A stretch of 63,361 nucleotides of DNA from an uncultured Carboxylicivirga sp. Lineage in GTDB: Bacteria; Bacteroidota; Bacteroidia; Bacteroidales; Marinilabiliaceae. Under the pieces are notes generated by a model, which saw only the letters and a list, made by a program, of their open reading frames with translations, did no database searches and was not told where the DNA came from. Position numbers and translations under genes: made by a program. Where the stretch lies: assembly GCA_947491945.1 (NCBI GenBank), contig CANLLN010000027.1, positions 1 to 63,361 on the forward strand. The letters are read 5' to 3'. This document shows, in pieces, positions 1-63,361 of the stretch (the first letter of the stretch is position 1; each line of letters opens with the position of its first letter).

Positions 1-94
1 TTTTGTTATACTTTTAAGATAGTAATAATTATCTAGATATCAAAGATATAAGTCAACTTATGAATATCCCTAAATAATAGGGATCTGCCGACTC

Positions 95-404
95 TCAGTA
101 ACGGAGAGTATAGCGTCTTTTTACAGCCTTGCGCGATATGTTATGCGTGCTTTGATAGGGGTTACCCTCGATGAGTAACAAGCAATTGTATTCACTGTTT
201 TTAATCTTGCGGCATTGAGCGAATAAGCGGTTTTTAATGATTGATAATGTAAAGTCATCTTTGGTTTTGCGTTGAATCAAAAGATGTTCACCGATCAGGT
301 AGTCGCCCTTTGATAGCGTTTGTAATTTCAACAAACGCCCCGAGTTCTTTTAGTATTTCTAGTATGCCCGATGGAACTTCCCTGTGATCGTTAATAATAT
401 GCGG
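95..404 (-). pseudogene. Broken copy of an ERCC4-fold nuclease gene
   Basis: The reading frame from 334 down to 95 encodes the core of an XPF/ERCC4-type nuclease (GDYL, then the ERKxxxD-like QRKTKDDF, then IEGNPYQ). It is clearly homologous to the intact-looking copy at 3079-3534. The N-terminal part of the same domain (INDHREVPSG) lies upstream at about 340-404 in another frame, so a one-base frameshift separates the two near 'KGDYL'. At the 3' side the homology is lost after AVK and the frame stops at 95. The first catalytic Glu of ERK has become Gln. This is seen directly by comparing the two copies; I infer a dead paralogue. Confidence 0.75.
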
Positions 405-794
405 ACTCGAGTGTTATGTCATTTAACGGCTTTTGAATAAGTTAACGAAATAGATAGAAAGAGTGAAGAGCGAGTAGAGCTTATTTTTGGCAAGACCGTA
501 TTAGACGTATATTAATTGGATCTTCAGTGAGAAAAAATTTTGATTGCTTAAAAGATTTCAGTGGTCGAACTTGAATTTTAACCTTATGCTTTCATGAATG
601 GCATTGTTAATCAATAGATACTGAATAAAGAAACTTAATAATTGGAAGAGTATTTTATTCATTGATAACAGATTTTACAAACTGTGATTTGTTAGTTAGA
701 GAATCAGTGGTAAATATTGGGGTTTTAAGCTGTTCTTGCTCTTTTTAAAGCAAAAAGGTACAGTAAAAGCTTTATTTCGCATTATCTTAACGAG
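405..794. other. Intergenic stretch without a recognisable gene
   Basis: AT-rich, no convincing coding frame on either strand, no tRNA or strong hairpin seen. It separates the broken nuclease copy from the GIY-YIG gene and is probably decayed DNA. No clear TAnnTTTG promoter box was found immediately before 795. Confidence 0.5.
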
Positions 795-2492
795 ATGATC
801 TTAGATAGCTTCATTATGAAAAATGGTAAATGGACAATTGATTGTATTAAGGAGGAAGCATTAAAGTATACTTCTAGAAAAGAATTTGCAATAAGTTCTT
901 GTGGAGCCTATAATGCAGCTAGACGACTTGGAATTATAGATCAAGTTTGCTGTCATATGGACGAAAAGATTAAAAAAAGGGGGTATTGGACCAAAGAGCG
1001 CATTTTGAAAGTAGCCTTAAAGTACTCTTCAAAAAAAACGTTTGAAAAAGAGTCAAGTGGAGCTTATAATGCAGCAAGAAGATATGGAATATTACAAGAG
1101 GTAACTGATCATATGCATAAGAAAAGAATGCCAAATAACTATTGGACTCCTCAGCGAATACAAGAGGAAGCTAGAAGATATACCTGTAAAAAAGATTTTA
1201 GGGAAAAATCACCTAAAGCCTCACGTTATGCAAATGAGTTAGGTATTATGGATACAGTTTCTACTCATTTTATTGAAAGCAGGAAACCTAATGGGTATTG
1301 GACTCCTCAGCGAATACAAGAGGAAGCAAAAAATCATGAAACTCGATCCGAATTTGAAAAGGCACCCAATGGGGCATATGCTAAAGCAAGACAACTTGGA
1401 ATTATAGATCAAGTTTGTAGTCATATGTTCATATCAAAAAACCTATCTAAGAGATGTATTTATGTGTGTATATTTCCAGATAAACATGCCTATATTGGTT
1501 TGACATGGAGCTTAAAGAGTAGGAATAAATTCAGACAAAGACAAGAAAGGGATGCCGTTACTATGTATCACGTTAAATCTGGCCTCGACTACCAAACACA
1601 TCAACTTACAGATTTTGTTGATGTTAAGCAAGCTAAGAAGATAGAACAGTATTATATAGATCTATACGAATCTTATGGATGGAAAATGTTGAATCGAGCA
1701 AAGGCTGGTGCTCTTGGTTCATATCCTGCTAAATGGACTAAGCGAAATATACAATTAGAAGCATTAAAGTTTTCATCTAGAAGAAAATTTTTTCAAAACA
1801 GTAAGTCTGCATATAATCGAGCTTGTGAACTCGGTATTTTAGATGAAGTTTGTTCGCACATGAAAACCTTACGAAAACCAAATGGATATTGGTCTCTTGA
1901 GAAATTAAAATATATTGCTTTAAGGTTCAACTCGCGAACAGAGTTTTTAAAAACTGAAGCTTGTGCATATACCGCTGCACGAACACTGGGTGTTTTGGAA
2001 GAAATTACACGCCATATGGAATACATAAATAAACCTTTAGGCTATTGGTCTAAGATTACTATCAATGAAGTAGCAAAAAAATATTCTACAAGAACAATGT
2101 TTGCTAAAAATGCCAATGATGCGTATTGTGCTGCGAGAAGACAAGGGATTCTGGAAGAGGTATGTCAACATATGGATTATGTAATTAAGCCAAGAGGTTA
2201 TTGGACTAAAGATAAAGTTATTGACGAAGCACTAAAATATAGAACACAAAAGGAATTTAGAGATAATAATAGAGGGGCTCATGAAGCAGCATATAGATTG
2301 GGTATTTTTGAGGAAGCAACTAAACATTTGAAAAAAAGAAAACCTTCTGGATATTGGAATAAACAGAACATTAAAAAGGAAGCAATGAAGTACCATTCTA
2401 AGCGAGAGTTTCAAACATCCAATAAAAGTGCTTATAATGCTGCAGTTCGACAATCGTTTCTTAATGAGTTGTATATACTTCTGGGGTGGTAA
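795..2492 (+). CDS. GIY-YIG endonuclease embedded in nine ~50-residue repeats
   Basis: The 565-residue protein consists of four repeats, a GIY-YIG nuclease domain (about residues 215-315), and five more repeats. Each repeat reads roughly W(T/S)-x-EA-x-KY-x-S/T-R-x-F, then AYxAARxxGIL-x-EVCxHM. The nuclease shows IYVCIF, YIGLT, a conserved Arg in the helix after it, a Glu in KKIEQYYI and the C-terminal LNRAKAGALG, all landmarks of phage and homing GIY-YIG enzymes. The repeats resemble modular DNA-binding units seen beside GIY-YIG/HNH domains in phage genomes; that assignment is from memory of such families. The ninth repeat is degenerate at its end. A later start at 816 would begin exactly at repeat one. 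The gene is more AT-rich than its neighbours, suggesting transfer. Confidence 0.8.
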   Translation: MILDSFIMKNGKWTIDCIKEEALKYTSRKEFAISSCGAYNAARRLGIIDQVCCHMDEKIKKRGYWTKERILKVALKYSSKKTFEKESSGAYNAARRYGILQEVTDHMHKKRMPNNYWTPQRIQEEARRYTCKKDFREKSPKASRYANELGIMDTVSTHFIESRKPNGYWTPQRIQEEAKNHETRSEFEKAPNGAYAKARQLGIIDQVCSHMFISKNLSKRCIYVCIFPDKHAYIGLTWSLKSRNKFRQRQERDAVTMYHVKSGLDYQTHQLTDFVDVKQAKKIEQYYIDLYESYGWKMLNRAKAGALGSYPAKWTKRNIQLEALKFSSRRKFFQNSKSAYNRACELGILDEVCSHMKTLRKPNGYWSLEKLKYIALRFNSRTEFLKTEACAYTAARTLGVLEEITRHMEYINKPLGYWSKITINEVAKKYSTRTMFAKNANDAYCAARRQGILEEVCQHMDYVIKPRGYWTKDKVIDEALKYRTQKEFRDNNRGAHEAAYRLGIFEEATKHLKKRKPSGYWNKQNIKKEAMKYHSKREFQTSNKSAYNAAVRQSFLNELYILLGW

Positions 2493-2682
2493 TATTCTCA
2501 CATTATCTTGTGCTTTTTGATCGGGCTATTAGCTTGTATGTAAGCAAATTAACATCCGTTTAGAAGCGATAAATTTCTTTGCGAAAGAAGTAGGATATTG
2601 CTTAAATCTAAAGTGTTTTGTCAGTCAGTTGGTAAGTAGAGTGCATCTTAAAATTGATCAAGAAAATTATGCTATAAACTTT

Positions 2683-3065
2683 AAGTGTGTCATTTTTTTG
2701 ATGTTGTTATTTTGTGTTGAAGCATTGGCAGAGTCATCTGTTGATATTATTCCCGACCCGTTTCCTTGAAGGAGCAGCCCTGCACTTTAGAGATTACTTC
2801 AAACACAAGTATTCATTTTGATTCCCATGAGGATGAAGTAAAAGAAGCAGCTGACTTTTTTACTCCATTCATCCGTGTCGTTTCTGGTTAGGAATTGCAT
2901 TTTAATGAATCAGGTGAGTCATATATCAGTCTTGAACTAGAAAAATCGAGCCTGATTGGTGACGGATTGTCTGTTATAAGTTAAGCCCGAATATGCAGTA
3001 ATAACTGCTAATTCGAGAGCAGAATTGCTGTATGGTATTCAGTCGCTTCTGCGCTGCAGCCGGCT
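2683..3065 (+). pseudogene. Relic of the N-terminus of a GH20 beta-N-acetylhexosaminidase
   Basis: Translating in three successive frames with stops gives a signal-peptide-like segment (CVIFLMLLFCVEALA), then SVDIIPDPFP, then ITSNTSIHF and EAADFFTPFIR, and finally PEYAVITANSRAELLYGIQ followed by SLLR. This order is the N-terminal (GH20b) domain of hexosaminidases, in which 'IIPxP' and 'YGxQ(T/S)L' are hallmark positions. At least two in-frame stops (about 2886 and 2982) and two frame changes (about 2767 and 2985) are visible, and the catalytic domain is absent: the sequence ends at the 3' end of the opposing ERCC4 gene. It is non-functional. Confidence 0.7.
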
Positions 3066-3078
3066 GCACGTACTAATG

Positions 3079-3534
3079 CTAAACTAGTTGCGACGAGTGC
3101 ATTAGCGTGGTTGCCGTATCTTCCCTGTCGTGCGTAAAAATAATAGGAATGTGCCACGCTGTACAAACCGCCAGTAAGGCACCTTTAATGGCGGATCGTT
3201 TTATATTATGAGCTGTTTGATAGGGGTTGCCTTCGATGATCAGCAGCGGGTGATATTGGCTTTGTGCTATTTTGAGGCACTGGGTAAACAAGCGACCCCC
3301 AATTATTGAAACAACAAAATCATTCTTAGTTTTTCGCTCCACAAGAAAGTGTTTTGCGACCAGGTAATCGCCTTTGCGAAGACTTTTAATTTCTACAGTA
3401 GCTCCTGCCTCCTTCAATAAATCGGGTACGCCTGAGGGTAGCTCGCGATGATCAATGATAATTAGCGGTTCATTTGTCGGATTCATAATATCTGCAATAA
3501 GCGCGTTTTGAGTTGGTTTGTTCAAGTTAGGCAT
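3079..3534 (-). CDS. ERCC4-fold nuclease domain protein (probably C-terminally truncated)
   Basis: The 151-residue protein carries the XPF/ERCC4 nuclease core: IIIDHRE at the first acidic position, GDYLVAKHF, the ERKTKNDF signature (ERKxxxD), SIIGGRLFTQ and LLIIEGNPYQ, followed by the AIKGALLAV helix and W-x-IPI-x-FT. Such enzymes cut branched or flap DNA, and stand-alone bacterial versions are typically longer than 200 residues. Here the frame ends right after DTATTLMHSSQLV, where the alignment should continue, and it abuts the GH20 relic, so I infer 3' truncation by rearrangement. A broken paralogue lies at 95-404 in the same orientation. Activity is uncertain because the catalytic motifs are intact but the tail is missing. 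Confidence 0.7.
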   Translation of the reverse strand: MPNLNKPTQNALIADIMNPTNEPLIIIDHRELPSGVPDLLKEAGATVEIKSLRKGDYLVAKHFLVERKTKNDFVVSIIGGRLFTQCLKIAQSQYHPLLIIEGNPYQTAHNIKRSAIKGALLAVCTAWHIPIIFTHDREDTATTLMHSSQLV

Positions 3535-3561
3535 TTTTATTTGCTCATGTTTTCTCTTAAA

Positions 3562-3581
3562 AATGACATATATGTGTCATT
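3562..3581. promoter_or_regulatory. Palindromic operator-like site
   Basis: AATGACA and TGTCATT form a perfect 7-bp inverted repeat around a 6-base AT-rich centre. It sits between the divergent genes at 3079-3534 and 3680-4312, just upstream of the -7 box at 3604, a good position for a dimeric regulator. The regulator is unknown. Confidence 0.4.
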
Positions 3582-3603
3582 GCCTTGGTAGGTACTCCGC
3601 ATA

Positions 3604-3611
3604 TATCTTTG
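3604..3611 (+). promoter_or_regulatory. -7 promoter box TATCTTTG
   Basis: Exact match to the Bacteroidota TAnnTTTG -7 element, with TTG at 3580-3582 about 21 bases upstream as a possible -33 element. It would serve the exported protein gene starting near 3680. Confidence 0.55.
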
Positions 3612-3679
3612 TAAAAAAAGCTTAAGAGGTACCCAATAGCTTAATTGAAAGTAAGGTGTTTAATTTAAATAGGATGATC

Positions 3680-4312
3680 ATGAAAACGATATGTGGATTT
3701 GCAGCAATGATAATGATGGTTTGGACAGTAAATAGCCAGAATTCTCCTGTGCCAGTTTTTAAAGGAAACCATGCTGGACAAAGTATTTACGCGTTTATTA
3801 ACGACTATATTGCGGCCAACGAGTTGTATTTCGATGAGGTAAGTGTGGTTGGTGTTTCCTTTGTTGTAGGAAATCAGGGGCAGGTGAAGTCGATTAAGTT
3901 ATTGGATGAGGTGGATAAAGAAAAAGAACGCTTAGTGAAGCGTCTTATCTCGGCTACGTCCGGTTATTGGGAACAAGCTTATGGCCCTGATGGAAGAACC
4001 GATTTTACCTTCGATATGTCCCTTCGTATCATGCCTCCCGAAAATAATATGCAGTATGCAATCTATCAATTTAAAAGGGGCATTCGATTTTTGAATAACA
4101 AAGAGTTTGATAAGGCTAAAAAGTGCTTTGATCGAAGCGAGAGCATCCTGGCTGACCATCCCGGTGTTAACTATGTTCAAATTATTACTGATTACCAGAA
4201 TGGGCATCAGGATAAGGCCTTGGCCCGATACGTGAAGCTTCAAAAACAGGATCGCTTCCTGGTGAGTTCATTGCAGGGTATGGGTGAACAATATGCTGAT
4301 TTGACAGAGTAG
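3680..4312 (+). CDS. Exported protein with TonB-C-like and TPR-like segments
   Basis: A signal peptide (MKTICGFAAMIMMVWTVNSQ) precedes a segment of about 80 residues (GVSFVVGNQGQVKSIKLL, then LVKRLISATSGYWEQA) that follows the pattern of the TonB C-terminal domain used in energy-transducer relatives. After it comes one or two TPR-like helical hairpins (YQFKRGIRFLNNKEFDKAKKCFDR). I chose the ATG at 3680; in-frame starts also exist at 3656 (GTG) and 3674. It lacks the N-terminal membrane anchor and proline-rich stalk of true TonB, so it is probably a periplasmic protein of unknown function. Its own promoter box lies at 3604. Confidence 0.6.
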   Translation: MKTICGFAAMIMMVWTVNSQNSPVPVFKGNHAGQSIYAFINDYIAANELYFDEVSVVGVSFVVGNQGQVKSIKLLDEVDKEKERLVKRLISATSGYWEQAYGPDGRTDFTFDMSLRIMPPENNMQYAIYQFKRGIRFLNNKEFDKAKKCFDRSESILADHPGVNYVQIITDYQNGHQDKALARYVKLQKQDRFLVSSLQGMGEQYADLTE

Positions 4313-4616
4313 ATGTTTTGTTTTTTAAACAAATATCAGGGTAATCGCGTTAGTTTAGGGCTGACAGAAAATGCATTTAACAGCTTCATCCTTTCCTTGT
4401 TACGCGATACTCATTGTTTAAAGAGAGGAGGGGTGCCGATAGGCGGGGAGGTTTAATAATGTTAAGATGTGTTTGCTATTAGTATGAGCTTAATGAGAGG
4501 ATATTTTATAAATCAATACAACCCTATGAAACGAGTCATGAGTGAACCTTGCTTTCACGGAAGGGTGTTCATTCCTGGCGAGTTCCATGTGACCAATGAA
4601 AACAAAAATCAAACAC
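4313..4616. other. Intergenic stretch without a supported gene
   Basis: No coding frame with a recognisable product and no clear terminator or promoter box was seen. A frame from 4469 reads out of phase into the tail-collar gene and looks accidental. Confidence 0.4.
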
Positions 4617-5204
4617 ATGAAAAAAATCGTTTTAGCAGCCATGATTCTTCTGGCTACAATAGCCACCCATGCCCAATCGGAAGGGATGATTGGCGAAATC
4701 CGGATGTTTGCTGGTAATTTTGCCCCGCGTGGCTGGGCTTTGTGTGATGGTCAGTTATTATCCATTGCTCAAAATTCAGCCTTGTTTTCAATTTTAGGAA
4801 CAACCTATGGCGGTGATGGACGCACCACCTTTGCCTTACCCGATTTAAGAGGACGCGTTCCTGTTCATGCCGGCAGTGGCCCGGGTTTATCGCCTTATGC
4901 CTTAGGGCAAAAAGGAGGTGCCGAAACAACCACCCTAAGTGTAGGTAACCTGCCTGCACACAGCCACAATGCAAGTGTTGTCAATAAGGTTAACAATGAT
5001 GAAGCTACTTCGGATGATCCCAGTGGTAAGTATCCGGCCGTATCGGGTGAAAACATGTACCATGAGCTGAGCAATGCCGAGAGTGCAGTATCGACGGTGA
5101 TGGTAGAAAACACCGGCGAAGGGCAGGCTTTTGATCAGCGTCAGCCTTATGCCACTATTAATTACATTATCTGTCTTCAGGGGATTTATCCATCGCGTAA
5201 CTAG
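4617..5204 (+). CDS. Secreted tail-collar (MdpB/microcystin-dependent-like) domain protein
   Basis: After a signal peptide (MKKIVLAAMILLATIATHAQ) the protein has the phage tail-collar fold signature: GEIRMFAGNFAPRGWALCDG, then LFSILGTTYGGDGRTTFALP and DLRGRVPVH, followed by GGAETTTLSVGNLPAHSH and a C-terminal NYIICLQGIYPSRN. Bacterial homologues of this family are usually exported and occur singly or in small clusters outside prophages. No other phage structural gene is nearby. The ATG at 4617 follows an A-rich stretch; an upstream ATG at 4596 would lengthen the N-region. The gene lies 5 bases before the lamin-tail-like gene, so the two are probably co-transcribed. The biochemical role of stand-alone members is not established. 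Confidence 0.85.
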   Translation: MKKIVLAAMILLATIATHAQSEGMIGEIRMFAGNFAPRGWALCDGQLLSIAQNSALFSILGTTYGGDGRTTFALPDLRGRVPVHAGSGPGLSPYALGQKGGAETTTLSVGNLPAHSHNASVVNKVNNDEATSDDPSGKYPAVSGENMYHELSNAESAVSTVMVENTGEGQAFDQRQPYATINYIICLQGIYPSRN

Positions 5205-5209
5205 AAAAG

Positions 5210-6178
5210 ATGCATCGATCTATTTTAATATTATTAGTGGGGATGCTGGTTTTTAATCTCAAAGCTCAGCACACCTTGAAAAAGGGCGACATCGCTTTTG
5301 TCGCGATCAATAGTGATGAATCCGATGATGTGTTCTCATTTCTTCTGCTGGCGGATGTAATGGCCGGAACAGAAATCCATTTCACAGATAATGGATGGAC
5401 GGCAGCCGGAAGTTTTAATACTATTTATCCTGAAAGCCATTTCACCTGGCAGGCAACAGCTGATCTTAAGGCCGGTACCCTTGTGCATGTTACTACCTAT
5501 AATGGCAATGCTGTGGCTACGGCTTCGCAAGGGAGTGTTACCGGTGAAAAGATGACGGTATCGGTGGCAGGTGATCAAATACTGGCGTATCAGGGCGACA
5601 AGCTGAACCCTGTTTTTATAGCTGCCATTAGTTTTAATCAGAATAAACCAACTGAACCGGCGTCAAATTTTGACGGTGATTCTTTTAGTAACTCAACAAC
5701 TGCTCTACCAACAGGTTTAGATATAGGACAATCAGCAGTTCATGTTTACCATCCTGATAATTTTTCAGAGCAGGATAATGCCCGTTTTAATTGCAGTGTT
5801 ACGGCCGGTACTAAAGCTGAATTATTGCAGGCGCTATGTGATAAAAATAATTGGACAACAGACAATGAAACGCCTTTTCAGGTGGATCCGTTCCCATGTA
5901 ATTTTGAGGTTAGCCTTCCCACAGCTATTGGATCAGAAGAAGTGGATGGCGATGATTTTCGCATTTTTGTAAAAGAGCGTCATGTGGTTATTAGCCTGGC
6001 TAATTCTGAAGCTTCAGAGTTGAAACTTTTCAATGCCGGTGGGGTAATGGTCAAAAGTTTAAGAAAACCACAGGGAGTAAGAGAAGCGGAAATGGCAACC
6101 GATAACTTACCAAAGGGCTTATATATCTTAACACTAAGCATTGATCAGCAGATGGTAAGCCGAAAAGTGATTCTTTAA
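5210..6178 (+). CDS. T9SS-sorted surface protein with lamin-tail-like domain
   Basis: The 322-residue protein has a signal peptide ending near FNLKAQ and a domain of about 190 residues beginning LKKGDIAFVAINSDESDD with FTDNGW and TTYNGNA. This is the kind of beta-sandwich domain often found next to lamin-tail or calcium-binding modules in Bacteroidota surface proteins. The last ~80 residues (FRIFVKERHVVISL, LKLFNAGGVMVKSL, LPKGLYILTLSID, SRKVIL) form a Type A T9SS C-terminal sorting signal, so the protein should be exported and anchored to or released from the outer membrane. It follows the tail-collar gene by 5 bases and is ended by the hairpin at 6204. Confidence 0.75.
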   Translation: MHRSILILLVGMLVFNLKAQHTLKKGDIAFVAINSDESDDVFSFLLLADVMAGTEIHFTDNGWTAAGSFNTIYPESHFTWQATADLKAGTLVHVTTYNGNAVATASQGSVTGEKMTVSVAGDQILAYQGDKLNPVFIAAISFNQNKPTEPASNFDGDSFSNSTTALPTGLDIGQSAVHVYHPDNFSEQDNARFNCSVTAGTKAELLQALCDKNNWTTDNETPFQVDPFPCNFEVSLPTAIGSEEVDGDDFRIFVKERHVVISLANSEASELKLFNAGGVMVKSLRKPQGVREAEMATDNLPKGLYILTLSIDQQMVSRKVIL

Positions 6179-6203
6179 AATAGCTGAAAAATAATGGTAA
6201 GAG

Positions 6204-6242
6204 AAAGCGGTTACATCACTATTTGATGTAGCCGCTTTTTTC
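6204..6242 (+). terminator. Rho-independent terminator
   Basis: AAGCGGTTACATCA pairs with TGATGTAGCCGCTT around a short loop, with one mismatch, and is followed by a T run. It ends the tail-collar/lamin-tail transcript. Confidence 0.8.
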
Positions 6243-6294
6243 ACTTATTTTGTTCCTGTTGCCCCGATGGTCTATGAGCCTAAACTTCAAAACT

Positions 6295-9279
6295 ATGAAT
6301 AAAAGCATCGAACAATTATCGCTTCAGAATTTATATAACCGTAAACGGACCGACCGAGACATTTTTCAGGAACTCATGTCGTTTAAGGTACGCGAGGTCT
6401 TGCTTATTGCTAATCATTACGATGCCTATAGTATTGTGCGCGAAGGACGTTTTTTCGATAAGATATTTGGTGAGTATCTGCAGCTGAATCTGTTTACCGC
6501 CCCACGTATAACCAGTGTGGCCACCTGCAGCGAGGCCGAAGAGCTGATGCAGGAACGCGATTTTGAGATGATCATCCTTATGGCAGGGCTCGATAAGCAA
6601 TTGCCCCAACAAATGAGTGCCCGCCTTAAGCAAATCAACCCTGAAGTACCCATCTTATTGATGGTGAATAATAATGCCGATCTGAAGTTTTTCGACGAAG
6701 CCAGTGATAACCACGAGTATATCGAGCGTGTCTTTGTATGGAATGGCGATTCGCGCGTGTTTTTGGCCATGATAAAGTATGTGGAGGACAAAATGAATGT
6801 GCAGAACGATGTGGAGGTGGGCGATGTGCGCGTTATCCTGCTGGTGGAAGACTCGCAAAAGTACTATACACGTTACCTACCCTTGCTCTATTCCATAATT
6901 ATGCGGCAAACACAAGCCATACTGGAAGAAGAATCCAGCGATCAGCTGCATAAGATTATGAAGATGCGCGTGCGACCCAAAATTTTGTTGGTGAGCACCT
7001 ATGAGGAAGCCGTTGAGGTGGTGGATAAATATCTGGATAATCTGATTTGTGTTATTTCCGATGTGAAATATGCGCGCGGTGGTAAGGAGGATGAGGATGC
7101 CGGTGTTGAGCTAATTAAGTATGTAAAGTCAAAGACCATTATACCCACGCTTTTACAGTCGTCTGATCCGGCCAATGCAGCGCGCGCTGAGGTTGTCAAC
7201 TCTGATTTTATCGATAAGAATTCCGATAGCCTGAGTCTCGATATCTATAATTTCATTCATCGCAAGCTGGGCTTTGGCGATTTCGTATTTAAGAACACTC
7301 GGGGTGCCAAAGTGGCGGTGGCTCGTAATATGAAGGAGTTTGTGGCTTGCATCGAAGAGGTAACGCCCGAATCATTGCTGTATCATGCCCGCCGAAACGG
7401 TATCTCTACCTGGTTGATGGCGCGCGGAGAAATCACCATTGCCAAGCGCCTGCGTCCCTATCGCATCGAAGATTTTGAGAGTTCCACCAAATTGCGACAA
7501 GCTATTTTGGATGTGTTTGAAGATGTGCGTCTGAAACGTTTGCGTGGTAAAGTGGTGATGTTTGACAAAGCCATGGTAAAGAGCTGTCGTTACATCGTCC
7601 GCATTGGCGAGGGATCCTTCGGGGGTAAAGGGCGGGGTGTAGCCTTTCTGAGTAATTTTATTGAGAACATCAATTTCGATCAAATCATCGATGACATCAA
7701 CATACGCATACCGGCAACCACCATTATTGGTGCCGGAGAGTTCACCCACTTTATCGAGAAGAATAACCTTTATAACCTGGCTTTTGTAGAAAAGAATTAT
7801 GACGAGATTAAACAGCTGTTTCTGAAGGCTGAGCTGAGCGATGAGGTAAATGAAAAGCTGATGCAGTATGTTGAGGTGATGGATCAGCCACTTGCTATCC
7901 GTTCGTCGGGTCTGTTTGAAGACAGTTTGTTACAGCCCTTTGCCGGTGTGTATGCCACCTATATGGTACCCAATAACCATCCGGATATTCAGGAGCGCTT
8001 TCGTCAATTGTGTACGGCTGTTAAGCTGGTATATGCCTCCATGTTCAGCGATCCGGCCAAGGCCTATTTCGATGCCGTTAACTATAAGATTGAAGAAGAA
8101 AAAATGGCCGTCATCATACAAGAGGTGGTAGGCGGTAAAGTGGGCGATCGCTTTTATCCCAACATAAGTGGTGTGGCACAGTCCTACAATTACTACCCTT
8201 TCTCTTACATGAAGCCTGAAGATGGCTTTGCTGTGCTGGCAGTGGGACTGGGTAAGTATGTGGTGGGGGGCGAAAAGGCCTATCGTTTCTGCCCCAAGCA
8301 TCCGAAACTGGAGCTTAACTCGCTGCAGGATCAAATAAAAGATTCGCAGGCTTATTTCTACGCGCTTGATCTGGAGAAAGATGATTTTTGCCTTGAAAAG
8401 GGAGGGGAGGATGCCGCCATTGTTAAGCTCAATATCAAGGAAGCGGAGGAGGATGGGAATCTGAAACATTGTGCATCGGTGTATGATTATAACTACGATC
8501 GCCTCACTAACGACTTTACCAAGCGGGGGCCTCGTGTGGTTAATTTTGCCAATATTCTTAAGTATGATTGCATGCCGTTGTCCTCGACCCTGAATATGCT
8601 TCTGCGCTTTTTTAAAGAAGCCATGGGGGCACCTGTGGAAATTGAGTTCGCAGTGGATTTGGAGCCGGGAAGAAGAGGTTTGCCCACCCTTTATCTTCTT
8701 CAGATTAAACCTCTCATCAGGGTAGAAAACAATGTTAGTATCGACTTTGATAGTGTTGATCGCGACAAGGTGGTGTTGCAATCTGTCAAAGGAATGGGCA
8801 ACGGACGCCTGCATCATATAAAAGATGTGGTGTATATGAATATTGATGTGTTCGACCGCACGCAAACGGCCGAGATGGGCGCCGAGATGGCCAAAATAAA
8901 CAAGTACTTTGAGGAGCAGGATAAGGAGTATATTCTGATTGGTCCGGGTCGATGGGGTACGCGCGACCGCTTTACCGGTATTCCGGTTTTCTGGTCGCAA
9001 ATATCGCATGCTCGTGTGATTGTGGAGATGGGCTTGCCCAATTTCCCACTCGACGCCTCTCTGGGCTCTCATTTCTTTCACAATGTTACCTCCATGAATG
9101 TGGGCTATTTCAGCGTGCACCACAACAGTGACGAGCAGTTTGTAAATATGGAGGAGCTAAAAAAGCAGAAGCTGATAAGGGAGACACAATACTTCCGGCA
9201 TGTTGAGTTTCAGCAGCCCCTCACAATACTCATGGATGGTAAGCAACAAAAGGCCGCCATTGTGAGCAACGACGAATAA
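6295..9279 (+). CDS. Receiver-domain / PEP-pyruvate-binding (PPDK N-terminal-like) hybrid protein
   Basis: The 994-residue protein starts with two receiver-like regions. The first (about residues 33-150) lacks an obvious phospho-acceptor. The second (about 179-320) retains the acidic pair in LLVEDS, an Asp in CVISDVKY and the Lys in FIDKNS. From about residue 430 on there is a pyruvate-phosphate dikinase N-terminal (ATP-grasp) domain with GEGSFGGKGRGVAFL, LAIRSSGLFEDS with the conserved Arg, and GPGRWGTRD. The phosphohistidine swivel and the PEP-utilising TIM barrel of real PPDK/PEP synthase are missing, so it is unlikely to make PEP alone. Similar proteins are known in Bacteroidota without an assigned function. 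Starts at 6250 (TTG) and 6274 are alternatives. The 3' end is followed by a weak TAGCC/GGCTA hairpin near 9317-9330. Confidence 0.75.
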   Translation: MNKSIEQLSLQNLYNRKRTDRDIFQELMSFKVREVLLIANHYDAYSIVREGRFFDKIFGEYLQLNLFTAPRITSVATCSEAEELMQERDFEMIILMAGLDKQLPQQMSARLKQINPEVPILLMVNNNADLKFFDEASDNHEYIERVFVWNGDSRVFLAMIKYVEDKMNVQNDVEVGDVRVILLVEDSQKYYTRYLPLLYSIIMRQTQAILEEESSDQLHKIMKMRVRPKILLVSTYEEAVEVVDKYLDNLICVISDVKYARGGKEDEDAGVELIKYVKSKTIIPTLLQSSDPANAARAEVVNSDFIDKNSDSLSLDIYNFIHRKLGFGDFVFKNTRGAKVAVARNMKEFVACIEEVTPESLLYHARRNGISTWLMARGEITIAKRLRPYRIEDFESSTKLRQAILDVFEDVRLKRLRGKVVMFDKAMVKSCRYIVRIGEGSFGGKGRGVAFLSNFIENINFDQIIDDINIRIPATTIIGAGEFTHFIEKNNLYNLAFVEKNYDEIKQLFLKAELSDEVNEKLMQYVEVMDQPLAIRSSGLFEDSLLQPFAGVYATYMVPNNHPDIQERFRQLCTAVKLVYASMFSDPAKAYFDAVNYKIEEEKMAVIIQEVVGGKVGDRFYPNISGVAQSYNYYPFSYMKPEDGFAVLAVGLGKYVVGGEKAYRFCPKHPKLELNSLQDQIKDSQAYFYALDLEKDDFCLEKGGEDAAIVKLNIKEAEEDGNLKHCASVYDYNYDRLTNDFTKRGPRVVNFANILKYDCMPLSSTLNMLLRFFKEAMGAPVEIEFAVDLEPGRRGLPTLYLLQIKPLIRVENNVSIDFDSVDRDKVVLQSVKGMGNGRLHHIKDVVYMNIDVFDRTQTAEMGAEMAKINKYFEEQDKEYILIGPGRWGTRDRFTGIPVFWSQISHARVIVEMGLPNFPLDASLGSHFFHNVTSMNVGYFSVHHNSDEQFVNMEELKKQKLIRETQYFRHVEFQQPLTILMDGKQQKAAIVSNDE

Positions 9280-9433
9280 TTGACAGGCGTCCCCTAAAGG
9301 ATAAGTCTAACCTTCTAGCCTAAGGGCTATTTATAAAAACGGACGAAAGCATCTGAAACTATTGAAAAACTAAATTTCAATTTATATCTTGATGGTTATC
9401 ATGTAATTAAATAGTGATGTAAATTGAAGTTTT

Positions 9434-11323
9434 ATGAAAGATACAGGAGATTTTGTTTATCCCCCACAGGATGTGGTCGACCAGGCTATTGTTCAGTCTT
9501 ACGACGATTTGTACAAAGCATCTATTGATAATCCCGAACAGTTTTGGGCCAGAGAGGCCGGGCGGCTGGAGTGGTATAAACCCTGGGACAAGGTGCTGGA
9601 TGATGCTAATCACCCCTTCTACAAGTGGTTTGTGGGTGGGAAGACGAATATTATTCACAATGCCATTGACCGGCATTTAAAAACCGCTACCCGCAATAAG
9701 TTGGCGCTGATTTGGGAGGGTGAGCCCGGTGATGTTAAGACCTACTCTTACCACGCCCTTAACCGTGAAGTAGCTGAGTTCGCCAATATATTAAAGGCCA
9801 TGGGCGTCCACAAGGGCGATATTGTTACCATTTACATGCCTCAAATACCGGAGCAGATATTTGCCATGCTGGCCTGTGCCAAGATAGGGGCAGCACACAG
9901 CGTCGTTTATGGCGGCTTTAGTCATGAATCATTGGCCGATCGTATCAATGCAGCCAATAGCCGGGTGGTTATTACGGCCGATGGGGGTTTCAGACGGGGT
10001 AAGGCCACGCGCCTGAAAGACATTGTTAACAAAGCTATGGAACTATCGCCCACCATGGAGGTGTGCATCACCGTAAAGCGAACGGGCGAGGAGGTTTATA
10101 TGGAGAATGACCGTGATTATTGGTACCACGATTTAAAGGCATTGCCCATCGCCAGCCATAAATGCGAAACAGCTCCCATGGATGCCGAAGATATGCTGTT
10201 CCTGCTTTACACATCGGGATCAACGGGTAAACCCAAAGGGCTTGTTCACACCCATGGTGGTTATAGTGTTTATACCTCGGCCACCCATCGTATGGTGTTT
10301 GATATCAAACCCGAAGACCGCTGGTGGTGCGCTGCTGACCCCGGATGGATCACCGGGCATAGCTACATGGTTTACGGTCCCCTGATTAATGGTTCCACTA
10401 TTTTCATGTACGAAGGAGCGCCCAATCATCCCTATCCTGATCGCTGGTGGCGCATGATTGATAAATATGGCATCACTGTGTTATATACCTCACCAACTGC
10501 CATACGTGGTTTAATGCGTTATGGCGAATCATGGGTGAACCGACATGATATTAGTTCCCTGCGTTTACTGGGTTCCGTTGGCGAACCCATTAATCCGGAG
10601 GCCTGGCGTTGGTATCACGAGGTGGTGGGTAACAATAAATGTCCCATTATGGATACCTGGTGGCAAACCGAAACCGGTGGTTTTGTCATTACCCCTTTAC
10701 CCATTACCCCGCTTAAGCCGGGTTCGGCCACCAAGCCATTCTTTGGGCATCAGGTGGCGGTGGTGGACGAAGCGGGCGATGAAGTAGCCCCTAACGAAGT
10801 GGGGGCTCTGGTGATAAAAACACCCTGGCCGGGTATGGCACGCACTATTATGGGTGACGATGCCCGTTATGAGGAAACCTACTGGGCGAAATTTAAAGAA
10901 CAAAAATATTATCATGCTGGCGATTCAGCCCGTAAAGATGAGGATGGATACTTTTGGATTATTGGTCGCAGCGATGACGTGATTAAGGTGAGTGGTTATC
11001 GTTTGGGAACCGCCGAGATTGAAAGTGCAGCGGTGAGCCATCAGGCAGTGGCTGAGGCGGCTGCCATTTCTTTGCCCCATGAGTTGAAGGGCAGTGGTAT
11101 TCATCTGTATGTGATTTTGAAGGAGGGAGTAGGTGCAACGCGCGAGTTGGCTAAAGATGTGTTAGAGCATGTGGCCAAGGTAATGGGCCCCATCGCCCGA
11201 CCCGAAGAGGTGGTTTTTGTCGATAGCCTGCCCAAGACCAGAAGTGGTAAAATAATGCGACGCGTGTTAAAGGCCCGCGCACTGGGCGAGGATGAAGGAG
11301 ATTTGAGTACCCTGGATGATTAA
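9434..11323 (+). CDS. acs: Acetyl-CoA synthetase (AMP-forming)
   Basis: It activates acetate with ATP and CoA to acetyl-CoA via acetyl-AMP in the cytoplasm. The 629-residue length is normal for Acs. Visible motifs are the P-loop-like LLYTSGSTGKPKGLVHTHGG, the Trp-rich acetate pocket (WWCAADPGWITGHSY, DTWWQTETGG), the hinge GRSDDVIKVSGYRLG and the C-terminal catalytic Lys in KTRSGKIMRRVLKA, the usual site of regulatory acetylation. It stands alone on this strand between a weak hairpin upstream and a good terminator downstream. No exact TAnnTTTG box was seen in front of it; TATATCTTG near 9383 is a weak candidate. Confidence 0.95.
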   Translation: MKDTGDFVYPPQDVVDQAIVQSYDDLYKASIDNPEQFWAREAGRLEWYKPWDKVLDDANHPFYKWFVGGKTNIIHNAIDRHLKTATRNKLALIWEGEPGDVKTYSYHALNREVAEFANILKAMGVHKGDIVTIYMPQIPEQIFAMLACAKIGAAHSVVYGGFSHESLADRINAANSRVVITADGGFRRGKATRLKDIVNKAMELSPTMEVCITVKRTGEEVYMENDRDYWYHDLKALPIASHKCETAPMDAEDMLFLLYTSGSTGKPKGLVHTHGGYSVYTSATHRMVFDIKPEDRWWCAADPGWITGHSYMVYGPLINGSTIFMYEGAPNHPYPDRWWRMIDKYGITVLYTSPTAIRGLMRYGESWVNRHDISSLRLLGSVGEPINPEAWRWYHEVVGNNKCPIMDTWWQTETGGFVITPLPITPLKPGSATKPFFGHQVAVVDEAGDEVAPNEVGALVIKTPWPGMARTIMGDDARYEETYWAKFKEQKYYHAGDSARKDEDGYFWIIGRSDDVIKVSGYRLGTAEIESAAVSHQAVAEAAAISLPHELKGSGIHLYVILKEGVGATRELAKDVLEHVAKVMGPIARPEEVVFVDSLPKTRSGKIMRRVLKARALGEDEGDLSTLDD

Positions 11324-11326
11324 GCC

Positions 11327-11366
11327 AAAACAAAAGGCAAGCCGAAGAAGCTTGCCTTTGTTTTTA
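11327..11366 (+). terminator. Rho-independent terminator after acs
   Basis: CAAAAGGCAAGC pairs with GCTTGCCTTTG around a short loop, followed by T5. The flanking A run means it could also work for fabD on the opposite strand. Confidence 0.8.
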
Positions 11367-11399
11367 CTATTGGCTAAAAGCGCGTGGCTGTCAGCTTTA

Positions 11400-12290
11400 T
11401 TATCCTTGATAAGTTGAGAAACCGTTTGTCGCCATTTTACGATCCACCTTCTTAACCAGGCCTTGTAATACTTTACCAGGACCTACTTCGGTAAATGAAG
11501 TCACACCATCGGCAATCATATTTTGTACAGTCTGAGTCCAGCGTACCGGAGCCGTCAGCTGGGCCACCAGATTTTCTTTGATGGTGGCCGGGTCGGTCAC
11601 TGCCTGGGCATTCACATTCTGATAAACAGGGCACACGGGAGCACTGAACTCAGTGGCTTCGATGGCTGCTGCCAACTCGGCACGTGCAGGCTCCATCAGA
11701 GGAGAGTGGAAAGCACCGCCCACAGGTAATTTAATGGCACGCTTGGCACCTTTCTCCGTGAGGGCTTCGCAGGCCTTGTCAATACCGGCAATGGATCCGG
11801 AAATAACCAATTGGCCGGGGCAGTTGTAGTTGGCTGCCACCACCACTTCTTCAATGCTGTTGCACACTTCTTCCACCACTGCATCTTCAAGACCAACGAT
11901 AGCCGCCATCGTTGAAGGCTCAATTTCGCAGGCTTTCTGCATGGCTTGGGCACGCTGTGATACCAGCTTCAGACCGTCTTCAAAATTCATGGCACCGGCA
12001 GCTACTAAGGCAGAAAACTCACCCAAGGAATGACCGGCAGTCATTTCTGGTTTGAAATCATCGCCCAATGTTTTGGCCAGAATAACCGAGTGTAAGAAGA
12101 TGGCAGGCTGTGTTACTTTAGTTTGTTTCAGGTCTTCGTCGGTACCTTCAAACATAAGGTCGGTAATGCGAAATCCTAAAATTTCATTTGCCTTTTCAAA
12201 TAGTTCCTTTGCCAGCGGTGAGTTTTCGTATAAGTCTTTACCCATCCCAACGTATTGGGCTCCCTGGCCCGGAAATACAAATGCTTTCAT
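11400..12290 (-). CDS. fabD: Malonyl-CoA:ACP transacylase
   Basis: It transfers malonyl from CoA to acyl carrier protein, the step that feeds type II fatty acid synthesis. Starting at the ATG at 12290 gives 296 residues, beginning MKAFVFPGQGAQ, the expected N-terminus; the frame stays open upstream to 12434 but that extension is not family-like. The nucleophile is in GHSLGEFSAL, the Arg in SQRAQAMQ, and the catalytic His in VGGAFHSPLM; GPGKVLQGLVKK closes the domain. The gene is monocistronic here, divergent from nothing, with a -7 box at 12473-12480 and therefore a leader of about 170 nucleotides that contains the hairpin at 12406-12430. Confidence 0.95.
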   Translation of the reverse strand: MKAFVFPGQGAQYVGMGKDLYENSPLAKELFEKANEILGFRITDLMFEGTDEDLKQTKVTQPAIFLHSVILAKTLGDDFKPEMTAGHSLGEFSALVAAGAMNFEDGLKLVSQRAQAMQKACEIEPSTMAAIVGLEDAVVEEVCNSIEEVVVAANYNCPGQLVISGSIAGIDKACEALTEKGAKRAIKLPVGGAFHSPLMEPARAELAAAIEATEFSAPVCPVYQNVNAQAVTDPATIKENLVAQLTAPVRWTQTVQNMIADGVTSFTEVGPGKVLQGLVKKVDRKMATNGFSTYQG

Positions 12291-12405
12291 ATCTGTTTTT
12301 TTAAGAAGGCAGGTCACAAATGTTGTTAAGAACGTTAATTGTTTGTTGTTTATGTGACCTGCGTAATAATTTAAAATTTTAATGATTCCCCTCCCGGTAT
12401 TAGGT

Positions 12406-12430
12406 GCCTTTTGTTGCAAACAACAAAGGC
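12406..12430 (-). promoter_or_regulatory. Hairpin in the fabD leader
   Basis: On the minus strand GCCTTTGTTG pairs with CAACAAAAGGC (one bulge) around a 4-base loop, between the -7 box and the fabD start. There is no T run after it, so it is a structured leader element rather than a terminator. A second weaker stem GGCTC/GAGCC lies at 12428-12448. Confidence 0.35.
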
Positions 12431-12472
12431 TCACGGTTGACGAGAGCCATTAATTTGTTAAATTTATCAGGG

Positions 12473-12480
12473 CAAAGATA
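12473..12480 (-). promoter_or_regulatory. -7 promoter box TATCTTTG for fabD
   Basis: Exact TAnnTTTG match on the minus strand, about 180 bases before the fabD ATG. No convincing -33 TTTG was identified. Confidence 0.5.
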
Positions 12481-12531
12481 AAGCATAAATTACCGATACT
12501 CCTAATTTTGACCTTGCTTTTAGGTATTCGA

Positions 12532-14085
12532 CTATTCGTTGGCTAAGTTCCAAAGTGTCAGAAAGCTTGTTTTTACAATGGCTTCAAATTTTTGCCAGTC
12601 AATGCGCTCAACGTGGTCACTGGGTTGATGGTAAGATTCGTGCCCTCCGGTGTGAAACCACATGATGGGAATGCCTTCTTTGGCAAAAGGAGCGTTGTCG
12701 CTTCCGCTGGTGGGATTATCCCATGCACTGTAATTTATTTTCAGCCCTAAGTCGTAGTCTTTATTATAATGTTTGCAAAGTGTCTCGGCCTGTTGCCAAG
12801 TCTTCGTGTAAAGCAAGGATACTGATGAATCGGGTTTCTCATAATCATAACTACGACCAATCATGTCGTAATTGTGGTAGTATTTTACCTTAGCCATGTG
12901 CGGGTAGGTGTTAACAAAGTAGCGCGATCCCAATAGGCCTCGCTCTTCTGCAGTCCAGTTGGCAAAGATGACGGTTCGTTTGGGCTGAACGCCTGTTGCC
13001 ATAAATGCCCGGGCAATGGCTACTACACCAATAGCACCCGAGCCATTATCGTCGGCTCCGTTCCATATATAACCGTTGTAGTGTCCCAGGTGGTCGTAAT
13101 GGGCGCCTACCACTATCACCTCCTCAGGCTTCTCAGATCCTTTGATCATGGCCAGTACGTTGCGGCATTTTTTTGCCTCAACATTGGCTGTTGTGTTCAG
13201 TTTTGCCATGCCAAAGGACAAAGTGGGCGCCTGCTTTGTAGATAAGTTTTGTAATTCGTTATGGTAGTGAGTCAGGGCATCATCAAAATTTGGAATAAGC
13301 TGCTGCATAATGCGTTTTGATACCTTGTAAACAACGGGGCTCTTTTGGGTTTCATTAGGAAGATAGAGGTTTTTTTGGTAAATGCCCGATGAACGTTTGC
13401 TCAGTGTTTTCTCCGCGGCTGCTTCAATAAAAGGTTCTTTAGCGGTGATTATTCCTGCATCAGAAGCCTGAGGATCGTATTCGAGGACGGCAATCACACC
13501 GGCGCTTTCAAGGGTGGTGTGCTTAACTTGTTGCCATTCTTGTGCGTTTTTTGTATTTAGAAGTTTATCCAAAGCGCTTCCTTCCTTGACTTCCGGGAGG
13601 CCGGCCAATCGAATTAATATTTTATTCCTGCTTTTTTTGGTATTAATTTCTTTCAGTGATGCAGAATGAATTCCATACCCGCCCCAAATTAATTCGGCTT
13701 CCTGGGTGTGAGACTGTGCTACTCTTTCTGCCACAAGATCAGTCGCGGAGGTATAAGTAATGCTTTGGATGCCGTTGGTAAGAGTGATAGAGGCCGCTTT
13801 GGGAGGGTGGGCAATAAGTAGGGGAACTTCCTGAAAATACTGTGTATTGTCAAAAGGAGACAGCCCGTATGTTTGATACAGGGAGGCAAGGTAATCGGCC
13901 GCCATATAGGCTCCTTCTGTTGTGGCTTCGCGTCCTTGAAACCAGTCAGAGGACAGAAAGGAGAGCTGTGCCTCTAGTGTATTACGGTTGATGGTTTTTA
14001 AGGCTTTATCAAGATCGTCTTGTGCGCTTATGCTCTGTGTAAATGTGAGGGTGATGAGCACGGATGCTATAAATGTTTTAATCAT
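12532..14085 (-). CDS. Exported M28-family zinc aminopeptidase
   Basis: A signal peptide (MIKTFIASVLITLTFTQSISAQ) leads into a 517-residue M28 metallopeptidase. The two-zinc site is visible as the His and Asp in GAHYDHLG, the bridging Asp in NGADDNGSGAIG, the catalytic Glu pair in WTAEERGLLGSRYF, the Asp in YHNYDMIGRS and the His in GGHESYHQPSD. An inserted protease-associated-like region lies between about residues 110 and 270, as in many bacterial M28 enzymes. It should release amino acids from peptides in the periplasm or outside. The gene is separated from fabD by 241 bases and from the str operon by a divergent promoter region. Confidence 0.9.
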   Translation of the reverse strand: MIKTFIASVLITLTFTQSISAQDDLDKALKTINRNTLEAQLSFLSSDWFQGREATTEGAYMAADYLASLYQTYGLSPFDNTQYFQEVPLLIAHPPKAASITLTNGIQSITYTSATDLVAERVAQSHTQEAELIWGGYGIHSASLKEINTKKSRNKILIRLAGLPEVKEGSALDKLLNTKNAQEWQQVKHTTLESAGVIAVLEYDPQASDAGIITAKEPFIEAAAEKTLSKRSSGIYQKNLYLPNETQKSPVVYKVSKRIMQQLIPNFDDALTHYHNELQNLSTKQAPTLSFGMAKLNTTANVEAKKCRNVLAMIKGSEKPEEVIVVGAHYDHLGHYNGYIWNGADDNGSGAIGVVAIARAFMATGVQPKRTVIFANWTAEERGLLGSRYFVNTYPHMAKVKYYHNYDMIGRSYDYEKPDSSVSLLYTKTWQQAETLCKHYNKDYDLGLKINYSAWDNPTSGSDNAPFAKEGIPIMWFHTGGHESYHQPSDHVERIDWQKFEAIVKTSFLTLWNLANE

Positions 14086-14277
14086 GGTTGCATTGTTTTT
14101 TTATACTTGCGAAATTACAGCATTCAAATAAATTGTCAGGTACCTTCTTGTTGTTAATGGCGGAATCATGTTCAAGTCCTTGGATGTACCTACTAACAAA
14201 TTGTTTACTAGTGAGAAAAAAAGAGTAAAATATGAAAAAAATAAATATTGCATTGCTCTTTTTCCATTGAAAATTAG

Positions 14278-14285
14278 TACTTTTG
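14278..14285 (+). promoter_or_regulatory. -7 promoter box TACTTTTG (distal str promoter)
   Basis: TAnnTTTG match about 120 bases before rpsL, with TTG at 14253-14255 at roughly -33 spacing. The 14086-14406 gap otherwise holds only AT-rich sequence and the second box at 14352. Confidence 0.5.
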
Positions 14286-14351
14286 CAGCGCTTTTTTGTC
14301 TAAAGTTGTCAAAAAGGCTGAATATCAGTGGGGTTTTGTAGGGAATTAGTG

Positions 14352-14359
14352 TATCTTTG
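14352..14359 (+). promoter_or_regulatory. -7 promoter box TATCTTTG (proximal str promoter)
   Basis: Exact TAnnTTTG match followed by GCACCCC, about 48 bases before the rpsL ATG. Two promoters in tandem would suit a highly expressed ribosomal operon. Confidence 0.6.
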
Positions 14360-14406
14360 CACCCCGTTTAGAGTAAAAATTGTTTAATACAATATATTTA
14401 AATTTT

Positions 14407-14790
14407 ATGCCAACAATTCATCAGTTAGTTAAAAAAGGACGAAACAAGCAGGTGGAGACAAGTAAATCACCAGCTTTGAACGCATGTCCTCAAAGACGAG
14501 GCGTGTGTGTGAGGGTGTATACTACTACACCAAAGAAGCCTAACTCAGCCATGAGAAAGGTAGCGAGGGTGCGTTTGACCAACGGAAAAGAGGTGAATGC
14601 CTACATTCCGGGTGAAGGACACAATTTGCAGGAGCACTCCATTGTATTAGTACGCGGTGGTCGTGTGAAAGACCTTCCGGGTGTGCGTTATCACTTAGTG
14701 CGTGGCGCATTGGATGCATCAGGAGTTGACGGACGTACGCAGCGTCGTTCGAAGTATGGTACTAAGCGACCAAAAGCTGCTAAGAAGTAA
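14407..14790 (+). CDS. rpsL: 30S ribosomal protein S12
   Basis: A decoding-centre protein of the small subunit and first gene of the str cluster. The start at 14407 gives 127 residues beginning [14 protein letters not shown]. The loops [11 protein letters not shown] and [14 protein letters not shown] keep the lysines whose substitution gives streptomycin resistance in other bacteria, so the site reads as wild type. It is followed by a 115-base gap to rpsG that contains a TTTACT/AGTAAA stem (14815-14820 with 14839-14844), the place where S7 autoregulates in E. coli. Confidence 0.97.
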
Positions 14791-14905
14791 TTAAAGACAT
14801 TGTGAAGTGCGTTGTTTACTTGGTTAGTTAACTGGATGAGTAAATACCTGAGTATTGAAGCCCGCGAATTGACAGCCAAGAGATAACAAAGTAAACAAAA
14901 GAGAG

Positions 14906-15382
14906 ATGAGAAAAAGTAAACCAAAAAAGAGGATCCTTCTACCGGATCCAAAGTTCAACGATCAAACGGTAACACAGTTTGTGAATAACATGATGTTGGA
15001 CGGTAAAAAGTCAATCGCTTTCAAAATCTTTTACGATGCTATGGATCGTGTAGCTGAAAAAGCTGAGAAAGAAGGAAAGCCAGTATTGGAGTTTTTCAAA
15101 AAAGCACTTGAGAATATTACTCCTTCGGTGGAGGTAAAAAGCCGTCGTGTTGGTGGTGCAACTTTTCAGGTTCCAACTGAAATTCGTCCTGCCCGAAAAG
15201 TATCTATCGGCATGAAGCACTTGATTTTGTACGCTCGTAAGCGTAGCGGAAAATCAATGGCAGAAAAATTGTCTGCTGAAATTGTTGCTGCATATAATTT
15301 AGAAGGTGCTGCCTTCAAGAAGAAAGAAGACATGCATAAGATGGCGGAAGCCAACCGTGCTTTTGCTCACTTCAGATTTTAA
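14906..15382 (+). CDS. rpsG: 30S ribosomal protein S7
   Basis: Primary 16S rRNA binder that nucleates the head of the 30S subunit. The 158-residue protein begins [19 protein letters not shown] and has the conserved [13 protein letters not shown] and [18 protein letters not shown] segments. It ends AFAHFRF, the usual short bacterial form. It lies 25 bases before fusA, in the standard rpsL-rpsG-fusA order. In other bacteria S7 represses this operon by binding the intercistronic mRNA, so the preceding gap is a candidate target. Confidence 0.97.
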
Positions 15383-15407
15383 TCAAAATATTTAAGAAAT
15401 TATTGTC

Positions 15408-17519
15408 ATGGGAAAGGCAGATCTTAATAAAACCAGAAACATCGGTATCATGGCGCACATCGATGCCGGTAAAACAACGACTACTGAGCGTATCTTGTTT
15501 TACACCGGTATCACGCACAAAATTGGTGAGACGCACGATGGTTCTGCTACAATGGACTGGATGGAGCAAGAGCAGGAGCGTGGTATTACTATTACCTCAG
15601 CCGCTGTTACTACCAACTGGATCTACGAAGGTGTAGAAAACAAAATTAACATCATTGACACCCCCGGTCACGTTGACTTTACTGTTGAGGTAGAGCGTTC
15701 ATTGCGTATTCTGGATGGTGCCGTTGCACTGTTTTGTGCGGTAGGTGGTGTTGAGCCCCAGTCAGAAACTGTTTGGCGTCAGGCCAACAAATATAATGTA
15801 CCCCGTATCGGTTTCGTGAATAAAATGGACCGTTCAGGTGCCAACTTCTTCGAGGTGGTGCGTCAGGTGCGCGAAATGTTGGGTGCTAACCCGGTGCCAA
15901 TGGTTATTCCTATTGGTGCTGAAGAAAGTTTCGAAGGGGTTGTAGACCTGATCGAAAACAAAGCCATCATCTGGACCGAAGATGATAAGCTGGGTTCTAC
16001 TTTCGAATATATTGATATACCTGAGAACCTGAAAGACGAGGCCGAAGAGTGGCGTGGTAAGTTGGTGGAGGCTGTTGCTGAGCACGACGATGCCCTTATG
16101 GAGCGTTTCTTCGAGGACCCGGATTCAATTACGCGTGAAGAGCTGTTAGCTGTTATTCGTAAGGCTACCATCGCTCAGACTATTACGCCTATGTTCTGCG
16201 GTTCATCATTTAAGAACAAAGGAGTACAGCGTTTGTTGGACGCCGTAATTCAGTTCCTGCCATCGCCAAGTGATATTGGTACTATCGAGGGAATTAACCC
16301 AAAGACAGATGAGCCGGTTGTTTACAAGATGGATGAGGACGAGCCTTTATCAGCACTTGCCTTTAAAATCGCAACCGATCCTTTCGTAGGTCGTCTGTGT
16401 TTTATGCGTGTGTATTCAGGTAAGATTGATGCCGGTTCGTATGTGCTAAATACACGTACCAACAAAAAAGAGCGTATCTCACGTTTGTATCAGATGAAAT
16501 CCAACAAGCAGTTGCCCCGCGAGGTGATTGGTGCTGGTGATATCTGTGCTGGTGTTGGTTTCAAAGATATTCGTACGGGTGATACATTGTGTGATGAGAA
16601 GCACCCAATCGTATTGGAGTCAATGGAATTCCCTGAGCCTGTAATCGGTGTTGCCGTTGAGCCATTGTCGCAAAAAGACATGGATAAATTAGGTACTGCA
16701 CTGGGTAAATTGGCCGAAGAGGATCCAACTTTTAAAGTAGCTACTAACGAAGAAACAGGTCAGACTGTAATTTCTGGTATGGGTGAGCTTCACCTGGAAG
16801 TACTGATTGATCGTTTGAAGCGTGAGTTTAAAGTAGAGTGTAACCAGGGTCAGCCTCAGGTAACCTACAAAGAAACCATTACGCAAGAAGTTGAGCTGCG
16901 CGAAGTATTTAAGAAGCAGTCCGGTGGTCGCGGTAAGTTTGCCGATATTCAGTTCCGTATGGGTCCTGCTGAAGAAGGTAAAACAGGTCTTCAGTTCGAA
17001 AGTACTATCAAGGGTGGTAACATTCCAAAAGAATTCATCCCATCTATCGAGAAGGGTTTCAAAGAGGCCATGTTGAATGGTGTACTTTGTGGTAGCGAAG
17101 TAGAAGCCTTGAAAGTAGAAGTATTTGATGGTTCATTCCACGCTGTCGATTCAGACCAGTTGTCATTTGAGATTTGTGCCCGTCAGGGATTCAAATCAGC
17201 CTCTGCACAAGCTAAGCCTCAGTTATTGGAGCCTATCATGCGTGTAGAAGTGGTTACTCCTGAAGAGTACATGGGTGATATCATCGGTGACTTCAACAAG
17301 CGTCGTGGCCAGGTAGAAGGTATGGAATCAAAAGCTGGTGCCCGCGTGGTGAAGGCCAAGGTGCCATTGGCTGAGATGTTCGGTTATGTAACCTCGTTAC
17401 GTACTATTTCATCGGGTCGCGCTACTTCATCAATGGAGTTCTTAGAGTACGCTGCAGTACCGCGTCAGATCGCCATTGAAGTAGTAAAAGAAGCAAAAGG
17501 AAAAGTAGAATTATTATAA
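15408..17519 (+). CDS. fusA: Elongation factor G
   Basis: The translational GTPase that drives tRNA/mRNA translocation. It is 703 residues long, close to the E. coli enzyme. The G domain motifs are [19 protein letters not shown] (P-loop), the switch I region after it, DTPGHVDF and NKMDRSGAN; the C-terminal domains IV-V contain [19 protein letters not shown] and [15 protein letters not shown]. It is the third gene of the cluster, and rpsJ of the S10 cluster follows after 18 bases with no tuf gene in between, so str and S10 are fused into one unit here. Confidence 0.96.
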
Positions 17520-17537
17520 GAATTAGTGTTCTCCACT

Positions 17538-17843
17538 ATGAGTCAGAAAATCAGAATAAAACTTAAATCTTACGATCACAACTTGGTTGACAAATCAGCT
17601 GAGAAGATTGTAAAGACAGTTAAGAGCACTGGTGCAGTAGTTAGCGGTCCTATACCGCTTCCTACTCACAAGCGTATCTTCACTGTGTTGCGCTCCACAT
17701 TTGTGAACAAGAAATCACGTGAGCAGTTTCAATTATCATCGTACAAGCGATTGATCGATATCTATAGCTCAACAGCTAAAACGATCGATGCTTTGATGAA
17801 GCTTGAATTGCCAAGTGGTGTAGAAGTAGAAATTAAAGTGTGA
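17538..17843 (+). CDS. rpsJ: 30S ribosomal protein S10
   Basis: Small-subunit head protein, also the NusG/NusB partner in antitermination in other bacteria. The ATG at 17538 gives 101 residues starting [18 protein letters not shown]; a GTG at 17526 would add four non-conserved residues. The conserved loop [17 protein letters not shown] and C-terminal [11 protein letters not shown] are present. It opens the S10 section, 18 bases after fusA and 20 before rplC. Confidence 0.97.
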
Positions 17844-17863
17844 TAATCTTAAATGTTTAAACA

Positions 17864-18481
17864 ATGCCAGGACTAATTGGAAAAAAAATCGGAATGACAT
17901 CCGTTTTCAGTGCCGATGGAAAAAATGTTCCATGCACTGTTATCGAAGCAGGCCCTTGCGTAGTGACACAGGTTAAAACTGTGGAAACTGATGGCTACGA
18001 GGCTGTACAGTTGGCGTTTGACGACAAGAAAGAGAAAAGCACAACGCAACCTGAGGCAGGCCACTTTAAAAAGGCCGGTGCCACACCAAAGCGTAAAGTT
18101 GTCGAGTTCCACGAATTCGAAAACGAATTGAAGCTAGGTGAAGAGGTTGATGTTAAGCTTTTCGAAGAAAACTCTTTTGTTGATATTACAGGTATCTCAA
18201 AAGGTAAAGGTTTTCAAGGTGTCGTAAAGCGTTACAACTTTAGAGGTGTGGGTGACGCTACCCACGGTCAGCATAACCGCTTACGCGCTCCTGGATCTAT
18301 TGGTGCTGCATCCTACCCTGCAAGGGTTTTTAAAGGTATGCGCATGGCAGGTCGTACAGGTGGCGATAGGGTGAAAGTTGAAAACCTTAAAGTGATTAAA
18401 GTAATTCCTGAGAACAACCTTATTTTGGTTAAAGGTTCTGTTCCGGGAGCAAAAGGCTCATATCTAATTATTGAAAAGTAA
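17864..18481 (+). CDS. rplC: 50S ribosomal protein L3
   Basis: Early assembly protein next to the peptidyl-transferase centre. The 205 residues begin [15 protein letters not shown], and the long loop reaching the centre shows [13 protein letters not shown] and [15 protein letters not shown], including the Gln that is methylated in E. coli. The stop codon overlaps the rplD start by one base (TAATG), a sign of translational coupling. Confidence 0.97.
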
Positions 18482-19110
18482 TGGAACTGAACGTATTAAC
18501 AATTGAAGGAAAAGAAACCGGCAGAAAGGTAAATCTACCTGAAGCGGTGTTCGGAATTGAGCCCAGCGACCATGCCATTTACTTGGATGTAAAACAATAC
18601 TTGGCCAATAATCGTCAAGGGACTCATAAGTCGAAAGAACGTGCTGAAATTACGGGTTCAACTCGTAAAATCAAAAAGCAAAAAGGTACTGGTACAGCTC
18701 GTGCCGGTAGCATCAAGTCTCCTGTGTTCGTTGGTGGTGGCCGTGCATTCGGTCCTCGTCCACGTAACTACCGTTTTAAGTTGAATAAAAAACTTAAGCA
18801 GTTAGCGCGTAAATCTGCATTAGCTTACAAGGCGCAGCAGCAAACGATTACAATTTTGGAAGATTTCAACTTTGAAGCCCCCAAAACAAAAGAGTATGCC
18901 GCTATGATTGCCAATCTGAAAATGAACGGTCAGCGTTCATTGTTAGTATTGAAAGAAGCTAATGATAACATCTACCGTTCAGCCCGCAACATTCAGCGTG
19001 CAGAGGTAGTAACATTATCTGATCTGAATACTTACGACATCATGAAGGCCAAAAACCTGGTGTTGGTTGAAAGTTCAGTAGAAGAATTCGGAAAACTGTT
19101 TAACGCATAA
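18481..19110 (+). CDS. rplD: 50S ribosomal protein L4
   Basis: Large-subunit protein lining the exit tunnel; in E. coli it also represses the S10 operon. The 209 residues contain the tunnel loop with [14 protein letters not shown] and [15 protein letters not shown]. The start overlaps the rplC stop. rplW follows after 11 bases. No S10-type L4 leader can be placed before rpsJ because fusA lies immediately upstream. Confidence 0.97.
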
Positions 19111-19121
19111 GGAGGCTCGTC

Positions 19122-19412
19122 ATGAAAGTTATTATTAAACCGATTGTAACCGAAAAGATGACAGAACTGGGTGAGAAGTTGAACCGCTTCGCATTCGTCG
19201 TTGATAAGGGCGCTAATAAGCTTCAGATCAAAGACGCAGTGGAAGCGTTGTATAACGTAAGCGTAGAGTCTGTCAATACAATGGTATACGCGGGTAAGCA
19301 AAAGTCGCGTTACACAAAGAGTGGAGTTATTGTTGGTAGAACAAATTCCTTCAAAAAGGCGGTTGTTACGCTGGCAGAAGGTGATACTATTGATTTTTAT
19401 AGCAATATCTGA
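19122..19412 (+). CDS. rplW: 50S ribosomal protein L23
   Basis: Protein at the tunnel exit that docks trigger factor and SRP. The 96 residues begin [16 protein letters not shown], with [22 protein letters not shown] typical of the family (here split over 22 residues). It is preceded by GGAGG-like bases (ATAAGGAGGCTCGTC), one of the few good Shine-Dalgarno matches in this region, and lies 5 bases before rplB. Confidence 0.96.
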
Positions 19413-19417
19413 TAAAA

Positions 19418-20242
19418 ATGGCAGTAAGAAAACTAAAGCCCACAACACCGGGGCAGAGACACAAAATTATTGGTGCGTTTGATACGATTACATCAGCGAC
19501 ACCAGAAAAGTCACTATTGAGGCCATTAAAGAAGTCCGGAGGTAGAAATAACTCTGGTAAAATGACCGTTAGAAATATCGGTGGTGGTCACAAGAGGAGA
19601 TACAGGGTAATCGATTTTAAGCGTAATAAAGACGGTGTTAACGCAACAGTTGAGTCAATTCAGTACGATCCAAACCGGAGTGCTCGTATTGCTTTGCTAG
19701 CTTACGCTGATGGAGAAAAAAGGTACATTCTTGCACCTAATGGGTTGCAGGTAGGTCAGGCGATTGCATCAGGACCAGGGGTTGCTCCTGAGATTGGTAA
19801 TAGCTTGCCTTTGAGCGAGATTCCTTTAGGTTCCATTATTCACAACATCGAATTGCGTCCGGGCCAGGGAGGTACAATGGCACGTAGTGCCGGTACGTTC
19901 GCACAATTGGCTGCTCGTGAAGGAAAATACGCGGTTGTTAAGTTGCCTTCAGGCGAAACAAGAATGGTATTGGTTACTTGTCGTGCTACCTTAGGGGCCG
20001 TAGGTAACTCAGACCACGCTCTTGAGCGTTCAGGAAAAGCTGGACGTAGCCGCTGGTTAGGTCGTCGTCCACGCGTACGTGGTGTGGCCATGAACCCAGT
20101 TGATCACCCAATGGGTGGTGGTGAAGGTCGTTCATCAGGAGGACACCCAAGATCTCGTACAGGGGTATTGGCGAAAGGTTATAAGACCCGTCATCCGAAG
20201 AAGGCTTCTAATCAATACATCATTGAAAGAAGAAAAAAATAA
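19418..20242 (+). CDS. rplB: 50S ribosomal protein L2
   Basis: One of the proteins essential for peptidyl transferase activity and subunit joining. The 274 residues match the usual length. Motifs: [36 protein letters not shown], and [15 protein letters not shown] with the His region implicated in catalysis. It follows rplW by 5 bases and precedes rpsS by 20. Confidence 0.97.
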
Positions 20243-20262
20243 CCGGTTAATTTAAACGAATT

Positions 20263-20532
20263 ATGAGCAGATCATTAAAAAAAGGCCCATTTATCGACTT
20301 TAAACTGGAAAAGAAAGTTCTGGCACAGAACGAGTCAGGTAAGAAATCAGTGATAAAAACTTGGGCACGTGCGTCTATGATTTCTCCGGAATTTGTAGGA
20401 CACACCATTGCTGTACACAACGGCAATAAGTTTATCCCGGTTTATGTTACTGAAAATATGGTAGGACACAAATTAGGCGAATTTGCCCCTACGCGTACTT
20501 ATCGCGGTCATGGTGGTAACAAGAAAAGGTAA
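20263..20532 (+). CDS. rpsS: 30S ribosomal protein S19
   Basis: Head protein of the small subunit near the A-site tRNA. The 89 residues begin [19 protein letters not shown] and contain [17 protein letters not shown] and [18 protein letters not shown], all diagnostic. It sits in the standard place between L2 and L22. Confidence 0.97.
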
Positions 20533-20570
20533 TTTGCCTGCCAATATTTAAATTCTTTAAACAGTAAAAA

Positions 20571-20990
20571 ATGGGTGCAAGAAAAAGAATAAGAGCTGAA
20601 AAAATAAAGGAAGCCAAGAAGACTGATTGCTTCGCAAAGCTTCGTAATGTACCGACTTCACCGCGGAAGATGCGCCTTGTTGCCGACATGATCCGAGGTA
20701 AAGAGGTGAACCTGGCTCTGGATATGCTGAAATTCTCATCGAAAGAAGCTTCCAGACGGGTTGAGAAACTGTTGCTTTCTGCTATCGCTAATTGGAAAGA
20801 AAAGAACGAAGGTGTTCGCATCGAAGACGCTAACCTTTATGTGAGTGAGATCGCGGTTGATTCCGGCCGTATCCTGAAACGCTTACGTCCGGCCCCACAG
20901 GGTCGTGCGCACCGTATCAGAAAGCGTTCTAACCACGTAACGTTGCGCGTTGCAAGCAAAGTAGTATCAAGTGAAACACAAGAAAACTAA
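20571..20990 (+). CDS. rplV: 50S ribosomal protein L22
   Basis: Protein forming part of the exit tunnel wall. The 139 residues carry [20 protein letters not shown] and the tunnel hairpin [20 protein letters not shown]. There is an N-terminal Lys/Arg/Glu-rich extension ([17 protein letters not shown]) relative to E. coli. It follows rpsS by 38 bases and precedes rpsC by 7. Confidence 0.96.
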
Positions 20991-20997
20991 TAGCTAG

Positions 20998-21717
20998 ATG
21001 GGACAAAAAGTTAATCCAATTAGTAACAGGTTAGGAATCATCAAAGGATGGGATTCTAACTGGTATGGAGGAAAGAACTATGGCGATAAGCTATTAGAAG
21101 ACTCCAAAATCAGAAAGTACCTCAATGCACGTTTAGCTAAAGCCAGTATTTCTCGTATCATTATCGAGCGTACTTTGAAACTGGTAACCATTACCGTTTT
21201 CACTGCACGTCCCGGTATCATCATTGGTAAGGGAGGTTCTGAAGTAGATAAACTCAAAGAGGAGCTGAAGAAAATTACCGACAAAGAGGTGCAAATTAAC
21301 ATCTTTGAGGTAAAACGACCAGAGTTGGACGCTATTATCGTAGCGAAAAACATCGCTCGTCAGGTGGAAGGACGTATCGCATATCGTCGCGCCATTAAAA
21401 TGGCTATCGCTTCTACCATGCGTATGGGTGCTGAAGGTATTAAAATTCAGATTTCCGGACGTTTGAACGGCGCAGAGATGGCCCGTAGCGAAATGTATAA
21501 AGAAGGCCGTACGCCTCTGCATACATTGCGTGCCAATATCGACTACGCACAAGAGGAGGCCCTTACAAAAATGGGTCTGATCGGTATCAAAGTTTGGATC
21601 TGTAAAGGTGAAATTTACGGCAAGCCCGATTTGTCACCTGCTTTCAACACCAAAGAAAAAGGTGGTGGAAACCGCGGAGGCGGTAGAGGTCCGAGAAGAA
21701 GAAATAATAAGAAGTAA
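20998..21717 (+). CDS. rpsC: 30S ribosomal protein S3
   Basis: Small-subunit protein at the mRNA entry channel. The 239 residues begin [20 protein letters not shown], have the KH-domain GxxG loop in [15 protein letters not shown] and the helicase-region [20 protein letters not shown]. The C-terminus is a Gly/Arg-rich basic tail ([18 protein letters not shown]), longer than many homologues. Seven bases separate it from rplV. Confidence 0.97.
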
Positions 21718-21747
21718 TTCTCCTTTCACACTAATTGATTAGGAACG

Positions 21748-22179
21748 ATGTTACAACCAAAGAAAGTAAAATTTAGAAGAAGGCAGAAAGGCCGGATGAA
21801 GGGCGAAGCTCAACGTGGGCAAGAACTAGCATTCGGATCTTTCGGAATCAAAGCCTTACAGAGTAAATGGATTACAGGTCGTCAGATTGAAGCTGCCCGT
21901 GTTGCGGTGACCCGTTACATGCAGCGTCAGGGACAGATCTGGATTAGAATATTTCCAGACAAACCGATTACTAAGAAGCCAGCCGAAGTACGTATGGGTA
22001 AAGGTAAAGGTAGTCCGGAAGGATTTGTGGCCCCTGTTACTCCAGGACGCATCATTTTAGAATGCGAAGGAGTACCTTACGAAGTAGCCAAAGAAGCACT
22101 GCGCCTTGCCGCTCAGAAGCTTCCGGTAACTACGAAATTCGTTGTGAGAAGAGACTATGTTGAATCAACAAATGCTTAA
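21748..22179 (+). CDS. rplP: 50S ribosomal protein L16
   Basis: Protein that positions tRNA at the A site and joins late in 50S assembly. The 143 residues begin [19 protein letters not shown] and contain [19 protein letters not shown] and [20 protein letters not shown], which carries the modified Arg/Met region. rpmC starts four bases after its stop. Confidence 0.97.
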
Positions 22180-22183
22180 GGAC

Positions 22184-22381
22184 ATGAAAGTAGAAGAAAT
22201 CAAAGAATTAAGTGTTAGCGAAATCGCAGAGCGTATTGAAAACGAAACAGCTGCCCTGCAGCAGTTAGAGTTGAACCATGCGACATCGCCATTGGAAAAC
22301 CCAATGCAGATAAGACATACTCGAAGAAACATTGCGCGCTTGAAGACCCTTTTGAGTCAAAAGCAACAAACTGAAAAATAA
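22184..22381 (+). CDS. rpmC: 50S ribosomal protein L29
   Basis: Small two-helix protein at the tunnel exit. The 65-residue form starting MKVEEIKELSVSEIAERIEN is the family N-terminus; the frame is open upstream into rplP but that part is not homologous. IRHTRRNIARLKTLL is the conserved C-terminal helix. It precedes rpsQ by 8 bases. Confidence 0.95.
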   Translation: MKVEEIKELSVSEIAERIENETAALQQLELNHATSPLENPMQIRHTRRNIARLKTLLSQKQQTEK

Positions 22382-22389
22382 TTTAGGAG

Positions 22390-22644
22390 ATGGATAGAAA
22401 TCTTAGAAAAGAGCGTACAGGTGTTGTGGCCAGTAACAAGATGGATAAGTCTATCGTTGTTGCGGTAGAGGTTCGCGAAAAGCACCCCATCTACGGTAAG
22501 TTCGTGAAAAAGACCAAAAAGTTTCACGCGCACGATGAAGACAACACATGCAATATTGGGGATACCGTGAAAATCATGGAAACACGCCCCTTGAGCAAGA
22601 CGAAACGTTGGAGATTAGTTGAAATTCTAGAAAGAGCTAAGTAA
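22390..22644 (+). CDS. rpsQ: 30S ribosomal protein S17
   Basis: Early 16S-binding OB-fold protein. The 84 residues match the E. coli length. Motifs: [38 protein letters not shown] and [17 protein letters not shown]. Only two bases separate it from rplN. Confidence 0.97.
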
Positions 22645-22646
22645 TC

Positions 22647-23012
22647 ATGATACAACAAGAATCTAGACTTGCAGTTGCTGATAACAGTGGAGCCAAAGAA
22701 GTATTATGTATTCGTGTTCTGGGTGGAACGCGGAAACGTTATGCTGGAGTAGGCGATCGTATCGTGGTAACTGTAAAAAGCGCAACGCCGAGCGGGGAAC
22801 TGAAAAAGGGAACCGTTACCAAGGCCGTAGTAGTGCGCACTAAAAAAGAAGTTAGACGTCAAGATGGTTCCTACATCCGCTTTGATGAAAATGCTTGCGT
22901 TCTGTTGAACCAGGCCGGAGAAATGAGAGGAACACGTATTTTTGGCCCCGTAGCACGTGAGGTGCGTGAAGGGTATATGAAGATCGTATCCTTGGCGCCT
23001 GAAGTACTTTAA
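22647..23012 (+). CDS. rplN: 50S ribosomal protein L14
   Basis: Large-subunit interface protein that contacts 16S rRNA. The 121 residues begin [19 protein letters not shown] and have [20 protein letters not shown] and [23 protein letters not shown]-type sequence (conserved ending GPVAREVRE). It opens the spc section, 20 bases ahead of rplX. Confidence 0.97.
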
Positions 23013-23032
23013 TCATCAAAGAGATTAGAACA

Positions 23033-23353
23033 ATGGGTAAATTGCATATTAAAAAAGGCGACATCGTAATTGTAAATGCCGGTGTCAACAAAGGCCAGGA
23101 AGGCAAGGTACTGGAAGTATTCCCTGCTAAACAACGTGCCATTGTTGAAGGTGTTAACATGGTGAGCAAGCACACTAAGCCTAATGCTGAAAGTCCGCAA
23201 GGAGGTATAGTTAAGAAAGAAGCTCCTATTCACATTTCAAATCTGAATGTGAAAGATCCTTCAACCGGCAAGGCCACACGTATTGGTCGTAAGTTGAATG
23301 ACGATGGTAAACTGGTTCGAATTGCAAAAAAATCAGGGGAGGAGATCAAGTAA
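23033..23353 (+). CDS. rplX: 50S ribosomal protein L24
   Basis: KOW-domain assembly initiator of the 50S subunit. The 106 residues begin [21 protein letters not shown], the KOW signature, followed by [13 protein letters not shown] and [15 protein letters not shown]. The stop overlaps the rplE start by one base (TAATG), implying coupled translation. Confidence 0.97.
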
Positions 23354-23910
23354 TGAGTTATACACCGAGTTTAAGAACACAGTATAAGGAAGAGATTGTA
23401 CCGAGCCTGATGAAAGAATTTGGGTTCACCTCAATCATGCAGGTTCCTAAGTTAGAGAAGATCGTTATCAATCAGGGTCTGGGTTCGGCTACTGCCGACA
23501 AGAAAATGATCGAAAACGCACTAAAGGAACTGACGACGATCACCGGCCAAAAGGCTGTGGCTACTCTTTCGAAGAAAGATATTTCAAACTTTAAGCTTCG
23601 TAAGAAAATGCCTATCGGGGTACGTGTAACACTGCGTCGCGAGAACATGTATGAATTTTTGGAGCGTTTGATTCGTGTGGCTTTGCCCCGTATCCGCGAC
23701 TTCAAAGGTATCAACAGCAAGCTCGACGGCCGTGGAAACTATACCTTAGGTATTGAAGAACAAATCATTTTTCCCGAAATAAATATCGACAATGTGTCTA
23801 AGATATTGGGTATGAATATTACCTTTGTGACCTCGGGAAAAACCGATGAGGAGGCTTTTGCGCTGTTAAAAGCGTTTGGCTTACCATTTAAAAACGTGAA
23901 AAAGAACTAG
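23353..23910 (+). CDS. rplE: 50S ribosomal protein L5
   Basis: Binds 5S rRNA in the central protuberance. The 185 residues contain [41 protein letters not shown] and [14 protein letters not shown]. It overlaps rplX by one base and is followed by rpsN after four. Confidence 0.97.
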
Positions 23911-23914
23911 TTAT

Positions 23915-24184
23915 ATGGCAAAGGAATCAATGAAAGCCCGCGAGGTAAAAAGGGCTAAGCTGGTTGCCAAATACGCTGAAAAACGTGCCAGACTAAAAGA
24001 AGAAGGTGATTATGTAGCTTTACAAAAGTTGCCTAAGAACGCTTCACCAGTACGCATGCACAACCGTTGCAAGATAACCGGACGTCCGAAAGGTTATATG
24101 CGACAGTTTGGCCTTTCAAGGATTCAGTTCCGCGAAATGGCATCGGCTGGTTTAATACCTGGTGTTAAAAAAGCAAGTTGGTAA
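23915..24184 (+). CDS. rpsN: 30S ribosomal protein S14 (zinc-free type)
   Basis: Head protein of the small subunit. The 89 residues keep [20 protein letters not shown] and [18 protein letters not shown], but have only one Cys, so the CxxC-x(n)-CxxC zinc ribbon of the short S14 type is absent; the protein is intermediate in length between the short zinc form and the E. coli form. It lies 59 bases before rpsH; the gap contains a 10-bp hairpin. Confidence 0.96.
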
Positions 24185-24199
24185 GAGTGTTAAATATTG

Positions 24200-24224
24200 T
24201 CCCGGTATTCTAGTAATGCCGGGA
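24200..24224 (+). promoter_or_regulatory. Intra-operon hairpin between rpsN and rpsH
   Basis: TCCCGGTATT pairs with AATGCCGGGA (one G-U pair) around the loop CTAGT. No T run follows, so it is not a standard terminator. It precedes the gene for S8, the known autoregulator of the spc operon in E. coli; a control or processing role is inferred only. Confidence 0.5.
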
Positions 24225-24243
24225 TCAATTTAATCTTTATAAA

Positions 24244-24639
24244 ATGACAGATCCAATAGCAGATTTCCTGACACGAATCAGGAACGCCATTATGGCGGGT
24301 CATAGGGTTGTTGAGGTTCCGGCTTCCAACCTTAAGAGAGAGATGACCAAAATTCTTTTCGAGAAAGGGTACATCTTGAATTACAAATTCATCGATGATG
24401 ACAAGCAAGGCATCGTGAAGATCGCACTGAAGTACGATCCGCAAACGAAAACGCCCGCCATCAAAGCACTGAAGCGTGTTAGTACACCTGGTTTACGATC
24501 GTATGCCGGGTATCGTAGCTTACCACGTGTGCTGAACGGCCTGGGTGTAGCTATCGTGTCAACATCGCGCGGTGTAATGACAGATAAAGAAGCCCGAGTA
24601 CAGAAGATTGGTGGTGAAGTATTGTGTTACGTTTATTAA
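24244..24639 (+). CDS. rpsH: 30S ribosomal protein S8
   Basis: Central-domain 16S rRNA binder and, in E. coli, translational repressor of the spc operon. The 131 residues begin [20 protein letters not shown] and end with the conserved [14 protein letters not shown]-like segment (here [20 protein letters not shown]). It follows the S14-S8 hairpin by 20 bases. Confidence 0.97.
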
Positions 24640-24651
24640 AAAGGAAGAATT

Positions 24652-25203
24652 ATGTCAAGAATTGGAAAAGCACCGATTAGCATACCTTCAGGAGTGAACG
24701 TAACGGTAAAAGACAATACCGTGACAGTGAAAGGCCCAAAAGGCGAATTGTCGCAAGCGATTCACCCTGAGATGGAAGTGAAAGTAGAGGATGGAGTACT
24801 TACTGTAATTCGTCCTAACGAAGAAAAAGAAATTCGTGCCCAACACGGATTGTACCGCTCGTTGATCAACAACATGGTGGTAGGAGTTTCAGAAGGTTAC
24901 AAGCAACAACTCGAGTTGGTAGGTGTGGGTTACCGTGCCACTAACCAGGGTCAGTTACTGGAGTTAGCATTGGGATATTCACACCCTGTGCACTTTATGT
25001 TACCGACTGAAATAAAAGTGGAAGCTGTTACTGACAGAAAAAGCAATCCTATTATTACACTTGAATCAGCAGATAAGCAATTGCTTGGCCAGGTTTGTGC
25101 CAAGATTAGGTCGCTACGCAAGCCTGAGCCTTACAAAGGAAAAGGTATTCGCTTTAAGGGTGAAGAAGTTCGTCGTAAGGCCGGTAAATCTGCTAAAGTT
25201 TAA
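24652..25203 (+). CDS. rplF: 50S ribosomal protein L6
   Basis: Two-lobed protein near the sarcin-ricin loop. The 183 residues begin MSRIGKAPISIPSGVNV and have VTVKGPKGELSQ, VGVGYRATNQGQLLELALGY and the C-terminal KPEPYKGKGIRFKGE signature. Spacing to rpsH is 12 bases. Confidence 0.97.
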   Translation: MSRIGKAPISIPSGVNVTVKDNTVTVKGPKGELSQAIHPEMEVKVEDGVLTVIRPNEEKEIRAQHGLYRSLINNMVVGVSEGYKQQLELVGVGYRATNQGQLLELALGYSHPVHFMLPTEIKVEAVTDRKSNPIITLESADKQLLGQVCAKIRSLRKPEPYKGKGIRFKGEEVRRKAGKSAKV

Positions 25204-25223
25204 TCTGAATTAAATTAGGAATT

Positions 25224-25580
25224 ATGGCTTTTTCGAAAATAGAGAGAAGACGGAAAATTAAGATGCGCGTTCGCAAGAATATCAGCGGAACCGCAGAACG
25301 TCCAAGAATGTCAGTGTTTAGAAGCAACAAGCAAATTTCTGTGCAGCTAATCGATGATTTGACCGGTAAAACACTGGCCGCTTCATCATCTTTAATCAAA
25401 GATATTGCTGAGCAGAAAGGTACCAAGTCAGAAGTGGCTGCACTGGTAGGTAAGAACATTGCCGAAGCAGCACAGAAAGCAGGTATCAGCACAGTTGTGT
25501 TCGATAGAAATGGATACCTTTATCATGGTAGAGTTAAACAATTAGCCGACGCTGCACGTGAAGCAGGGCTTAAATTCTAA
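25224..25580 (+). CDS. rplR: 50S ribosomal protein L18
   Basis: 5S rRNA-binding protein of the central protuberance. The 118 residues contain [38 protein letters not shown] and [20 protein letters not shown]. rpsE follows after six bases. Confidence 0.97.
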
Positions 25581-25586
25581 CAAACA

Positions 25587-26105
25587 ATGGCTGGAAATAA
25601 CAAAAGAATCAGAAACAATAACGATCTGGAATTAAAAGATCGTTTGGTTGCTATCAACAGGGTAACTAAAGTAACCAAGGGTGGTAGAACCTTTAGTTTT
25701 TCTGCCATTGTAGTGGTTGGAAACGAGAACGGCGTTGTTGGCTGGGGCCTTGGTAAAGCAGGCGAAGTAACAACAGCGATTGCCAAAGGTGTTGAAGCTG
25801 CCAAAAAGAATCTAGTTAAAGTACCTGTTATCAACGGTACTATTCCTCATGAGCAATATGCACGTTATGGCGGTGCCAGCGTGTTTATGAAGCCTGCCTC
25901 ACACGGTACCGGAGTGGTAGCGGGTGGTGCGATGCGTGCCGTAATGGATAGTGTTGGTGTGACCGACGTTTTGGCGAAGTCAAAAGGTTCATCAAACCCA
26001 CACAACCTTGTGAAGGCAACCATCACAGCGCTTACTGAATTGCGTGATGCAGCAACTATTGCTGCACAGCGAGGCGTTACAATGGATAAAGTTTTTAACG
26101 GATAA
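25587..26105 (+). CDS. rpsE: 30S ribosomal protein S5
   Basis: Decoding-fidelity protein at the mRNA entry. The 172 residues have [19 protein letters not shown], the conserved [10 protein letters not shown] turn and the second-domain [19 protein letters not shown]. The loop that gives spectinomycin resistance when altered ([10 protein letters not shown]) looks ordinary. Followed by the short rpmD gene after 11 bases. Confidence 0.97.
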
Positions 26106-26116
26106 ATAAGGACAAC

Positions 26117-26293
26117 ATGGCTAAGATAAAAGTAACTCAGGTTAAGAGTAAAATCGGGGCCACTGCAAGGCAAAAAAACACCTTGGCTGCCCTTGGGCTG
26201 AAGAAGCTTCAGCAAACCGTTGAACATGAAGCCACACCTCAAATTGAAGGAATGGTTCAAAAAGTACTGCACCTGGTGTCAGTAGAAAGATAA
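26117..26293 (+). CDS. rpmD: 50S ribosomal protein L30
   Basis: A 58-residue protein starting MAKIKVTQVKSKIGA and continuing RQKNTLAALGLKKLQQTVEH, the L30 signature, ending MVQKVLHLVSVER. It fits exactly between rpsE (11 bases upstream) and rplO (29 bases downstream), the standard place. Present in Bacteroidota though missing in some other lineages. Confidence 0.95.
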   Translation: MAKIKVTQVKSKIGATARQKNTLAALGLKKLQQTVEHEATPQIEGMVQKVLHLVSVER

Positions 26294-26322
26294 TTTGGTC
26301 GAACGAATTAGAGGAAATTAAT

Positions 26323-26769
26323 ATGAATTTAAATAACTTAAGACCTGCAAAAGGTTCGGTAAAGACCTCAAAACGTATCGGTCGTGGACAAGGATCCGGT
26401 CGCGGTGGAACTGCTACTCGCGGACATAAAGGAGCTAAGTCACGTTCGGGTTACTCACGTAAATTCGGTTTTGAGGGCGGACAGATGCCTTTGCAGCGAC
26501 GTGTTCCTAAATTCGGATTCAAAAACATTAACCGCGTTGAGTACAAGGCTGTAAACATTGAAATGTTGCAGGCTATCGTCGACAAAAATGAGGTGACTGT
26601 TATTGATCCTGAAGTTTTAAGACAAGCCGGTTTAGTTAGCAAGAATGACTTGGTAAAGATTTTAGGTAATGGTGAGCTGAAAGCCAAATTGGAAGTAAAA
26701 GCCCACGCATTTTCTGCATCTGCCACTAAAGCTATTGAAGCTGCTGAAGGAACCGTAGTAAAACTGTAA
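26323..26769 (+). CDS. rplO: 50S ribosomal protein L15
   Basis: Late-assembling 50S protein with a long Gly/Arg-rich N-terminal extension. The 148 residues begin MNLNNLRPAKGSVKTSKRIG, then GRGQGSGRGGTATRGHKGAK and FEGGQMPLQRRVPKFGF. The usual neighbour secY starts four bases after its stop. Confidence 0.97.
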   Translation: MNLNNLRPAKGSVKTSKRIGRGQGSGRGGTATRGHKGAKSRSGYSRKFGFEGGQMPLQRRVPKFGFKNINRVEYKAVNIEMLQAIVDKNEVTVIDPEVLRQAGLVSKNDLVKILGNGELKAKLEVKAHAFSASATKAIEAAEGTVVKL

Positions 26770-26773
26770 TTGA

Positions 26774-28120
26774 ATGAAACTATTCGAAACCATCCGCAAC
26801 ATCTGGAAAATTGAGGATCTGAAATCCAGAATTACAACAACCCTGGGCCTGTTATTGATTTATCGATTGGGCTCTTTTGTCGTACTCCCTGGTATTGATC
26901 CTACGCAACTAAGCGCGCTTAAAAGTCAAACAAGGGACGGGGTATTGGGCCTGCTCGATATGTTCTCAGGAGGAGCGTTTTCTAACGCATCCATCTTTGC
27001 ATTGGGTATTATGCCTTACATCTCTGCCTCCATCGTTATTCAATTGATGGGCATTGCCGTACCTTATTTTCAACGTCTTCAAAGGGAAGGTGAAAGTGGA
27101 CGTAGAAAAATCAATCAGATAACTCGTTATCTGACCGTATTGATTTTGGTGGTACAAGCGCCGGGTTACTTAACAAACCTATTTAATCAGTTGCCAGACG
27201 CGGCTTTTGTAGCTACTGGTTGGTCGTTTACTGTTACTAGCACAATCATTCTTACCGCAGGAACAATGTTCGTAATGTGGTTGGGTGAGCGTATTACCGA
27301 TAAAGGTATTGGTAACGGTATTTCGCTAATCATCATGATTGGTATTATAGCTCGCTTACCGCAATCGTTGTTTGCCGAGTTTATATCACGCATGGAAGCT
27401 GCTAGTGGAAGCGGTGGTTTGGTAATGTTGCTAATTGAGTTTGTTGTGTTGTTCTTCGTATTTGCCGGAACAATCGCTTTGGTACAGGGTACCCGTCGTA
27501 TTCCTGTGCAGTATGCCAAGCGAATTGTGGGTAACAAGCAATACGGAGGTGTTCGCCAATACATTCCCTTAAAAGTGAATGCAGCGGGTGTGATGCCAAT
27601 CATTTTTGCCCAGGCTATTATGTTCATACCTGTAACATTTGCAGGTTTTGTCGATAGCGAAACGGCAACAGGATTTGCTAGCATATTTGCTAACTTTACG
27701 GGTGTATGGTACAATGTTATTTTCGCCTTGATGATTATCGCTTTCACCTATTTTTATACTGCTATTACCATTAATCCAACGCAAATGGCGGAGGATATGA
27801 AGCGTAATGGTGGATTTATTCCGGGTGTTAAGCCGGGCAAGAAAACGGTAGAATTCTTAGACTCTGTGATGTCGAAAATTACTCTGCCGGGTTCTGTATT
27901 TCTTGCATTGGTTGCTATTTTGCCTGCCTTTGCAATGATGGCCGGTGTTGACCAGGGATTTGCTCAGTTCTATGGAGGTACTTCGTTACTGATTTTGGTA
28001 GGTGTGGTACTCGATACGCTGCAGCAAGTTGAAAGTCACTTGTTGATGCGTCATTACGATGGATTAACAAAGTCCGGGCGCATAATGGGCAGATCCGGAG
28101 GTGGAGCTGCGATATATTAA
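26774..28120 (+). CDS. secY: Protein translocase subunit SecY
   Basis: Channel subunit of the inner-membrane SecYEG translocon. The 448 residues contain ten predicted transmembrane segments. Recognisable parts are the plug-region and TM2 sequence (DMFSGGAFSNASIFALGIMP and YISASIVIQL), the cytoplasmic loops with RYLTVLILVVQ and QGTRRIPVQYAKR, and the C-terminal DTLQQVESHLLMRHYDG. It sits in the spc section between rplO and map, as is usual. Confidence 0.97.
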   Translation: MKLFETIRNIWKIEDLKSRITTTLGLLLIYRLGSFVVLPGIDPTQLSALKSQTRDGVLGLLDMFSGGAFSNASIFALGIMPYISASIVIQLMGIAVPYFQRLQREGESGRRKINQITRYLTVLILVVQAPGYLTNLFNQLPDAAFVATGWSFTVTSTIILTAGTMFVMWLGERITDKGIGNGISLIIMIGIIARLPQSLFAEFISRMEAASGSGGLVMLLIEFVVLFFVFAGTIALVQGTRRIPVQYAKRIVGNKQYGGVRQYIPLKVNAAGVMPIIFAQAIMFIPVTFAGFVDSETATGFASIFANFTGVWYNVIFALMIIAFTYFYTAITINPTQMAEDMKRNGGFIPGVKPGKKTVEFLDSVMSKITLPGSVFLALVAILPAFAMMAGVDQGFAQFYGGTSLLILVGVVLDTLQQVESHLLMRHYDGLTKSGRIMGRSGGGAAIY

Positions 28121-28139
28121 TTGAGGAACGATCATAAGT

Positions 28140-28925
28140 ATGATTTATTTAAAGACTGACGAAGAGATTGAGTTGATGCGTATTAGTAACCTTTTGGTTG
28201 CAAAAACGCTGGGTGAAGTTGCGAAGGCTATTAAGCCCGGAGTTTCTACGTTAGAGCTGGACAAAATAGCGGAGGCCTTCATTAGAGATAATGGAGGTAC
28301 TCCTGCCTTTTTAAACTATCAGGGCTTCCCGAATAGTTTATGCACCTCTGTTAATGAGCAGGTGGTTCATGGAATCCCTAACGATACGCCTTTGCAGGAA
28401 GGCGATGTAGTATCGGTAGATTGTGGTGTTTTATTAAACGATTTCTATGGTGACTCGGCCTACACTTTCCCGATTGGTGAAGTAGCCCCCGAGGTAAAGG
28501 CCTTGTTGGAGGCCACCAAGGCATCGTTGTACAAAGGCATTGAACAAGCCATCGATAATAATCGTTTGGGTGATGTAGGGCATGCCATTCAGAGCTACAC
28601 CGAAGAGCGTGGCTACTCAGTAGTGCGCGAAATGGTGGGACATGGAATCGGTAGAAACCTACATGAGGCACCCGAAGTGGCCAATTACGGACGCCGCGGG
28701 AATGGTACCAAATTAAAGTCGGGCATGGTAATTGCCATCGAGCCAATGATCAATCTTGGCAAACGGCAAATCGTGCAGGAAGACGATGGCTGGACCATCA
28801 GAACCATCGACAAAAAGGTATCGGCTCATTATGAACACACTGTAGCAGTAAGAAAAGGCGAAGCTGATATACTTTCTAGTTTTAAATTTGTAGAAGAAGT
28901 GTTACATTTGCAGTCTGAAAAATAA
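28140..28925 (+). CDS. map: Methionine aminopeptidase, type I
   Basis: Removes the initiator Met from new proteins. The 261-residue pita-bread enzyme has the metal ligands in VVSVDCGVLLNDFYGDSAYT (two Asp), GHGIGRNLHEAPEV (His), AIEPMINLG (Glu) and the terminal HYEHTVAV (Glu region). No N-terminal SH3-like or zinc extension, so type Ia. Encoded between secY and infA, a common arrangement. Confidence 0.96.
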   Translation: MIYLKTDEEIELMRISNLLVAKTLGEVAKAIKPGVSTLELDKIAEAFIRDNGGTPAFLNYQGFPNSLCTSVNEQVVHGIPNDTPLQEGDVVSVDCGVLLNDFYGDSAYTFPIGEVAPEVKALLEATKASLYKGIEQAIDNNRLGDVGHAIQSYTEERGYSVVREMVGHGIGRNLHEAPEVANYGRRGNGTKLKSGMVIAIEPMINLGKRQIVQEDDGWTIRTIDKKVSAHYEHTVAVRKGEADILSSFKFVEEVLHLQSEK

Positions 28926-28940
28926 AAAGTTACAAGAATT

Positions 28941-29159
28941 ATGGCGAAACAAGCCTCGATAGAACAAGACGGAACAATCATTGAAGCCTTATCCAATGCC
29001 ATGTTTAGAGTGGAATTGGAAAACGGACACATCATTACTGCACATATCTCGGGTAAGATGCGTATGCACTATATCAAGATTTTACCGGGAGATAGGGTGA
29101 AGGTAGAGATGTCGCCGTATGATTTGACAAAGGGAAGAATTTCCTATAGATACAAATAA
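28941..29159 (+). CDS. infA: Translation initiation factor IF-1
   Basis: S1-like OB-fold protein binding the 30S A site during initiation. Exactly 72 residues, with [20 protein letters not shown] at the start and [20 protein letters not shown] and [12 protein letters not shown] at the end. Located between map and rpmJ. Confidence 0.97.
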
Positions 29160-29173
29160 TAAAGTGACCGATC

Positions 29174-29290
29174 ATGAAGGTTAGAGCATCTGTAAAGAAA
29201 AGAAGTGCCGAATGCAAAATCGTAAAACGCAAAGGGCGCTTGTACGTGATTAATAAAAAGAATCCAAAGTTTAAACAACGTCAAGGATAA
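29174..29290 (+). CDS. rpmJ: 50S ribosomal protein L36 (zinc-free form)
   Basis: A 38-residue protein beginning [20 protein letters not shown] and ending NPKFKQRQG, the L36 pattern and exact usual length. Of the canonical zinc ligands (Cys11, Cys14, Cys27, His32) only Cys14 remains; the others are Ser, Asn and Lys, so it should not bind zinc. Found between infA and rpsM. Confidence 0.95.
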
Positions 29291-29301
29291 ATTATAAGAT
29301 T

Positions 29302-29679
29302 ATGGCAAGGATTGCTGGAGTTGATATACCCTCGAACAAACGAGGAGAAATCGCTTTAACTTATATCTTCGGAATAGGTAGAAGCAGAGCACAAGAGATT
29401 CTTCAGAATGTTGGCGTTGACGCTAATATCAAAGTATCAGACTGGACCGACGAGCAGATTAAAGCGGTACGTGATAATATTTCTGACAATTTTAAGATTG
29501 AAGGAGAGTTACGTTCTGAAGTTCAATTGAACATCAAACGCTTGATGGACATCGGTTGTTACCGTGGTATTCGTCACCGTATTGGTTTACCCCTACGCGG
29601 ACAGTGCACCAAGAACAACGCTCGTACACGTAAAGGTAAGAAGAAGACTGTTGCAAATAAAAAGAAAGCCACTAAATAA
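29302..29679 (+). CDS. rpsM: 30S ribosomal protein S13
   Basis: Head protein contacting the P-site tRNA and the 50S subunit. The 125 residues begin [20 protein letters not shown] and have [14 protein letters not shown] and the C-terminal [20 protein letters not shown] with a basic tail. Ten bases before rpsK. Confidence 0.97.
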
Positions 29680-29689
29680 TAAGTAAGAT

Positions 29690-30079
29690 ATGGCAAAGAA
29701 GTCAGGATCTCAAAAAAAGAGAGTTGTTAAGGTGGAGGCTGTTGGACAGGCTAATATCCATTCGTCTTTCAATAACATTATCGTATCGTTGGCCAATCAG
29801 AATGGCCAGGTGATTTCTTGGTCTAGTGCAGGTAAAATGGGTTTCCGTGGTTCTAAAAAGAACACGCCTTACGCTGCGCAGATGGCTGCTACTGATTGTT
29901 CAAAAGTAGCCTTCGATCTAGGACTGAGAAAGGTAAAAGTGTATGTGAAAGGACCGGGTAATGGTCGTGAGTCGGCTATTCGATCAATCCACGCTGCGGG
30001 TATTGAGGTAACTGAAATTGTTGACGTTACACCACTACCACACAATGGTTGTCGTCCTCCAAAAAGAAGACGAGTTTAA
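29690..30079 (+). CDS. rpsK: 30S ribosomal protein S11
   Basis: Platform protein at the mRNA exit. Its 129 residues match E. coli. Motifs: [40 protein letters not shown], and the terminal [19 protein letters not shown] 144-base gap without a gene separates it from rpsD. Confidence 0.97.
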
Positions 30080-30223
30080 TTACTCGACTAGTTATTAACC
30101 ATAGATTTTTGATGGCAAATTTTGAATACGAATTGGTTATATGATTATTTCTCCTCTCTATAATCTAGCGGCTGCCATATTCAATATTTAAAATCAAAAA
30201 TTTAAAGTCAAAAATTTAGAAGA

Positions 30224-30829
30224 ATGGCTAGATATATTGGTCCAAAAACACGAATCGCCCGTAAATTCGGTGAGGCGATTTATGGTCCGGATAAGAATTT
30301 CGAAAGAAGAAATTTCCCTCCCGGACAACATGGTAATAACCGCAGACGTAAGACTAGTGAATACGGTTTGCAGTTAAAAGAAAAGCAAAAAGCTAAGTAC
30401 ACTTACGGAGTGTTGGAAAAGCAGTTCCGTAACCTGTTTAAGAAAGCTTCACGAAGCAAAGGTATTACAGGTGAGGTGTTACTTGGTCTTCTGGAATCTC
30501 GTTTGGATAACGTTGTTTATCGTATGGGAATTGCTCCAACAAGAGCAGCTGCAAGACAGCTTGTATCGCACCGTCACATTACAGTGGATGGGCAAATCGT
30601 AAACATTGCTTCCTATCAGGTGAAAGCCGATCAGGTAGTAGCTGTTCGCGAAAAGTCAAAATCGCTTGAAGTTATTTCAACTGCATTGGCTAATACAGGT
30701 GTGCATAAATATTCCTGGATAGAATGGGACCAAGATTCATTTGCAGGTAAATTCTTAAATGTACCTGAAAGAAGTGATATTCCTGAAAATATTAAAGAGC
30801 AGTTGATAGTTGAATTGTATTCTAAATAA
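30224..30829 (+). CDS. rpsD: 30S ribosomal protein S4 (zinc-free form)
   Basis: 16S rRNA 5'-domain nucleator, and autoregulator of the alpha operon in E. coli. The 201 residues include [20 protein letters not shown] and the S4 RNA-binding domain [20 protein letters not shown] with [16 protein letters not shown]. No Cys is present in the N-terminal region, so it is the zinc-free type. The preceding 144-base gap, AT-rich with a repeated TCAAAAATTTA near 30194-30217, is the only sizeable break in the alpha section and could hold a control site. Confidence 0.97.
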
Positions 30830-30838
30830 TTAATTCTT

Positions 30839-31831
30839 ATGGCAATATTAGCATTCCAAAAACCAGATAAAGTAATTATGCTGGAGGCCGACGAAAAATT
30901 CGGCAAATTTGAATTTCGTCCGCTTGAACCAGGGTATGGTATTACCGTTGGAAATGCCTTAAGAAGAATATTGTTGTCCTCGTTAGAGGGATACGCAATT
31001 ACCACTGTCAAGATCGAAGGTGTAGATCATGAATTCACCAGCATCCCTGGTGTGCTTAATGATGTCACCGAAATCGTTCTTAATCTTAAGCAGGTACGCT
31101 TCAAAAACCTGGTAGAAGACACTGATCAGGAAACTGTGACGGTTAGTATATCGGGTAAAGAAGAATTTACAGCCGGCGATTTGAACCAGTTTATGACCGG
31201 TTTTGAGGTGCTAAACCCTGAATTGGTTATTGCTAAGATGAACGCGGAAGTAAATCTGCAAATGGTGTTGACCATTGAGAAAGGAAGAGGTTATGTTCCT
31301 TCCGAGGAAAATAAACCAGCTGAGGCAGAATTTGGGTTAATTGCTATCGATTCAATCTTTACACCTATTCGCAACGTTAAGTATGCGATCGAAAACTATC
31401 GTGTTGAGCAAAAAACCGACTACGAAAAGTTAGTATTAGAAATTGAATCGGATGGTTCAATCCATCCTAAAGATGCATTGAAAGAAGCTGCTAAAATATT
31501 GATTTATCACTTTATGCTGTTCTCTGATGAGAAGATTACACTCGACTCAGATGAGAAGTTCGGTAATGAAGAATTTGATGAAGAAGTATTGCATATGCGT
31601 CAGCTTCTGAAGACAAAGCTGGTTGACATGGACTTATCAGTACGTGCGCTTAACTGTTTGAAAGCTGCCGATGTGGAAACATTGGGTGAGCTGGTTACTT
31701 TTAATCGTAACGATCTGTTGAAGTTCCGTAACTTCGGTAAGAAGTCACTGACTGAGCTGGATGATCTCCTGCTTAACATGGGACTTACTTTCGGAATGGA
31801 TACCGCAAAGTATAAATTAGACAAGGAATAA
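30839..31831 (+). CDS. rpoA: RNA polymerase alpha subunit
   Basis: Assembles core RNA polymerase and contacts activators. The 330 residues have the alpha-NTD dimerisation core ([48 protein letters not shown]) to about residue 230, then the CTD with [20 protein letters not shown] and [17 protein letters not shown]. The promoter UP-element-binding surface is in this CTD. Between rpsD and rplQ, as usual. Confidence 0.97.
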
Positions 31832-31836
31832 TAGCG

Positions 31837-32355
31837 ATGAGACATAGAAAGAAATTTAATCATTTAGGTCGTAAGAGCGCCCATCGCAAAGCGATGTTGG
31901 CGAACATGGCTTCCTCATTGATTCTTCACAAACGAATCAAGACAACGGTGGCCAAGGCCAAAGCGCTGCGTATGTACGTTGAGCCGCTTATCACAAAAAC
32001 TAAAGGTCTGGATACTGTGGAGGCTAAAATGCACGCTCACAGAACCGTATTTTCAGTTCTTAAAGATAAGTACGCCGTTAAGGAGTTGTTCGAAGAGGTA
32101 GCCGGAAAGGTTGCTGACCGTCCGGGAGGATACACACGTATTTTGAAGTTAGGTAACCGTATTGGTGATAACGCTGAGATGTGTTTGATCGAATTGGTGG
32201 ACTATAACGAAAATATGCTGGAAACCAAGAAGTCCTCTTCAGCTGGTAAAAGAACACGACGCGGACGTAGAAAATCAACTGCTGAAAAGGCCGTTGCAGA
32301 AACACCTGCTCAGGAGCAGGCTTCTGAAACTACGGATGCTGACTCAAAAGAATAA
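31837..32355 (+). CDS. rplQ: 50S ribosomal protein L17 with C-terminal extension
   Basis: Tunnel-exit region protein. The core of about 125 residues begins [20 protein letters not shown] and contains [22 protein letters not shown] and [20 protein letters not shown]. It is followed by about 45 residues rich in Lys/Arg then Ala/Glu ([18 protein letters not shown]), a low-complexity tail common in Bacteroidota and absent from E. coli. Last gene of the ribosomal unit; two terminators follow. Confidence 0.96.
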
Positions 32356-32364
32356 ATCATGGAT

Positions 32365-32398
32365 AAAAAAGGAAAGACTTTCGTTTTTCCTTTTTTTT
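32365..32398 (+). terminator. Terminator 1 after rplQ
   Basis: AAAAAAGGAAA pairs with TTTCC plus a T run around a short loop, immediately after the last ribosomal gene. Confidence 0.65.
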
Positions 32399-32416
32399 CT
32401 TGAAATTGCTTTGAAA

Positions 32417-32452
32417 GGGGATAATGAGTTAGGTGCATTATCCTTTTTTTTT
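32417..32452 (+). terminator. Terminator 2 after rplQ
   Basis: GGATAATG pairs with CATTATCC around a 9-base loop, followed by nine T. Tandem with the previous one, it separates the ribosomal unit from eno. Confidence 0.8.
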
Positions 32453-32465
32453 GATTAATAATCAA
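32451..32465. promoter_or_regulatory. Palindrome in front of eno
   Basis: TTGATTA-A-TAATCAA is a perfect 15-base palindrome about 20 bases before the eno ATG. It may be an operator or chance in AT-rich sequence. Confidence 0.3.
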
Positions 32466-32473
32466 TACAATAA

Positions 32474-33787
<1,314 letters not shown>

Positions 33788-33810
33788 GCTCTTCTGCTTG
33801 TAATGATATA

Positions 33811-33840
33811 AAAGGCTGGCCGCATAGGTCAGCCTTTTTT
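33811..33840 (+). terminator. Terminator after eno
   Basis: AAAGGCTG pairs with CAGCCTTT around a ten-base loop, followed by T6. Confidence 0.75.
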
Positions 33841-33940
33841 GGCTTGATACCCCGGCGAAAACAATTCGGCATTTTGTGTGTTTTAAAATTGCCTTATCCG
33901 CAGCGCAAGGCATTGTATTAATTCAATCAGCTAACTCACT

Positions 33941-35251
33941 ATGGATTATATTAAAGAACGCATTATTGAGATTGGCCGGCCCAAAGCCGAGATGGTTAGA
34001 GATCTCATTAAAAAGCATGGCGATGAAGTTATTCAGGAAGTTACTCTGGGGCAGGTCCTATCTGGCATGAAAGGGGTGGTCTCTCTGTTAACCTGTACCT
34101 CAAAGTTAGATCCCGAAGAAGGCATTCGTTTCCGGGGTTATACCATTCCGCAGTTGCAGCAACTATTGCCTAAAATGAACCCTAAAGGGGAGCCACTCCC
34201 CGAAGGATTGTTTTACCTTATGCTGACCGGTGAATTGCCCACCAAGGATGATGTGAACCATATTAGTGAGCAGTGGGCGCAAAGGGCACAAGGCATCCCT
34301 CCTCATGTGTTTGATGTGATCAATGCCTTACCTAAGGATGCGCACCCCATGATTCAGTTTAATAACGCTATTCTGGCCATGTCAACGGAGTCGCAGTTTC
34401 GCAAAGCTTACCTTACGGGTATGGATAAAAAAGACTATTGGGGGCCGACCTATGAAGGTGTTATGGATCTTATTTCGCGACTGCCCGTGATAGCTGCCTA
34501 CATCTATCGCAGAGTGTTTCATAATGAGGAATATATTGATATCGATCCTAACCACGACTGGGCGGCTAACCTTGCTCATATGATGGGACACGACACCACA
34601 GAGGTACATCGCCTGATGCGCCTTTACATGGTAATACATGCCGATCATGAAGGAGGTAATGTATCGGCCCATGCCACTCATCTTGTGGGTTCGGCATTAT
34701 CCAACCCCTATTATAGTTTCTCGGCGGGCATGAATGGACTCGCAGGACCTTTGCATGGCATGGCTAACCAAAATGTGATGCATTGGATTCATAAGATGCT
34801 GCGCGAGATAGGAGATGAAAATCCCAGTGAGTCGCAGATACGTGATTATGCCGAGATGACTTTAAAAAATGGGCAGGTGATTCCCGGATATGGTCATGCT
34901 GTATTGCGAAAAACAGATCCGCGTTTTACCGTACAGCTTGAGTTTGCCAAGAAATATGCGCCCGATGCACACCTTATTCAGCTCGTAGATAGAATATATA
35001 AAGTAGTGCCCGATGTATTGGCCAAGACGGGTAAGGTAAAGAATCCGTGGCCTAATGTGGATGCCATCAGCGGCTCTTTACTGACTTCGTTTGGCATTAC
35101 CGAATATCCTATCTATACCGTTCTTTTTGGTGTATCACGTGCCTTGGGGGTACTCACGCAATTGATATGGGATCGACTATACGGATTACCCATTGAACGG
35201 CCAAAATCCGAAAATCTCCAATGGTTTATTGATCGGGTTAACTATAAATAG
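33941..35251 (+). CDS. gltA: Citrate synthase, eukaryote-like type
   Basis: Condenses acetyl-CoA and oxaloacetate to citrate. The 436-residue protein has the three catalytic residues: His in AGPLHGMANQNVMHWI, His in VIPGYGHAVLRKTDPR and Asp in WPNVDAISGSLL. The GPLHGxANQ and PGYGHAVLRxTDPR sequences and the long N-terminal helix resemble mitochondrial-type enzymes rather than the hexameric, NADH-controlled E. coli GltA, which is usual in Bacteroidota. It stands alone, ended by a hairpin at 35255. 2-methylcitrate synthase is an alternative that sequence reading cannot fully exclude. Confidence 0.9.
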   Translation: MDYIKERIIEIGRPKAEMVRDLIKKHGDEVIQEVTLGQVLSGMKGVVSLLTCTSKLDPEEGIRFRGYTIPQLQQLLPKMNPKGEPLPEGLFYLMLTGELPTKDDVNHISEQWAQRAQGIPPHVFDVINALPKDAHPMIQFNNAILAMSTESQFRKAYLTGMDKKDYWGPTYEGVMDLISRLPVIAAYIYRRVFHNEEYIDIDPNHDWAANLAHMMGHDTTEVHRLMRLYMVIHADHEGGNVSAHATHLVGSALSNPYYSFSAGMNGLAGPLHGMANQNVMHWIHKMLREIGDENPSESQIRDYAEMTLKNGQVIPGYGHAVLRKTDPRFTVQLEFAKKYAPDAHLIQLVDRIYKVVPDVLAKTGKVKNPWPNVDAISGSLLTSFGITEYPIYTVLFGVSRALGVLTQLIWDRLYGLPIERPKSENLQWFIDRVNYK

Positions 35252-35254
35252 TAA

Positions 35255-35282
35255 AGAAGGGAGGCAGCGCCTCTCTTTTTTG
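35255..35282 (+). terminator. Terminator after citrate synthase gene
   Basis: GAGGC-AGC-GCCTC short-loop hairpin extended by A/T pairs, followed by T6. Confidence 0.65.
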
Positions 35283-35392
35283 TAAGCAATAAGTGAGTTT
35301 CAAATGAAAATTCGAACTTAGCGTAATTCTTCATCAGTATTTAGGGAGTATACTTACGTTTCTTTCCAGCAATACAATTGTTATAAGATCGT

Positions 35393-38300
35393 ATGTTTTT
35401 ATTACTTTTATCAGCAATGAGTGCATTAATAGAAAGGGTATTCCGCAGGGTTGCTATCAATGGAGCTGCACTGCGTTTTTGTTTTGCTATTGTTCTGATA
35501 GTGAGTGGGAGTGGTGCTGCTTGGTCACAGCGTGGGCACCTTTCGGTGGAGCAGTTTACCATTAGCGAAGGGCTTTCAAATAGTCATATCACTGCGCTTT
35601 TTCAGGATAGCCGTGGTTATTTATGGGTGGGAACGACTGATGGCTTAAACCGTTACGATGGTTATAATTTTGTCGTTTTCAGGCATCATCCTCTTGAGGA
35701 TAGCACCCTGATAGGTAATTATGTACAGACTATTGCCGAAACGCCCGATGGTAATATATGGGTGGGCACGCGCAACAACGGTATTGCTATCTGGAAAAGG
35801 CAGAGTGGCAAGTTTATTAATCTGGGTAAAGGATCGGAGCTTTTTAAATCCTTGCATGAGTATGGGGTTTATGGTATGCACTGCGAAGGGGAAAATATTT
35901 GGGTGAAGACGCGCAATGCCATCGCAAAAGTTAACTACCGGACCCATGCATTTACTAATTATGATCATTATTCCTCGGTGCTGAAGAGAGGAAATAGTGC
36001 GCGTTACCCGGTAATAGGTGACGAGGCCAGAGTGTGGTTTGGCTCAAAAGATGGTATTCAGTATATCGAGGCTGGCCATAAGGCCATTCAGCGAGTGGAG
36101 GCCGCTGATAAGCACGAGCAAAATGAAGTTAGCAGCTTGCTTGGGCTCCGCGATAGTATATTACTGGCTGGCTCTTCGAAGGGGCTCACTAAGTATAATA
36201 TTGTTGATGGCACCATGACAAACCTTCATAAAGCCGATAGCCCCTATTCTGCAGATGGTATTTATTCAATGGTGTGTGTTAAAGGCGGTGATGTGTGGCT
36301 GGCAACAGCGCAGGGGCTTATGTATATGCACGCTCCCTATGAGCATTATGCAGTCTTCCCGATTCCTAACCATCTTCGAAAATCATTTACGCATATAAGC
36401 ACTATCATGGAAGATGCCAGTGGCTTATTATGGGTGGGTACTCAGCAGAATGGCTTGTTTAAAATAGATCGTAAGCCCACCAAATTCTCAACTATCGGAT
36501 TACACGATGATGTGGAGTATCCCATGGATTGCTACGATTTTACAGCGGTGTTTGTCGATGAGCACAGCAACCTGTGGCTCGGTAGTGCACAGCAGGGGTT
36601 GTACTGGATTAACAGGGCTAACAGGCAGTTCAGGCAATATACAATTTACCCACCTTTTGTGTCACGGAACGATCCCTCAGTAAATACCATTTACAAAGAC
36701 TCAAAGGATAAAATATGGCTGGGCACTGAAGAAGGAATTTTTATTTTGCACAAGGGAAGTAAACGCGTGCAGGAGTTTGATTATGGCAATAATAGCGATT
36801 TCCGTTATTTATTGAAAAGTAATACTATCAACGATATTATAGAAGATCGCCTGGGGGATATGTGGTTTGCCACACAGTTTGGTTTGTATCGTTATGATGG
36901 ACAGAAAATGATGAGTTATTGGGCCGACGATGATGACGAATATGGCCTGTGCGATGATGAGATTAATGTGCTTTTCCAAGATGTTGATGGTTTGTTATGG
37001 ATTGGCACCAATAATGGGGTGAACACTTATAATGTCGTGTCAAAAACTTTTCAGCGTATTCAAAATCAAAAAGGAGAACCCCGAGTGTTGAGCAATAATA
37101 TCATTTCAGCTTTCGCTGAGGATCATGATAAGATTGTCATCGGCACGCATTCGGGTCTTTCCTATTTCGATAAAAATCGCCATTCCAGTGGCTTTTGGGA
37201 GTATGATGATTTGGTGAATGCCAAAATATATGGGCTTGAGATAGATGCCTATAACCGAATTTGGATAAGCACCGGCAATGGTATCTCTTCGATTATTCCG
37301 GGGACGCCGCCTTTCAAATATAATCGTAACGATGGTGTGCCTGACTATAATTTTAATGTTGGTGCATCCTTTCGTCATGGAAATAGTGAGTTGCTCTTTG
37401 GCGGCGATAAAGGGCTTACCATCATCAACACCGAAGAGGTGCCCATCAATAATAATAAGCCCAAGATGGTTATTAATGGTGTAAAGGTATTTCATAAGGG
37501 CAAAGTGGTAAATCAATTTCAAGGTGAGCATGCCGGCATTGATGTATTGTATCGTCGTAATACCATGGTGCAGGTGTCGTTTGCCGCTCTTGAATATACC
37601 TATCCTAAGGCCAATACCTATCGGGTTAAGTTAGAGGGGCATGATGAGGATTGGCGCGATGTTACGCTTCAGAATTTTGTTAACTTCTCAAATTTGTCAC
37701 CCGGCAGCTACACCCTTAAAGTCATAGGCTCTAACAATGATGGTGTGCCCTGCGATAAGCCTGCTGAGCTTCTCATTTCTGTTAATCCGCCCTTATGGAT
37801 GTCGGGCTATGCCTATGCCTTTTATATTATTTTTGGCATTCTGCTGATTCAGACTTTGATCAACTACCGTATTCGCAACTACCGCAAAGCCTATCAGGCA
37901 CTTAACGAGAAGGCCGGTGATAAGCAAAAAATTGAAGAGCAGAAGGAGCGGCTGTCGCGCATTCATCAGAGCCTGACTGATAGTATCAGCTATGCCAAGC
38001 GCATACAGGAGGCCATGATACCCTCGGAGGATATGGTGAAAGAGATTATCCCTGACTCCTTTATTTATTTTCGACCTAAAGACATTGTTAGTGGTGACTT
38101 TTATTGGGTATACCGGCGTGAGCAGAAAGTATTTTTAGCCGCTGTTGATTGCACCGGGCATGGCGTACCGGGTGCTTTTATGTCGATCATTGGCTACGAC
38201 CTGTTGAAGAAAATTGTGGAAATACAGGAAGTATCGTGTACGGCACGTATCCTTAATCGCCTGAGTGAGGAGGTGGCTCAAACCTTTAAAGCCAATAGTA

Positions 38301-38743
38301 AGGAAATTGGGATGTCATCAAGGCGTGTTGACGATGGCATGGACATTGCCCTGGTGATGATTGATGAGGAGCAGCAGGTATTACATTTTGCCGGAGCAAT
38401 GAATCCCCTTTATATTGTGCGCGATAATGAGATTATGACCTTTAAGGGCGATCGCTTTGCCATTGGGTATCGCGACGAGGAAAAGCAACTTTCCTACTCA
38501 AGACATGAGATAAAAGTATATCCTGGTGATGTTATTTATCTTTTCTCCGATGGTTTTGCCGATCAGTTTGGCGGCCCCGAAGGTAAAAAATTTAAGTATC
38601 GCCGTTTCCGCCATCTGCTGTTGAATATTCATAAGCTGCCCATTGACGATCAAAAGGCCATACTGCACCAAAAAATGGAGGATTGGATGGGAACTGAGTA
38701 CGAACAGGTGGATGATATCCTTTTAATGGGATTCAGGCTGTAA
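35393..38743 (+). CDS. Two-component-type beta-propeller sensor with SpoIIE/PP2C phosphatase output
   Basis: The 1116-residue protein has a signal peptide or anchor (FCFAIVLIVSGSGAAWSQ), then many regulator-propeller repeats such as ITALFQDSRGYLWVGTTDGL and INVLFQDVDGLLWIGTNNGV up to about residue 690. A Y_Y_Y domain follows (VSFAALEYTYPKANTYRVKL), then one transmembrane helix (YAFYIIFGILLIQTLINY) and a coiled-coil linker. The output domain is a SpoIIE-like serine phosphatase with FRPKDIVSGDFYWV, VDCTGHGVPGAFMS and FSDGFADQFGG metal-binding positions. It lacks histidine kinase and receiver domains. It probably reads an extracellular ligand and dephosphorylates an anti-sigma-antagonist-like partner; the partner is not in this window. 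Confidence 0.88.
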   Translation: MFLLLLSAMSALIERVFRRVAINGAALRFCFAIVLIVSGSGAAWSQRGHLSVEQFTISEGLSNSHITALFQDSRGYLWVGTTDGLNRYDGYNFVVFRHHPLEDSTLIGNYVQTIAETPDGNIWVGTRNNGIAIWKRQSGKFINLGKGSELFKSLHEYGVYGMHCEGENIWVKTRNAIAKVNYRTHAFTNYDHYSSVLKRGNSARYPVIGDEARVWFGSKDGIQYIEAGHKAIQRVEAADKHEQNEVSSLLGLRDSILLAGSSKGLTKYNIVDGTMTNLHKADSPYSADGIYSMVCVKGGDVWLATAQGLMYMHAPYEHYAVFPIPNHLRKSFTHISTIMEDASGLLWVGTQQNGLFKIDRKPTKFSTIGLHDDVEYPMDCYDFTAVFVDEHSNLWLGSAQQGLYWINRANRQFRQYTIYPPFVSRNDPSVNTIYKDSKDKIWLGTEEGIFILHKGSKRVQEFDYGNNSDFRYLLKSNTINDIIEDRLGDMWFATQFGLYRYDGQKMMSYWADDDDEYGLCDDEINVLFQDVDGLLWIGTNNGVNTYNVVSKTFQRIQNQKGEPRVLSNNIISAFAEDHDKIVIGTHSGLSYFDKNRHSSGFWEYDDLVNAKIYGLEIDAYNRIWISTGNGISSIIPGTPPFKYNRNDGVPDYNFNVGASFRHGNSELLFGGDKGLTIINTEEVPINNNKPKMVINGVKVFHKGKVVNQFQGEHAGIDVLYRRNTMVQVSFAALEYTYPKANTYRVKLEGHDEDWRDVTLQNFVNFSNLSPGSYTLKVIGSNNDGVPCDKPAELLISVNPPLWMSGYAYAFYIIFGILLIQTLINYRIRNYRKAYQALNEKAGDKQKIEEQKERLSRIHQSLTDSISYAKRIQEAMIPSEDMVKEIIPDSFIYFRPKDIVSGDFYWVYRREQKVFLAAVDCTGHGVPGAFMSIIGYDLLKKIVEIQEVSCTARILNRLSEEVAQTFKANSKEIGMSSRRVDDGMDIALVMIDEEQQVLHFAGAMNPLYIVRDNEIMTFKGDRFAIGYRDEEKQLSYSRHEIKVYPGDVIYLFSDGFADQFGGPEGKKFKYRRFRHLLLNIHKLPIDDQKAILHQKMEDWMGTEYEQVDDILLMGFRL

Positions 38744-38870
38744 CGGGATAAGATGATGAATTGGGGGATCGGTAAATTGGTAGGCTGAAGAACTGGTGAA
38801 TTGAAGAATCGCTGTTTGAAGAGCCAATCATTGGCTAAATTTCAAACTCCAAAGACATAAATAAAATCAA

Positions 38871-38895
38871 AAGCCCGACAATTGCCGGGCTTCTT
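38871..38895 (-). terminator. Terminator, probably for ychF and possibly bidirectional
   Basis: AAGCCCG pairs with CGGGCTT around an 8-base loop; on the minus strand it is followed by TTTTGATTTTATTT. It lies between the convergent sensor gene and ychF. Confidence 0.65.
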
Positions 38896-38947
38896 AATTT
38901 CTATTTTCTCACTTCTATAAGCGAATAAATGCGCGTTCTATTGTTTA

Positions 38948-40048
38948 TTAAACATTGAAGCGGAAGTGCATAATATCACCATCCTGCACTACATATTCTT
39001 TTCCTTCAACACTCATCTTACCGGCCTCTTTACAAGCCTGCTCTGAGCCCAGTTCGATAAAAGTTTCGTATTTGATTACTTCGGCGCGGATAAATCCTTT
39101 TTCAAAGTCGGAGTGTATAACACCGGCGGCCTGCGGTGCCACGTAACCCTTGTGGAAAGTCCAGGCGCGCACCTCTTTTACACCGGCAGTAAAATAAGTT
39201 TGCAAATTAAGCAGCTGATAGGCCGAGCGGATAAGCTTTGCTACGCCGGATTCTTTCAGTCCCAGGTCTTCCAGAAATTCCTGACGCTCCTCAAAAGTCT
39301 CTAGTTCGGCAATCTCCGACTCTGTTTTGGCAGCAATCAGTAATATTTCGGCATGCTCATCTTTCACGGCTTCACGTACCGCATCTACGTGTTTGTTACC
39401 GTCAATAACCGAGTCTTCGTCCACATTACACACATACATTACCGGTTTGTTAGTAAGTAGGTATAAATCTTTGGTTACTTTCTCTTCGTGCTCTGTAAGT
39501 TCTACCGTACGGGCCGATTTGCCATTTTCAAAGGCTTCCTTGTAACGATACAGTACCTCTACAAGCTTCTTGGCATCCACATCCTTCGATGATTTAGCCG
39601 CTTTTTCAGTTTTTTGTAGTCGCGCTTCAACGGTTTCTAAATCCTTGAATTGAAGCTCCAGGTCGATGATTTCCTTATCGCGAACAGGATCGATGCTCCC
39701 ATCCACATGGGTTACATTATCATCATCGAAGCAGCGCAATACATGAATGATGGCATCGGTTTCTCTGATATTCGCCAGAAATTTGTTGCCCAGTCCTTCG
39801 CCCTTACTGGCGCCTTTTACCAAGCCGGCAATGTCCACAATTTCAACGGTGGTGGGTACCACACGCTGTGGTTTAATCAGTTCCTCCAGTTTTACCAAAC
39901 GATCGTCGGGTACGGTGATAACCCCCACGTTGGGCTCGATGGTACAAAATGGGAAATTGGCCGATTGCGCTTTGGCATTCGACAAACAATTGAATAGGGT
40001 TGATTTTCCAACGTTGGGCAGCCCAACGATTCCGCACTGTAATGCCAT
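38948..40048 (-). CDS. ychF: Redox-regulated ATPase YchF (OLA1 family)
   Basis: Translation-associated P-loop ATPase related to Obg. The 366 residues begin MALQCGIVGLPNVGKSTLFN (P-loop), with DIAGLVKGASKGEGLGNKFL as the G3 region and the non-GTP-type NKPVMYVCNVDE in place of NKxD, which explains ATP preference. The coiled-coil insert and the C-terminal TGS domain (RAWTFHKGYVAPQAAGVIHS, then YVVQDGDIMHFRFNV) are present. Preceded by a -7 box at 40089-40096. Confidence 0.96.
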   Translation of the reverse strand: MALQCGIVGLPNVGKSTLFNCLSNAKAQSANFPFCTIEPNVGVITVPDDRLVKLEELIKPQRVVPTTVEIVDIAGLVKGASKGEGLGNKFLANIRETDAIIHVLRCFDDDNVTHVDGSIDPVRDKEIIDLELQFKDLETVEARLQKTEKAAKSSKDVDAKKLVEVLYRYKEAFENGKSARTVELTEHEEKVTKDLYLLTNKPVMYVCNVDEDSVIDGNKHVDAVREAVKDEHAEILLIAAKTESEIAELETFEERQEFLEDLGLKESGVAKLIRSAYQLLNLQTYFTAGVKEVRAWTFHKGYVAPQAAGVIHSDFEKGFIRAEVIKYETFIELGSEQACKEAGKMSVEGKEYVVQDGDIMHFRFNV

Positions 40049-40088
40049 TATACTATATCTTAGTTATTTACTTTTTTATTTGAAGCTG

Positions 40089-40096
40089 CAAAAGTA
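40089..40096 (-). promoter_or_regulatory. -7 promoter box TACTTTTG for ychF
   Basis: TAnnTTTG match on the minus strand, about 41 bases before the ychF ATG. Confidence 0.5.
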
Positions 40097-40160
40097 GTGG
40101 TTTTTTACCTAAAAGTATCAAGAAGTGAGTATCAAGTATTAAGATGATTAGCATGCTGTA

Positions 40161-40214
40161 AAAAAAGGGATCGCATCCTCATTCCCTTAAGGGTTTTAAA
40201 GATGCGATCCTTTT
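40161..40214 (-). terminator. Terminator of hutH
   Basis: GGATCGCATC (40168-40177) pairs perfectly with GATGCGATCC (40201-40210); the loop contains a CCCTTAAGGG palindrome. On the minus strand it is followed by a long T run. The rest of the 40049-40399 gap holds short palindromes such as CCTCC/GGAGG but no gene. Confidence 0.8.
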
Positions 40215-40399
40215 AAACAAAGCCCATGCGTTCAATTCTTAGTAGACCTCTCTGCCTATCGGCACCCTGCTAAAATTCAGGAGGGTAAGGGGTTGTGATC
40301 ATCACCTCCATTTAAAGGAGGAGTACCCCCTAGTGGAGAGGATAATGATGTTGTCAAATGCGATTATCGTGTTGTTTAAGCAGGGGTATCCGCAAAATT

Positions 40400-41905
40400 T
40401 TAATCGCCAAACTCACCAAATTTACCGTGTTGCAAGAAGTGAACACTCTTCTCGATCTCTTTGTACATGATCTTATCTTCTTTTACAAAGCCCACGTATT
40501 GGCGGTATTGAGCCAGAAAATCTTCCAGGAAGGGGGAGGTTTTGGCCGGCCTGCGGAAGTCTATGGCCTGCGATGCGTTAAAGAGCTCAATGGCCAGCAC
40601 ACGCTCCACATTTTGGGCTATTTTAAGTGCTTTAGTGGCGGCATTTCCGCCCATGCTAACATGGTCTTCCTGCTCGTTCGACGAAGGAATGCTATCAACC
40701 GATGAAGGGGTAGCCATCTGTTTGTTAAGGCTCACAATGGAAGCGGCTGAATATTGGGGTATCATAAAACCGCTGTTGAGGCCGGGGTTGGCCACGAGGA
40801 ACTCGGGGAGACCCCGCTCGCCTGCAATGAGTCGGTAGGTGCGTCGCTCTGAGATACTGCCTATCTCACTCATGGCAATTGACAGAAAGTCGAGTGCCAG
40901 TGCCAGGGGTTCACCGTGGAAATTACCGCCTGAAACGATCATGTCATCCTCGGGAAATACCATGGGATTATCGGTTACTGAATTAATTTCGGTTAGCACC
41001 ACATTGGCAACATAGTTAATAGCATCCTTGATGGCTCCATGCACCTGGGGCACGCAGCGGAAGGAGTAGGGATCTTGCACGTGTTTTTTCTCGCGGTTCA
41101 TCAGTTCACTGCCTTCCAGTATGGCTTTGATATTGCGGGCAGTCTCAATCTGACCGGGATGCGGACGCACAGCATGCAGCTGCGGAAAGAAAGGCTCTAT
41201 GCGGCCATCGAAAGCATCCAGAGAAGCAGCGGCAATGATATCTGCATACTTCGACAGGCGGAAGGCTTTTAGCAAAGTGTAAACAGCATGGGAGCTCATG
41301 AATTGTGTGCCATTCAAAAGGGCCAGTCCCTCTTTAGCACCCAGTTTAATGGGTTCCCAGTTGTTTTCGGCCAATACATCGGCTGCCTTGCGCAGTTCTC
41401 CTTTGTAATGCACTTCACCTTCACCAATGAGGGGTAAGAATAAGTGCGCTAAAGGTGCCAGGTCGCCCGATGCACCCAGTGAGCCTTGCTCAAATACGAT
41501 GGGGTACACCCCGTTGTTAAAGAAATCGCACAGGCGTTGAACCGTCTGTACCTGCACACCTGAGTTACCAATGCTTAAGGCATGTATCTTCAGCATCAGC
41601 ATGAGTTTCACTACATCGCGTGGCACTTCACGACCAATGCCACAAGCGTGACTCTTCACCAGGTTCTCCTGCAGTTTGCTTAGATCGGCAGACGAAATGG
41701 AGATATTGCATAAGGAGCCAAAACCTGTGTTGATACCGTAAACGGGGCCGTCATGCTGGGCTATTTTATTATCGAGATACTGCTTGCAATGCTTAATACG
41801 GGCGATTGATTCTTCCGACAGTTTTAGTTGATACCCCTCAGTAAGAATGGTTTCAATGATTTCAAAAGAGAGGGGAGCGGGGGAGATTTCAAATATTTTT
41901 TTCAT
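40400..41905 (-). CDS. hutH: Histidine ammonia-lyase
   Basis: Deaminates histidine to urocanate, the first step of histidine degradation. The ATG at 41905 gives 501 residues, the normal length; the frame is open upstream to 41992 but that extension is not family-like. The MIO cofactor triad Ala-Ser-Gly is in GSLGASGDLAPLAHLFLPL, preceded by NTGFGSLCNISIS, and the HAL-type signature is QEDHVSMGGNAATK (tyrosine and phenylalanine lyases have NQDV here). Other hut genes are not nearby, so it either works with a dispersed pathway or has another role. A possible -7 box TACCTTTG lies at 42099-42106. Confidence 0.92.
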   Translation of the reverse strand: MKKIFEISPAPLSFEIIETILTEGYQLKLSEESIARIKHCKQYLDNKIAQHDGPVYGINTGFGSLCNISISSADLSKLQENLVKSHACGIGREVPRDVVKLMLMLKIHALSIGNSGVQVQTVQRLCDFFNNGVYPIVFEQGSLGASGDLAPLAHLFLPLIGEGEVHYKGELRKAADVLAENNWEPIKLGAKEGLALLNGTQFMSSHAVYTLLKAFRLSKYADIIAAASLDAFDGRIEPFFPQLHAVRPHPGQIETARNIKAILEGSELMNREKKHVQDPYSFRCVPQVHGAIKDAINYVANVVLTEINSVTDNPMVFPEDDMIVSGGNFHGEPLALALDFLSIAMSEIGSISERRTYRLIAGERGLPEFLVANPGLNSGFMIPQYSAASIVSLNKQMATPSSVDSIPSSNEQEDHVSMGGNAATKALKIAQNVERVLAIELFNASQAIDFRRPAKTSPFLEDFLAQYRQYVGFVKEDKIMYKEIEKSVHFLQHGKFGEFGD

Positions 41906-42241
41906 GGATTTTAAAAATAGTGCAAAGTGCTTAGCGCGCGGTGCATATTTAAACTGGATTATTCTGGATGGCGAGGATTTTAACTGTGCCATTATTTCAA
42001 TTAGCTGCAGATTACAGTTCGCTAGTTATCAGGTCTGAGTCAGCATTAGATTCGTATGGAGCTATATCACCTATTAACAATGCGATATTGTATTATTGCA
42101 AAGGTATCAGCTACACTCAGGGGCAGCGGATATCGCCACCAAAGGAGATAAAAATGTGGGTTCTATTTTTTAGAATTCTACCCATAAAAAAGCGGGGTAA
42201 GCAATAAGATGCCTACCCCGCAAACATATATAATTTCTTAT
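41906..42241. other. Gap between hutH and hisS
   Basis: No supported gene. It holds a minus-strand TACCTTTG box (42099-42106), the possible hutH promoter about 190 bases before its start, and the hisS terminator at 42185-42221. Confidence 0.4.
42185..42221 (-). terminator. Terminator of hisS
   Basis: GCGGGGTA pairs with TACCCCGC with a further GCA/TGC pair inside the loop; on the minus strand it is followed by T6. Confidence 0.85.
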
Positions 42242-43606
42242 TTATATACTGATGACTTTAATCAATTCTGGAACGCTTACTTTGCTTTGCTCGCCACTTT
42301 CCATATTCTTAAGCGTTACTACCTTTGCTTGTCTTTCTTCCTCGCCTGCCAGCAATACATAAGGTATTCCTTTTTTGTTGGCATAGTTCATTTGCTTCTT
42401 CATCTTAACGGCATCGGGGAAGAGCTCGGCATTAATGCCCGCTTTGCGTACCTCATTAAGAACACCCAATGCATAAAGTTCATCCTCGCCACCAAAATTA
42501 ACAAACATAGCGCGTGTCTTTGCACCATCGGCTTCCGGAAATAGTTCGAGCTGGTTCATCACATCATAGATGCGGTCGGCACCAAAAGAAATACCTACAC
42601 CTGATACATCTTTCAGTCCGAATATGCCTGTTAGGTCATCGTAGCGTCCACCTCCGGTGATGCTGCCTATGGCCACATCTTTGGCTTTTACCTCGAATAT
42701 GGCTCCGGTATAATAGTTTAATCCGCGGGCAAGCGTCAGGTCCAGCTCCACCTCTAAATCCAGTTTCAGGGTGTCCAGGTAATTAAGCACAACCTCAATC
42801 TCATCTACACCTTTCATTCCTATTTCTGAGGCGGCTAAAACATCACGCAGCTGTGCTACCTTATCACGGTTAGAACCGCTTAGCATGATAATGGGTTGTA
42901 TAGTGTCAATCGCCTCTTGCGATAAGCCTTTTGAGGCCAGCTCTTCGTTAACCTTTTCTAAGCCTATCTTATCCAGTTTATCGATGGCCACAGTGATGTC
43001 CACAATCTTATCCGATGCATCGATGATTTCAGCAATGCCCGAGAGAATCTTGCGGTTGTTAAGTTTCAGCACCACGTTAATATTCAGCAAACGATACACT
43101 TCATCAACAATTTGTATCAGCTCCACCTCGTTAAGGAGTGAATTGCTGCCCACCACATCTACATCGCATTGGAAAAACTCGCGGTAACGTCCTTTCTGGG
43201 GGCGATCGGCGCGCCATACAGGCTGTATCTGGTAGCGTTTAAAGGGAAAGCTAATTTCGTTTTGGTGCTGCACCACAAAGCGGGCAAAGGGCACTGTTAA
43301 ATCGTAGCGCAGGCCTTTTTCACTTATTTGTGATATTACTTTGTTGGAGGCTTTTTCAGCCAGCAGACCGGTATCTGCCTTCTTTAAATAATCGCCCGAA
43401 TTAAGAATTTTGAATAAGAGCTTATCACCTTCTTCACCGTATTTTCCAAGCAGCGTGCTCAGGTTTTCCATGGCTGGTGTTTCAATGGGCAGGTAGCCAT
43501 ACTTTTGAAATACGCTTTTAACCGTATCGAAAATGTAATTACGTTTCACCATCTCTACCGGTGAAAAATCCCTGGTTCCCTTTGGAATGCTTGGTTTTTG
43601 AGCCAT
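42242..43606 (-). CDS. hisS: Histidyl-tRNA synthetase
   Basis: Charges tRNA-His; class II enzyme. The 454 residues have motif 1 around [20 protein letters not shown], motif 2 [12 protein letters not shown] and [20 protein letters not shown], the histidine loop [16 protein letters not shown] and motif 3 [13 protein letters not shown] with [12 protein letters not shown]. The C-terminal anticodon-binding domain is complete. Preceded by a TATCTTTG box at 43658-43665 and followed by a strong terminator. Confidence 0.96.
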
Positions 43607-43657
43607 ATCTAACTATTGTTTTGCTATTCGTATTAAGTAGGTTTGAATAAACCGGGG

Positions 43658-43665
43658 CAAAGATA
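43658..43665 (-). promoter_or_regulatory. -7 promoter box TATCTTTG for hisS
   Basis: Exact TAnnTTTG match on the minus strand, about 52 bases before the hisS ATG. Confidence 0.55.
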
Positions 43666-43754
43666 CGAAAATGCATAAAAAAGATGCCATTAACGATAAA
43701 CACTCATGGTAAAACCAAAGCGCTGACAGGTTTGAGCCCATATTTAAAGTTTGG

Positions 43755-43778
43755 GAGAGGTAGGTTATAATACCTCTC
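43755..43778 (-). terminator. Hairpin downstream of the chemoreceptor gene
   Basis: GAGAGGTA pairs with TACCTCTC around an 8-base loop, 17 bases past the stop of the chemoreceptor gene. The T run is weak, so termination is only likely. Confidence 0.45.
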
Positions 43779-43794
43779 TATCCCCAAATATACT

Positions 43795-44910
43795 TTACTT
43801 TTCTGCGAGCGTAAAAAACGAGATTCTTTCCAATAGTTGCCCGGCTTGCTCGGATAATTCTTCTGCACTTGCAGCTAATTCTTCGCTGGAAGAAGCGGTT
43901 TGCTGGGTAAGGCTATTTAACTCTTGAATGGCGAAATTTACCTGTCCTACCCCTTTGCTTTGTTCCATGCTGGCAGCAGAAATTTCTTGCACCATTTTTC
44001 GGGTATTTTCAATTTCAGGGATGGTATCATTCATCACGATGCCCATTTCCTGAGAAAGTTGTAACCCTTCAGATACGATGGTGTTTATCTTTTCAGCCGC
44101 GATATGACTATTATTGGCCAATTTTTTCACCTCTGCAGCTACCACAGCAAAACCTTTACCATATTCACCGGCTCTGGCTGCTTCAACCGCGGCATTTAAA
44201 GCCAAAATATTAGTCTGAACCGAAATTTCTGATATGATTGATATGTTTTTTGCAATATTTGTATTGGCTTCTATGGTTAAGTTCGATTTATCGGCTACTC
44301 CGCGAATACTTTCATTCGCCTTTCGTGATATTTGCTCTGTTTGTTGAGAATTATTTGTATTATTTTCAATATTGGAAGTTATTTCTTCCATTGTTGCCGA
44401 AACTTCTTCCAATGAGCTGGCCTGCTCATTTGCCCCTTGCGAAAGTTGCTGCGAAGAGCTGCTCATTTTATGACTGGACTGCTCTAATATTTGAGCTGTT
44501 TGATGAACGTTTGTAATTACAGTGTTTAATTGTTCTATCAACGATTCCAATGAGTTATTAATGCTGGCAATCTCATTATCTTTGTTAGTATGATTAATTC
44601 TGATATCTAATCGACCCGTCGATATTATTTTGATTTTTTTTACAATATCGGTCAGTGGCCTTTTTAATTCCCTATTTATTAAAAACATAGCTAGCGATGC
44701 TAATAATAAAACTATTAATGGTTCAATAGCCGGATGGGCGTTAAGTGTTATAGTGACCTGCACAGTTACGGCAATGAAAATAACTAGGCATATCACAACA
44801 ACGCCTACGTTCATTACAATCGATCCCTTAAAAAGGAATCGGATTACCAATAGTAAGATAGGAGTGCCAACTAGAATTTTGACAAGCATCTGTAACAGTA
44901 ATTCTTCCAT
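43795..44910 (-). CDS. Methyl-accepting chemotaxis protein without a periplasmic sensor domain
   Basis: The 371-residue protein has three hydrophobic segments in the first ~90 residues ([51 protein letters not shown]), a HAMP-like linker ([20 protein letters not shown]) and a long coiled-coil signalling domain. The tip that binds CheA and CheW is [20 protein letters not shown] followed by [18 protein letters not shown]. There is no extracellular ligand domain, so it may sense membrane or redox state or a cytoplasmic partner. No che or motility genes are nearby. It is divergent from the AraC-type regulator. Confidence 0.9.
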
Positions 44911-45105
44911 AATTTAAATTGTTTTTATCTTTCCTGATTGCGTACAAAACTAAGCCAATAGAATAGTATTAAAAATGCCCTTTTAGTTAAATAATGTAAT
45001 TGTTAATTATTAGATGCAGTATAAATTGTGTGGTTTCAACTTCATCACATATTATGACATTCGCATCACGCACAATACCGATGAATTACTTTATTGCAAA
45101 TTATC

Positions 45106-45113
45106 TAACTTTG
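45106..45113 (+). promoter_or_regulatory. -7 promoter box TAACTTTG for the AraC-type gene
   Basis: TAnnTTTG match 23 bases before the ATG at 45136, implying a short leader. Confidence 0.5.
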
Positions 45114-45135
45114 CATTGCAACCGTTTCAGAGCTG

Positions 45136-46236
45136 ATGATAGAATTAAAAGATTTAATAGTTTTTTGTGGGATACAAACCCTTGGGTTGATATTTATCTT
45201 ATTGCAAAAAAAATACAGATCGCTACCTAATTTCTTGTTGGTAATGGTGTTGGTTAACTTATTTGTTCATTACACCTATTATTTCTTTTTTTACAATAAG
45301 GTATTTTCAGCAACCTCAAATTGGGCTTATTCTATTATTCTGCCCGGTATAATAGCTCCGCCTATCATTTATTTTTATACCTTATCGATATTACACGGAA
45401 AAATACGATTCACGAGAAAAAGTTGGCTGCACCTAATACCTCTTGCTTTAATTTCTATTGTTTATTGGATTTATACAAAATGTTCGGATTATGAAAGAGA
45501 GATACTTTTGTATTGGGTAAAAAATTGCAGCATTGCCCTGTATCTGTTTTACCCCATTATTAGTTTTATATCCATATCAAAGTTTTATCGATTAAAAGGT
45601 GTTGGTTTTAAATTGTTCCAGTTTGATAAAGGAAGGGTATCTATGGTGAAGCTACTTCTAGGTATGATGGTCCTTCATTTTTTGATATTGATTATCAAAA
45701 ACAACATCCATTTTTTCGTCAGCAATGCGCAATTGTTAATGAATACCATTAACCTTTGGTTTTTTATTGCTTTAAGTTATGCCATTAGTTATACGGTTAT
45801 AAGTGAACCCAAAACCATCAACCATAAGCCAACTGAAGCAGGGCTAAAAAGTTTTAAGAAATATAAGAACTCCAAATTGAGTCACGATAGGGCCCTGCAT
45901 GAGTTGACCCGCTTAAATCAATTGATGACTTCTCAAAAGCCTTTTCTTAATCCGGATTTTGATCTGGCCAAACTCGCCGAGTTAAGCGGGATGCCAGCCG
46001 CCAATATTTCCGAAATATTAAATGGTCTTGTCAAGCAAACCTTCAATGACTATACTAATAATTACCGGATAGAAGAATTTAAGAAATTGGCTTCAGATAT
46101 TAACAAGCGGAACTTAACAATTTTAGCTTTGGCTTTCGAATCCGGGTTTAATTCTAAATCTACTTTTAATGCTGCTTTTAAAAAGTTTACGGGCACTACG
46201 CCTTCTGAATATATTAAGACCTTAAAGGCGGTGTAA
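45136..46236 (+). CDS. AraC-family regulator with N-terminal membrane domain
   Basis: The first ~215 of 366 residues form about seven hydrophobic helices (for example YSIILPGIIAPPIIYFYTLS and LLGMMVLHFLILIIKNN). The C-terminal ~100 residues are an AraC/XylS double helix-turn-helix: FDLAKLAELSGMPAANISEI, then FNDYTNNYRIEEFKKL, LTILALAFESGFNSKSTFNA and FKKFTGTTPSEYIK. This membrane-HTH architecture is common in Bacteroidota. It lies 196 bases upstream of the reductive dehalogenase-like genes on the same strand, so it is the first candidate for their control, though that is inferred from position alone. Confidence 0.85.
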   Translation: MIELKDLIVFCGIQTLGLIFILLQKKYRSLPNFLLVMVLVNLFVHYTYYFFFYNKVFSATSNWAYSIILPGIIAPPIIYFYTLSILHGKIRFTRKSWLHLIPLALISIVYWIYTKCSDYEREILLYWVKNCSIALYLFYPIISFISISKFYRLKGVGFKLFQFDKGRVSMVKLLLGMMVLHFLILIIKNNIHFFVSNAQLLMNTINLWFFIALSYAISYTVISEPKTINHKPTEAGLKSFKKYKNSKLSHDRALHELTRLNQLMTSQKPFLNPDFDLAKLAELSGMPAANISEILNGLVKQTFNDYTNNYRIEEFKKLASDINKRNLTILALAFESGFNSKSTFNAAFKKFTGTTPSEYIKTLKAV

Positions 46237-46388
46237 TTGAAAGGGGATTTTACTGTTTTAGGTGTTGGTTCTGCTATTTATACTGGTTTTCCTGTTTTTT
46301 GGTAGTTGATTTATAGTGTGAGGGTTATACGTGCTAAAATATTACCGGACGTCCTGATTCTGTAAATAAGCGCATAAGAATTTCCATC

Positions 46389-46411
46389 CGTATTTCTTTG
46401 GGATCAATACG
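46389..46411. promoter_or_regulatory. Inverted repeat in front of rdhA
   Basis: CGTATT and AATACG form a perfect 6-base inverted repeat with an 11-base spacer, ending 22 bases before the rdhA ATG. A candidate operator; no exact TAnnTTTG box was found nearby. Confidence 0.35.
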
Positions 46412-46432
46412 TATAACTACAATCAGAGAATT

Positions 46433-47914
46433 ATGGATAGTAATAAAACAAACCGGCGAAACTTTCTGAAGCTAGGTGGTGTTTCGGCAGCAGTTGGTAT
46501 CACAGCAATAAGTGCTATTCCGCAAAAAGTGGCAGCCAATAAATTGGATAAAAAAATCACCGGTGATTTAGTGAAGGTTCACGATGATTTTCCGGTGGAG
46601 GTGAGGGCTGATTATAAACCTCCACGCAACTGGGATCATGTGCAGGCACGGTCTATGTTTGTTGATGCCGTAAAGGCCATTGGCGAGGATGTAGAGGACG
46701 AAATTGTGGCCGATGGTCAAGCCTTTATTAAAAAGATGAATTATGCCTATGATAACAGTAAGGTTGGCTATAATCAGGCTGACAAAGCATTGTTGGCAGG
46801 CGCCTGGGCTATGAATAACTATGCGGCAGGACCAAGCCCGGCAACCATTGGTGATTTTGGTGTAAATAGCTGGGAACAACGTTCCGAAAAAGCCCATTAT
46901 GCTCTGTTTGACAATGATTATGTAGTAAAGAAAAAATATAAGTTCGACAATAAGCAGCAGGCAGCTGACTATATTAAGCGGGCAGCTCGTCTTTTTGGTG
47001 CCGACTTGGTGGGTATAACCCGACGTGATAAGCGTTGGGACTATAGTAAATTTTTAAACCCTATTCCGCCCCTCTTGCGTAAGCCATTGCTAGGGCCTCC
47101 TTCTCCGGAGCAACTCGAAGAATTAAAATTTTGGGGACCTGATAAATTTATAAGCGACTGGAGCGATTTTCCTTTTGAGCCTAAAACAGTGATTGTATTG
47201 GCTTTCGAAATGGACTATGAAGGTATTTCGGCATCGCCATCGTATGTTGGTAGTGCTGCTGCCGGAGCTGGTTATTCGGCTATGGCGAAAGTTCCTTATC
47301 AGTTGGCCGTGTACCTAAAGAATCTTGGTTATAACGCAGTATCGGCTGGCAACGATATGGGCTTAAGTGTGCCCTACGCTATTGCTGCCGGTCTTGGAGA
47401 GAATTCACGTCTCGGGCAGGTGGTAACCTATAAATACGGACCACGTGTTCGTTTGGCAAAGGTATATACTGACTTTGAGTTTGTTGAATATGATAAACCT
47501 AAGTCGTTTGGTGTAATGGATTTTTGTAAGAGCTGTATGCGTTGTGCGGATGCTTGTCCTACCAAAGCGATATCGCACGATAAAGAACCGTCGTTTGATC
47601 CCACTCACGATAATAAGGATAATGCCTGGTACAATGTGAAAGGGGTTAAGAAATACCATGTAGATGCGAAGAAATGCTTCAAATTATGGGGTGAATTAGG
47701 TGATGACTGTGGTATGTGTATGGCCTCTTGTCCCTATAATAAGCCAGATTTCTGGCATCACCGTCTTGTGGATAGTATTACGGCTGCAATGCCTGGTCCT
47801 GTGCATGATTTTATGCGCGAAATGGACAAGATGTTTGGTTACGGTAATGTAGAAGATCCTTCAGCCATTAAAAAGTTTTATAGTCCCAAAGGTAAAAGCT
47901 ACAACGGACACTAA
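46433..47914 (+). CDS. rdhA: Tat-exported reductive dehalogenase homologue (RdhA-like, corrinoid/iron-sulfur)
   Basis: The 493-residue protein starts with a twin-arginine signal, NRRNFLKLGGVSAAVGITAI. The catalytic region reads YQLAVYLKNLGYNAVSAGND, PYAIAAGLGENSRLGQVVTY and RVRLAKVYTDFEFVEYDKPK, the pattern of the cobalamin-binding core shared by RdhA and the queuosine enzyme QueG. Two iron-sulfur motifs follow: C365-x2-C368-x2-C371-x3-C375-P and C415-x10-C426-x2-C429-x3-C433-P. The Tat signal, the length and the rdhB/rdhC-like neighbours favour RdhA over QueG, which is shorter and cytoplasmic. The substrate cannot be predicted, and a non-respiratory or non-dehalogenating role is possible. 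Followed 60 bases later by the anchor gene. Confidence 0.85.
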   Translation: MDSNKTNRRNFLKLGGVSAAVGITAISAIPQKVAANKLDKKITGDLVKVHDDFPVEVRADYKPPRNWDHVQARSMFVDAVKAIGEDVEDEIVADGQAFIKKMNYAYDNSKVGYNQADKALLAGAWAMNNYAAGPSPATIGDFGVNSWEQRSEKAHYALFDNDYVVKKKYKFDNKQQAADYIKRAARLFGADLVGITRRDKRWDYSKFLNPIPPLLRKPLLGPPSPEQLEELKFWGPDKFISDWSDFPFEPKTVIVLAFEMDYEGISASPSYVGSAAAGAGYSAMAKVPYQLAVYLKNLGYNAVSAGNDMGLSVPYAIAAGLGENSRLGQVVTYKYGPRVRLAKVYTDFEFVEYDKPKSFGVMDFCKSCMRCADACPTKAISHDKEPSFDPTHDNKDNAWYNVKGVKKYHVDAKKCFKLWGELGDDCGMCMASCPYNKPDFWHHRLVDSITAAMPGPVHDFMREMDKMFGYGNVEDPSAIKKFYSPKGKSYNGH

Positions 47915-47974
47915 TCAGATAGAATGTAGTAGTTAGAATTACTGAATTTACAATGCATTAAAAGATTAAAAACT

Positions 47975-48271
47975 ATGATATTCACAGGTATTGAGATGCT
48001 ATTTTTTTCACTGGGAATGCTTACAGCGACCAGTATAATGGGGGCCTATTATTATAACCGCCAATATAGGTTTAAGGCTGCTACCTGGTTAGCCTTGGCT
48101 TTGGGCTTGTTTCTGATGCTATTCTGCATTGCTTGGTCGGTTAGCTCCGTATTAGAGGGAGAGCCGCGGGCTGCCAGTATGGGCATGCTGATTTTTGGTA
48201 TTCCTTCGGTATTGCTACTCATTTTGGCGCGACGACTGGCGCTTAAAAATGTACAAAAGGACACCAAATAA
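47975..48271 (+). CDS. rdhB: Three-helix membrane anchor (RdhB-like)
   Basis: The 98-residue protein has three hydrophobic segments (GIEMLFFSLGMLTATSIMGA, ATWLALALGLFLMLFCIAWS, MGMLIFGIPSVLLLILA) and a short conserved-looking stretch AWSVSSVLEGEPRAASMG between helices two and three. Anchors of respiratory reductive dehalogenases (PceB and relatives) have this size, three helices and a similar SS-x-x-E-x-E/R loop followed by MGxxxFG. That resemblance is from memory and would need an alignment. Its position directly after rdhA supports the assignment. Confidence 0.7.
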   Translation: MIFTGIEMLFFSLGMLTATSIMGAYYYNRQYRFKAATWLALALGLFLMLFCIAWSVSSVLEGEPRAASMGMLIFGIPSVLLLILARRLALKNVQKDTK

Positions 48272-48344
48272 TTTCTTTTAATTATACTATTGGCAGTGGG
48301 CAGCTTTGGCTGTCCACTTCGCATTTAAGAAATGACGATTAACC

Positions 48345-49475
48345 ATGAAGAAAATAATTAATGGACTGGCTTACTTTAGTCTGCTGATTGCCTTTATTAT
48401 TGGCCTTTGGGCCGATAAAACCAAAAATGAGTTGAATGGACTGGCTTATTTATCAACACATAAGCTTAGCCTCGGGGAGGCGCATGATGGTGTTTATCCC
48501 TTACTAAAAAAGGGTGAACTAGCTGGTTATTTAGCTCTTGGTGAGGCGCAGGGGTATGGGGGCCCCTTGCAAATTGTAGTGATTACCGATACGACTGCCT
48601 TGGTTAAAGAAACTATTGTTTATCAGGCTTTTGAAACTCCTTCCTTTTTAGCTAAGCTGCACAGTAATAAATTCTTCCAACAGTTTACCGACAAACCGGC
48701 CTCGGCATCGTTCGTATTTGGTGAGGATATACAAGGTGTAACAGGCGCTACGATCAGTTCAAGAGCGATTAATGAGGCCACCCGTAAGGCGGCTCATATC
48801 ATTGCTTCAGAGCAGTTTAAAATAGAAGTAGCGCCGGTTGTTAAACAATGGTCGCTCTCTTATTTAGATGGCATTATTGCCTTGATACTTATTACAGGTA
48901 TTTTTTTATCGTACAAGCGCATTCGAAAAATCAGAACAATCAACCTGGGGTTGGGCATTGTTTTTATAGGCTTTGTGTTAAATGCCTCGCTGTCTTTAAC
49001 ACATTTTGGTCGTTTATTTTTAGGCTACTTTCCGGATATACATACACACCTGTCGTGGTGGCTGCTGTTACTGGGGACCATAAGTATCCTTGTTATCAAT
49101 GGTAAAAACATTTACTGCAATTCCATATGTCCGTTTGGAGCCACTCAGATGCTGCTCCACCAGATATCGGGTATTAATCTTAAGCTAAAGCCACAAGTGA
49201 TGAAAAGGTTATCACAAACGCCTTATATCTTGCTTTGGCTGGCGCTTATGCTTACTTTCTTGTCGCGCAATCCGTCCATTGCCTCCTACGAGCCATTTGC
49301 CATGTTGTTTTCGCTTGATGGAGTAGGTATACAATGGTATATATTACCGGCTGCTCTCCTCGGAGCCTTGTTTGTATCTAATTTTTTCTGTCGTTTCTTT
49401 TGTCCTGTAGGTGGCATGTTTCGATGGATTAATAAAACACGCACTTTCTTTATAGGCTTAATACCCGGTAAGTAA
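48345..49475 (+). CDS. rdhC: FMN-binding membrane electron-transfer protein (RdhC/NosR-like)
   Basis: The 376-residue protein has an N-terminal helix, a periplasmic FMN-binding domain (about residues 30-155) with the covalent flavinylation motif DIQGVTGATISS (Thr136), and then about five transmembrane helices. Two CxxxCP motifs, C258-NSI-C262-PFG and C349-RFF-C353-PVG, face each other in the membrane domain. This is the plan of NosR, RnfG-related NapH-like and PceC proteins. In organohalide respiration PceC is thought to pass electrons from menaquinol to RdhA; here that is inferred from order. The classical C-terminal [4Fe-4S] ferredoxin domains of NosR are absent, as in PceC. Confidence 0.8.
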   Translation: MKKIINGLAYFSLLIAFIIGLWADKTKNELNGLAYLSTHKLSLGEAHDGVYPLLKKGELAGYLALGEAQGYGGPLQIVVITDTTALVKETIVYQAFETPSFLAKLHSNKFFQQFTDKPASASFVFGEDIQGVTGATISSRAINEATRKAAHIIASEQFKIEVAPVVKQWSLSYLDGIIALILITGIFLSYKRIRKIRTINLGLGIVFIGFVLNASLSLTHFGRLFLGYFPDIHTHLSWWLLLLGTISILVINGKNIYCNSICPFGATQMLLHQISGINLKLKPQVMKRLSQTPYILLWLALMLTFLSRNPSIASYEPFAMLFSLDGVGIQWYILPAALLGALFVSNFFCRFFCPVGGMFRWINKTRTFFIGLIPGK

Positions 49476-49570
49476 TGCTTTGGGCATTTTGCCGCATGTT
49501 AATGGAAATAAGAATATGATGACTGTAATAATCATGTAAATAAAGATAACCCTCAATAATCTGCAATTAG

Positions 49571-49717
49571 ATGACAACTAAAAAAGCAAAATCAGGATCA
49601 ATAGCTGCCATAGCGCTGTATGTAGTATGTTTGGCGTTTATACTAATGTTTATAGTAGGTAAAGCTCAGGATTTAGTTAAAGGAATAGATTTGCTCCTGT
49701 TAGGATTCGCTACTTAG
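49571..49717 (+). CDS. Small single-helix membrane protein downstream of rdhC
   Basis: A 48-residue frame: a basic N-terminus (MTTKKAKSGS), one strong hydrophobic helix (IAAIALYVVCLAFILMFIVG) and a short tail GKAQDLVKGIDLLLLGFAT. It begins 95 bases after the rdhC stop on the same strand and precedes a small regulator gene. No family recognised. Coding potential is supported by the charge and hydrophobic layout only, so it could be a chance frame. Confidence 0.45.
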   Translation: MTTKKAKSGSIAAIALYVVCLAFILMFIVGKAQDLVKGIDLLLLGFAT

Positions 49718-49800
49718 TGCCTGTGTCTAAAACAATACGTCATTGATTTTTGTCTATGATAGGGAAATGTGTAATTACTAATGATAAAAACAGAAGACCA

Positions 49801-49980
49801 ATGTCAGACACAACTGTAGTATTAGAAGCCATGAAAAAAGCGGGTAAGCCCGTTCGTACCGGTGATATAGTCGATCTTTGCGGCCTTGAGCGTAAAGCCG
49901 TTGAAAAAGCCATGAAAGAGCTAAAGGCTGAGGCAAAGATTGTGTCGCCCAAGCGTTGCTTCTGGGAGCCCGGAAAATGA
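49801..49980 (+). CDS. Small winged-helix-like regulator
   Basis: The 59-residue protein MSDTTVVLEAMKKAGKPVRT continues GDIVDLCGLERKAVEKAMKE and LKAEAKIVSPKRCFWEPGK. The helix-turn-helix (GDIVDLCGLERKAVEKAMK) followed by a beta wing ending SPKRCxW is typical of very small winged-helix proteins found in anaerobes. Upstream in-frame starts at 49750 (TTG) and 49756 (ATG) lack conservation-like sequence. It lies 84 bases after the small membrane protein gene and might be co-transcribed with the rdh-like genes. Function unknown. Confidence 0.65.
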   Translation: MSDTTVVLEAMKKAGKPVRTGDIVDLCGLERKAVEKAMKELKAEAKIVSPKRCFWEPGK

Positions 49981-50071
49981 TGAGGCAAGATGTCGGTGGT
50001 TTTTAGTGATGCCCCCTTATCTCAGAATGCTTATGGAGTAGTTTTTGTAAACTTAGCGTTTGCTATTATGC

Positions 50072-50110
50072 ACCAAAAAATAAGGCTTTGGCAGTGCGCC
50101 AGGGCCTTAT
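50072..50110 (-). terminator. Terminator of the PAS-LuxR-type gene
   Basis: ATAAGGC pairs with GCCTTAT with an inner GGC/GCC stem; on the minus strand it is followed by a T6 run. Confidence 0.75.
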
Positions 50111-50137
50111 GGATTTAATAAGGAATGCTTTATCACT

Positions 50138-50800
50138 TTAATCAACGGCCTCAACAAGTGCCTTCAGCAAATCATCGTCCGGCGAAAGATTCATTTTTTT
50201 ACGGATGCGTTTTCGTGCCGCAAAAACACCGCCTTTAGTGATATTTAATTCGTCGGCGATGCGTTTGGTGCTGTAGTTGATCATAAGCAAATGGCACAAC
50301 TTAAGATCATTGGGACTTAATGAAGGATAGCTCTTGGCTAAATGGTGGCTGATGTGCTGGAAACTGCCCTGCTTGTTTTTCTTTCGTTCGGCTTCCAATT
50401 CCCGCTCCAATACAAGAATGTTTTGTTGCAAACATAGTTTTTCAATATCCACGTTTTCTTTCACTTCAATCACGTGTCCAATCAGGTATTTGCTGCCGTT
50501 TATAATTTGATAATGAGTATATAACCTGGAGGCAAACAGCTCGCCATCGAGTCGTCGGGATACATGTAGCTTAAAGCCACCTAAATTCAGATGCTCCGGT
50601 GTCATTACCACCGGGTGAAAGGGTTTGAAGTCATCGGGCATCAGATCACTAACATTATGTTCTCTAAATACCTTAATAGATGCACACCTGTATAAGTCAA
50701 GCGCTTCCTTATTGCAGGACAGTATCTTACCGTCAAGTTTGGCAATGATGATGGCCTCACCTTCCTTGATTGTTCTGATTGTGGTATTTAAGTATTCCAT
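50138..50800 (-). CDS. PAS-domain regulator with LuxR-type helix-turn-helix
   Basis: About 220 residues: a PAS domain (KEGEAIIIAKLDGKILSCNK through SRLYTHYQIINGSKYLIGHV), a coiled-coil linker (LVLERELEAERKKNKQG) and a C-terminal LuxR-like HTH, LSPNDLKLCHLLMINYSTKR followed by IADELNITKGGVFAARKRIR. The frame is open to a TTG at 50824, but a -7 box TAGATTTG at 50822-50829 on the minus strand would place transcription start inside that extension, so I favour the ATG at 50800. It likely responds to a small molecule or redox cofactor and controls unknown genes. Confidence 0.8.
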   Translation of the reverse strand: MEYLNTTIRTIKEGEAIIIAKLDGKILSCNKEALDLYRCASIKVFREHNVSDLMPDDFKPFHPVVMTPEHLNLGGFKLHVSRRLDGELFASRLYTHYQIINGSKYLIGHVIEVKENVDIEKLCLQQNILVLERELEAERKKNKQGSFQHISHHLAKSYPSLSPNDLKLCHLLMINYSTKRIADELNITKGGVFAARKRIRKKMNLSPDDDLLKALVEAVD

Positions 50801-50821
50801 ATGATCAATAATCGTTGCTAA

Positions 50822-50829
50822 CAAATCTA
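50822..50829 (-). promoter_or_regulatory. -7 promoter box TAGATTTG for the PAS-LuxR-type gene
   Basis: TAnnTTTG match on the minus strand 22 bases before the ATG at 50800. Confidence 0.45.
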
Positions 50830-50895
50830 ATGGAAAAAGACGGAAAGTGCCACTAATATACCCATGCTTTTTTTCCTCACAAGCCCAAAGCGCCT

Positions 50896-50903
50896 TACTT
50901 TTG
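50896..50903 (+). promoter_or_regulatory. -7 promoter box TACTTTTG
   Basis: TAnnTTTG match on the plus strand with no gene after it, only a strong terminator 38 bases later. No clear -33 TTTG. Confidence 0.45.
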
Positions 50904-50908
50904 CAACA

Positions 50909-50984
50909 GATCCTTTATGGTTTCCCGATTCAAACAAGTTAAGCTGTGCCTTCGTTCCCCAATTGAAAGGCACAGCTTTTTTTT
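50909..50984 (+). ncRNA. Candidate small RNA (about 75 nt)
   Basis: A -7 box at 50896-50903 is followed by about 30 unstructured bases and then a near-perfect 12-bp hairpin, AAGCTGTGCCTT with AAGGCACAGCTT, and eight T. The next gene starts 248 bases later, so the terminator does not belong to a downstream gene and no gene precedes it on this strand. A free-standing small transcript is the simplest reading. No known RNA family was recognised. Confidence 0.35.
50941..50984 (+). terminator. Strong orphan terminator
   Basis: 12-bp stem AAGCTGTGCCTT/AAGGCACAGCTT with a 13-base loop and a T8 run. It has no protein gene upstream on its strand. The remaining 50985-51231 holds no supported gene. Confidence 0.8.
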
Positions 50985-51231
50985 GTATAAGAAGGATGTT
51001 CTTAACCTAACACCACACCCGACCATTAAGTCGAAGCAGTCACATCCATATGTTTACTTTTATCCTTTTTTGATTTTCTCTTTTAGGCAACCTTTGTTGT
51101 ATAGCTCACTATCATTGGCTGCTTAAAACGACCGGTTGGTCAATGTTCACCTATTCTTGGTCACTTCGATATTAACTTTCTGCTGCATCTCCGTAGAATC
51201 AATTATTGAACACTAGCCACTAGAATAAAGC

Positions 51232-52338
51232 ATGGGTAATACTATACTAATTGTTGATGATTCACCATTGGAGATTGAATTGCTTGCCGTAATGTTGAGC
51301 AAAAGTCATCCTTTCCGAAATATTGTCACCGCCAGCCATGGCGAAGAGGCCTGTTTACAAGCTGTACGTCATCAGCCCGATTTGATATTGCTGGACTGGG
51401 AAATGCCGGGTATGAATGGTTATGAAGTGTTGCAGGTGCTTAAAAAGAATGAATTGACCAAAGATTTGCCAGTTATTTTGATTTCGGGAGTGGACTTTAG
51501 TGAAAAGATAAAAAGTGCTTTTGCTGGTGGAGCCATCGATTTTATTGGCAAACCACTTAATGAGGATGAGCTCGCAGCTCGTGTAGAGGCCGCCTTGAAT
51601 AATTATAGCAACTTTAAGGCCTTAAAGGATCAGGCCGATCAGCTGATCTTAGCCAATCACGAAAATGAGCGTATTTTAAAGTCCATATTACCCTTGCCTA
51701 TTTTGATGCAGATAAAAGAGTACGGGTCAATTCCTCCGAAGCGTTATAAGGATTGTGTGGCTATTTTTGTTGACATGGTTGACTTTACGCCAAAAACTGG
51801 TAAGATGTCACCCTCGACCTTGCTACGGGAGCTCAACGAGTTATTTGATGGATTTGATCGGGTGATAAATCAGCATTTTTGTACCCGTATAAAAACAGTG
51901 GGAGATGCCTACATCGCCGTATGTGGTATGTTTTATACACCGGGCAATATTGAGGTTGAGGCAGCATCGGCAGCCGTTAAAATTCGCGAGTATGTGATGG
52001 AGCGCAATGCCCAAAAGAATGTTCAGTGGGAGGTTAAGATTGGTCTTTACAGTGGAGATATAATCGGCAGCTCGGTGAGCACGAGTAATTTGAATTTTGA
52101 TATTTTTGGCGAGACGGTGAATATGGCATCCCGCTTTCAGGCCATGTGCGAGCCCATGCAGATTAATGTCTCAGAGAGTTTGAGCAAACCCCTGTCGGTA
52201 GCTTATAAGCTCATTGCCCGTGTTCCCCGGAAGGTCAAGGGAAAGGGTGTGATGCCTATGTATTACATTCATAAGCCTCTGGAGAAGATAAAAAAAGAGG
52301 AGGATGATCTGCAGCCATCCCCCTCTTTACAGCAATAA
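51232..52338 (+). CDS. Response regulator fused to a class III adenylate cyclase
   Basis: The 368-residue protein has a receiver domain (about 1-125) with acidic pair ILIVDDSPLE, phospho-acceptor Asp in LILLDWEMPGMNG, Thr/Ser in VILISGVD and Lys in DFIGKPLNEDE. A helical linker leads to a class III cyclase catalytic domain (about 175-350): metal Asp residues in AIFVDMVDFTPKTG and TVGDAYIAVCG, the adenine-selecting Lys in RIKTVGD and Asp in NFDIFGETVNMASR, and the transition-state Asn and Arg in VNMASR. All required residues are present, so phosphorylation-controlled cAMP synthesis is likely. No cognate kinase is adjacent. It converges with ettA. Confidence 0.9.
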   Translation: MGNTILIVDDSPLEIELLAVMLSKSHPFRNIVTASHGEEACLQAVRHQPDLILLDWEMPGMNGYEVLQVLKKNELTKDLPVILISGVDFSEKIKSAFAGGAIDFIGKPLNEDELAARVEAALNNYSNFKALKDQADQLILANHENERILKSILPLPILMQIKEYGSIPPKRYKDCVAIFVDMVDFTPKTGKMSPSTLLRELNELFDGFDRVINQHFCTRIKTVGDAYIAVCGMFYTPGNIEVEAASAAVKIREYVMERNAQKNVQWEVKIGLYSGDIIGSSVSTSNLNFDIFGETVNMASRFQAMCEPMQINVSESLSKPLSVAYKLIARVPRKVKGKGVMPMYYIHKPLEKIKKEEDDLQPSPSLQQ

Positions 52339-52373
52339 CCTGATTTCGGCTTTTAGCTTAAAATGCAGGTCAA

Positions 52374-54059
52374 TTATTTAATTAGTTTCTTGTAGCGGAT
52401 GCGCTTTGGAGTGGTATCTCCCAGGCGACGCTTTTTGTTTTCTTCGTATTCAGAATAAGAGCCTTCGAAGAAGTAAACATTCGACTCTCCTTCAAACGCG
52501 AGTATATGTGTAGCCACCCGATCGAGGAACCAGCGGTCGTGAGAGATAACAACGGCACAGCCCGCAAAATCCTCCAAGCCCTCTTCCAAAGCACGCAGGG
52601 TGTTAACATCAATATCGTTGGTAGGCTCATCTAACAGCAATACGTTACCTTCTTCCTTTAGTGCCATGGCCAGGTGAAGTCGGTTGCGCTCACCACCCGA
52701 CAGTACTTCACATTTTTTCTGTTGGTCGTTACCCGCAAAGTTAAAACGCGACAGGTAGGCACGGGCATTTATTTCTTTGTTGCCCATGCGCAGCAGTTCA
52801 TCGCCTTGTGAAATTACTTCGTAAACAGTTTTTCCGGGTACGATGTCATCATGCGATTGGTCCACATAGGCAACCTTTACTGTTTCGCCTACTTCAAAGG
52901 TGCCGGCATCGGCCTTTTCCAATCCCATAATGAGCCTGAAAAGCGTTGTTTTACCGGCACCGTTAGGACCGATCACTCCCACAATGCCATTTTTGGGAAG
53001 CATAAACTCCAGGTTTTCAAAAAGTAGCTTTTCGTCGTATCCTTTAGCTACGCCGTGGGCTTCAATAACCTTATCGCCCAGGCGGGGACCGTTGGGAATA
53101 AAGATCTCCAGCTTTTCTTCTTTTTCCTTTACATCTTCCTTCATCAGGCTGTCATAAGCATTGAGTCGTGCCTTGTTTTTGGCATGACGGGCCTTGGGCG
53201 CCATGCGCACCCACTCCAGCTCTCGCTCCAGCGTCTTACGGCGCTTTGATGCCTGTTTTTCCTCATTGGCCATGCGTTTGGTCTTCTGATCAAGCCACGA
53301 TGAGTAATTGCCCTCCCAGGGAATCCCTTCGCCGCGATCCAGCTCCAGTATCCATCCGGCTACGTTATCGAGGAAGTAACGGTCGTGGGTAATGCCAATA
53401 ACGGTACCTTTATATTGTTGCAGGTGTTGCTCCAGCCACTGTACTGATTCGGCGTCAAGGTGGTTGGTGGGCTCATCCAGCAGCAGGATGTCGGGTTCTT
53501 GCAGTAGGAGGCGGCACAGGGCTACGCGTCGTCGCTCACCACCCGATAGTACTTTGATGGGCTGGTCTTCAGGCGGGCAGCGCAAGGCATCCATGGCACG
53601 GTTAAGTTTGGTATCCAGGTTCCAGGCATCGTGCTGGTCAATGAGTTCCTGTAGCTTGGCCTGCTCATCCATCACCGCCTGCATCTTATCCGGATCTTCC
53701 AGTACCGCAGGGTCGCCAAATTTTTCGTTGCAGGCCTCGTAAGCTTTCAGGGTGTCAACAACTTCCTGAACGCCTTCCTCAACCACCTGACGAACGGTCT
53801 TATTTTCATCTAATTGAGGTTCCTGCTCGAGGTAACCCACTGAATAACCGGGTGAGAATACCACATCGCCCTGATAGTTCTTTTCAACGCCGGCAATGAT
53901 CTTAAGAAGCGTTGATTTACCCGATCCGTTCAATCCGATGATACCAATTTTGGCACCGTAGAAAAACGACAGGTAAATATTATTTAATACTTTTTTTTGG
54001 GGTGGAAACGTCTTGCTGACGCCCACCATGCTGAATATGATTTTTTTATCGTCAGACAT
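52374..54059 (-). CDS. ettA: Energy-dependent translational throttle protein EttA (ABC-F)
   Basis: Ribosome-binding ABC-F ATPase that acts in the E site. The ATG at 54059 gives 561 residues beginning MSDDKKIIFSMVGVSKTFPP; the open frame upstream is not family-like. Two ATPase domains: Walker A GLNGSGKST and GPNGAGKTT, signatures LSGGERRRVALCR and LSGGERNRLHLAM, Walker B DEPTNHLDAES and DEPTNDIDVNT. The arm and the P-site interaction linker (RKTLERELEWVRMAPKARHA then KNKARLNAYDSL) are typical of EttA. A -7 box lies at 54082-54089. Confidence 0.94.
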   Translation of the reverse strand: MSDDKKIIFSMVGVSKTFPPQKKVLNNIYLSFFYGAKIGIIGLNGSGKSTLLKIIAGVEKNYQGDVVFSPGYSVGYLEQEPQLDENKTVRQVVEEGVQEVVDTLKAYEACNEKFGDPAVLEDPDKMQAVMDEQAKLQELIDQHDAWNLDTKLNRAMDALRCPPEDQPIKVLSGGERRRVALCRLLLQEPDILLLDEPTNHLDAESVQWLEQHLQQYKGTVIGITHDRYFLDNVAGWILELDRGEGIPWEGNYSSWLDQKTKRMANEEKQASKRRKTLERELEWVRMAPKARHAKNKARLNAYDSLMKEDVKEKEEKLEIFIPNGPRLGDKVIEAHGVAKGYDEKLLFENLEFMLPKNGIVGVIGPNGAGKTTLFRLIMGLEKADAGTFEVGETVKVAYVDQSHDDIVPGKTVYEVISQGDELLRMGNKEINARAYLSRFNFAGNDQQKKCEVLSGGERNRLHLAMALKEEGNVLLLDEPTNDIDVNTLRALEEGLEDFAGCAVVISHDRWFLDRVATHILAFEGESNVYFFEGSYSEYEENKKRRLGDTTPKRIRYKKLIK

Positions 54060-54081
54060 GTTATTGTTATTTGTGTTTTTG

Positions 54082-54089
54082 CAAAAGTA
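54082..54089 (-). promoter_or_regulatory. -7 promoter box TACTTTTG for ettA
   Basis: TAnnTTTG match on the minus strand 23 bases before the ATG at 54059. Confidence 0.5.
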
Positions 54090-54123
54090 GTGAATACAAA
54101 ACGATTTGTATGCTTCTTTGTCG

Positions 54124-55008
54124 TTAGTGTCTTGCCTGGCCCTGATGGTGATGGCAATAACCGTTGGTATTACTGGTTTTATTGCGGCATCGTTGACCCG
54201 TTGATTGGGTGGTGCCACGACATTGTCCGCTTAAAGAGCTCGTTGTTTTTTGGTGTGTGGGTGCTTTGCTGTGTGGTGTAAATTTCCAGGCCGAAATATC
54301 GGAATGTGCTTCCAGCCGTGCCTCTTTATCATCATTCATCGAGGCAAAAAAATCAATGCCTGTGAGCGATTCTACCTTGTCAACACTCACCACGTAGTTT
54401 TGTAAAGGTTCTTTGCAGGCTTCATTCGGCAGAATCAGGGCGATCATCTTTTCTGCGCCCGTGGGGTCGTACACTATTTTGTAATAATGGCCGGGTACGC
54501 TTACTTTATTGGCACCTATGCTCGCTTTTTTAGTATTTAGGATGGGACCTGTAACAACGTGTATCTCCTCGGAGTTTCGGGCCCAGTCGCGGACCAGTGA
54601 CTCCAGGTTTTTCCAGATGCCCCGGTTAAAAGCGGGTAGTTGTGGCGACATATTGGATAGGTAGAACGATTCGGACATGGCTGTTCTGCTGTGCTTCATG
54701 GAACCGGCAGGTGCGAGATGGCCGCGATCGAAGCCCGACCCTTTGTAGTCCGATAGGGTAGCCGAACCGCTTGTTACCTTTGGGTCGGGACGGAAGTTAT
54801 CCGTACGGGCTTCACTGCCTGCCAGGCTTGCCTTGCTAATGGTGTAATAAACCCACTCAGGCTGTTCATCGGCCTCAGAATAGGAAAGGGAGTAATAGTT
54901 GTGTTTAATTACCTGTCCGGTGGTGGAGCTGGGGGCAAGTCCTTCGCCATGAGATGTCGCAGCAAAGAGCACAAAGGCGATTGTGAGAATGAATTTTATC
55001 GGATGCAT
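54124..55008 (-). CDS. Exported DNA/RNA non-specific endonuclease (NUC family)
   Basis: From the ATG at 55008 the 294-residue protein has a signal peptide (MHPIKFILTIAFVLFAATSH) and the beta-beta-alpha-metal nuclease domain with the signature SGFDRGHLAPAGSMKHS (catalytic His) and the magnesium-binding Asn region MSESFYLSNMSPQLPAFNRG. The last ~40 residues, CRGTTQSTGQRCRNKTSNT and GYCHHHQGQ, form a small Cys/His cluster like the CxGTTxxGxxC zinc tail seen on some Bacteroidota nucleases. It probably degrades extracellular nucleic acid for nutrients. Frame extension to 55098 is ignored because it lacks a signal sequence. Confidence 0.88.
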   Translation of the reverse strand: MHPIKFILTIAFVLFAATSHGEGLAPSSTTGQVIKHNYYSLSYSEADEQPEWVYYTISKASLAGSEARTDNFRPDPKVTSGSATLSDYKGSGFDRGHLAPAGSMKHSRTAMSESFYLSNMSPQLPAFNRGIWKNLESLVRDWARNSEEIHVVTGPILNTKKASIGANKVSVPGHYYKIVYDPTGAEKMIALILPNEACKEPLQNYVVSVDKVESLTGIDFFASMNDDKEARLEAHSDISAWKFTPHSKAPTHQKTTSSLSGQCRGTTQSTGQRCRNKTSNTNGYCHHHQGQARH

Positions 55009-55299
55009 TTTTAATAGAGGTTTGTAAATAAATAGGAAGAGGCAAAAGTAATATTTATCTGTTTCTCCGGAATTGATGGCACTCACAAACGACTCCATCT
55101 ACAAAATATTTGCATTCACGTTCGTATGTTGTTCTTTGATCACTGTTAAGGTCCTTTCTGCCAATTAGCTGTTTTGTGAGCTTTAAAAATGGGTAGATGC
55201 CATTGACAGTACTTAGGTCTGCGTGTAAATTAAGTTGTCATCCCGCCTGAGAATTTACATTTATGAATATGATAAATGATAGCACAAATACTCAGCAAA

Positions 55300-58200
55300 A
55301 TGAAAAAGATCTTTACTCTAGTCGTTTTTTTAATGGGCTTGACGATGGGTTTGTTTGCTCAAACTCTGGTGTCGGGCTTTATTTCAACAGATTCAACGTG
55401 GACTGTTGATGGATCTCCTTACGAGGTTATTTCAAACCTGCAGATTACTTCTTCCGGATCATTAACGATTGACCCCGGCGTAGAGGTATGGATTGAGTCG
55501 AATACAAGCATAATAGTAGATGGTGATTTGATCGCCAACGGGACATTGGGTAATCGTGTCCTTATCACGTCGCGGAAGTCGCCCGGTAGTCGAGCTAAAG
55601 GCGACTGGAATGAAATTAATGTGCGCACCGGTGGCTCAGCGTCCTTCAATGCTACCACGATTGAATATGGAGGGTATAGTTCTTCCTATAACATTGCGTA
55701 CAGTTGTTTGAGTAGCAGTGGGGGGCTAATTACTGTTGCTGATAATTGTATAATTAAAGATTCTAACAATAGTGGTTTGGAAATTGGGAATGACGGTGTT
55801 GTACAAATCGAAGGTGCCCAAATTACGGCCTGTCGCTGGCCTGTTGTATATGGTAGTGTGGCCAGTTTAATTTGCAACCTTGCTGCGGTAGATATTTTGG
55901 GCAATACTTTTAACGGGGCCTATGTGAATTTTGCTTCTGTGGACAGCGATATGACTTTAGATACACTACCTGTGCCTTATGTTTTTAATGAAGAACTAAC
56001 GATTCAGTCAGGATCAACATTGACTGTAAGAGCGGGTAATATCATTAAAATCAATGGCCCGAGTGTAAACGTAAATGGAACCTTTATTACTGAAGGTTCA
56101 CTTTCGGAAAGGGTTTATATTACTTCCTATCAAAATGATGGAAGGGGTGGTGATACCAATAATGATGGTACATCTACGATTGCTGCCCCGGGTAATTGGG
56201 ACGATATTTATGTTCCGGCAGGAGGCGTGGCTGTGTTCAATGCCACCACCATTGAATATGGTGGATATAGCTCTACTTATAACATTAATTACAGCAGCCT
56301 TTATAATAACGGAGGCTCTATTACCCTTGCCGATGATTGTGTAATAAGGGAATCGACTAATGTTGGTTTGCGCTTAAATAATGGAGGTAATACGCATTTT
56401 GAAAGTGGACAAATAAACGATTGTCGCTGGCCGATTGTTTATCACAGCGCATCCGATTTGACCTTTTCTCATAGCAATGTTGATATTGCTGACAATACCT
56501 TCAACGGAGCCTATGTGAATTTCGGATACCTCAATGAAACGATGACGCTTGATACCTTGAACGTGCCATATGTCATCAATGGAAACCTATATGTGCAGTC
56601 GCCGGCTGCCCTAAATATTCTTGCAGGTAATGTTATAAAATTCAATAATAGCAATATTTACGTCCGGGGCATCTTGAAAGCCAATGGTTCGGAGGATGAT
56701 ATTATTTATTTTACATCTTATCAAAACGATAATCTGGGAGGAGACACCAATAATGATGGCGCTGCCACTCCGCCGGCTGCCGGAAACTGGGGTTCCATCC
56801 GGTTCGAAGATGGTAGTGATGATGCTCAGTGTAGTATTACCAATGCTGACTTTTCATTTGGGGGTAGGGGCAACCGTGCCCCTGTGTGGGTGCAAAATTC
56901 TTCACCAACTATCGAGAATTGTAATTTCGAAAATAATTACATTGGTGCCTATATCGAATTTGATTCCAGTCCGAGCTTCAGGTATAACACCATTGGATCA
57001 TCTTCGCTGGTGCCTTTTGCCTTAACACTTGATGCTACCCCTGACTTTACCGATAACACTTTCTCTTTTTCAGATAATGAATATGATGCCATTGGTATAA
57101 TTAGCAGTACGATGGTGGCGAGTGCCACTTTGCCTCAGCGCGATGTGACCGGTATACCTAATGTTACCTATCTATTGCTGGGCGCAGTTACCATACCCGA
57201 GGCAATCACGCTTACGATTGATCCGGGAGTGGTAATTAAAGGCAGGAGCCAATATCATTTGTTTATTGTAGAGGGGACATTAATTGCCGATGGGCAGGAT
57301 AATGATAACCGCATTACTTTTACTTCTGTTTACGACGACACCTTTGGTAACCCAACGGATACCAATAAAGACGGTTCGCAAACAGATCCTGCTATTGGCA
57401 ATTGGGGGGGTATTGTTTTTGAAAATACCAGCGATGACGAGCGTTGTGTTCTTAATTATACCCGCTTGCAATATGGATCCATGCCCGGGCGTTATTATAA
57501 TACGCAATATATTAGCGGTGGTGAGGTGACACTGGAAAATGCCAGTCCTCTGATTACTAATAATATTATCAAAGATTGTCACTACGGGATATATGCTTTT
57601 CAGGCATCTCATCCTGAGGTGTTGAATAATGAATTTGTTAACACAAGCTATACACCGGTGGCGCAATCGCTCAATGCCATGCCACAATACGCGGGCAATA
57701 CATTTGTTAATCCGGGCTGGACAGCCATTGGTATTATTGGTGAAAAACTGGGTTTTGATGCCACCCTTGATAAAGATACTTTGGCCGGTTATGAAAACAT
57801 CTCCTATGTTCTTTTGGATAATTTAACGATTAATTCCGGTACTCAGGTTGAGGTTAAACCGGGTATTATCTTGAAATTTAACCAGAATAAAGCCATTACG
57901 GTTGGTGGTGGCTTTAAATGCTCAGGCTTGGATAACGACTCCATTACCTTTACATCCATCAAGGATGATAATTATGGAGTGCCGCAGGATACCAAGAATG
58001 ACGGTGATGCAGAAAGTCCCTCTGCTGGTGATTGGTCAACACTTCGTTATACAGGAACGGCAGATGATGATTATAACAATATTATCTATACACGTTTATT
58101 GTATGGTGGTGGGAATAACTACGGAGTAGTTACTTGGGTTGATGCCGGGGGATCAATAGCTGCCAGCCTAATTAGTGACTCTTATTATTATGGTTTGAGG

Positions 58201-61164
58201 TGCGATGGAGTGTCTACTCCCAATTGGTCTGACCGTGTTATCATTCAGAATTGTCGTCTTGACCCCATAGCACAGTCTCTATTGGCATTGCCGGATATGT
58301 CTTTTACTTCGCCCGATATTGCCTCGAATGGAAATGGCAGTAACGGAATTTTTATCCTGGAGGGTAATCTGTCCAGCTCTGCCGAATTGGCTAAGCAGGA
58401 TGTGGGAGGCATTTATAATATCGCTTATATCATCGACCGTTTAACCATTGGCGAAAATGCTATTCTAAATATTGAGCCGGGTGTGGTTGTTAAATTTCGG
58501 AATTACTACAGTGGTATAACCGTTGACGGGGCACTGACTGCCAATGGTACCCCTGAGGAGAAGATTGTTTTTACATCCATTAAAGATGACTCCAAAGGTG
58601 GGGATACGAATGATGATGGGGTAGAATCAAACCCACAGAAAAATGACTGGCAACGTATTGTTTTTAATGCTTCTGCCCTGGAGGAATTTAATCTTCTGAA
58701 CAACTGTATCTTGAATTATGGTGCTTATACTTACTCTAATTACGGGAAAAACAGGAGTATGGTGGATATCTTCGATGCCTTTGTTGAGGTGGATAGTGTT
58801 CAGGTTGAACATAGTCGCTACGGAGGTATTGGAATCTTTGGAAGCTCCAATGCTGTTGTTACCAACTCACAGTTTAATAATATTGATGAAACACCGGTTA
58901 TTATCAGCATGTTTGCCAAGCCGGAATTTGAAAATAATGGCGTTTCTAATCTGGGTATTGTTGCCATAGGTGTAGCCCAGGAAACCTATTCCCTGGATGA
59001 CACCATCCCACAACGCGATTTTGGGGGTATAGAGGATATCACCTATTTTATTTACAATACGCTTACGGTGAATTCAGGAACCAACATCGTAATACCTGCC
59101 GGAACGATATTTAAGACCAATGGACGATCAGCCTTCAATGTAGAAGGAGCGCTTCAGGTGAATGGTGAGCCCGGCAATCCGGTTGTGTTCACCGATCTGA
59201 AGGATGATGCCTATGGTAACCCGGAAGATACCAACGATAATGGTGAGGCTGATAGCCCTGTTATACGAAATGTGCCCGTAATTACCTATCAGGATATCTC
59301 AAACGATGATTCATGTTCTGTAGAGAATGCCATATTCCGTTATGCCAGAAGTGGAATTAACATGCAGCAGGCAGCGCCTGATATTAGCGCTACCCTGTTT
59401 GAAAACTGCACCTGGGGAGTTGAACTGAGGGGTGTTTCAACCCCGGCGCTTACCCATAGTACTTTTAACGATTTGACTTATGCCCCCATGGTTATTTCAC
59501 TGGTGTCATTTCCCCGCGATACCGTGAATAATGTTATCAGTGGAACCACCTATAAGGCCATCGGTATATTGGCCAATGAGGAGCTGGTGCAGGATGTCAC
59601 GCTTCGAAAAAATAATTTTGCCGGCGTCAGAAATATACCTTATTATTTCTCGGGCGATTATTCAATTGGTACCAGTGTCAACTTGTCTATCGATCCGGGT
59701 GTGATTTGTAAGTTTCATCAGGGTGCCAGGCTCACCGTTAAACGTGGGCTGATTGCGGAAGGTGGCGCTACGGCCGATAGTGTGATTGTCTTTACCGATA
59801 TAAAAGACGATTTTTTTGGCGGTGACACCGATTCCAATGGACCCTACGCTTATAGTAATAACTACTATAACTGGGATGGTATTCTCTTTACCGACGAAGC
59901 CTATGATGATTCATGTCGACTCGATCATTGCGTGATCCGTTATGCCGGTTATTCTTCAGCAGAAGCAGCTGTGGCTATGGACAAAGCCAGTCCGTTAATT
60001 ACCAATTCCAGTCTGACTTACAATGCTAATGGCGTAAGGGCAGCAGGCGCTTCTAATCCGGTGATCAATCATTGCGATTTATATGGAAATACTTATTTCG
60101 GCGTTCAGAATGTAGATCAGGCTTATATTATTGATGCACGCTATAATTATTGGGGTAGCAATACCGGTCCTACCCATGCTTCTAACCCCGGTGGCACAGG
60201 TGATGCCGTTACCGATAGGGTAGATTATTCTGATTTTACTAGCGGTGGTTTTACGAATCCTTTGATGGGAGATGTTAGTCTCAATGGTCATATTCAGGCT
60301 TACGATGCTTCGCTGATATTGCAGCATGCGGCAAGTGTTATCACGCTTAGCGATCTTCAGCAATCGGTTGCTGATGTATCGGGTGCGGCCGGTATTACGG
60401 CCTATGATGCATCGCTGGTATTGCAATATGTATCTGGTATTATTTCCAGTTTTCCTGCCGAAGTGCTTAAGAGCTCCGGGGAGACTAATGTTGATGTAAC
60501 TGCTTTCTTTAGTCTGGATGATTGTTATCCGGAAGAAAATGAATTCACCAGTCGCTTAAAGCTTAGTAATGCCAATGGATTATTAGGGGCTGATATTACC
60601 CTGTATTTTAACCCGGAAATATTGCAACTTAAGCAGGTGAACGAAGGGGATATGAATACATTGATGTCCTATAGTATTAACAATGATGAGGGCACGGTTG
60701 ATTTGGCCTTTGCCTGGTCCGAAAGCGCCGGTGGAGATGGATTGCTGGCTCTTTTCGACTTTGAAGTAGTTACAAACTCGGCTGCCGAAACGCTTATTGG
60801 ATTTGAGGAACTGCTTGTTAATGAGCAGAACTTTATCGGCAACAGCAAAGAGGGTTTGGTTGTTCTGCCAATCAACACGCTATTGGATGAAATTGAAATT
60901 GATAAAGCTGCTCTTCACCCAATTTATCCAAATCCAAGTGATGGCTTTATTGAGTTTTACTACGATGTGGCGGATGATGATAGTCAGGTCAGCATATCGG
61001 CTTATGCACCTGATGGAACCCTGATAACAACATTGTTTACAGGTGCTCTTAATAGTGGACGTTATCATTACAGCGCTTCTGATTTGGACACTTACCATGG
61101 TGTTGTCATTATCAAGTTAATGGTTGATGATCAGTTATTCACTCAAAAAGTTGTGTTCAAATGA
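55300..61164 (+). CDS. Giant T9SS surface protein: parallel beta-helix repeats, dockerin-like pair, cohesin-like domain
   Basis: From the ATG at 55300 the protein has 1954 residues. After a signal peptide (MKKIFTLVVFLMGLTMGLFA) come eight blocks of about 190 residues, each with LTIxSGSTLTVxAG-like strands and an ITFTSxxDDxxGxxxDTNNDG motif, ending in YNYWGSNTGP, all typical of a right-handed beta-helix. At about 1656-1720 are two dockerin-like repeats, GDVSLNGHIQAYDASLILQ and ADVSGAAGITAYDASLVLQY. A cohesin-like domain follows (about 1730-1850), with LGADITLYFNPEILQLKQV. It ends with a Type A sorting domain (HPIYPNPSDGFIEFYYD to KVVFK). The next gene overlaps its stop by four bases. It may bind or cut polysaccharide, but no catalytic domain is recognised. 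Confidence 0.85.
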   Translation: MKKIFTLVVFLMGLTMGLFAQTLVSGFISTDSTWTVDGSPYEVISNLQITSSGSLTIDPGVEVWIESNTSIIVDGDLIANGTLGNRVLITSRKSPGSRAKGDWNEINVRTGGSASFNATTIEYGGYSSSYNIAYSCLSSSGGLITVADNCIIKDSNNSGLEIGNDGVVQIEGAQITACRWPVVYGSVASLICNLAAVDILGNTFNGAYVNFASVDSDMTLDTLPVPYVFNEELTIQSGSTLTVRAGNIIKINGPSVNVNGTFITEGSLSERVYITSYQNDGRGGDTNNDGTSTIAAPGNWDDIYVPAGGVAVFNATTIEYGGYSSTYNINYSSLYNNGGSITLADDCVIRESTNVGLRLNNGGNTHFESGQINDCRWPIVYHSASDLTFSHSNVDIADNTFNGAYVNFGYLNETMTLDTLNVPYVINGNLYVQSPAALNILAGNVIKFNNSNIYVRGILKANGSEDDIIYFTSYQNDNLGGDTNNDGAATPPAAGNWGSIRFEDGSDDAQCSITNADFSFGGRGNRAPVWVQNSSPTIENCNFENNYIGAYIEFDSSPSFRYNTIGSSSLVPFALTLDATPDFTDNTFSFSDNEYDAIGIISSTMVASATLPQRDVTGIPNVTYLLLGAVTIPEAITLTIDPGVVIKGRSQYHLFIVEGTLIADGQDNDNRITFTSVYDDTFGNPTDTNKDGSQTDPAIGNWGGIVFENTSDDERCVLNYTRLQYGSMPGRYYNTQYISGGEVTLENASPLITNNIIKDCHYGIYAFQASHPEVLNNEFVNTSYTPVAQSLNAMPQYAGNTFVNPGWTAIGIIGEKLGFDATLDKDTLAGYENISYVLLDNLTINSGTQVEVKPGIILKFNQNKAITVGGGFKCSGLDNDSITFTSIKDDNYGVPQDTKNDGDAESPSAGDWSTLRYTGTADDDYNNIIYTRLLYGGGNNYGVVTWVDAGGSIAASLISDSYYYGLRCDGVSTPNWSDRVIIQNCRLDPIAQSLLALPDMSFTSPDIASNGNGSNGIFILEGNLSSSAELAKQDVGGIYNIAYIIDRLTIGENAILNIEPGVVVKFRNYYSGITVDGALTANGTPEEKIVFTSIKDDSKGGDTNDDGVESNPQKNDWQRIVFNASALEEFNLLNNCILNYGAYTYSNYGKNRSMVDIFDAFVEVDSVQVEHSRYGGIGIFGSSNAVVTNSQFNNIDETPVIISMFAKPEFENNGVSNLGIVAIGVAQETYSLDDTIPQRDFGGIEDITYFIYNTLTVNSGTNIVIPAGTIFKTNGRSAFNVEGALQVNGEPGNPVVFTDLKDDAYGNPEDTNDNGEADSPVIRNVPVITYQDISNDDSCSVENAIFRYARSGINMQQAAPDISATLFENCTWGVELRGVSTPALTHSTFNDLTYAPMVISLVSFPRDTVNNVISGTTYKAIGILANEELVQDVTLRKNNFAGVRNIPYYFSGDYSIGTSVNLSIDPGVICKFHQGARLTVKRGLIAEGGATADSVIVFTDIKDDFFGGDTDSNGPYAYSNNYYNWDGILFTDEAYDDSCRLDHCVIRYAGYSSAEAAVAMDKASPLITNSSLTYNANGVRAAGASNPVINHCDLYGNTYFGVQNVDQAYIIDARYNYWGSNTGPTHASNPGGTGDAVTDRVDYSDFTSGGFTNPLMGDVSLNGHIQAYDASLILQHAASVITLSDLQQSVADVSGAAGITAYDASLVLQYVSGIISSFPAEVLKSSGETNVDVTAFFSLDDCYPEENEFTSRLKLSNANGLLGADITLYFNPEILQLKQVNEGDMNTLMSYSINNDEGTVDLAFAWSESAGGDGLLALFDFEVVTNSAAETLIGFEELLVNEQNFIGNSKEGLVVLPINTLLDEIEIDKAALHPIYPNPSDGFIEFYYDVADDDSQVSISAYAPDGTLITTLFTGALNSGRYHYSASDLDTYHGVVIIKLMVDDQLFTQKVVFK

Positions 61165-63140
61165 TTAAGCAGGTAAACATACGTGATCTCAGGTATTATC
61201 TGTTTACCATGTCAGTGTGGCTGATGTTTTTTGGATCAGTCAGGGCTGACATAGGTCTGCGGATTGCCCATGTAACGGGTGTTGTGGGTGATGTTGTTGA
61301 GGTGCCTGTTTATGTTGACACATCGCTTACATCCCTTGATGTACTGGCTTTTCAGGTGGCTGTTGATTATAATTCCAGCTTGCTTGAGGCACTGGATCCA
61401 ACATTTGACGGAACCATGTCGGAATCATGGGGTACGCCCGTTTATAATATTGCACAGCAGGGCCGGGTGTCCTTTAGCAATGCCGGGGTGATCCCTTTAT
61501 CAGGCACGGGAGTATTGGCTTATTTGCACTTTCGCTTAAAACAAGCGGGTACGGCATATCTGAATTTCAAGGTAGGAGAAGAAACATTGTTTAACGAGGG
61601 GAGTATTGCTTTATACCTCACCAACGGGCGTGTTTCAATCAGCCCCTTGCCGTATCTTAATTTTTCGCCCAACGGGGGTGTTGTTGTAGTCGGCGAAACG
61701 CTTCAATATAATGTCTCTCACGGCGCAGCACCATACAGCTGGGCTACCACCGATCCTTCGGTGGCTGTAATCAGTCCTTCAGGACTGATTACAGGAGTAT
61801 CTCCCGGCCTGATAAGGGTTATCGCTACTGATGCGCTTGGTGTGACCGATACAGCCGATGCCTATGTTGAAGTGGTGCCTTTCCTTATAACCATAAGGGA
61901 TACTTCTTACTATCAGAATAATGAAGTTGTTATTCCTGTGAATATTTCCTTGCTCGATGATTATGATGTGGTGAGTGGCGAGGTGAGCCTAGGCTATAAC
62001 AGCAGCATTTTAACGGCTGATGAGGTACTTTATGCAGGCAGTATACTCGAGGGTGTGAGCACACGATCGGCAAACCTGAGTGCAAGTGGTGTGCTGAGTG
62101 TGAGCTTTGCCTCGGCAATAAGCCTGATGGGTGATGGTCCTCTCTTTTATATTCGTTTTCGTGTGGCCGATCGTTCTTCCGGAGCCGGTTGGATTGATGT
62201 GCTCGATGCATTGTTTAATGAGTCACTCAAAGCAAAAATCGACAGGGGTTATTTCTCCATAATCAGTCTGCCGGGGCTTAACGTTACACCTTCAACAGCT
62301 CAGCTTCTTCTTGGTCAGTCTATGGATTTCAATGTGAGTGGCGGGGTGCCACCCTATAACTGGTCCGTCTCTGATCCTTCTCTCGCCAGTATTAATCAGG
62401 ATGGCATATTAACGGCTTTAGCAGGAGGTCAGGTGATGCTGTTTGTAACAGATCCGCGTGGATCGTTGGGACAATCCGGAACCATCGATCTTTATGATGG
62501 CAGTATTGACCTGGGCAATATCATCGTGCCGGCAAATGAAAATACGGCTCTATTGCCGGTTTACCTTCTTTCGGATGTAGCAATGAGTCCTGTGGTTAGC
62601 CTTTCGGGAACAATCGATTTTGATGATACAAAAATTCTCGACATGGCGGTAAGCAACGATGGAACGGCCACCGAATCCTGGGCTTTTTCCGATAGGTTGC
62701 AGGGTGATCATTTTCAGTTTGCCGGAGCCGGGGTTACCGGCGTGGCTGGTGATGTTACCATGCTTTCACTGGATGTAACTTTGGCAGAAGGTTTGCCGGT
62801 AGGGCAGGTGATCCCGGTTAATCTGACAGATATGATGGTAAACGAAGGAAGACCGCGACTCAATATCATAAGTGGAGCAATTGAAATTGGAGAGCCAACG
62901 GCAGTCAACCAACCCGGACAAGATGGGATAAAGGTTGTTTATCTGCCCGGTATTGTGCGGGTTATTAATTTACCGGATGATTGTCGATATATTTCACTGT
63001 ATGCCATGACCGGACAACAAATAGAGATGGTCAGGTCTGAGGGTTCCCAATATGATTTCTTTACAAATTCGTATAAAAAGGGAATCTATATTCTCAAATT
63101 TGATGGCAAAATTGACCGCTATGTGAAAGTTAGATTCTAA
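61161..63140 (+). CDS. T9SS surface protein with three cohesin-like and two Ig-like (Big_2) domains
   Basis: The 659-residue protein starts with ATG inside the upstream stop (ATGA), so translation is coupled. After a signal-like helix (YYLFTMSVWLMFFGSVRA) there are cohesin-like modules at about residues 30-165, 243-370 and 447-575; the first reads VVGDVVEVPVYVDTS, LAFQVAVDYNSSLLEAL and GVLAYLHFRLKQAG. Bacterial Ig-like domains sit between them (YSWATTDPSVAVISPSGLIT and YNWSVSDPSLASINQDGILT). The last ~70 residues (VRVINLPDDCRYISLYAMTG, GIYILKFDGKIDRYVKVRF) look like a sorting domain. With several cohesins it could act as a scaffold for dockerin-bearing proteins, such as its neighbour. Confidence 0.8.
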   Translation: MIKQVNIRDLRYYLFTMSVWLMFFGSVRADIGLRIAHVTGVVGDVVEVPVYVDTSLTSLDVLAFQVAVDYNSSLLEALDPTFDGTMSESWGTPVYNIAQQGRVSFSNAGVIPLSGTGVLAYLHFRLKQAGTAYLNFKVGEETLFNEGSIALYLTNGRVSISPLPYLNFSPNGGVVVVGETLQYNVSHGAAPYSWATTDPSVAVISPSGLITGVSPGLIRVIATDALGVTDTADAYVEVVPFLITIRDTSYYQNNEVVIPVNISLLDDYDVVSGEVSLGYNSSILTADEVLYAGSILEGVSTRSANLSASGVLSVSFASAISLMGDGPLFYIRFRVADRSSGAGWIDVLDALFNESLKAKIDRGYFSIISLPGLNVTPSTAQLLLGQSMDFNVSGGVPPYNWSVSDPSLASINQDGILTALAGGQVMLFVTDPRGSLGQSGTIDLYDGSIDLGNIIVPANENTALLPVYLLSDVAMSPVVSLSGTIDFDDTKILDMAVSNDGTATESWAFSDRLQGDHFQFAGAGVTGVAGDVTMLSLDVTLAEGLPVGQVIPVNLTDMMVNEGRPRLNIISGAIEIGEPTAVNQPGQDGIKVVYLPGIVRVINLPDDCRYISLYAMTGQQIEMVRSEGSQYDFFTNSYKKGIYILKFDGKIDRYVKVRF

Positions 63141-63170
63141 TTTAGATCGAAAGAAATGGTGGTAAACCAA

Positions 63171-63204
63171 AAAGAGGAGAAACTCAAATGAATTTCTCCT
63201 CTTT
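63171..63204. terminator. Bidirectional terminator between the cohesin gene and tRNA-Val
   Basis: AAAGAGGAGAAA pairs perfectly with TTTCTCCTCTTT around a 10-base loop, between the end of the plus-strand gene and the 3' end of the minus-strand tRNA. On the minus strand it continues into TTTTT. Confidence 0.8.
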
Positions 63205-63207
63205 CTG

Positions 63208-63282
63208 TGGGCGATGAGGGAGTCGAACCCCCGACCCCTTGGGTGTAAACCAAGTGCTCTAAACCAACTGAGCTAATCGCCC
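63208..63282 (-). tRNA. tRNA-Val(TAC)
   Basis: On the minus strand the acceptor stem GGGCGAT pairs with ATCGCCC, the D arm is GCTC-AGTTGGTTTA-GAGC, the anticodon arm CTTGG-TTTACAC-CCAAG has anticodon TAC, and the T arm is GGGGG-TTCGACT-CCCTC. The discriminator base is A and CCA is not encoded. 75 nt long. Confidence 0.95.
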
Positions 63283-63305
63283 TGAAAATATACTCTTAAA
63301 TAGTG

Positions 63306-63361
63306 TGGGCGATGAGGGAGTCGAACCCCCGACCCCTTGGGTGTAAACCAAGTGCTCTAAA
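63306..63361 (-). tRNA. tRNA-Val(TAC), partial at the window edge
   Basis: Identical to the preceding tRNA over the part present (3' acceptor strand, T arm, anticodon arm with TAC and part of the D arm); its 5' end lies beyond the window. The two genes are 23 bases apart. Confidence 0.92.

Follow-up and report, generated by a model that had tools for sequence, protein, structure and literature searches.

The window, the whole stretch of 63,361 nucleotides from an uncultured Carboxylicivirga sp. that we analysed, carries rdhA, rdhB and rdhC consecutively on the plus strand (46433-49475). We consider it very probable that these genes form an operon for respiratory reductive dehalogenation by an enzyme of the PceA/RdhA family, its activity, substrate and energy gain being predicted from sequence. 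A gene for an AraC-type regulator lies upstream. An earlier note on this DNA had described RdhA-, RdhB- and RdhC-like genes in series on one strand, and all three were found at the positions it gave. Its span of 46433 to 49717 does contain them, but rdhC stops at 49475; the stop codon at 49717 ends a fourth, very small open reading frame (ORF), on which the note is silent. That this Bacteroidota chromosome carries a complete rdhABC set of respiratory type, as it proposed, is supported, but the set is not "undescribed": operons of this kind are already reported for close relatives, and PMC12090745, PMC12908670 and PMC5928378 precede the present work.

Table 1. Features of the rdhABC region in the window
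Feature	Position	Strand	Evidence
AraC/HTH_18 transcriptional regulator, membrane-anchored, probable regulator of the operon	45136..46236	+	HTH_18, E 4e-14; C-terminus
Conserved block between araC and rdhA, candidate site for the regulator	46338..46354	+	Upstream alignment
rdhA (493 aa), predicted catalytic subunit of a reductive dehalogenase, exported by Tat and carrying corrinoid and 4Fe-4S clusters	46433..47914	+	TIGR02486, PceA match, tree, model
rdhB, membrane anchor, 98 aa, E61-G-E63 motif	47975..48271	+	Profile match to PceB
rdhC, membrane flavoprotein, FMN_bind and NapH/NosR-like membrane domain, two CX3CP, 376 aa	48345..49475	+	Profiles, motifs, model
Unnamed mini-gene for a 48-aa product with a single predicted membrane helix	49571..49717	+	Profile search; counts at rdhC ends

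RdhA, the only one in the genome, scored 220.2 bits against TIGR02486 (cut-off 160.35), placing it in the respiratory RdhA family. The Pfam Dehalogenase model PF13486 had no match in the genome and likewise none in 14 controls, so its silence carries no information. The protein bears a twin-arginine Tat signal of the RRxFxK type (RRNFLK, residues 8-13) and two cluster motifs, FeS1 (CKSCMRCADACP; CxxCxxCxxxCP, with C365, C368, C371 and C375) and FeS2 (C-x10-CGMCMASCP; CxxCxxxCP, with C426, C429 and C433, plus C415). All eight cysteines are invariant in alignment A3, a selection of 37 matches, window included, that leaves out L079, L082 and L085-L094. The same holds in these selected rows for N307 and for Y281 and R340, which align with Y337 and R396, residues with roles in the PceA active site according to the available text of PMC10624902. 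That text also names K489, H495, D515 and Y520 in the menaquinone pocket and proton path of PceA. With a numbering offset, the first three correspond to K437, H443 and D465 of RdhA (37/37 selected rows each) and the last to Y470 (29/37). The fifth pocket residue, R499, falls on S448 in a gapped stretch where 16 of the 37 rows have Lys and 3 have Arg; four of the five named residues are therefore conserved. The best solved relatives of RdhA are 8q4h and 4uqu, the PceA structure 8q4h being matched with an E value of 1e-76.

The small anchor predicted by the earlier note was borne out by a match of the RdhB family profile, built on 19 selected members, to the solved PceB chain 8q4h_C (E 4e-11). 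RdhB has the features of its family, namely a small three-helix membrane protein homologous to PceB with an EXE motif, although only two of the three expected helices pass a simple hydropathy cut. E61 is present in 19/19 and E63 in 14/19 rows of alignment A2, a selection rather than all matches. In a distant relative, L042, an RdhB-like stretch is fused to RdhA.

RdhC was likewise recognizable as the flavinylated, NosR-like CxxxCP protein that had been proposed, with FMN_bind, two Fer4_5 stretches and a model pLDDT of 83.7. According to PMC5928378, RdhC proteins are defined by [S/T]G[A/S]TX[S/T], two CX3CP motifs and the absence of C-terminal 4Fe-4S motifs. The window protein has TGATIS, CNSICP and CRFFCP, and it ends 22 residues past the second CP with no C-terminal 4Fe-4S motif. 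The GAT and both CX3CP motifs are invariant in the 16 rows, window included, of alignment A4, again a selection. A NosR proper was rejected because RdhC scores 54 bits with the NosR model, below the cut-off of 1000, and lacks Fe-S motifs at its C-terminus.

Fourteen named loci of Bacteroidota (L044, L045, L047-L057 and L074) show the A-B-C order as well, indicating that the arrangement is beyond chance. The operon also occurs in genomes of Marinifilum, Labilibacter, Labilibaculum and Ancylomarina, with M. fragile, M. flexuosum, M. breve, Labilibacter sediminis and Labilibaculum filiforme among the named carriers. In Marinifilum and L. sediminis, RdhA is 82-84% identical to that of the window, and the order of RdhB, RdhC and the AraC-type regulator is unchanged. 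Ancylomarina sp. DW003 has an RdhA with 53% identity, followed by RdhB and RdhC. The G+C content of the operon (0.40-0.43 per kilobase) falls within the range of its surroundings (0.33-0.51) and thus gives no sign of recent transfer. A search of viral contigs yielded no relatives, and a plasmid search only distant RdhA in three records.

Recent papers have proposed that Bacteroidota, including Marinifilum and Ancylomarina, may respire organohalides (2025-2026; PMC12908670, PMC12090745), and the abstract of PMC5928378 (2018) already includes RdhC from Bacteroidetes. RDase genes were reported in 112 Bacteroidota genomes, no RDase-bearing isolate of the phylum having been physiologically characterised for organohalide respiration; the bin.31 RDase, by description most like the window RdhA, was without transcripts in PCE cultures (PMC12090745). 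RDases were found in 6/6 included Marinifilum genomes; one of these RDases, a Marinifilaceae enzyme accompanied by RdhB and preceded by a Btr regulator, was induced approximately 1,650-fold by 2,6-dibromophenol (PMC12908670). In the same paper, the bin.4 RDase is <30% similar to characterised enzymes; comparing descriptions rather than sequences, we infer that its operon is of the window type.

Among characterised systems, PceA2B2 of Desulfitobacterium hafniense TCE1 (8q4h; available text of PMC10624902) resembles the window in RdhA fold, clusters and the Tyr/Arg pair, at approximately 30% identity in the structural match. It also shares the quinone-site residues described above, and the window RdhB has E61/E63. 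The window differs in having no PceT chaperone gene among the scanned neighbours and a mini-gene 3' of rdhC. The Desulfoluna spongiiphila locus L070 has the same A-B-C order, with approximately 42, 49 and 32% identity, and a 30-aa one-helix ORF overlapping the end of rdhC. L070 is probably RdhA1 of this species, which is linked to 1,4-dibromobenzene; the rdhA1 cluster has a sigma-54-dependent regulator (PMC7031245), in contrast to the AraC type of the window. The hybrid RDases with N-terminal helices of Marinilabiliales (PMC6797604) belong to the same enzyme family and, judging by the kin of the window, to the same bacterial order, but they lack the Tat signal and separate rdhB that the window has. 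Two hybrid-like proteins (L036 and L038) exceed the TIGR02486 cut-off with 170 bits, and four such rows (L036, L038-L040) branch away from the window RdhA in the tree.

ApbE, TatC and BtuR are each encoded once in the genome. CobS was not found there and CbiH reached only 25 bits, below its cut-off of 246, so the corrinoid is probably not made by the cell but imported. No PceT-like gene was present among the six proteins scanned. The window contains no cobalamin riboswitch, only two tRNAs passing Rfam thresholds.

In the mechanism that we propose, RdhA, with its corrinoid and pair of 4Fe-4S clusters, would be exported in folded form by the Tat system and be anchored by RdhB on the outer side of the inner membrane. 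Menaquinol would be oxidized at the RdhA-RdhB interface, and electrons would travel via both clusters to the cobalt for reductive cleavage of a carbon-halogen bond; Y281, next to R340 and N307, would be the likely donor of the proton. RdhC would be flavinylated by the single ApbE and probably helps electron supply or maturation; the available text of PMC10624902 itself doubts PceC as an electron carrier. The likeliest substrate would be a brominated aromatic.

The enzyme might instead dehalogenate without respiration, as a fermentation electron sink or in organohalide detoxification, with little or no energy conserved. We regard this as possible, though unlikely: facilitated fermentation and catabolic use are among the roles shown for RDases (PMC6797604), and the organism has a single RdhA and probably imports its corrinoid, but Tat export, the anchor and the kept menaquinone-pocket residues suit a menaquinol-linked chain. 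Less probable still is that RdhA reduces a non-organohalide substrate by the same corrinoid chemistry. The tree, for which 75 sequences were gathered and 7 dropped as near-duplicates or fragments, has a 13-row Bacteroidota clade; no assayed substrate was found for any of its members, and the closest sequence from a species proven to dehalogenate shares approximately 42% identity. Against this, the Tyr, Asn and Arg of the active site are kept in every one of the 37 selected rows, including that of D. spongiiphila, a proven debrominator (PMC7031245), whose RdhA (L070) falls in the same 33-row clade as the window RdhA.

The remaining alternative, a mislabelled epoxyqueuosine reductase (QueG) or QueG-like enzyme of the same superfamily, is refuted, as the match to the QueG model TIGR00276 is only 35.4 bits (cut-off 200) compared with 220 for TIGR02486, RdhA bears a Tat signal and the genome has its own separate QueG (L002, 328 bits). 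In the phylogeny, a check named in advance, the window RdhA grouped with PceA and other RdhA, apart from the QueG branch of five confirmed rows (TIGR00276 290-333 bits), which separated at 100/100. This tree lacks L052, L067, L074, L082 and L091-L094 of the 51 loci, three of which duplicate L041-L043. Structure prediction agreed: the fold search with the AlphaFold model of RdhA (pLDDT 84.5) was led by PceA structures, the best being 8q4h (E 2e-35), with QueG far behind (E 8e-7).

The operon is probably turned on by the AraC-type membrane regulator, whose hydrophobic stretches lie within its first 195 residues. A regulator gene with 44-48% identity is found 5' of rdhA in L044-L052 and L074. We take Btr of the Marinifilaceae RDase cluster to be of AraC type too. 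The conserved block in the araC-rdhA gap, with ACGTCC (ACGACC in L052), was present in 9/9 aligned upstream regions, window included. Its pattern occurs once without mismatch in the window, where a match with at most one mismatch is expected by chance approximately 0.5 times.

Directly 3' of rdhC, a 29-48-residue single-helix ORF was found at 24 of the 31 examined rdhC ends compared with 2 of 199 control gene ends, by limits fixed only after the first copies were known. The negatives are L066, L069, L085, L087, L088, L089 and L090. L067, a positive, was added later, and the count leaves out L041 (same contig as L074), L046 (locus stops before rdhC) and L077 (rdhC cut off). An HMM of 12 relatives, window excluded, recovered the window ORF with an E value of 4.5e-7 among 14,176 frames. 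The ORF reached no Pfam cut-off, a literature search found no published description of the mini-gene, and the available texts of PMC11129491, PMC13390484, PMC12203066 and PMC6005880 hold nothing on it or on the rdhABC operon. The conserved mini-gene may be a new, unnoticed element. We lean slightly toward an overlooked fourth component of the operon, a 29-48-residue single-helix membrane miniprotein that would be translated from the rdhC end and would stabilize the RdhC module or the whole RdhABC complex from Bacteroidota to Desulfobacterota, Gammaproteobacteria and Aminicenantes, in the manner of the comparable stabilizing subunits CydX and KdpF.

If the protein is made, it would be a missing piece of the complexes to which RdhC contributes in a manner yet to be defined. 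The operon itself adds one more genome supporting a role of Bacteroidota in the halogen cycle, and the named strains that carry it offer a direct test ground for the published proposal.

The rdhA-rdhB-rdhC succession on one strand, as described in the earlier note, was borne out by profile and motif analyses of the products. RdhA carries the twin-arginine motif RRNFLK and the cluster motifs FeS1 (CKSCMRCADACP) and FeS2 (C-x10-CGMCMASCP). It scored 220 bits against TIGR02486, "reductive dehalogenase" (cut-off 160), and its closest solved structures are the PceA chains 8q4h, from Desulfitobacterium hafniense TCE1 (E 1e-76), and 4uqu (E 2e-44). RdhB reached no family cut-off in a Pfam scan; among the PDB sequences, a profile of 19 members of its family matched just one at E 10 or better, namely the PceB anchor chain of 8q4h (E 4e-11). 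RdhC shows the hallmarks by which excerpts of PMC5928378 delimit the RdhC family: an FMN_bind domain, two Fer4_5 stretches, a flavinylation motif (TGATIS) and a pair of CX3CP motifs. GAT and both CX3CP motifs were invariant in 16/16 aligned rows.

Features of the rdh operon and its surroundings
Feature	Positions	Strand	Remarks
AraC-type regulator gene	45136-46236	+	precedes rdhA
candidate site for the AraC-type regulator	46338-46354		short block ahead of rdhA, conserved in Marinifilum and Labilibacter loci
rdhA	46433-47914	+	Tat motif, Fe-S motifs, TIGR02486
rdhB	47975-48271	+	family profile matching PceB
rdhC	48345-49475	+	FMN_bind, Fer4_5, motifs
48-codon ORF (fourth ORF)	49571-49717	+	after rdhC

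The identification of RdhA as an epoxyqueuosine reductase (QueG) was rejected. The QueG model gave only 35 bits (cut-off 200), and a fold search with the RdhA AlphaFold model (mean pLDDT 84.5) returned 8q4h_A (E 2e-35), S. multivorans PceA and the catabolic NpRdhA in that order, with QueG far behind (E 8e-7). In the phylogeny proposed by the earlier note, here of 68 rows, the protein was placed with respiratory RdhA, and five confirmed QueG rows separated at 100/100. The genome holds one RdhA and one distant match, the latter a QueG (328 bits). The window protein lies within a 13-row Bacteroidota clade (100/99), nested in a 33-row clade (98/93) with proteins of Desulfoluna (L070), Parendozoicomonas and Shewanella. 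The next to branch outside the larger clade are Aminicenantes rows, followed by PceA 8q4h; the order of the deep forks is unsure because several reference rows are partial or form long branches. Proteins of 316-339 aa from other Bacteroidota (loci L004-L008, genomes G220, G318, G192, G023 and G381) form a separate deep clade; they scored 113-139 bits against TIGR02486, below the cut-off, and no Tat motif was seen at their start.

PceA2B2 is described in excerpts of PMC10624902 as a menaquinol:organohalide oxidoreductase, with menaquinone at the PceA-PceB interface, Y337 and R396 as conserved active-site residues, a quinone head surrounded by K489, H495, R499 and D515, and proton transfer proposed via PceA H495, D515 and Y520 and PceB E61/E63. 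We mapped these residues by alignment, on the basis that paper and chain numbering differ by 48, a value consistent with both Y337 and R396, and counted them in 37 RdhA and 19 RdhB rows selected without the most distant loci. The active-site pair corresponds to Y281 and R340 of the window RdhA, and the menaquinone pocket to K437, H443 and D465; all of these, and N307, were present in 37/37 rows. Y470 (PceA Y520) was found in 29/37, with Phe in eight. R499 aligned with S448 in a gapped stretch where Lys (16 rows), Ser (10) and Arg (3) occur, and thus its equivalent is not clearly kept. RdhB has E61 in 19/19 rows and E63 in 14/19. Given the model match to PceA and this conservation, we read the operon as encoding a predicted menaquinol-dependent dehalogenase, which would act at the outer face. 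The genome encodes one ApbE, which would flavinylate RdhC, and a single copy each of TatC and BtuR. No CobS was found in it and CbiH scored just 25 bits (cut-off 246), and the corrinoid is therefore probably imported by the cell.

Among 295 genomes of the same order, nine, including this one, matched RdhA at E <= 1e-30, and only one other (G665, 72%) gave a full-length match. Several of the rest are hybrid-type RDases that carry N-terminal helices; two of them (L036 and L038) exceed the TIGR02486 cut-off at 170 bits. In a phylum sample of 395 genomes, this cut-off was exceeded only in the window's own genome, indicating that the trait is rare there. A scan of named genomes yielded 51 loci. RdhA identity was 82-84% in Marinifilum (seven genomes), Labilibacter sediminis and one MAG (L052); 52-57% in Labilibaculum filiforme, Ancylomarina, Puteibacter and two Marinilabiliaceae; 45-52% in four flavobacterial genomes (L059-L062) and one Melioribacteraceae MAG; and 38-45% in Parendozoicomonas haliclonae, Halodesulfovibrio, Desulfoluna spongiiphila, Ferrimonas and Shewanella. 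The regulator-A-B-C order is found at 9/10 near-group loci (L044-L052, L074), the exception, L046, ending before rdhC.

Several loci differ in gene arrangement. In L052, rdhA (4983-6476) and rdhC (6967-8124) are each split into two ORFs, by assembly errors or decay. Flavobacterial L059, L060 and L062 have a pair of RdhA genes separated by about 1.1 kb, with rdhB, rdhC and a mini-ORF after the second. One P. haliclonae isolate has five RdhA genes at four loci (L063, L064, L065, L068), each accompanied by rdhB; our literature search returned no paper pairing the genus with "reductive dehalogenase". A distant relative, L042 (8657-10360; same record as L067:3015-4718), encodes a 567-aa fusion with an RdhB-like stretch ahead of RdhA, which supports the RdhA-RdhB pairing. 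Its Tat motif lies mid-protein, after the RdhB helices, whereas published hybrid RDases, described in Marinilabiliales (excerpts of PMC6797604), have none.

The suggestion of an undescribed anaerobic respiration did not hold, because Bacteroidota RDases and RdhC had been reported before, as excerpts of four papers show (PMC12090745, PMC12908670, PMC6797604, PMC5928378). RdhC from Bacteroidetes was counted in 2018 (PMC5928378), and RDase genes were found in nine bins and 112 genomes of Bacteroidota (PMC12090745). There, both bin.31, which lies near Marinifilaceae, and bin.24 have an RDase (RDase2 in the latter) with 38.7% identity to Shewanella sediminis PceA and adjacent electron-transport genes. 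In PMC12908670, RDases occur in 6/6 Marinifilum (bin.4 counted) and 5/6 Ancylomarina genomes. In bin.4 the RDase is accompanied by RdhB and, upstream, by a regulator named Btr, and 2,6-dibromophenol induced it about 1,650-fold within 30 min; the same paper reports no significant pceA/tceA homologue in its bins. We likened these RDases to the window operon by description, not sequence, and the <30% similarity of the bin.3 and bin.4 enzymes to characterised ones fits only loosely with the roughly 30% that the structural match gives for the window RdhA and PceA 8q4h. The operon type is already known, and the window adds another example.

As to the substrate, L070, from D. spongiiphila AA1, probably represents RdhA1, judging from contig and gene numbering and from its D. 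butyratoxydans counterpart, L079, whose late start and lack of an RdhB or RdhC match agree with the RdhA1 described for that strain in excerpts of PMC7031245. The same source reports that D. spongiiphila rdhA1 responds to 1,4-dibromobenzene, that RdhA1 is present in the proteome, and that Desulfoluna strains debrominate and do not dechlorinate. By analogy with L070 (about 42% identity), one might guess, and only guess, at a brominated aromatic for the window RdhA. PCE is disfavoured, since PCE-dechlorinating cultures showed no bin.31 RDase transcripts (excerpts of PMC12090745).

The fourth ORF, a mini-gene with one strongly hydrophobic stretch, starts after a 95-base gap from rdhC. Near relatives have versions of 31-34 codons in the same position, and such ORFs directly follow rdhC in L044, L045, L047-L057, L074 and others. 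Using limits fixed only once the first copies had been seen (ATG from -60 to +100 of the rdhC end, 26-50 aa, peak hydropathy of at least 2.0 over 17 residues), we counted it at 23/30 rdhC ends versus 2/199 ends of other long genes at the same loci, or 24/31 with L067, positive in a later check; the loci being related, these are not independent draws. Sixteen of 24 counted copies begin no later than the final base of the rdhC stop codon. Positives came from Bacteroidia, Flavobacteriia, Gammaproteobacteria (L065, L072), Desulfobacterota (L070, L071) and Aminicenantes (L075).

With the window excluded, an HMM of 12 copies recovered the window ORF at E 4.5e-7 among 14,176 frames, and the next five matches of an HMM from five Labilibaculum-type copies were all rdhC-end ORFs, the window's included (E 0.006-0.12). 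Flavobacterial L059 was matched at E 5.5e-4 (13-copy HMM) and 0.025 (12-copy HMM); L060 stood at chance level (E 0.48, beside an unrelated frame at 0.42). Copies from Desulfobacterota, Gammaproteobacteria and Aminicenantes had no match in these searches, and hence their kinship is argued from place and hydropathy alone. dN/dS was about 0.10-0.15 in four close Marinifilum pairs, about 0.3 for L048-L052 and about 0.46 for window-L074, so that the window's own longer copy is less clearly constrained; dS in the remaining pairs was saturated or nearly so. None of nine copies scanned reached a Pfam or NCBIfam cut-off, the nearest being L059 with DltX (E 0.001, 19 of 25 bits). In Halodesulfovibrio, RdhC (L066:2525-3892, 455 aa) is not followed by a mini-ORF; its C-terminus is extended and closes with a hydrophobic helix, which may be the mini-ORF fused. 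Our literature search gave nothing on such a gene among the matches listed, and the single one of these to contain "small membrane protein", PMC6005880, has the phrase in a reference only. Judging from sequence, the predicted mini-gene product is a possible unreported subunit.
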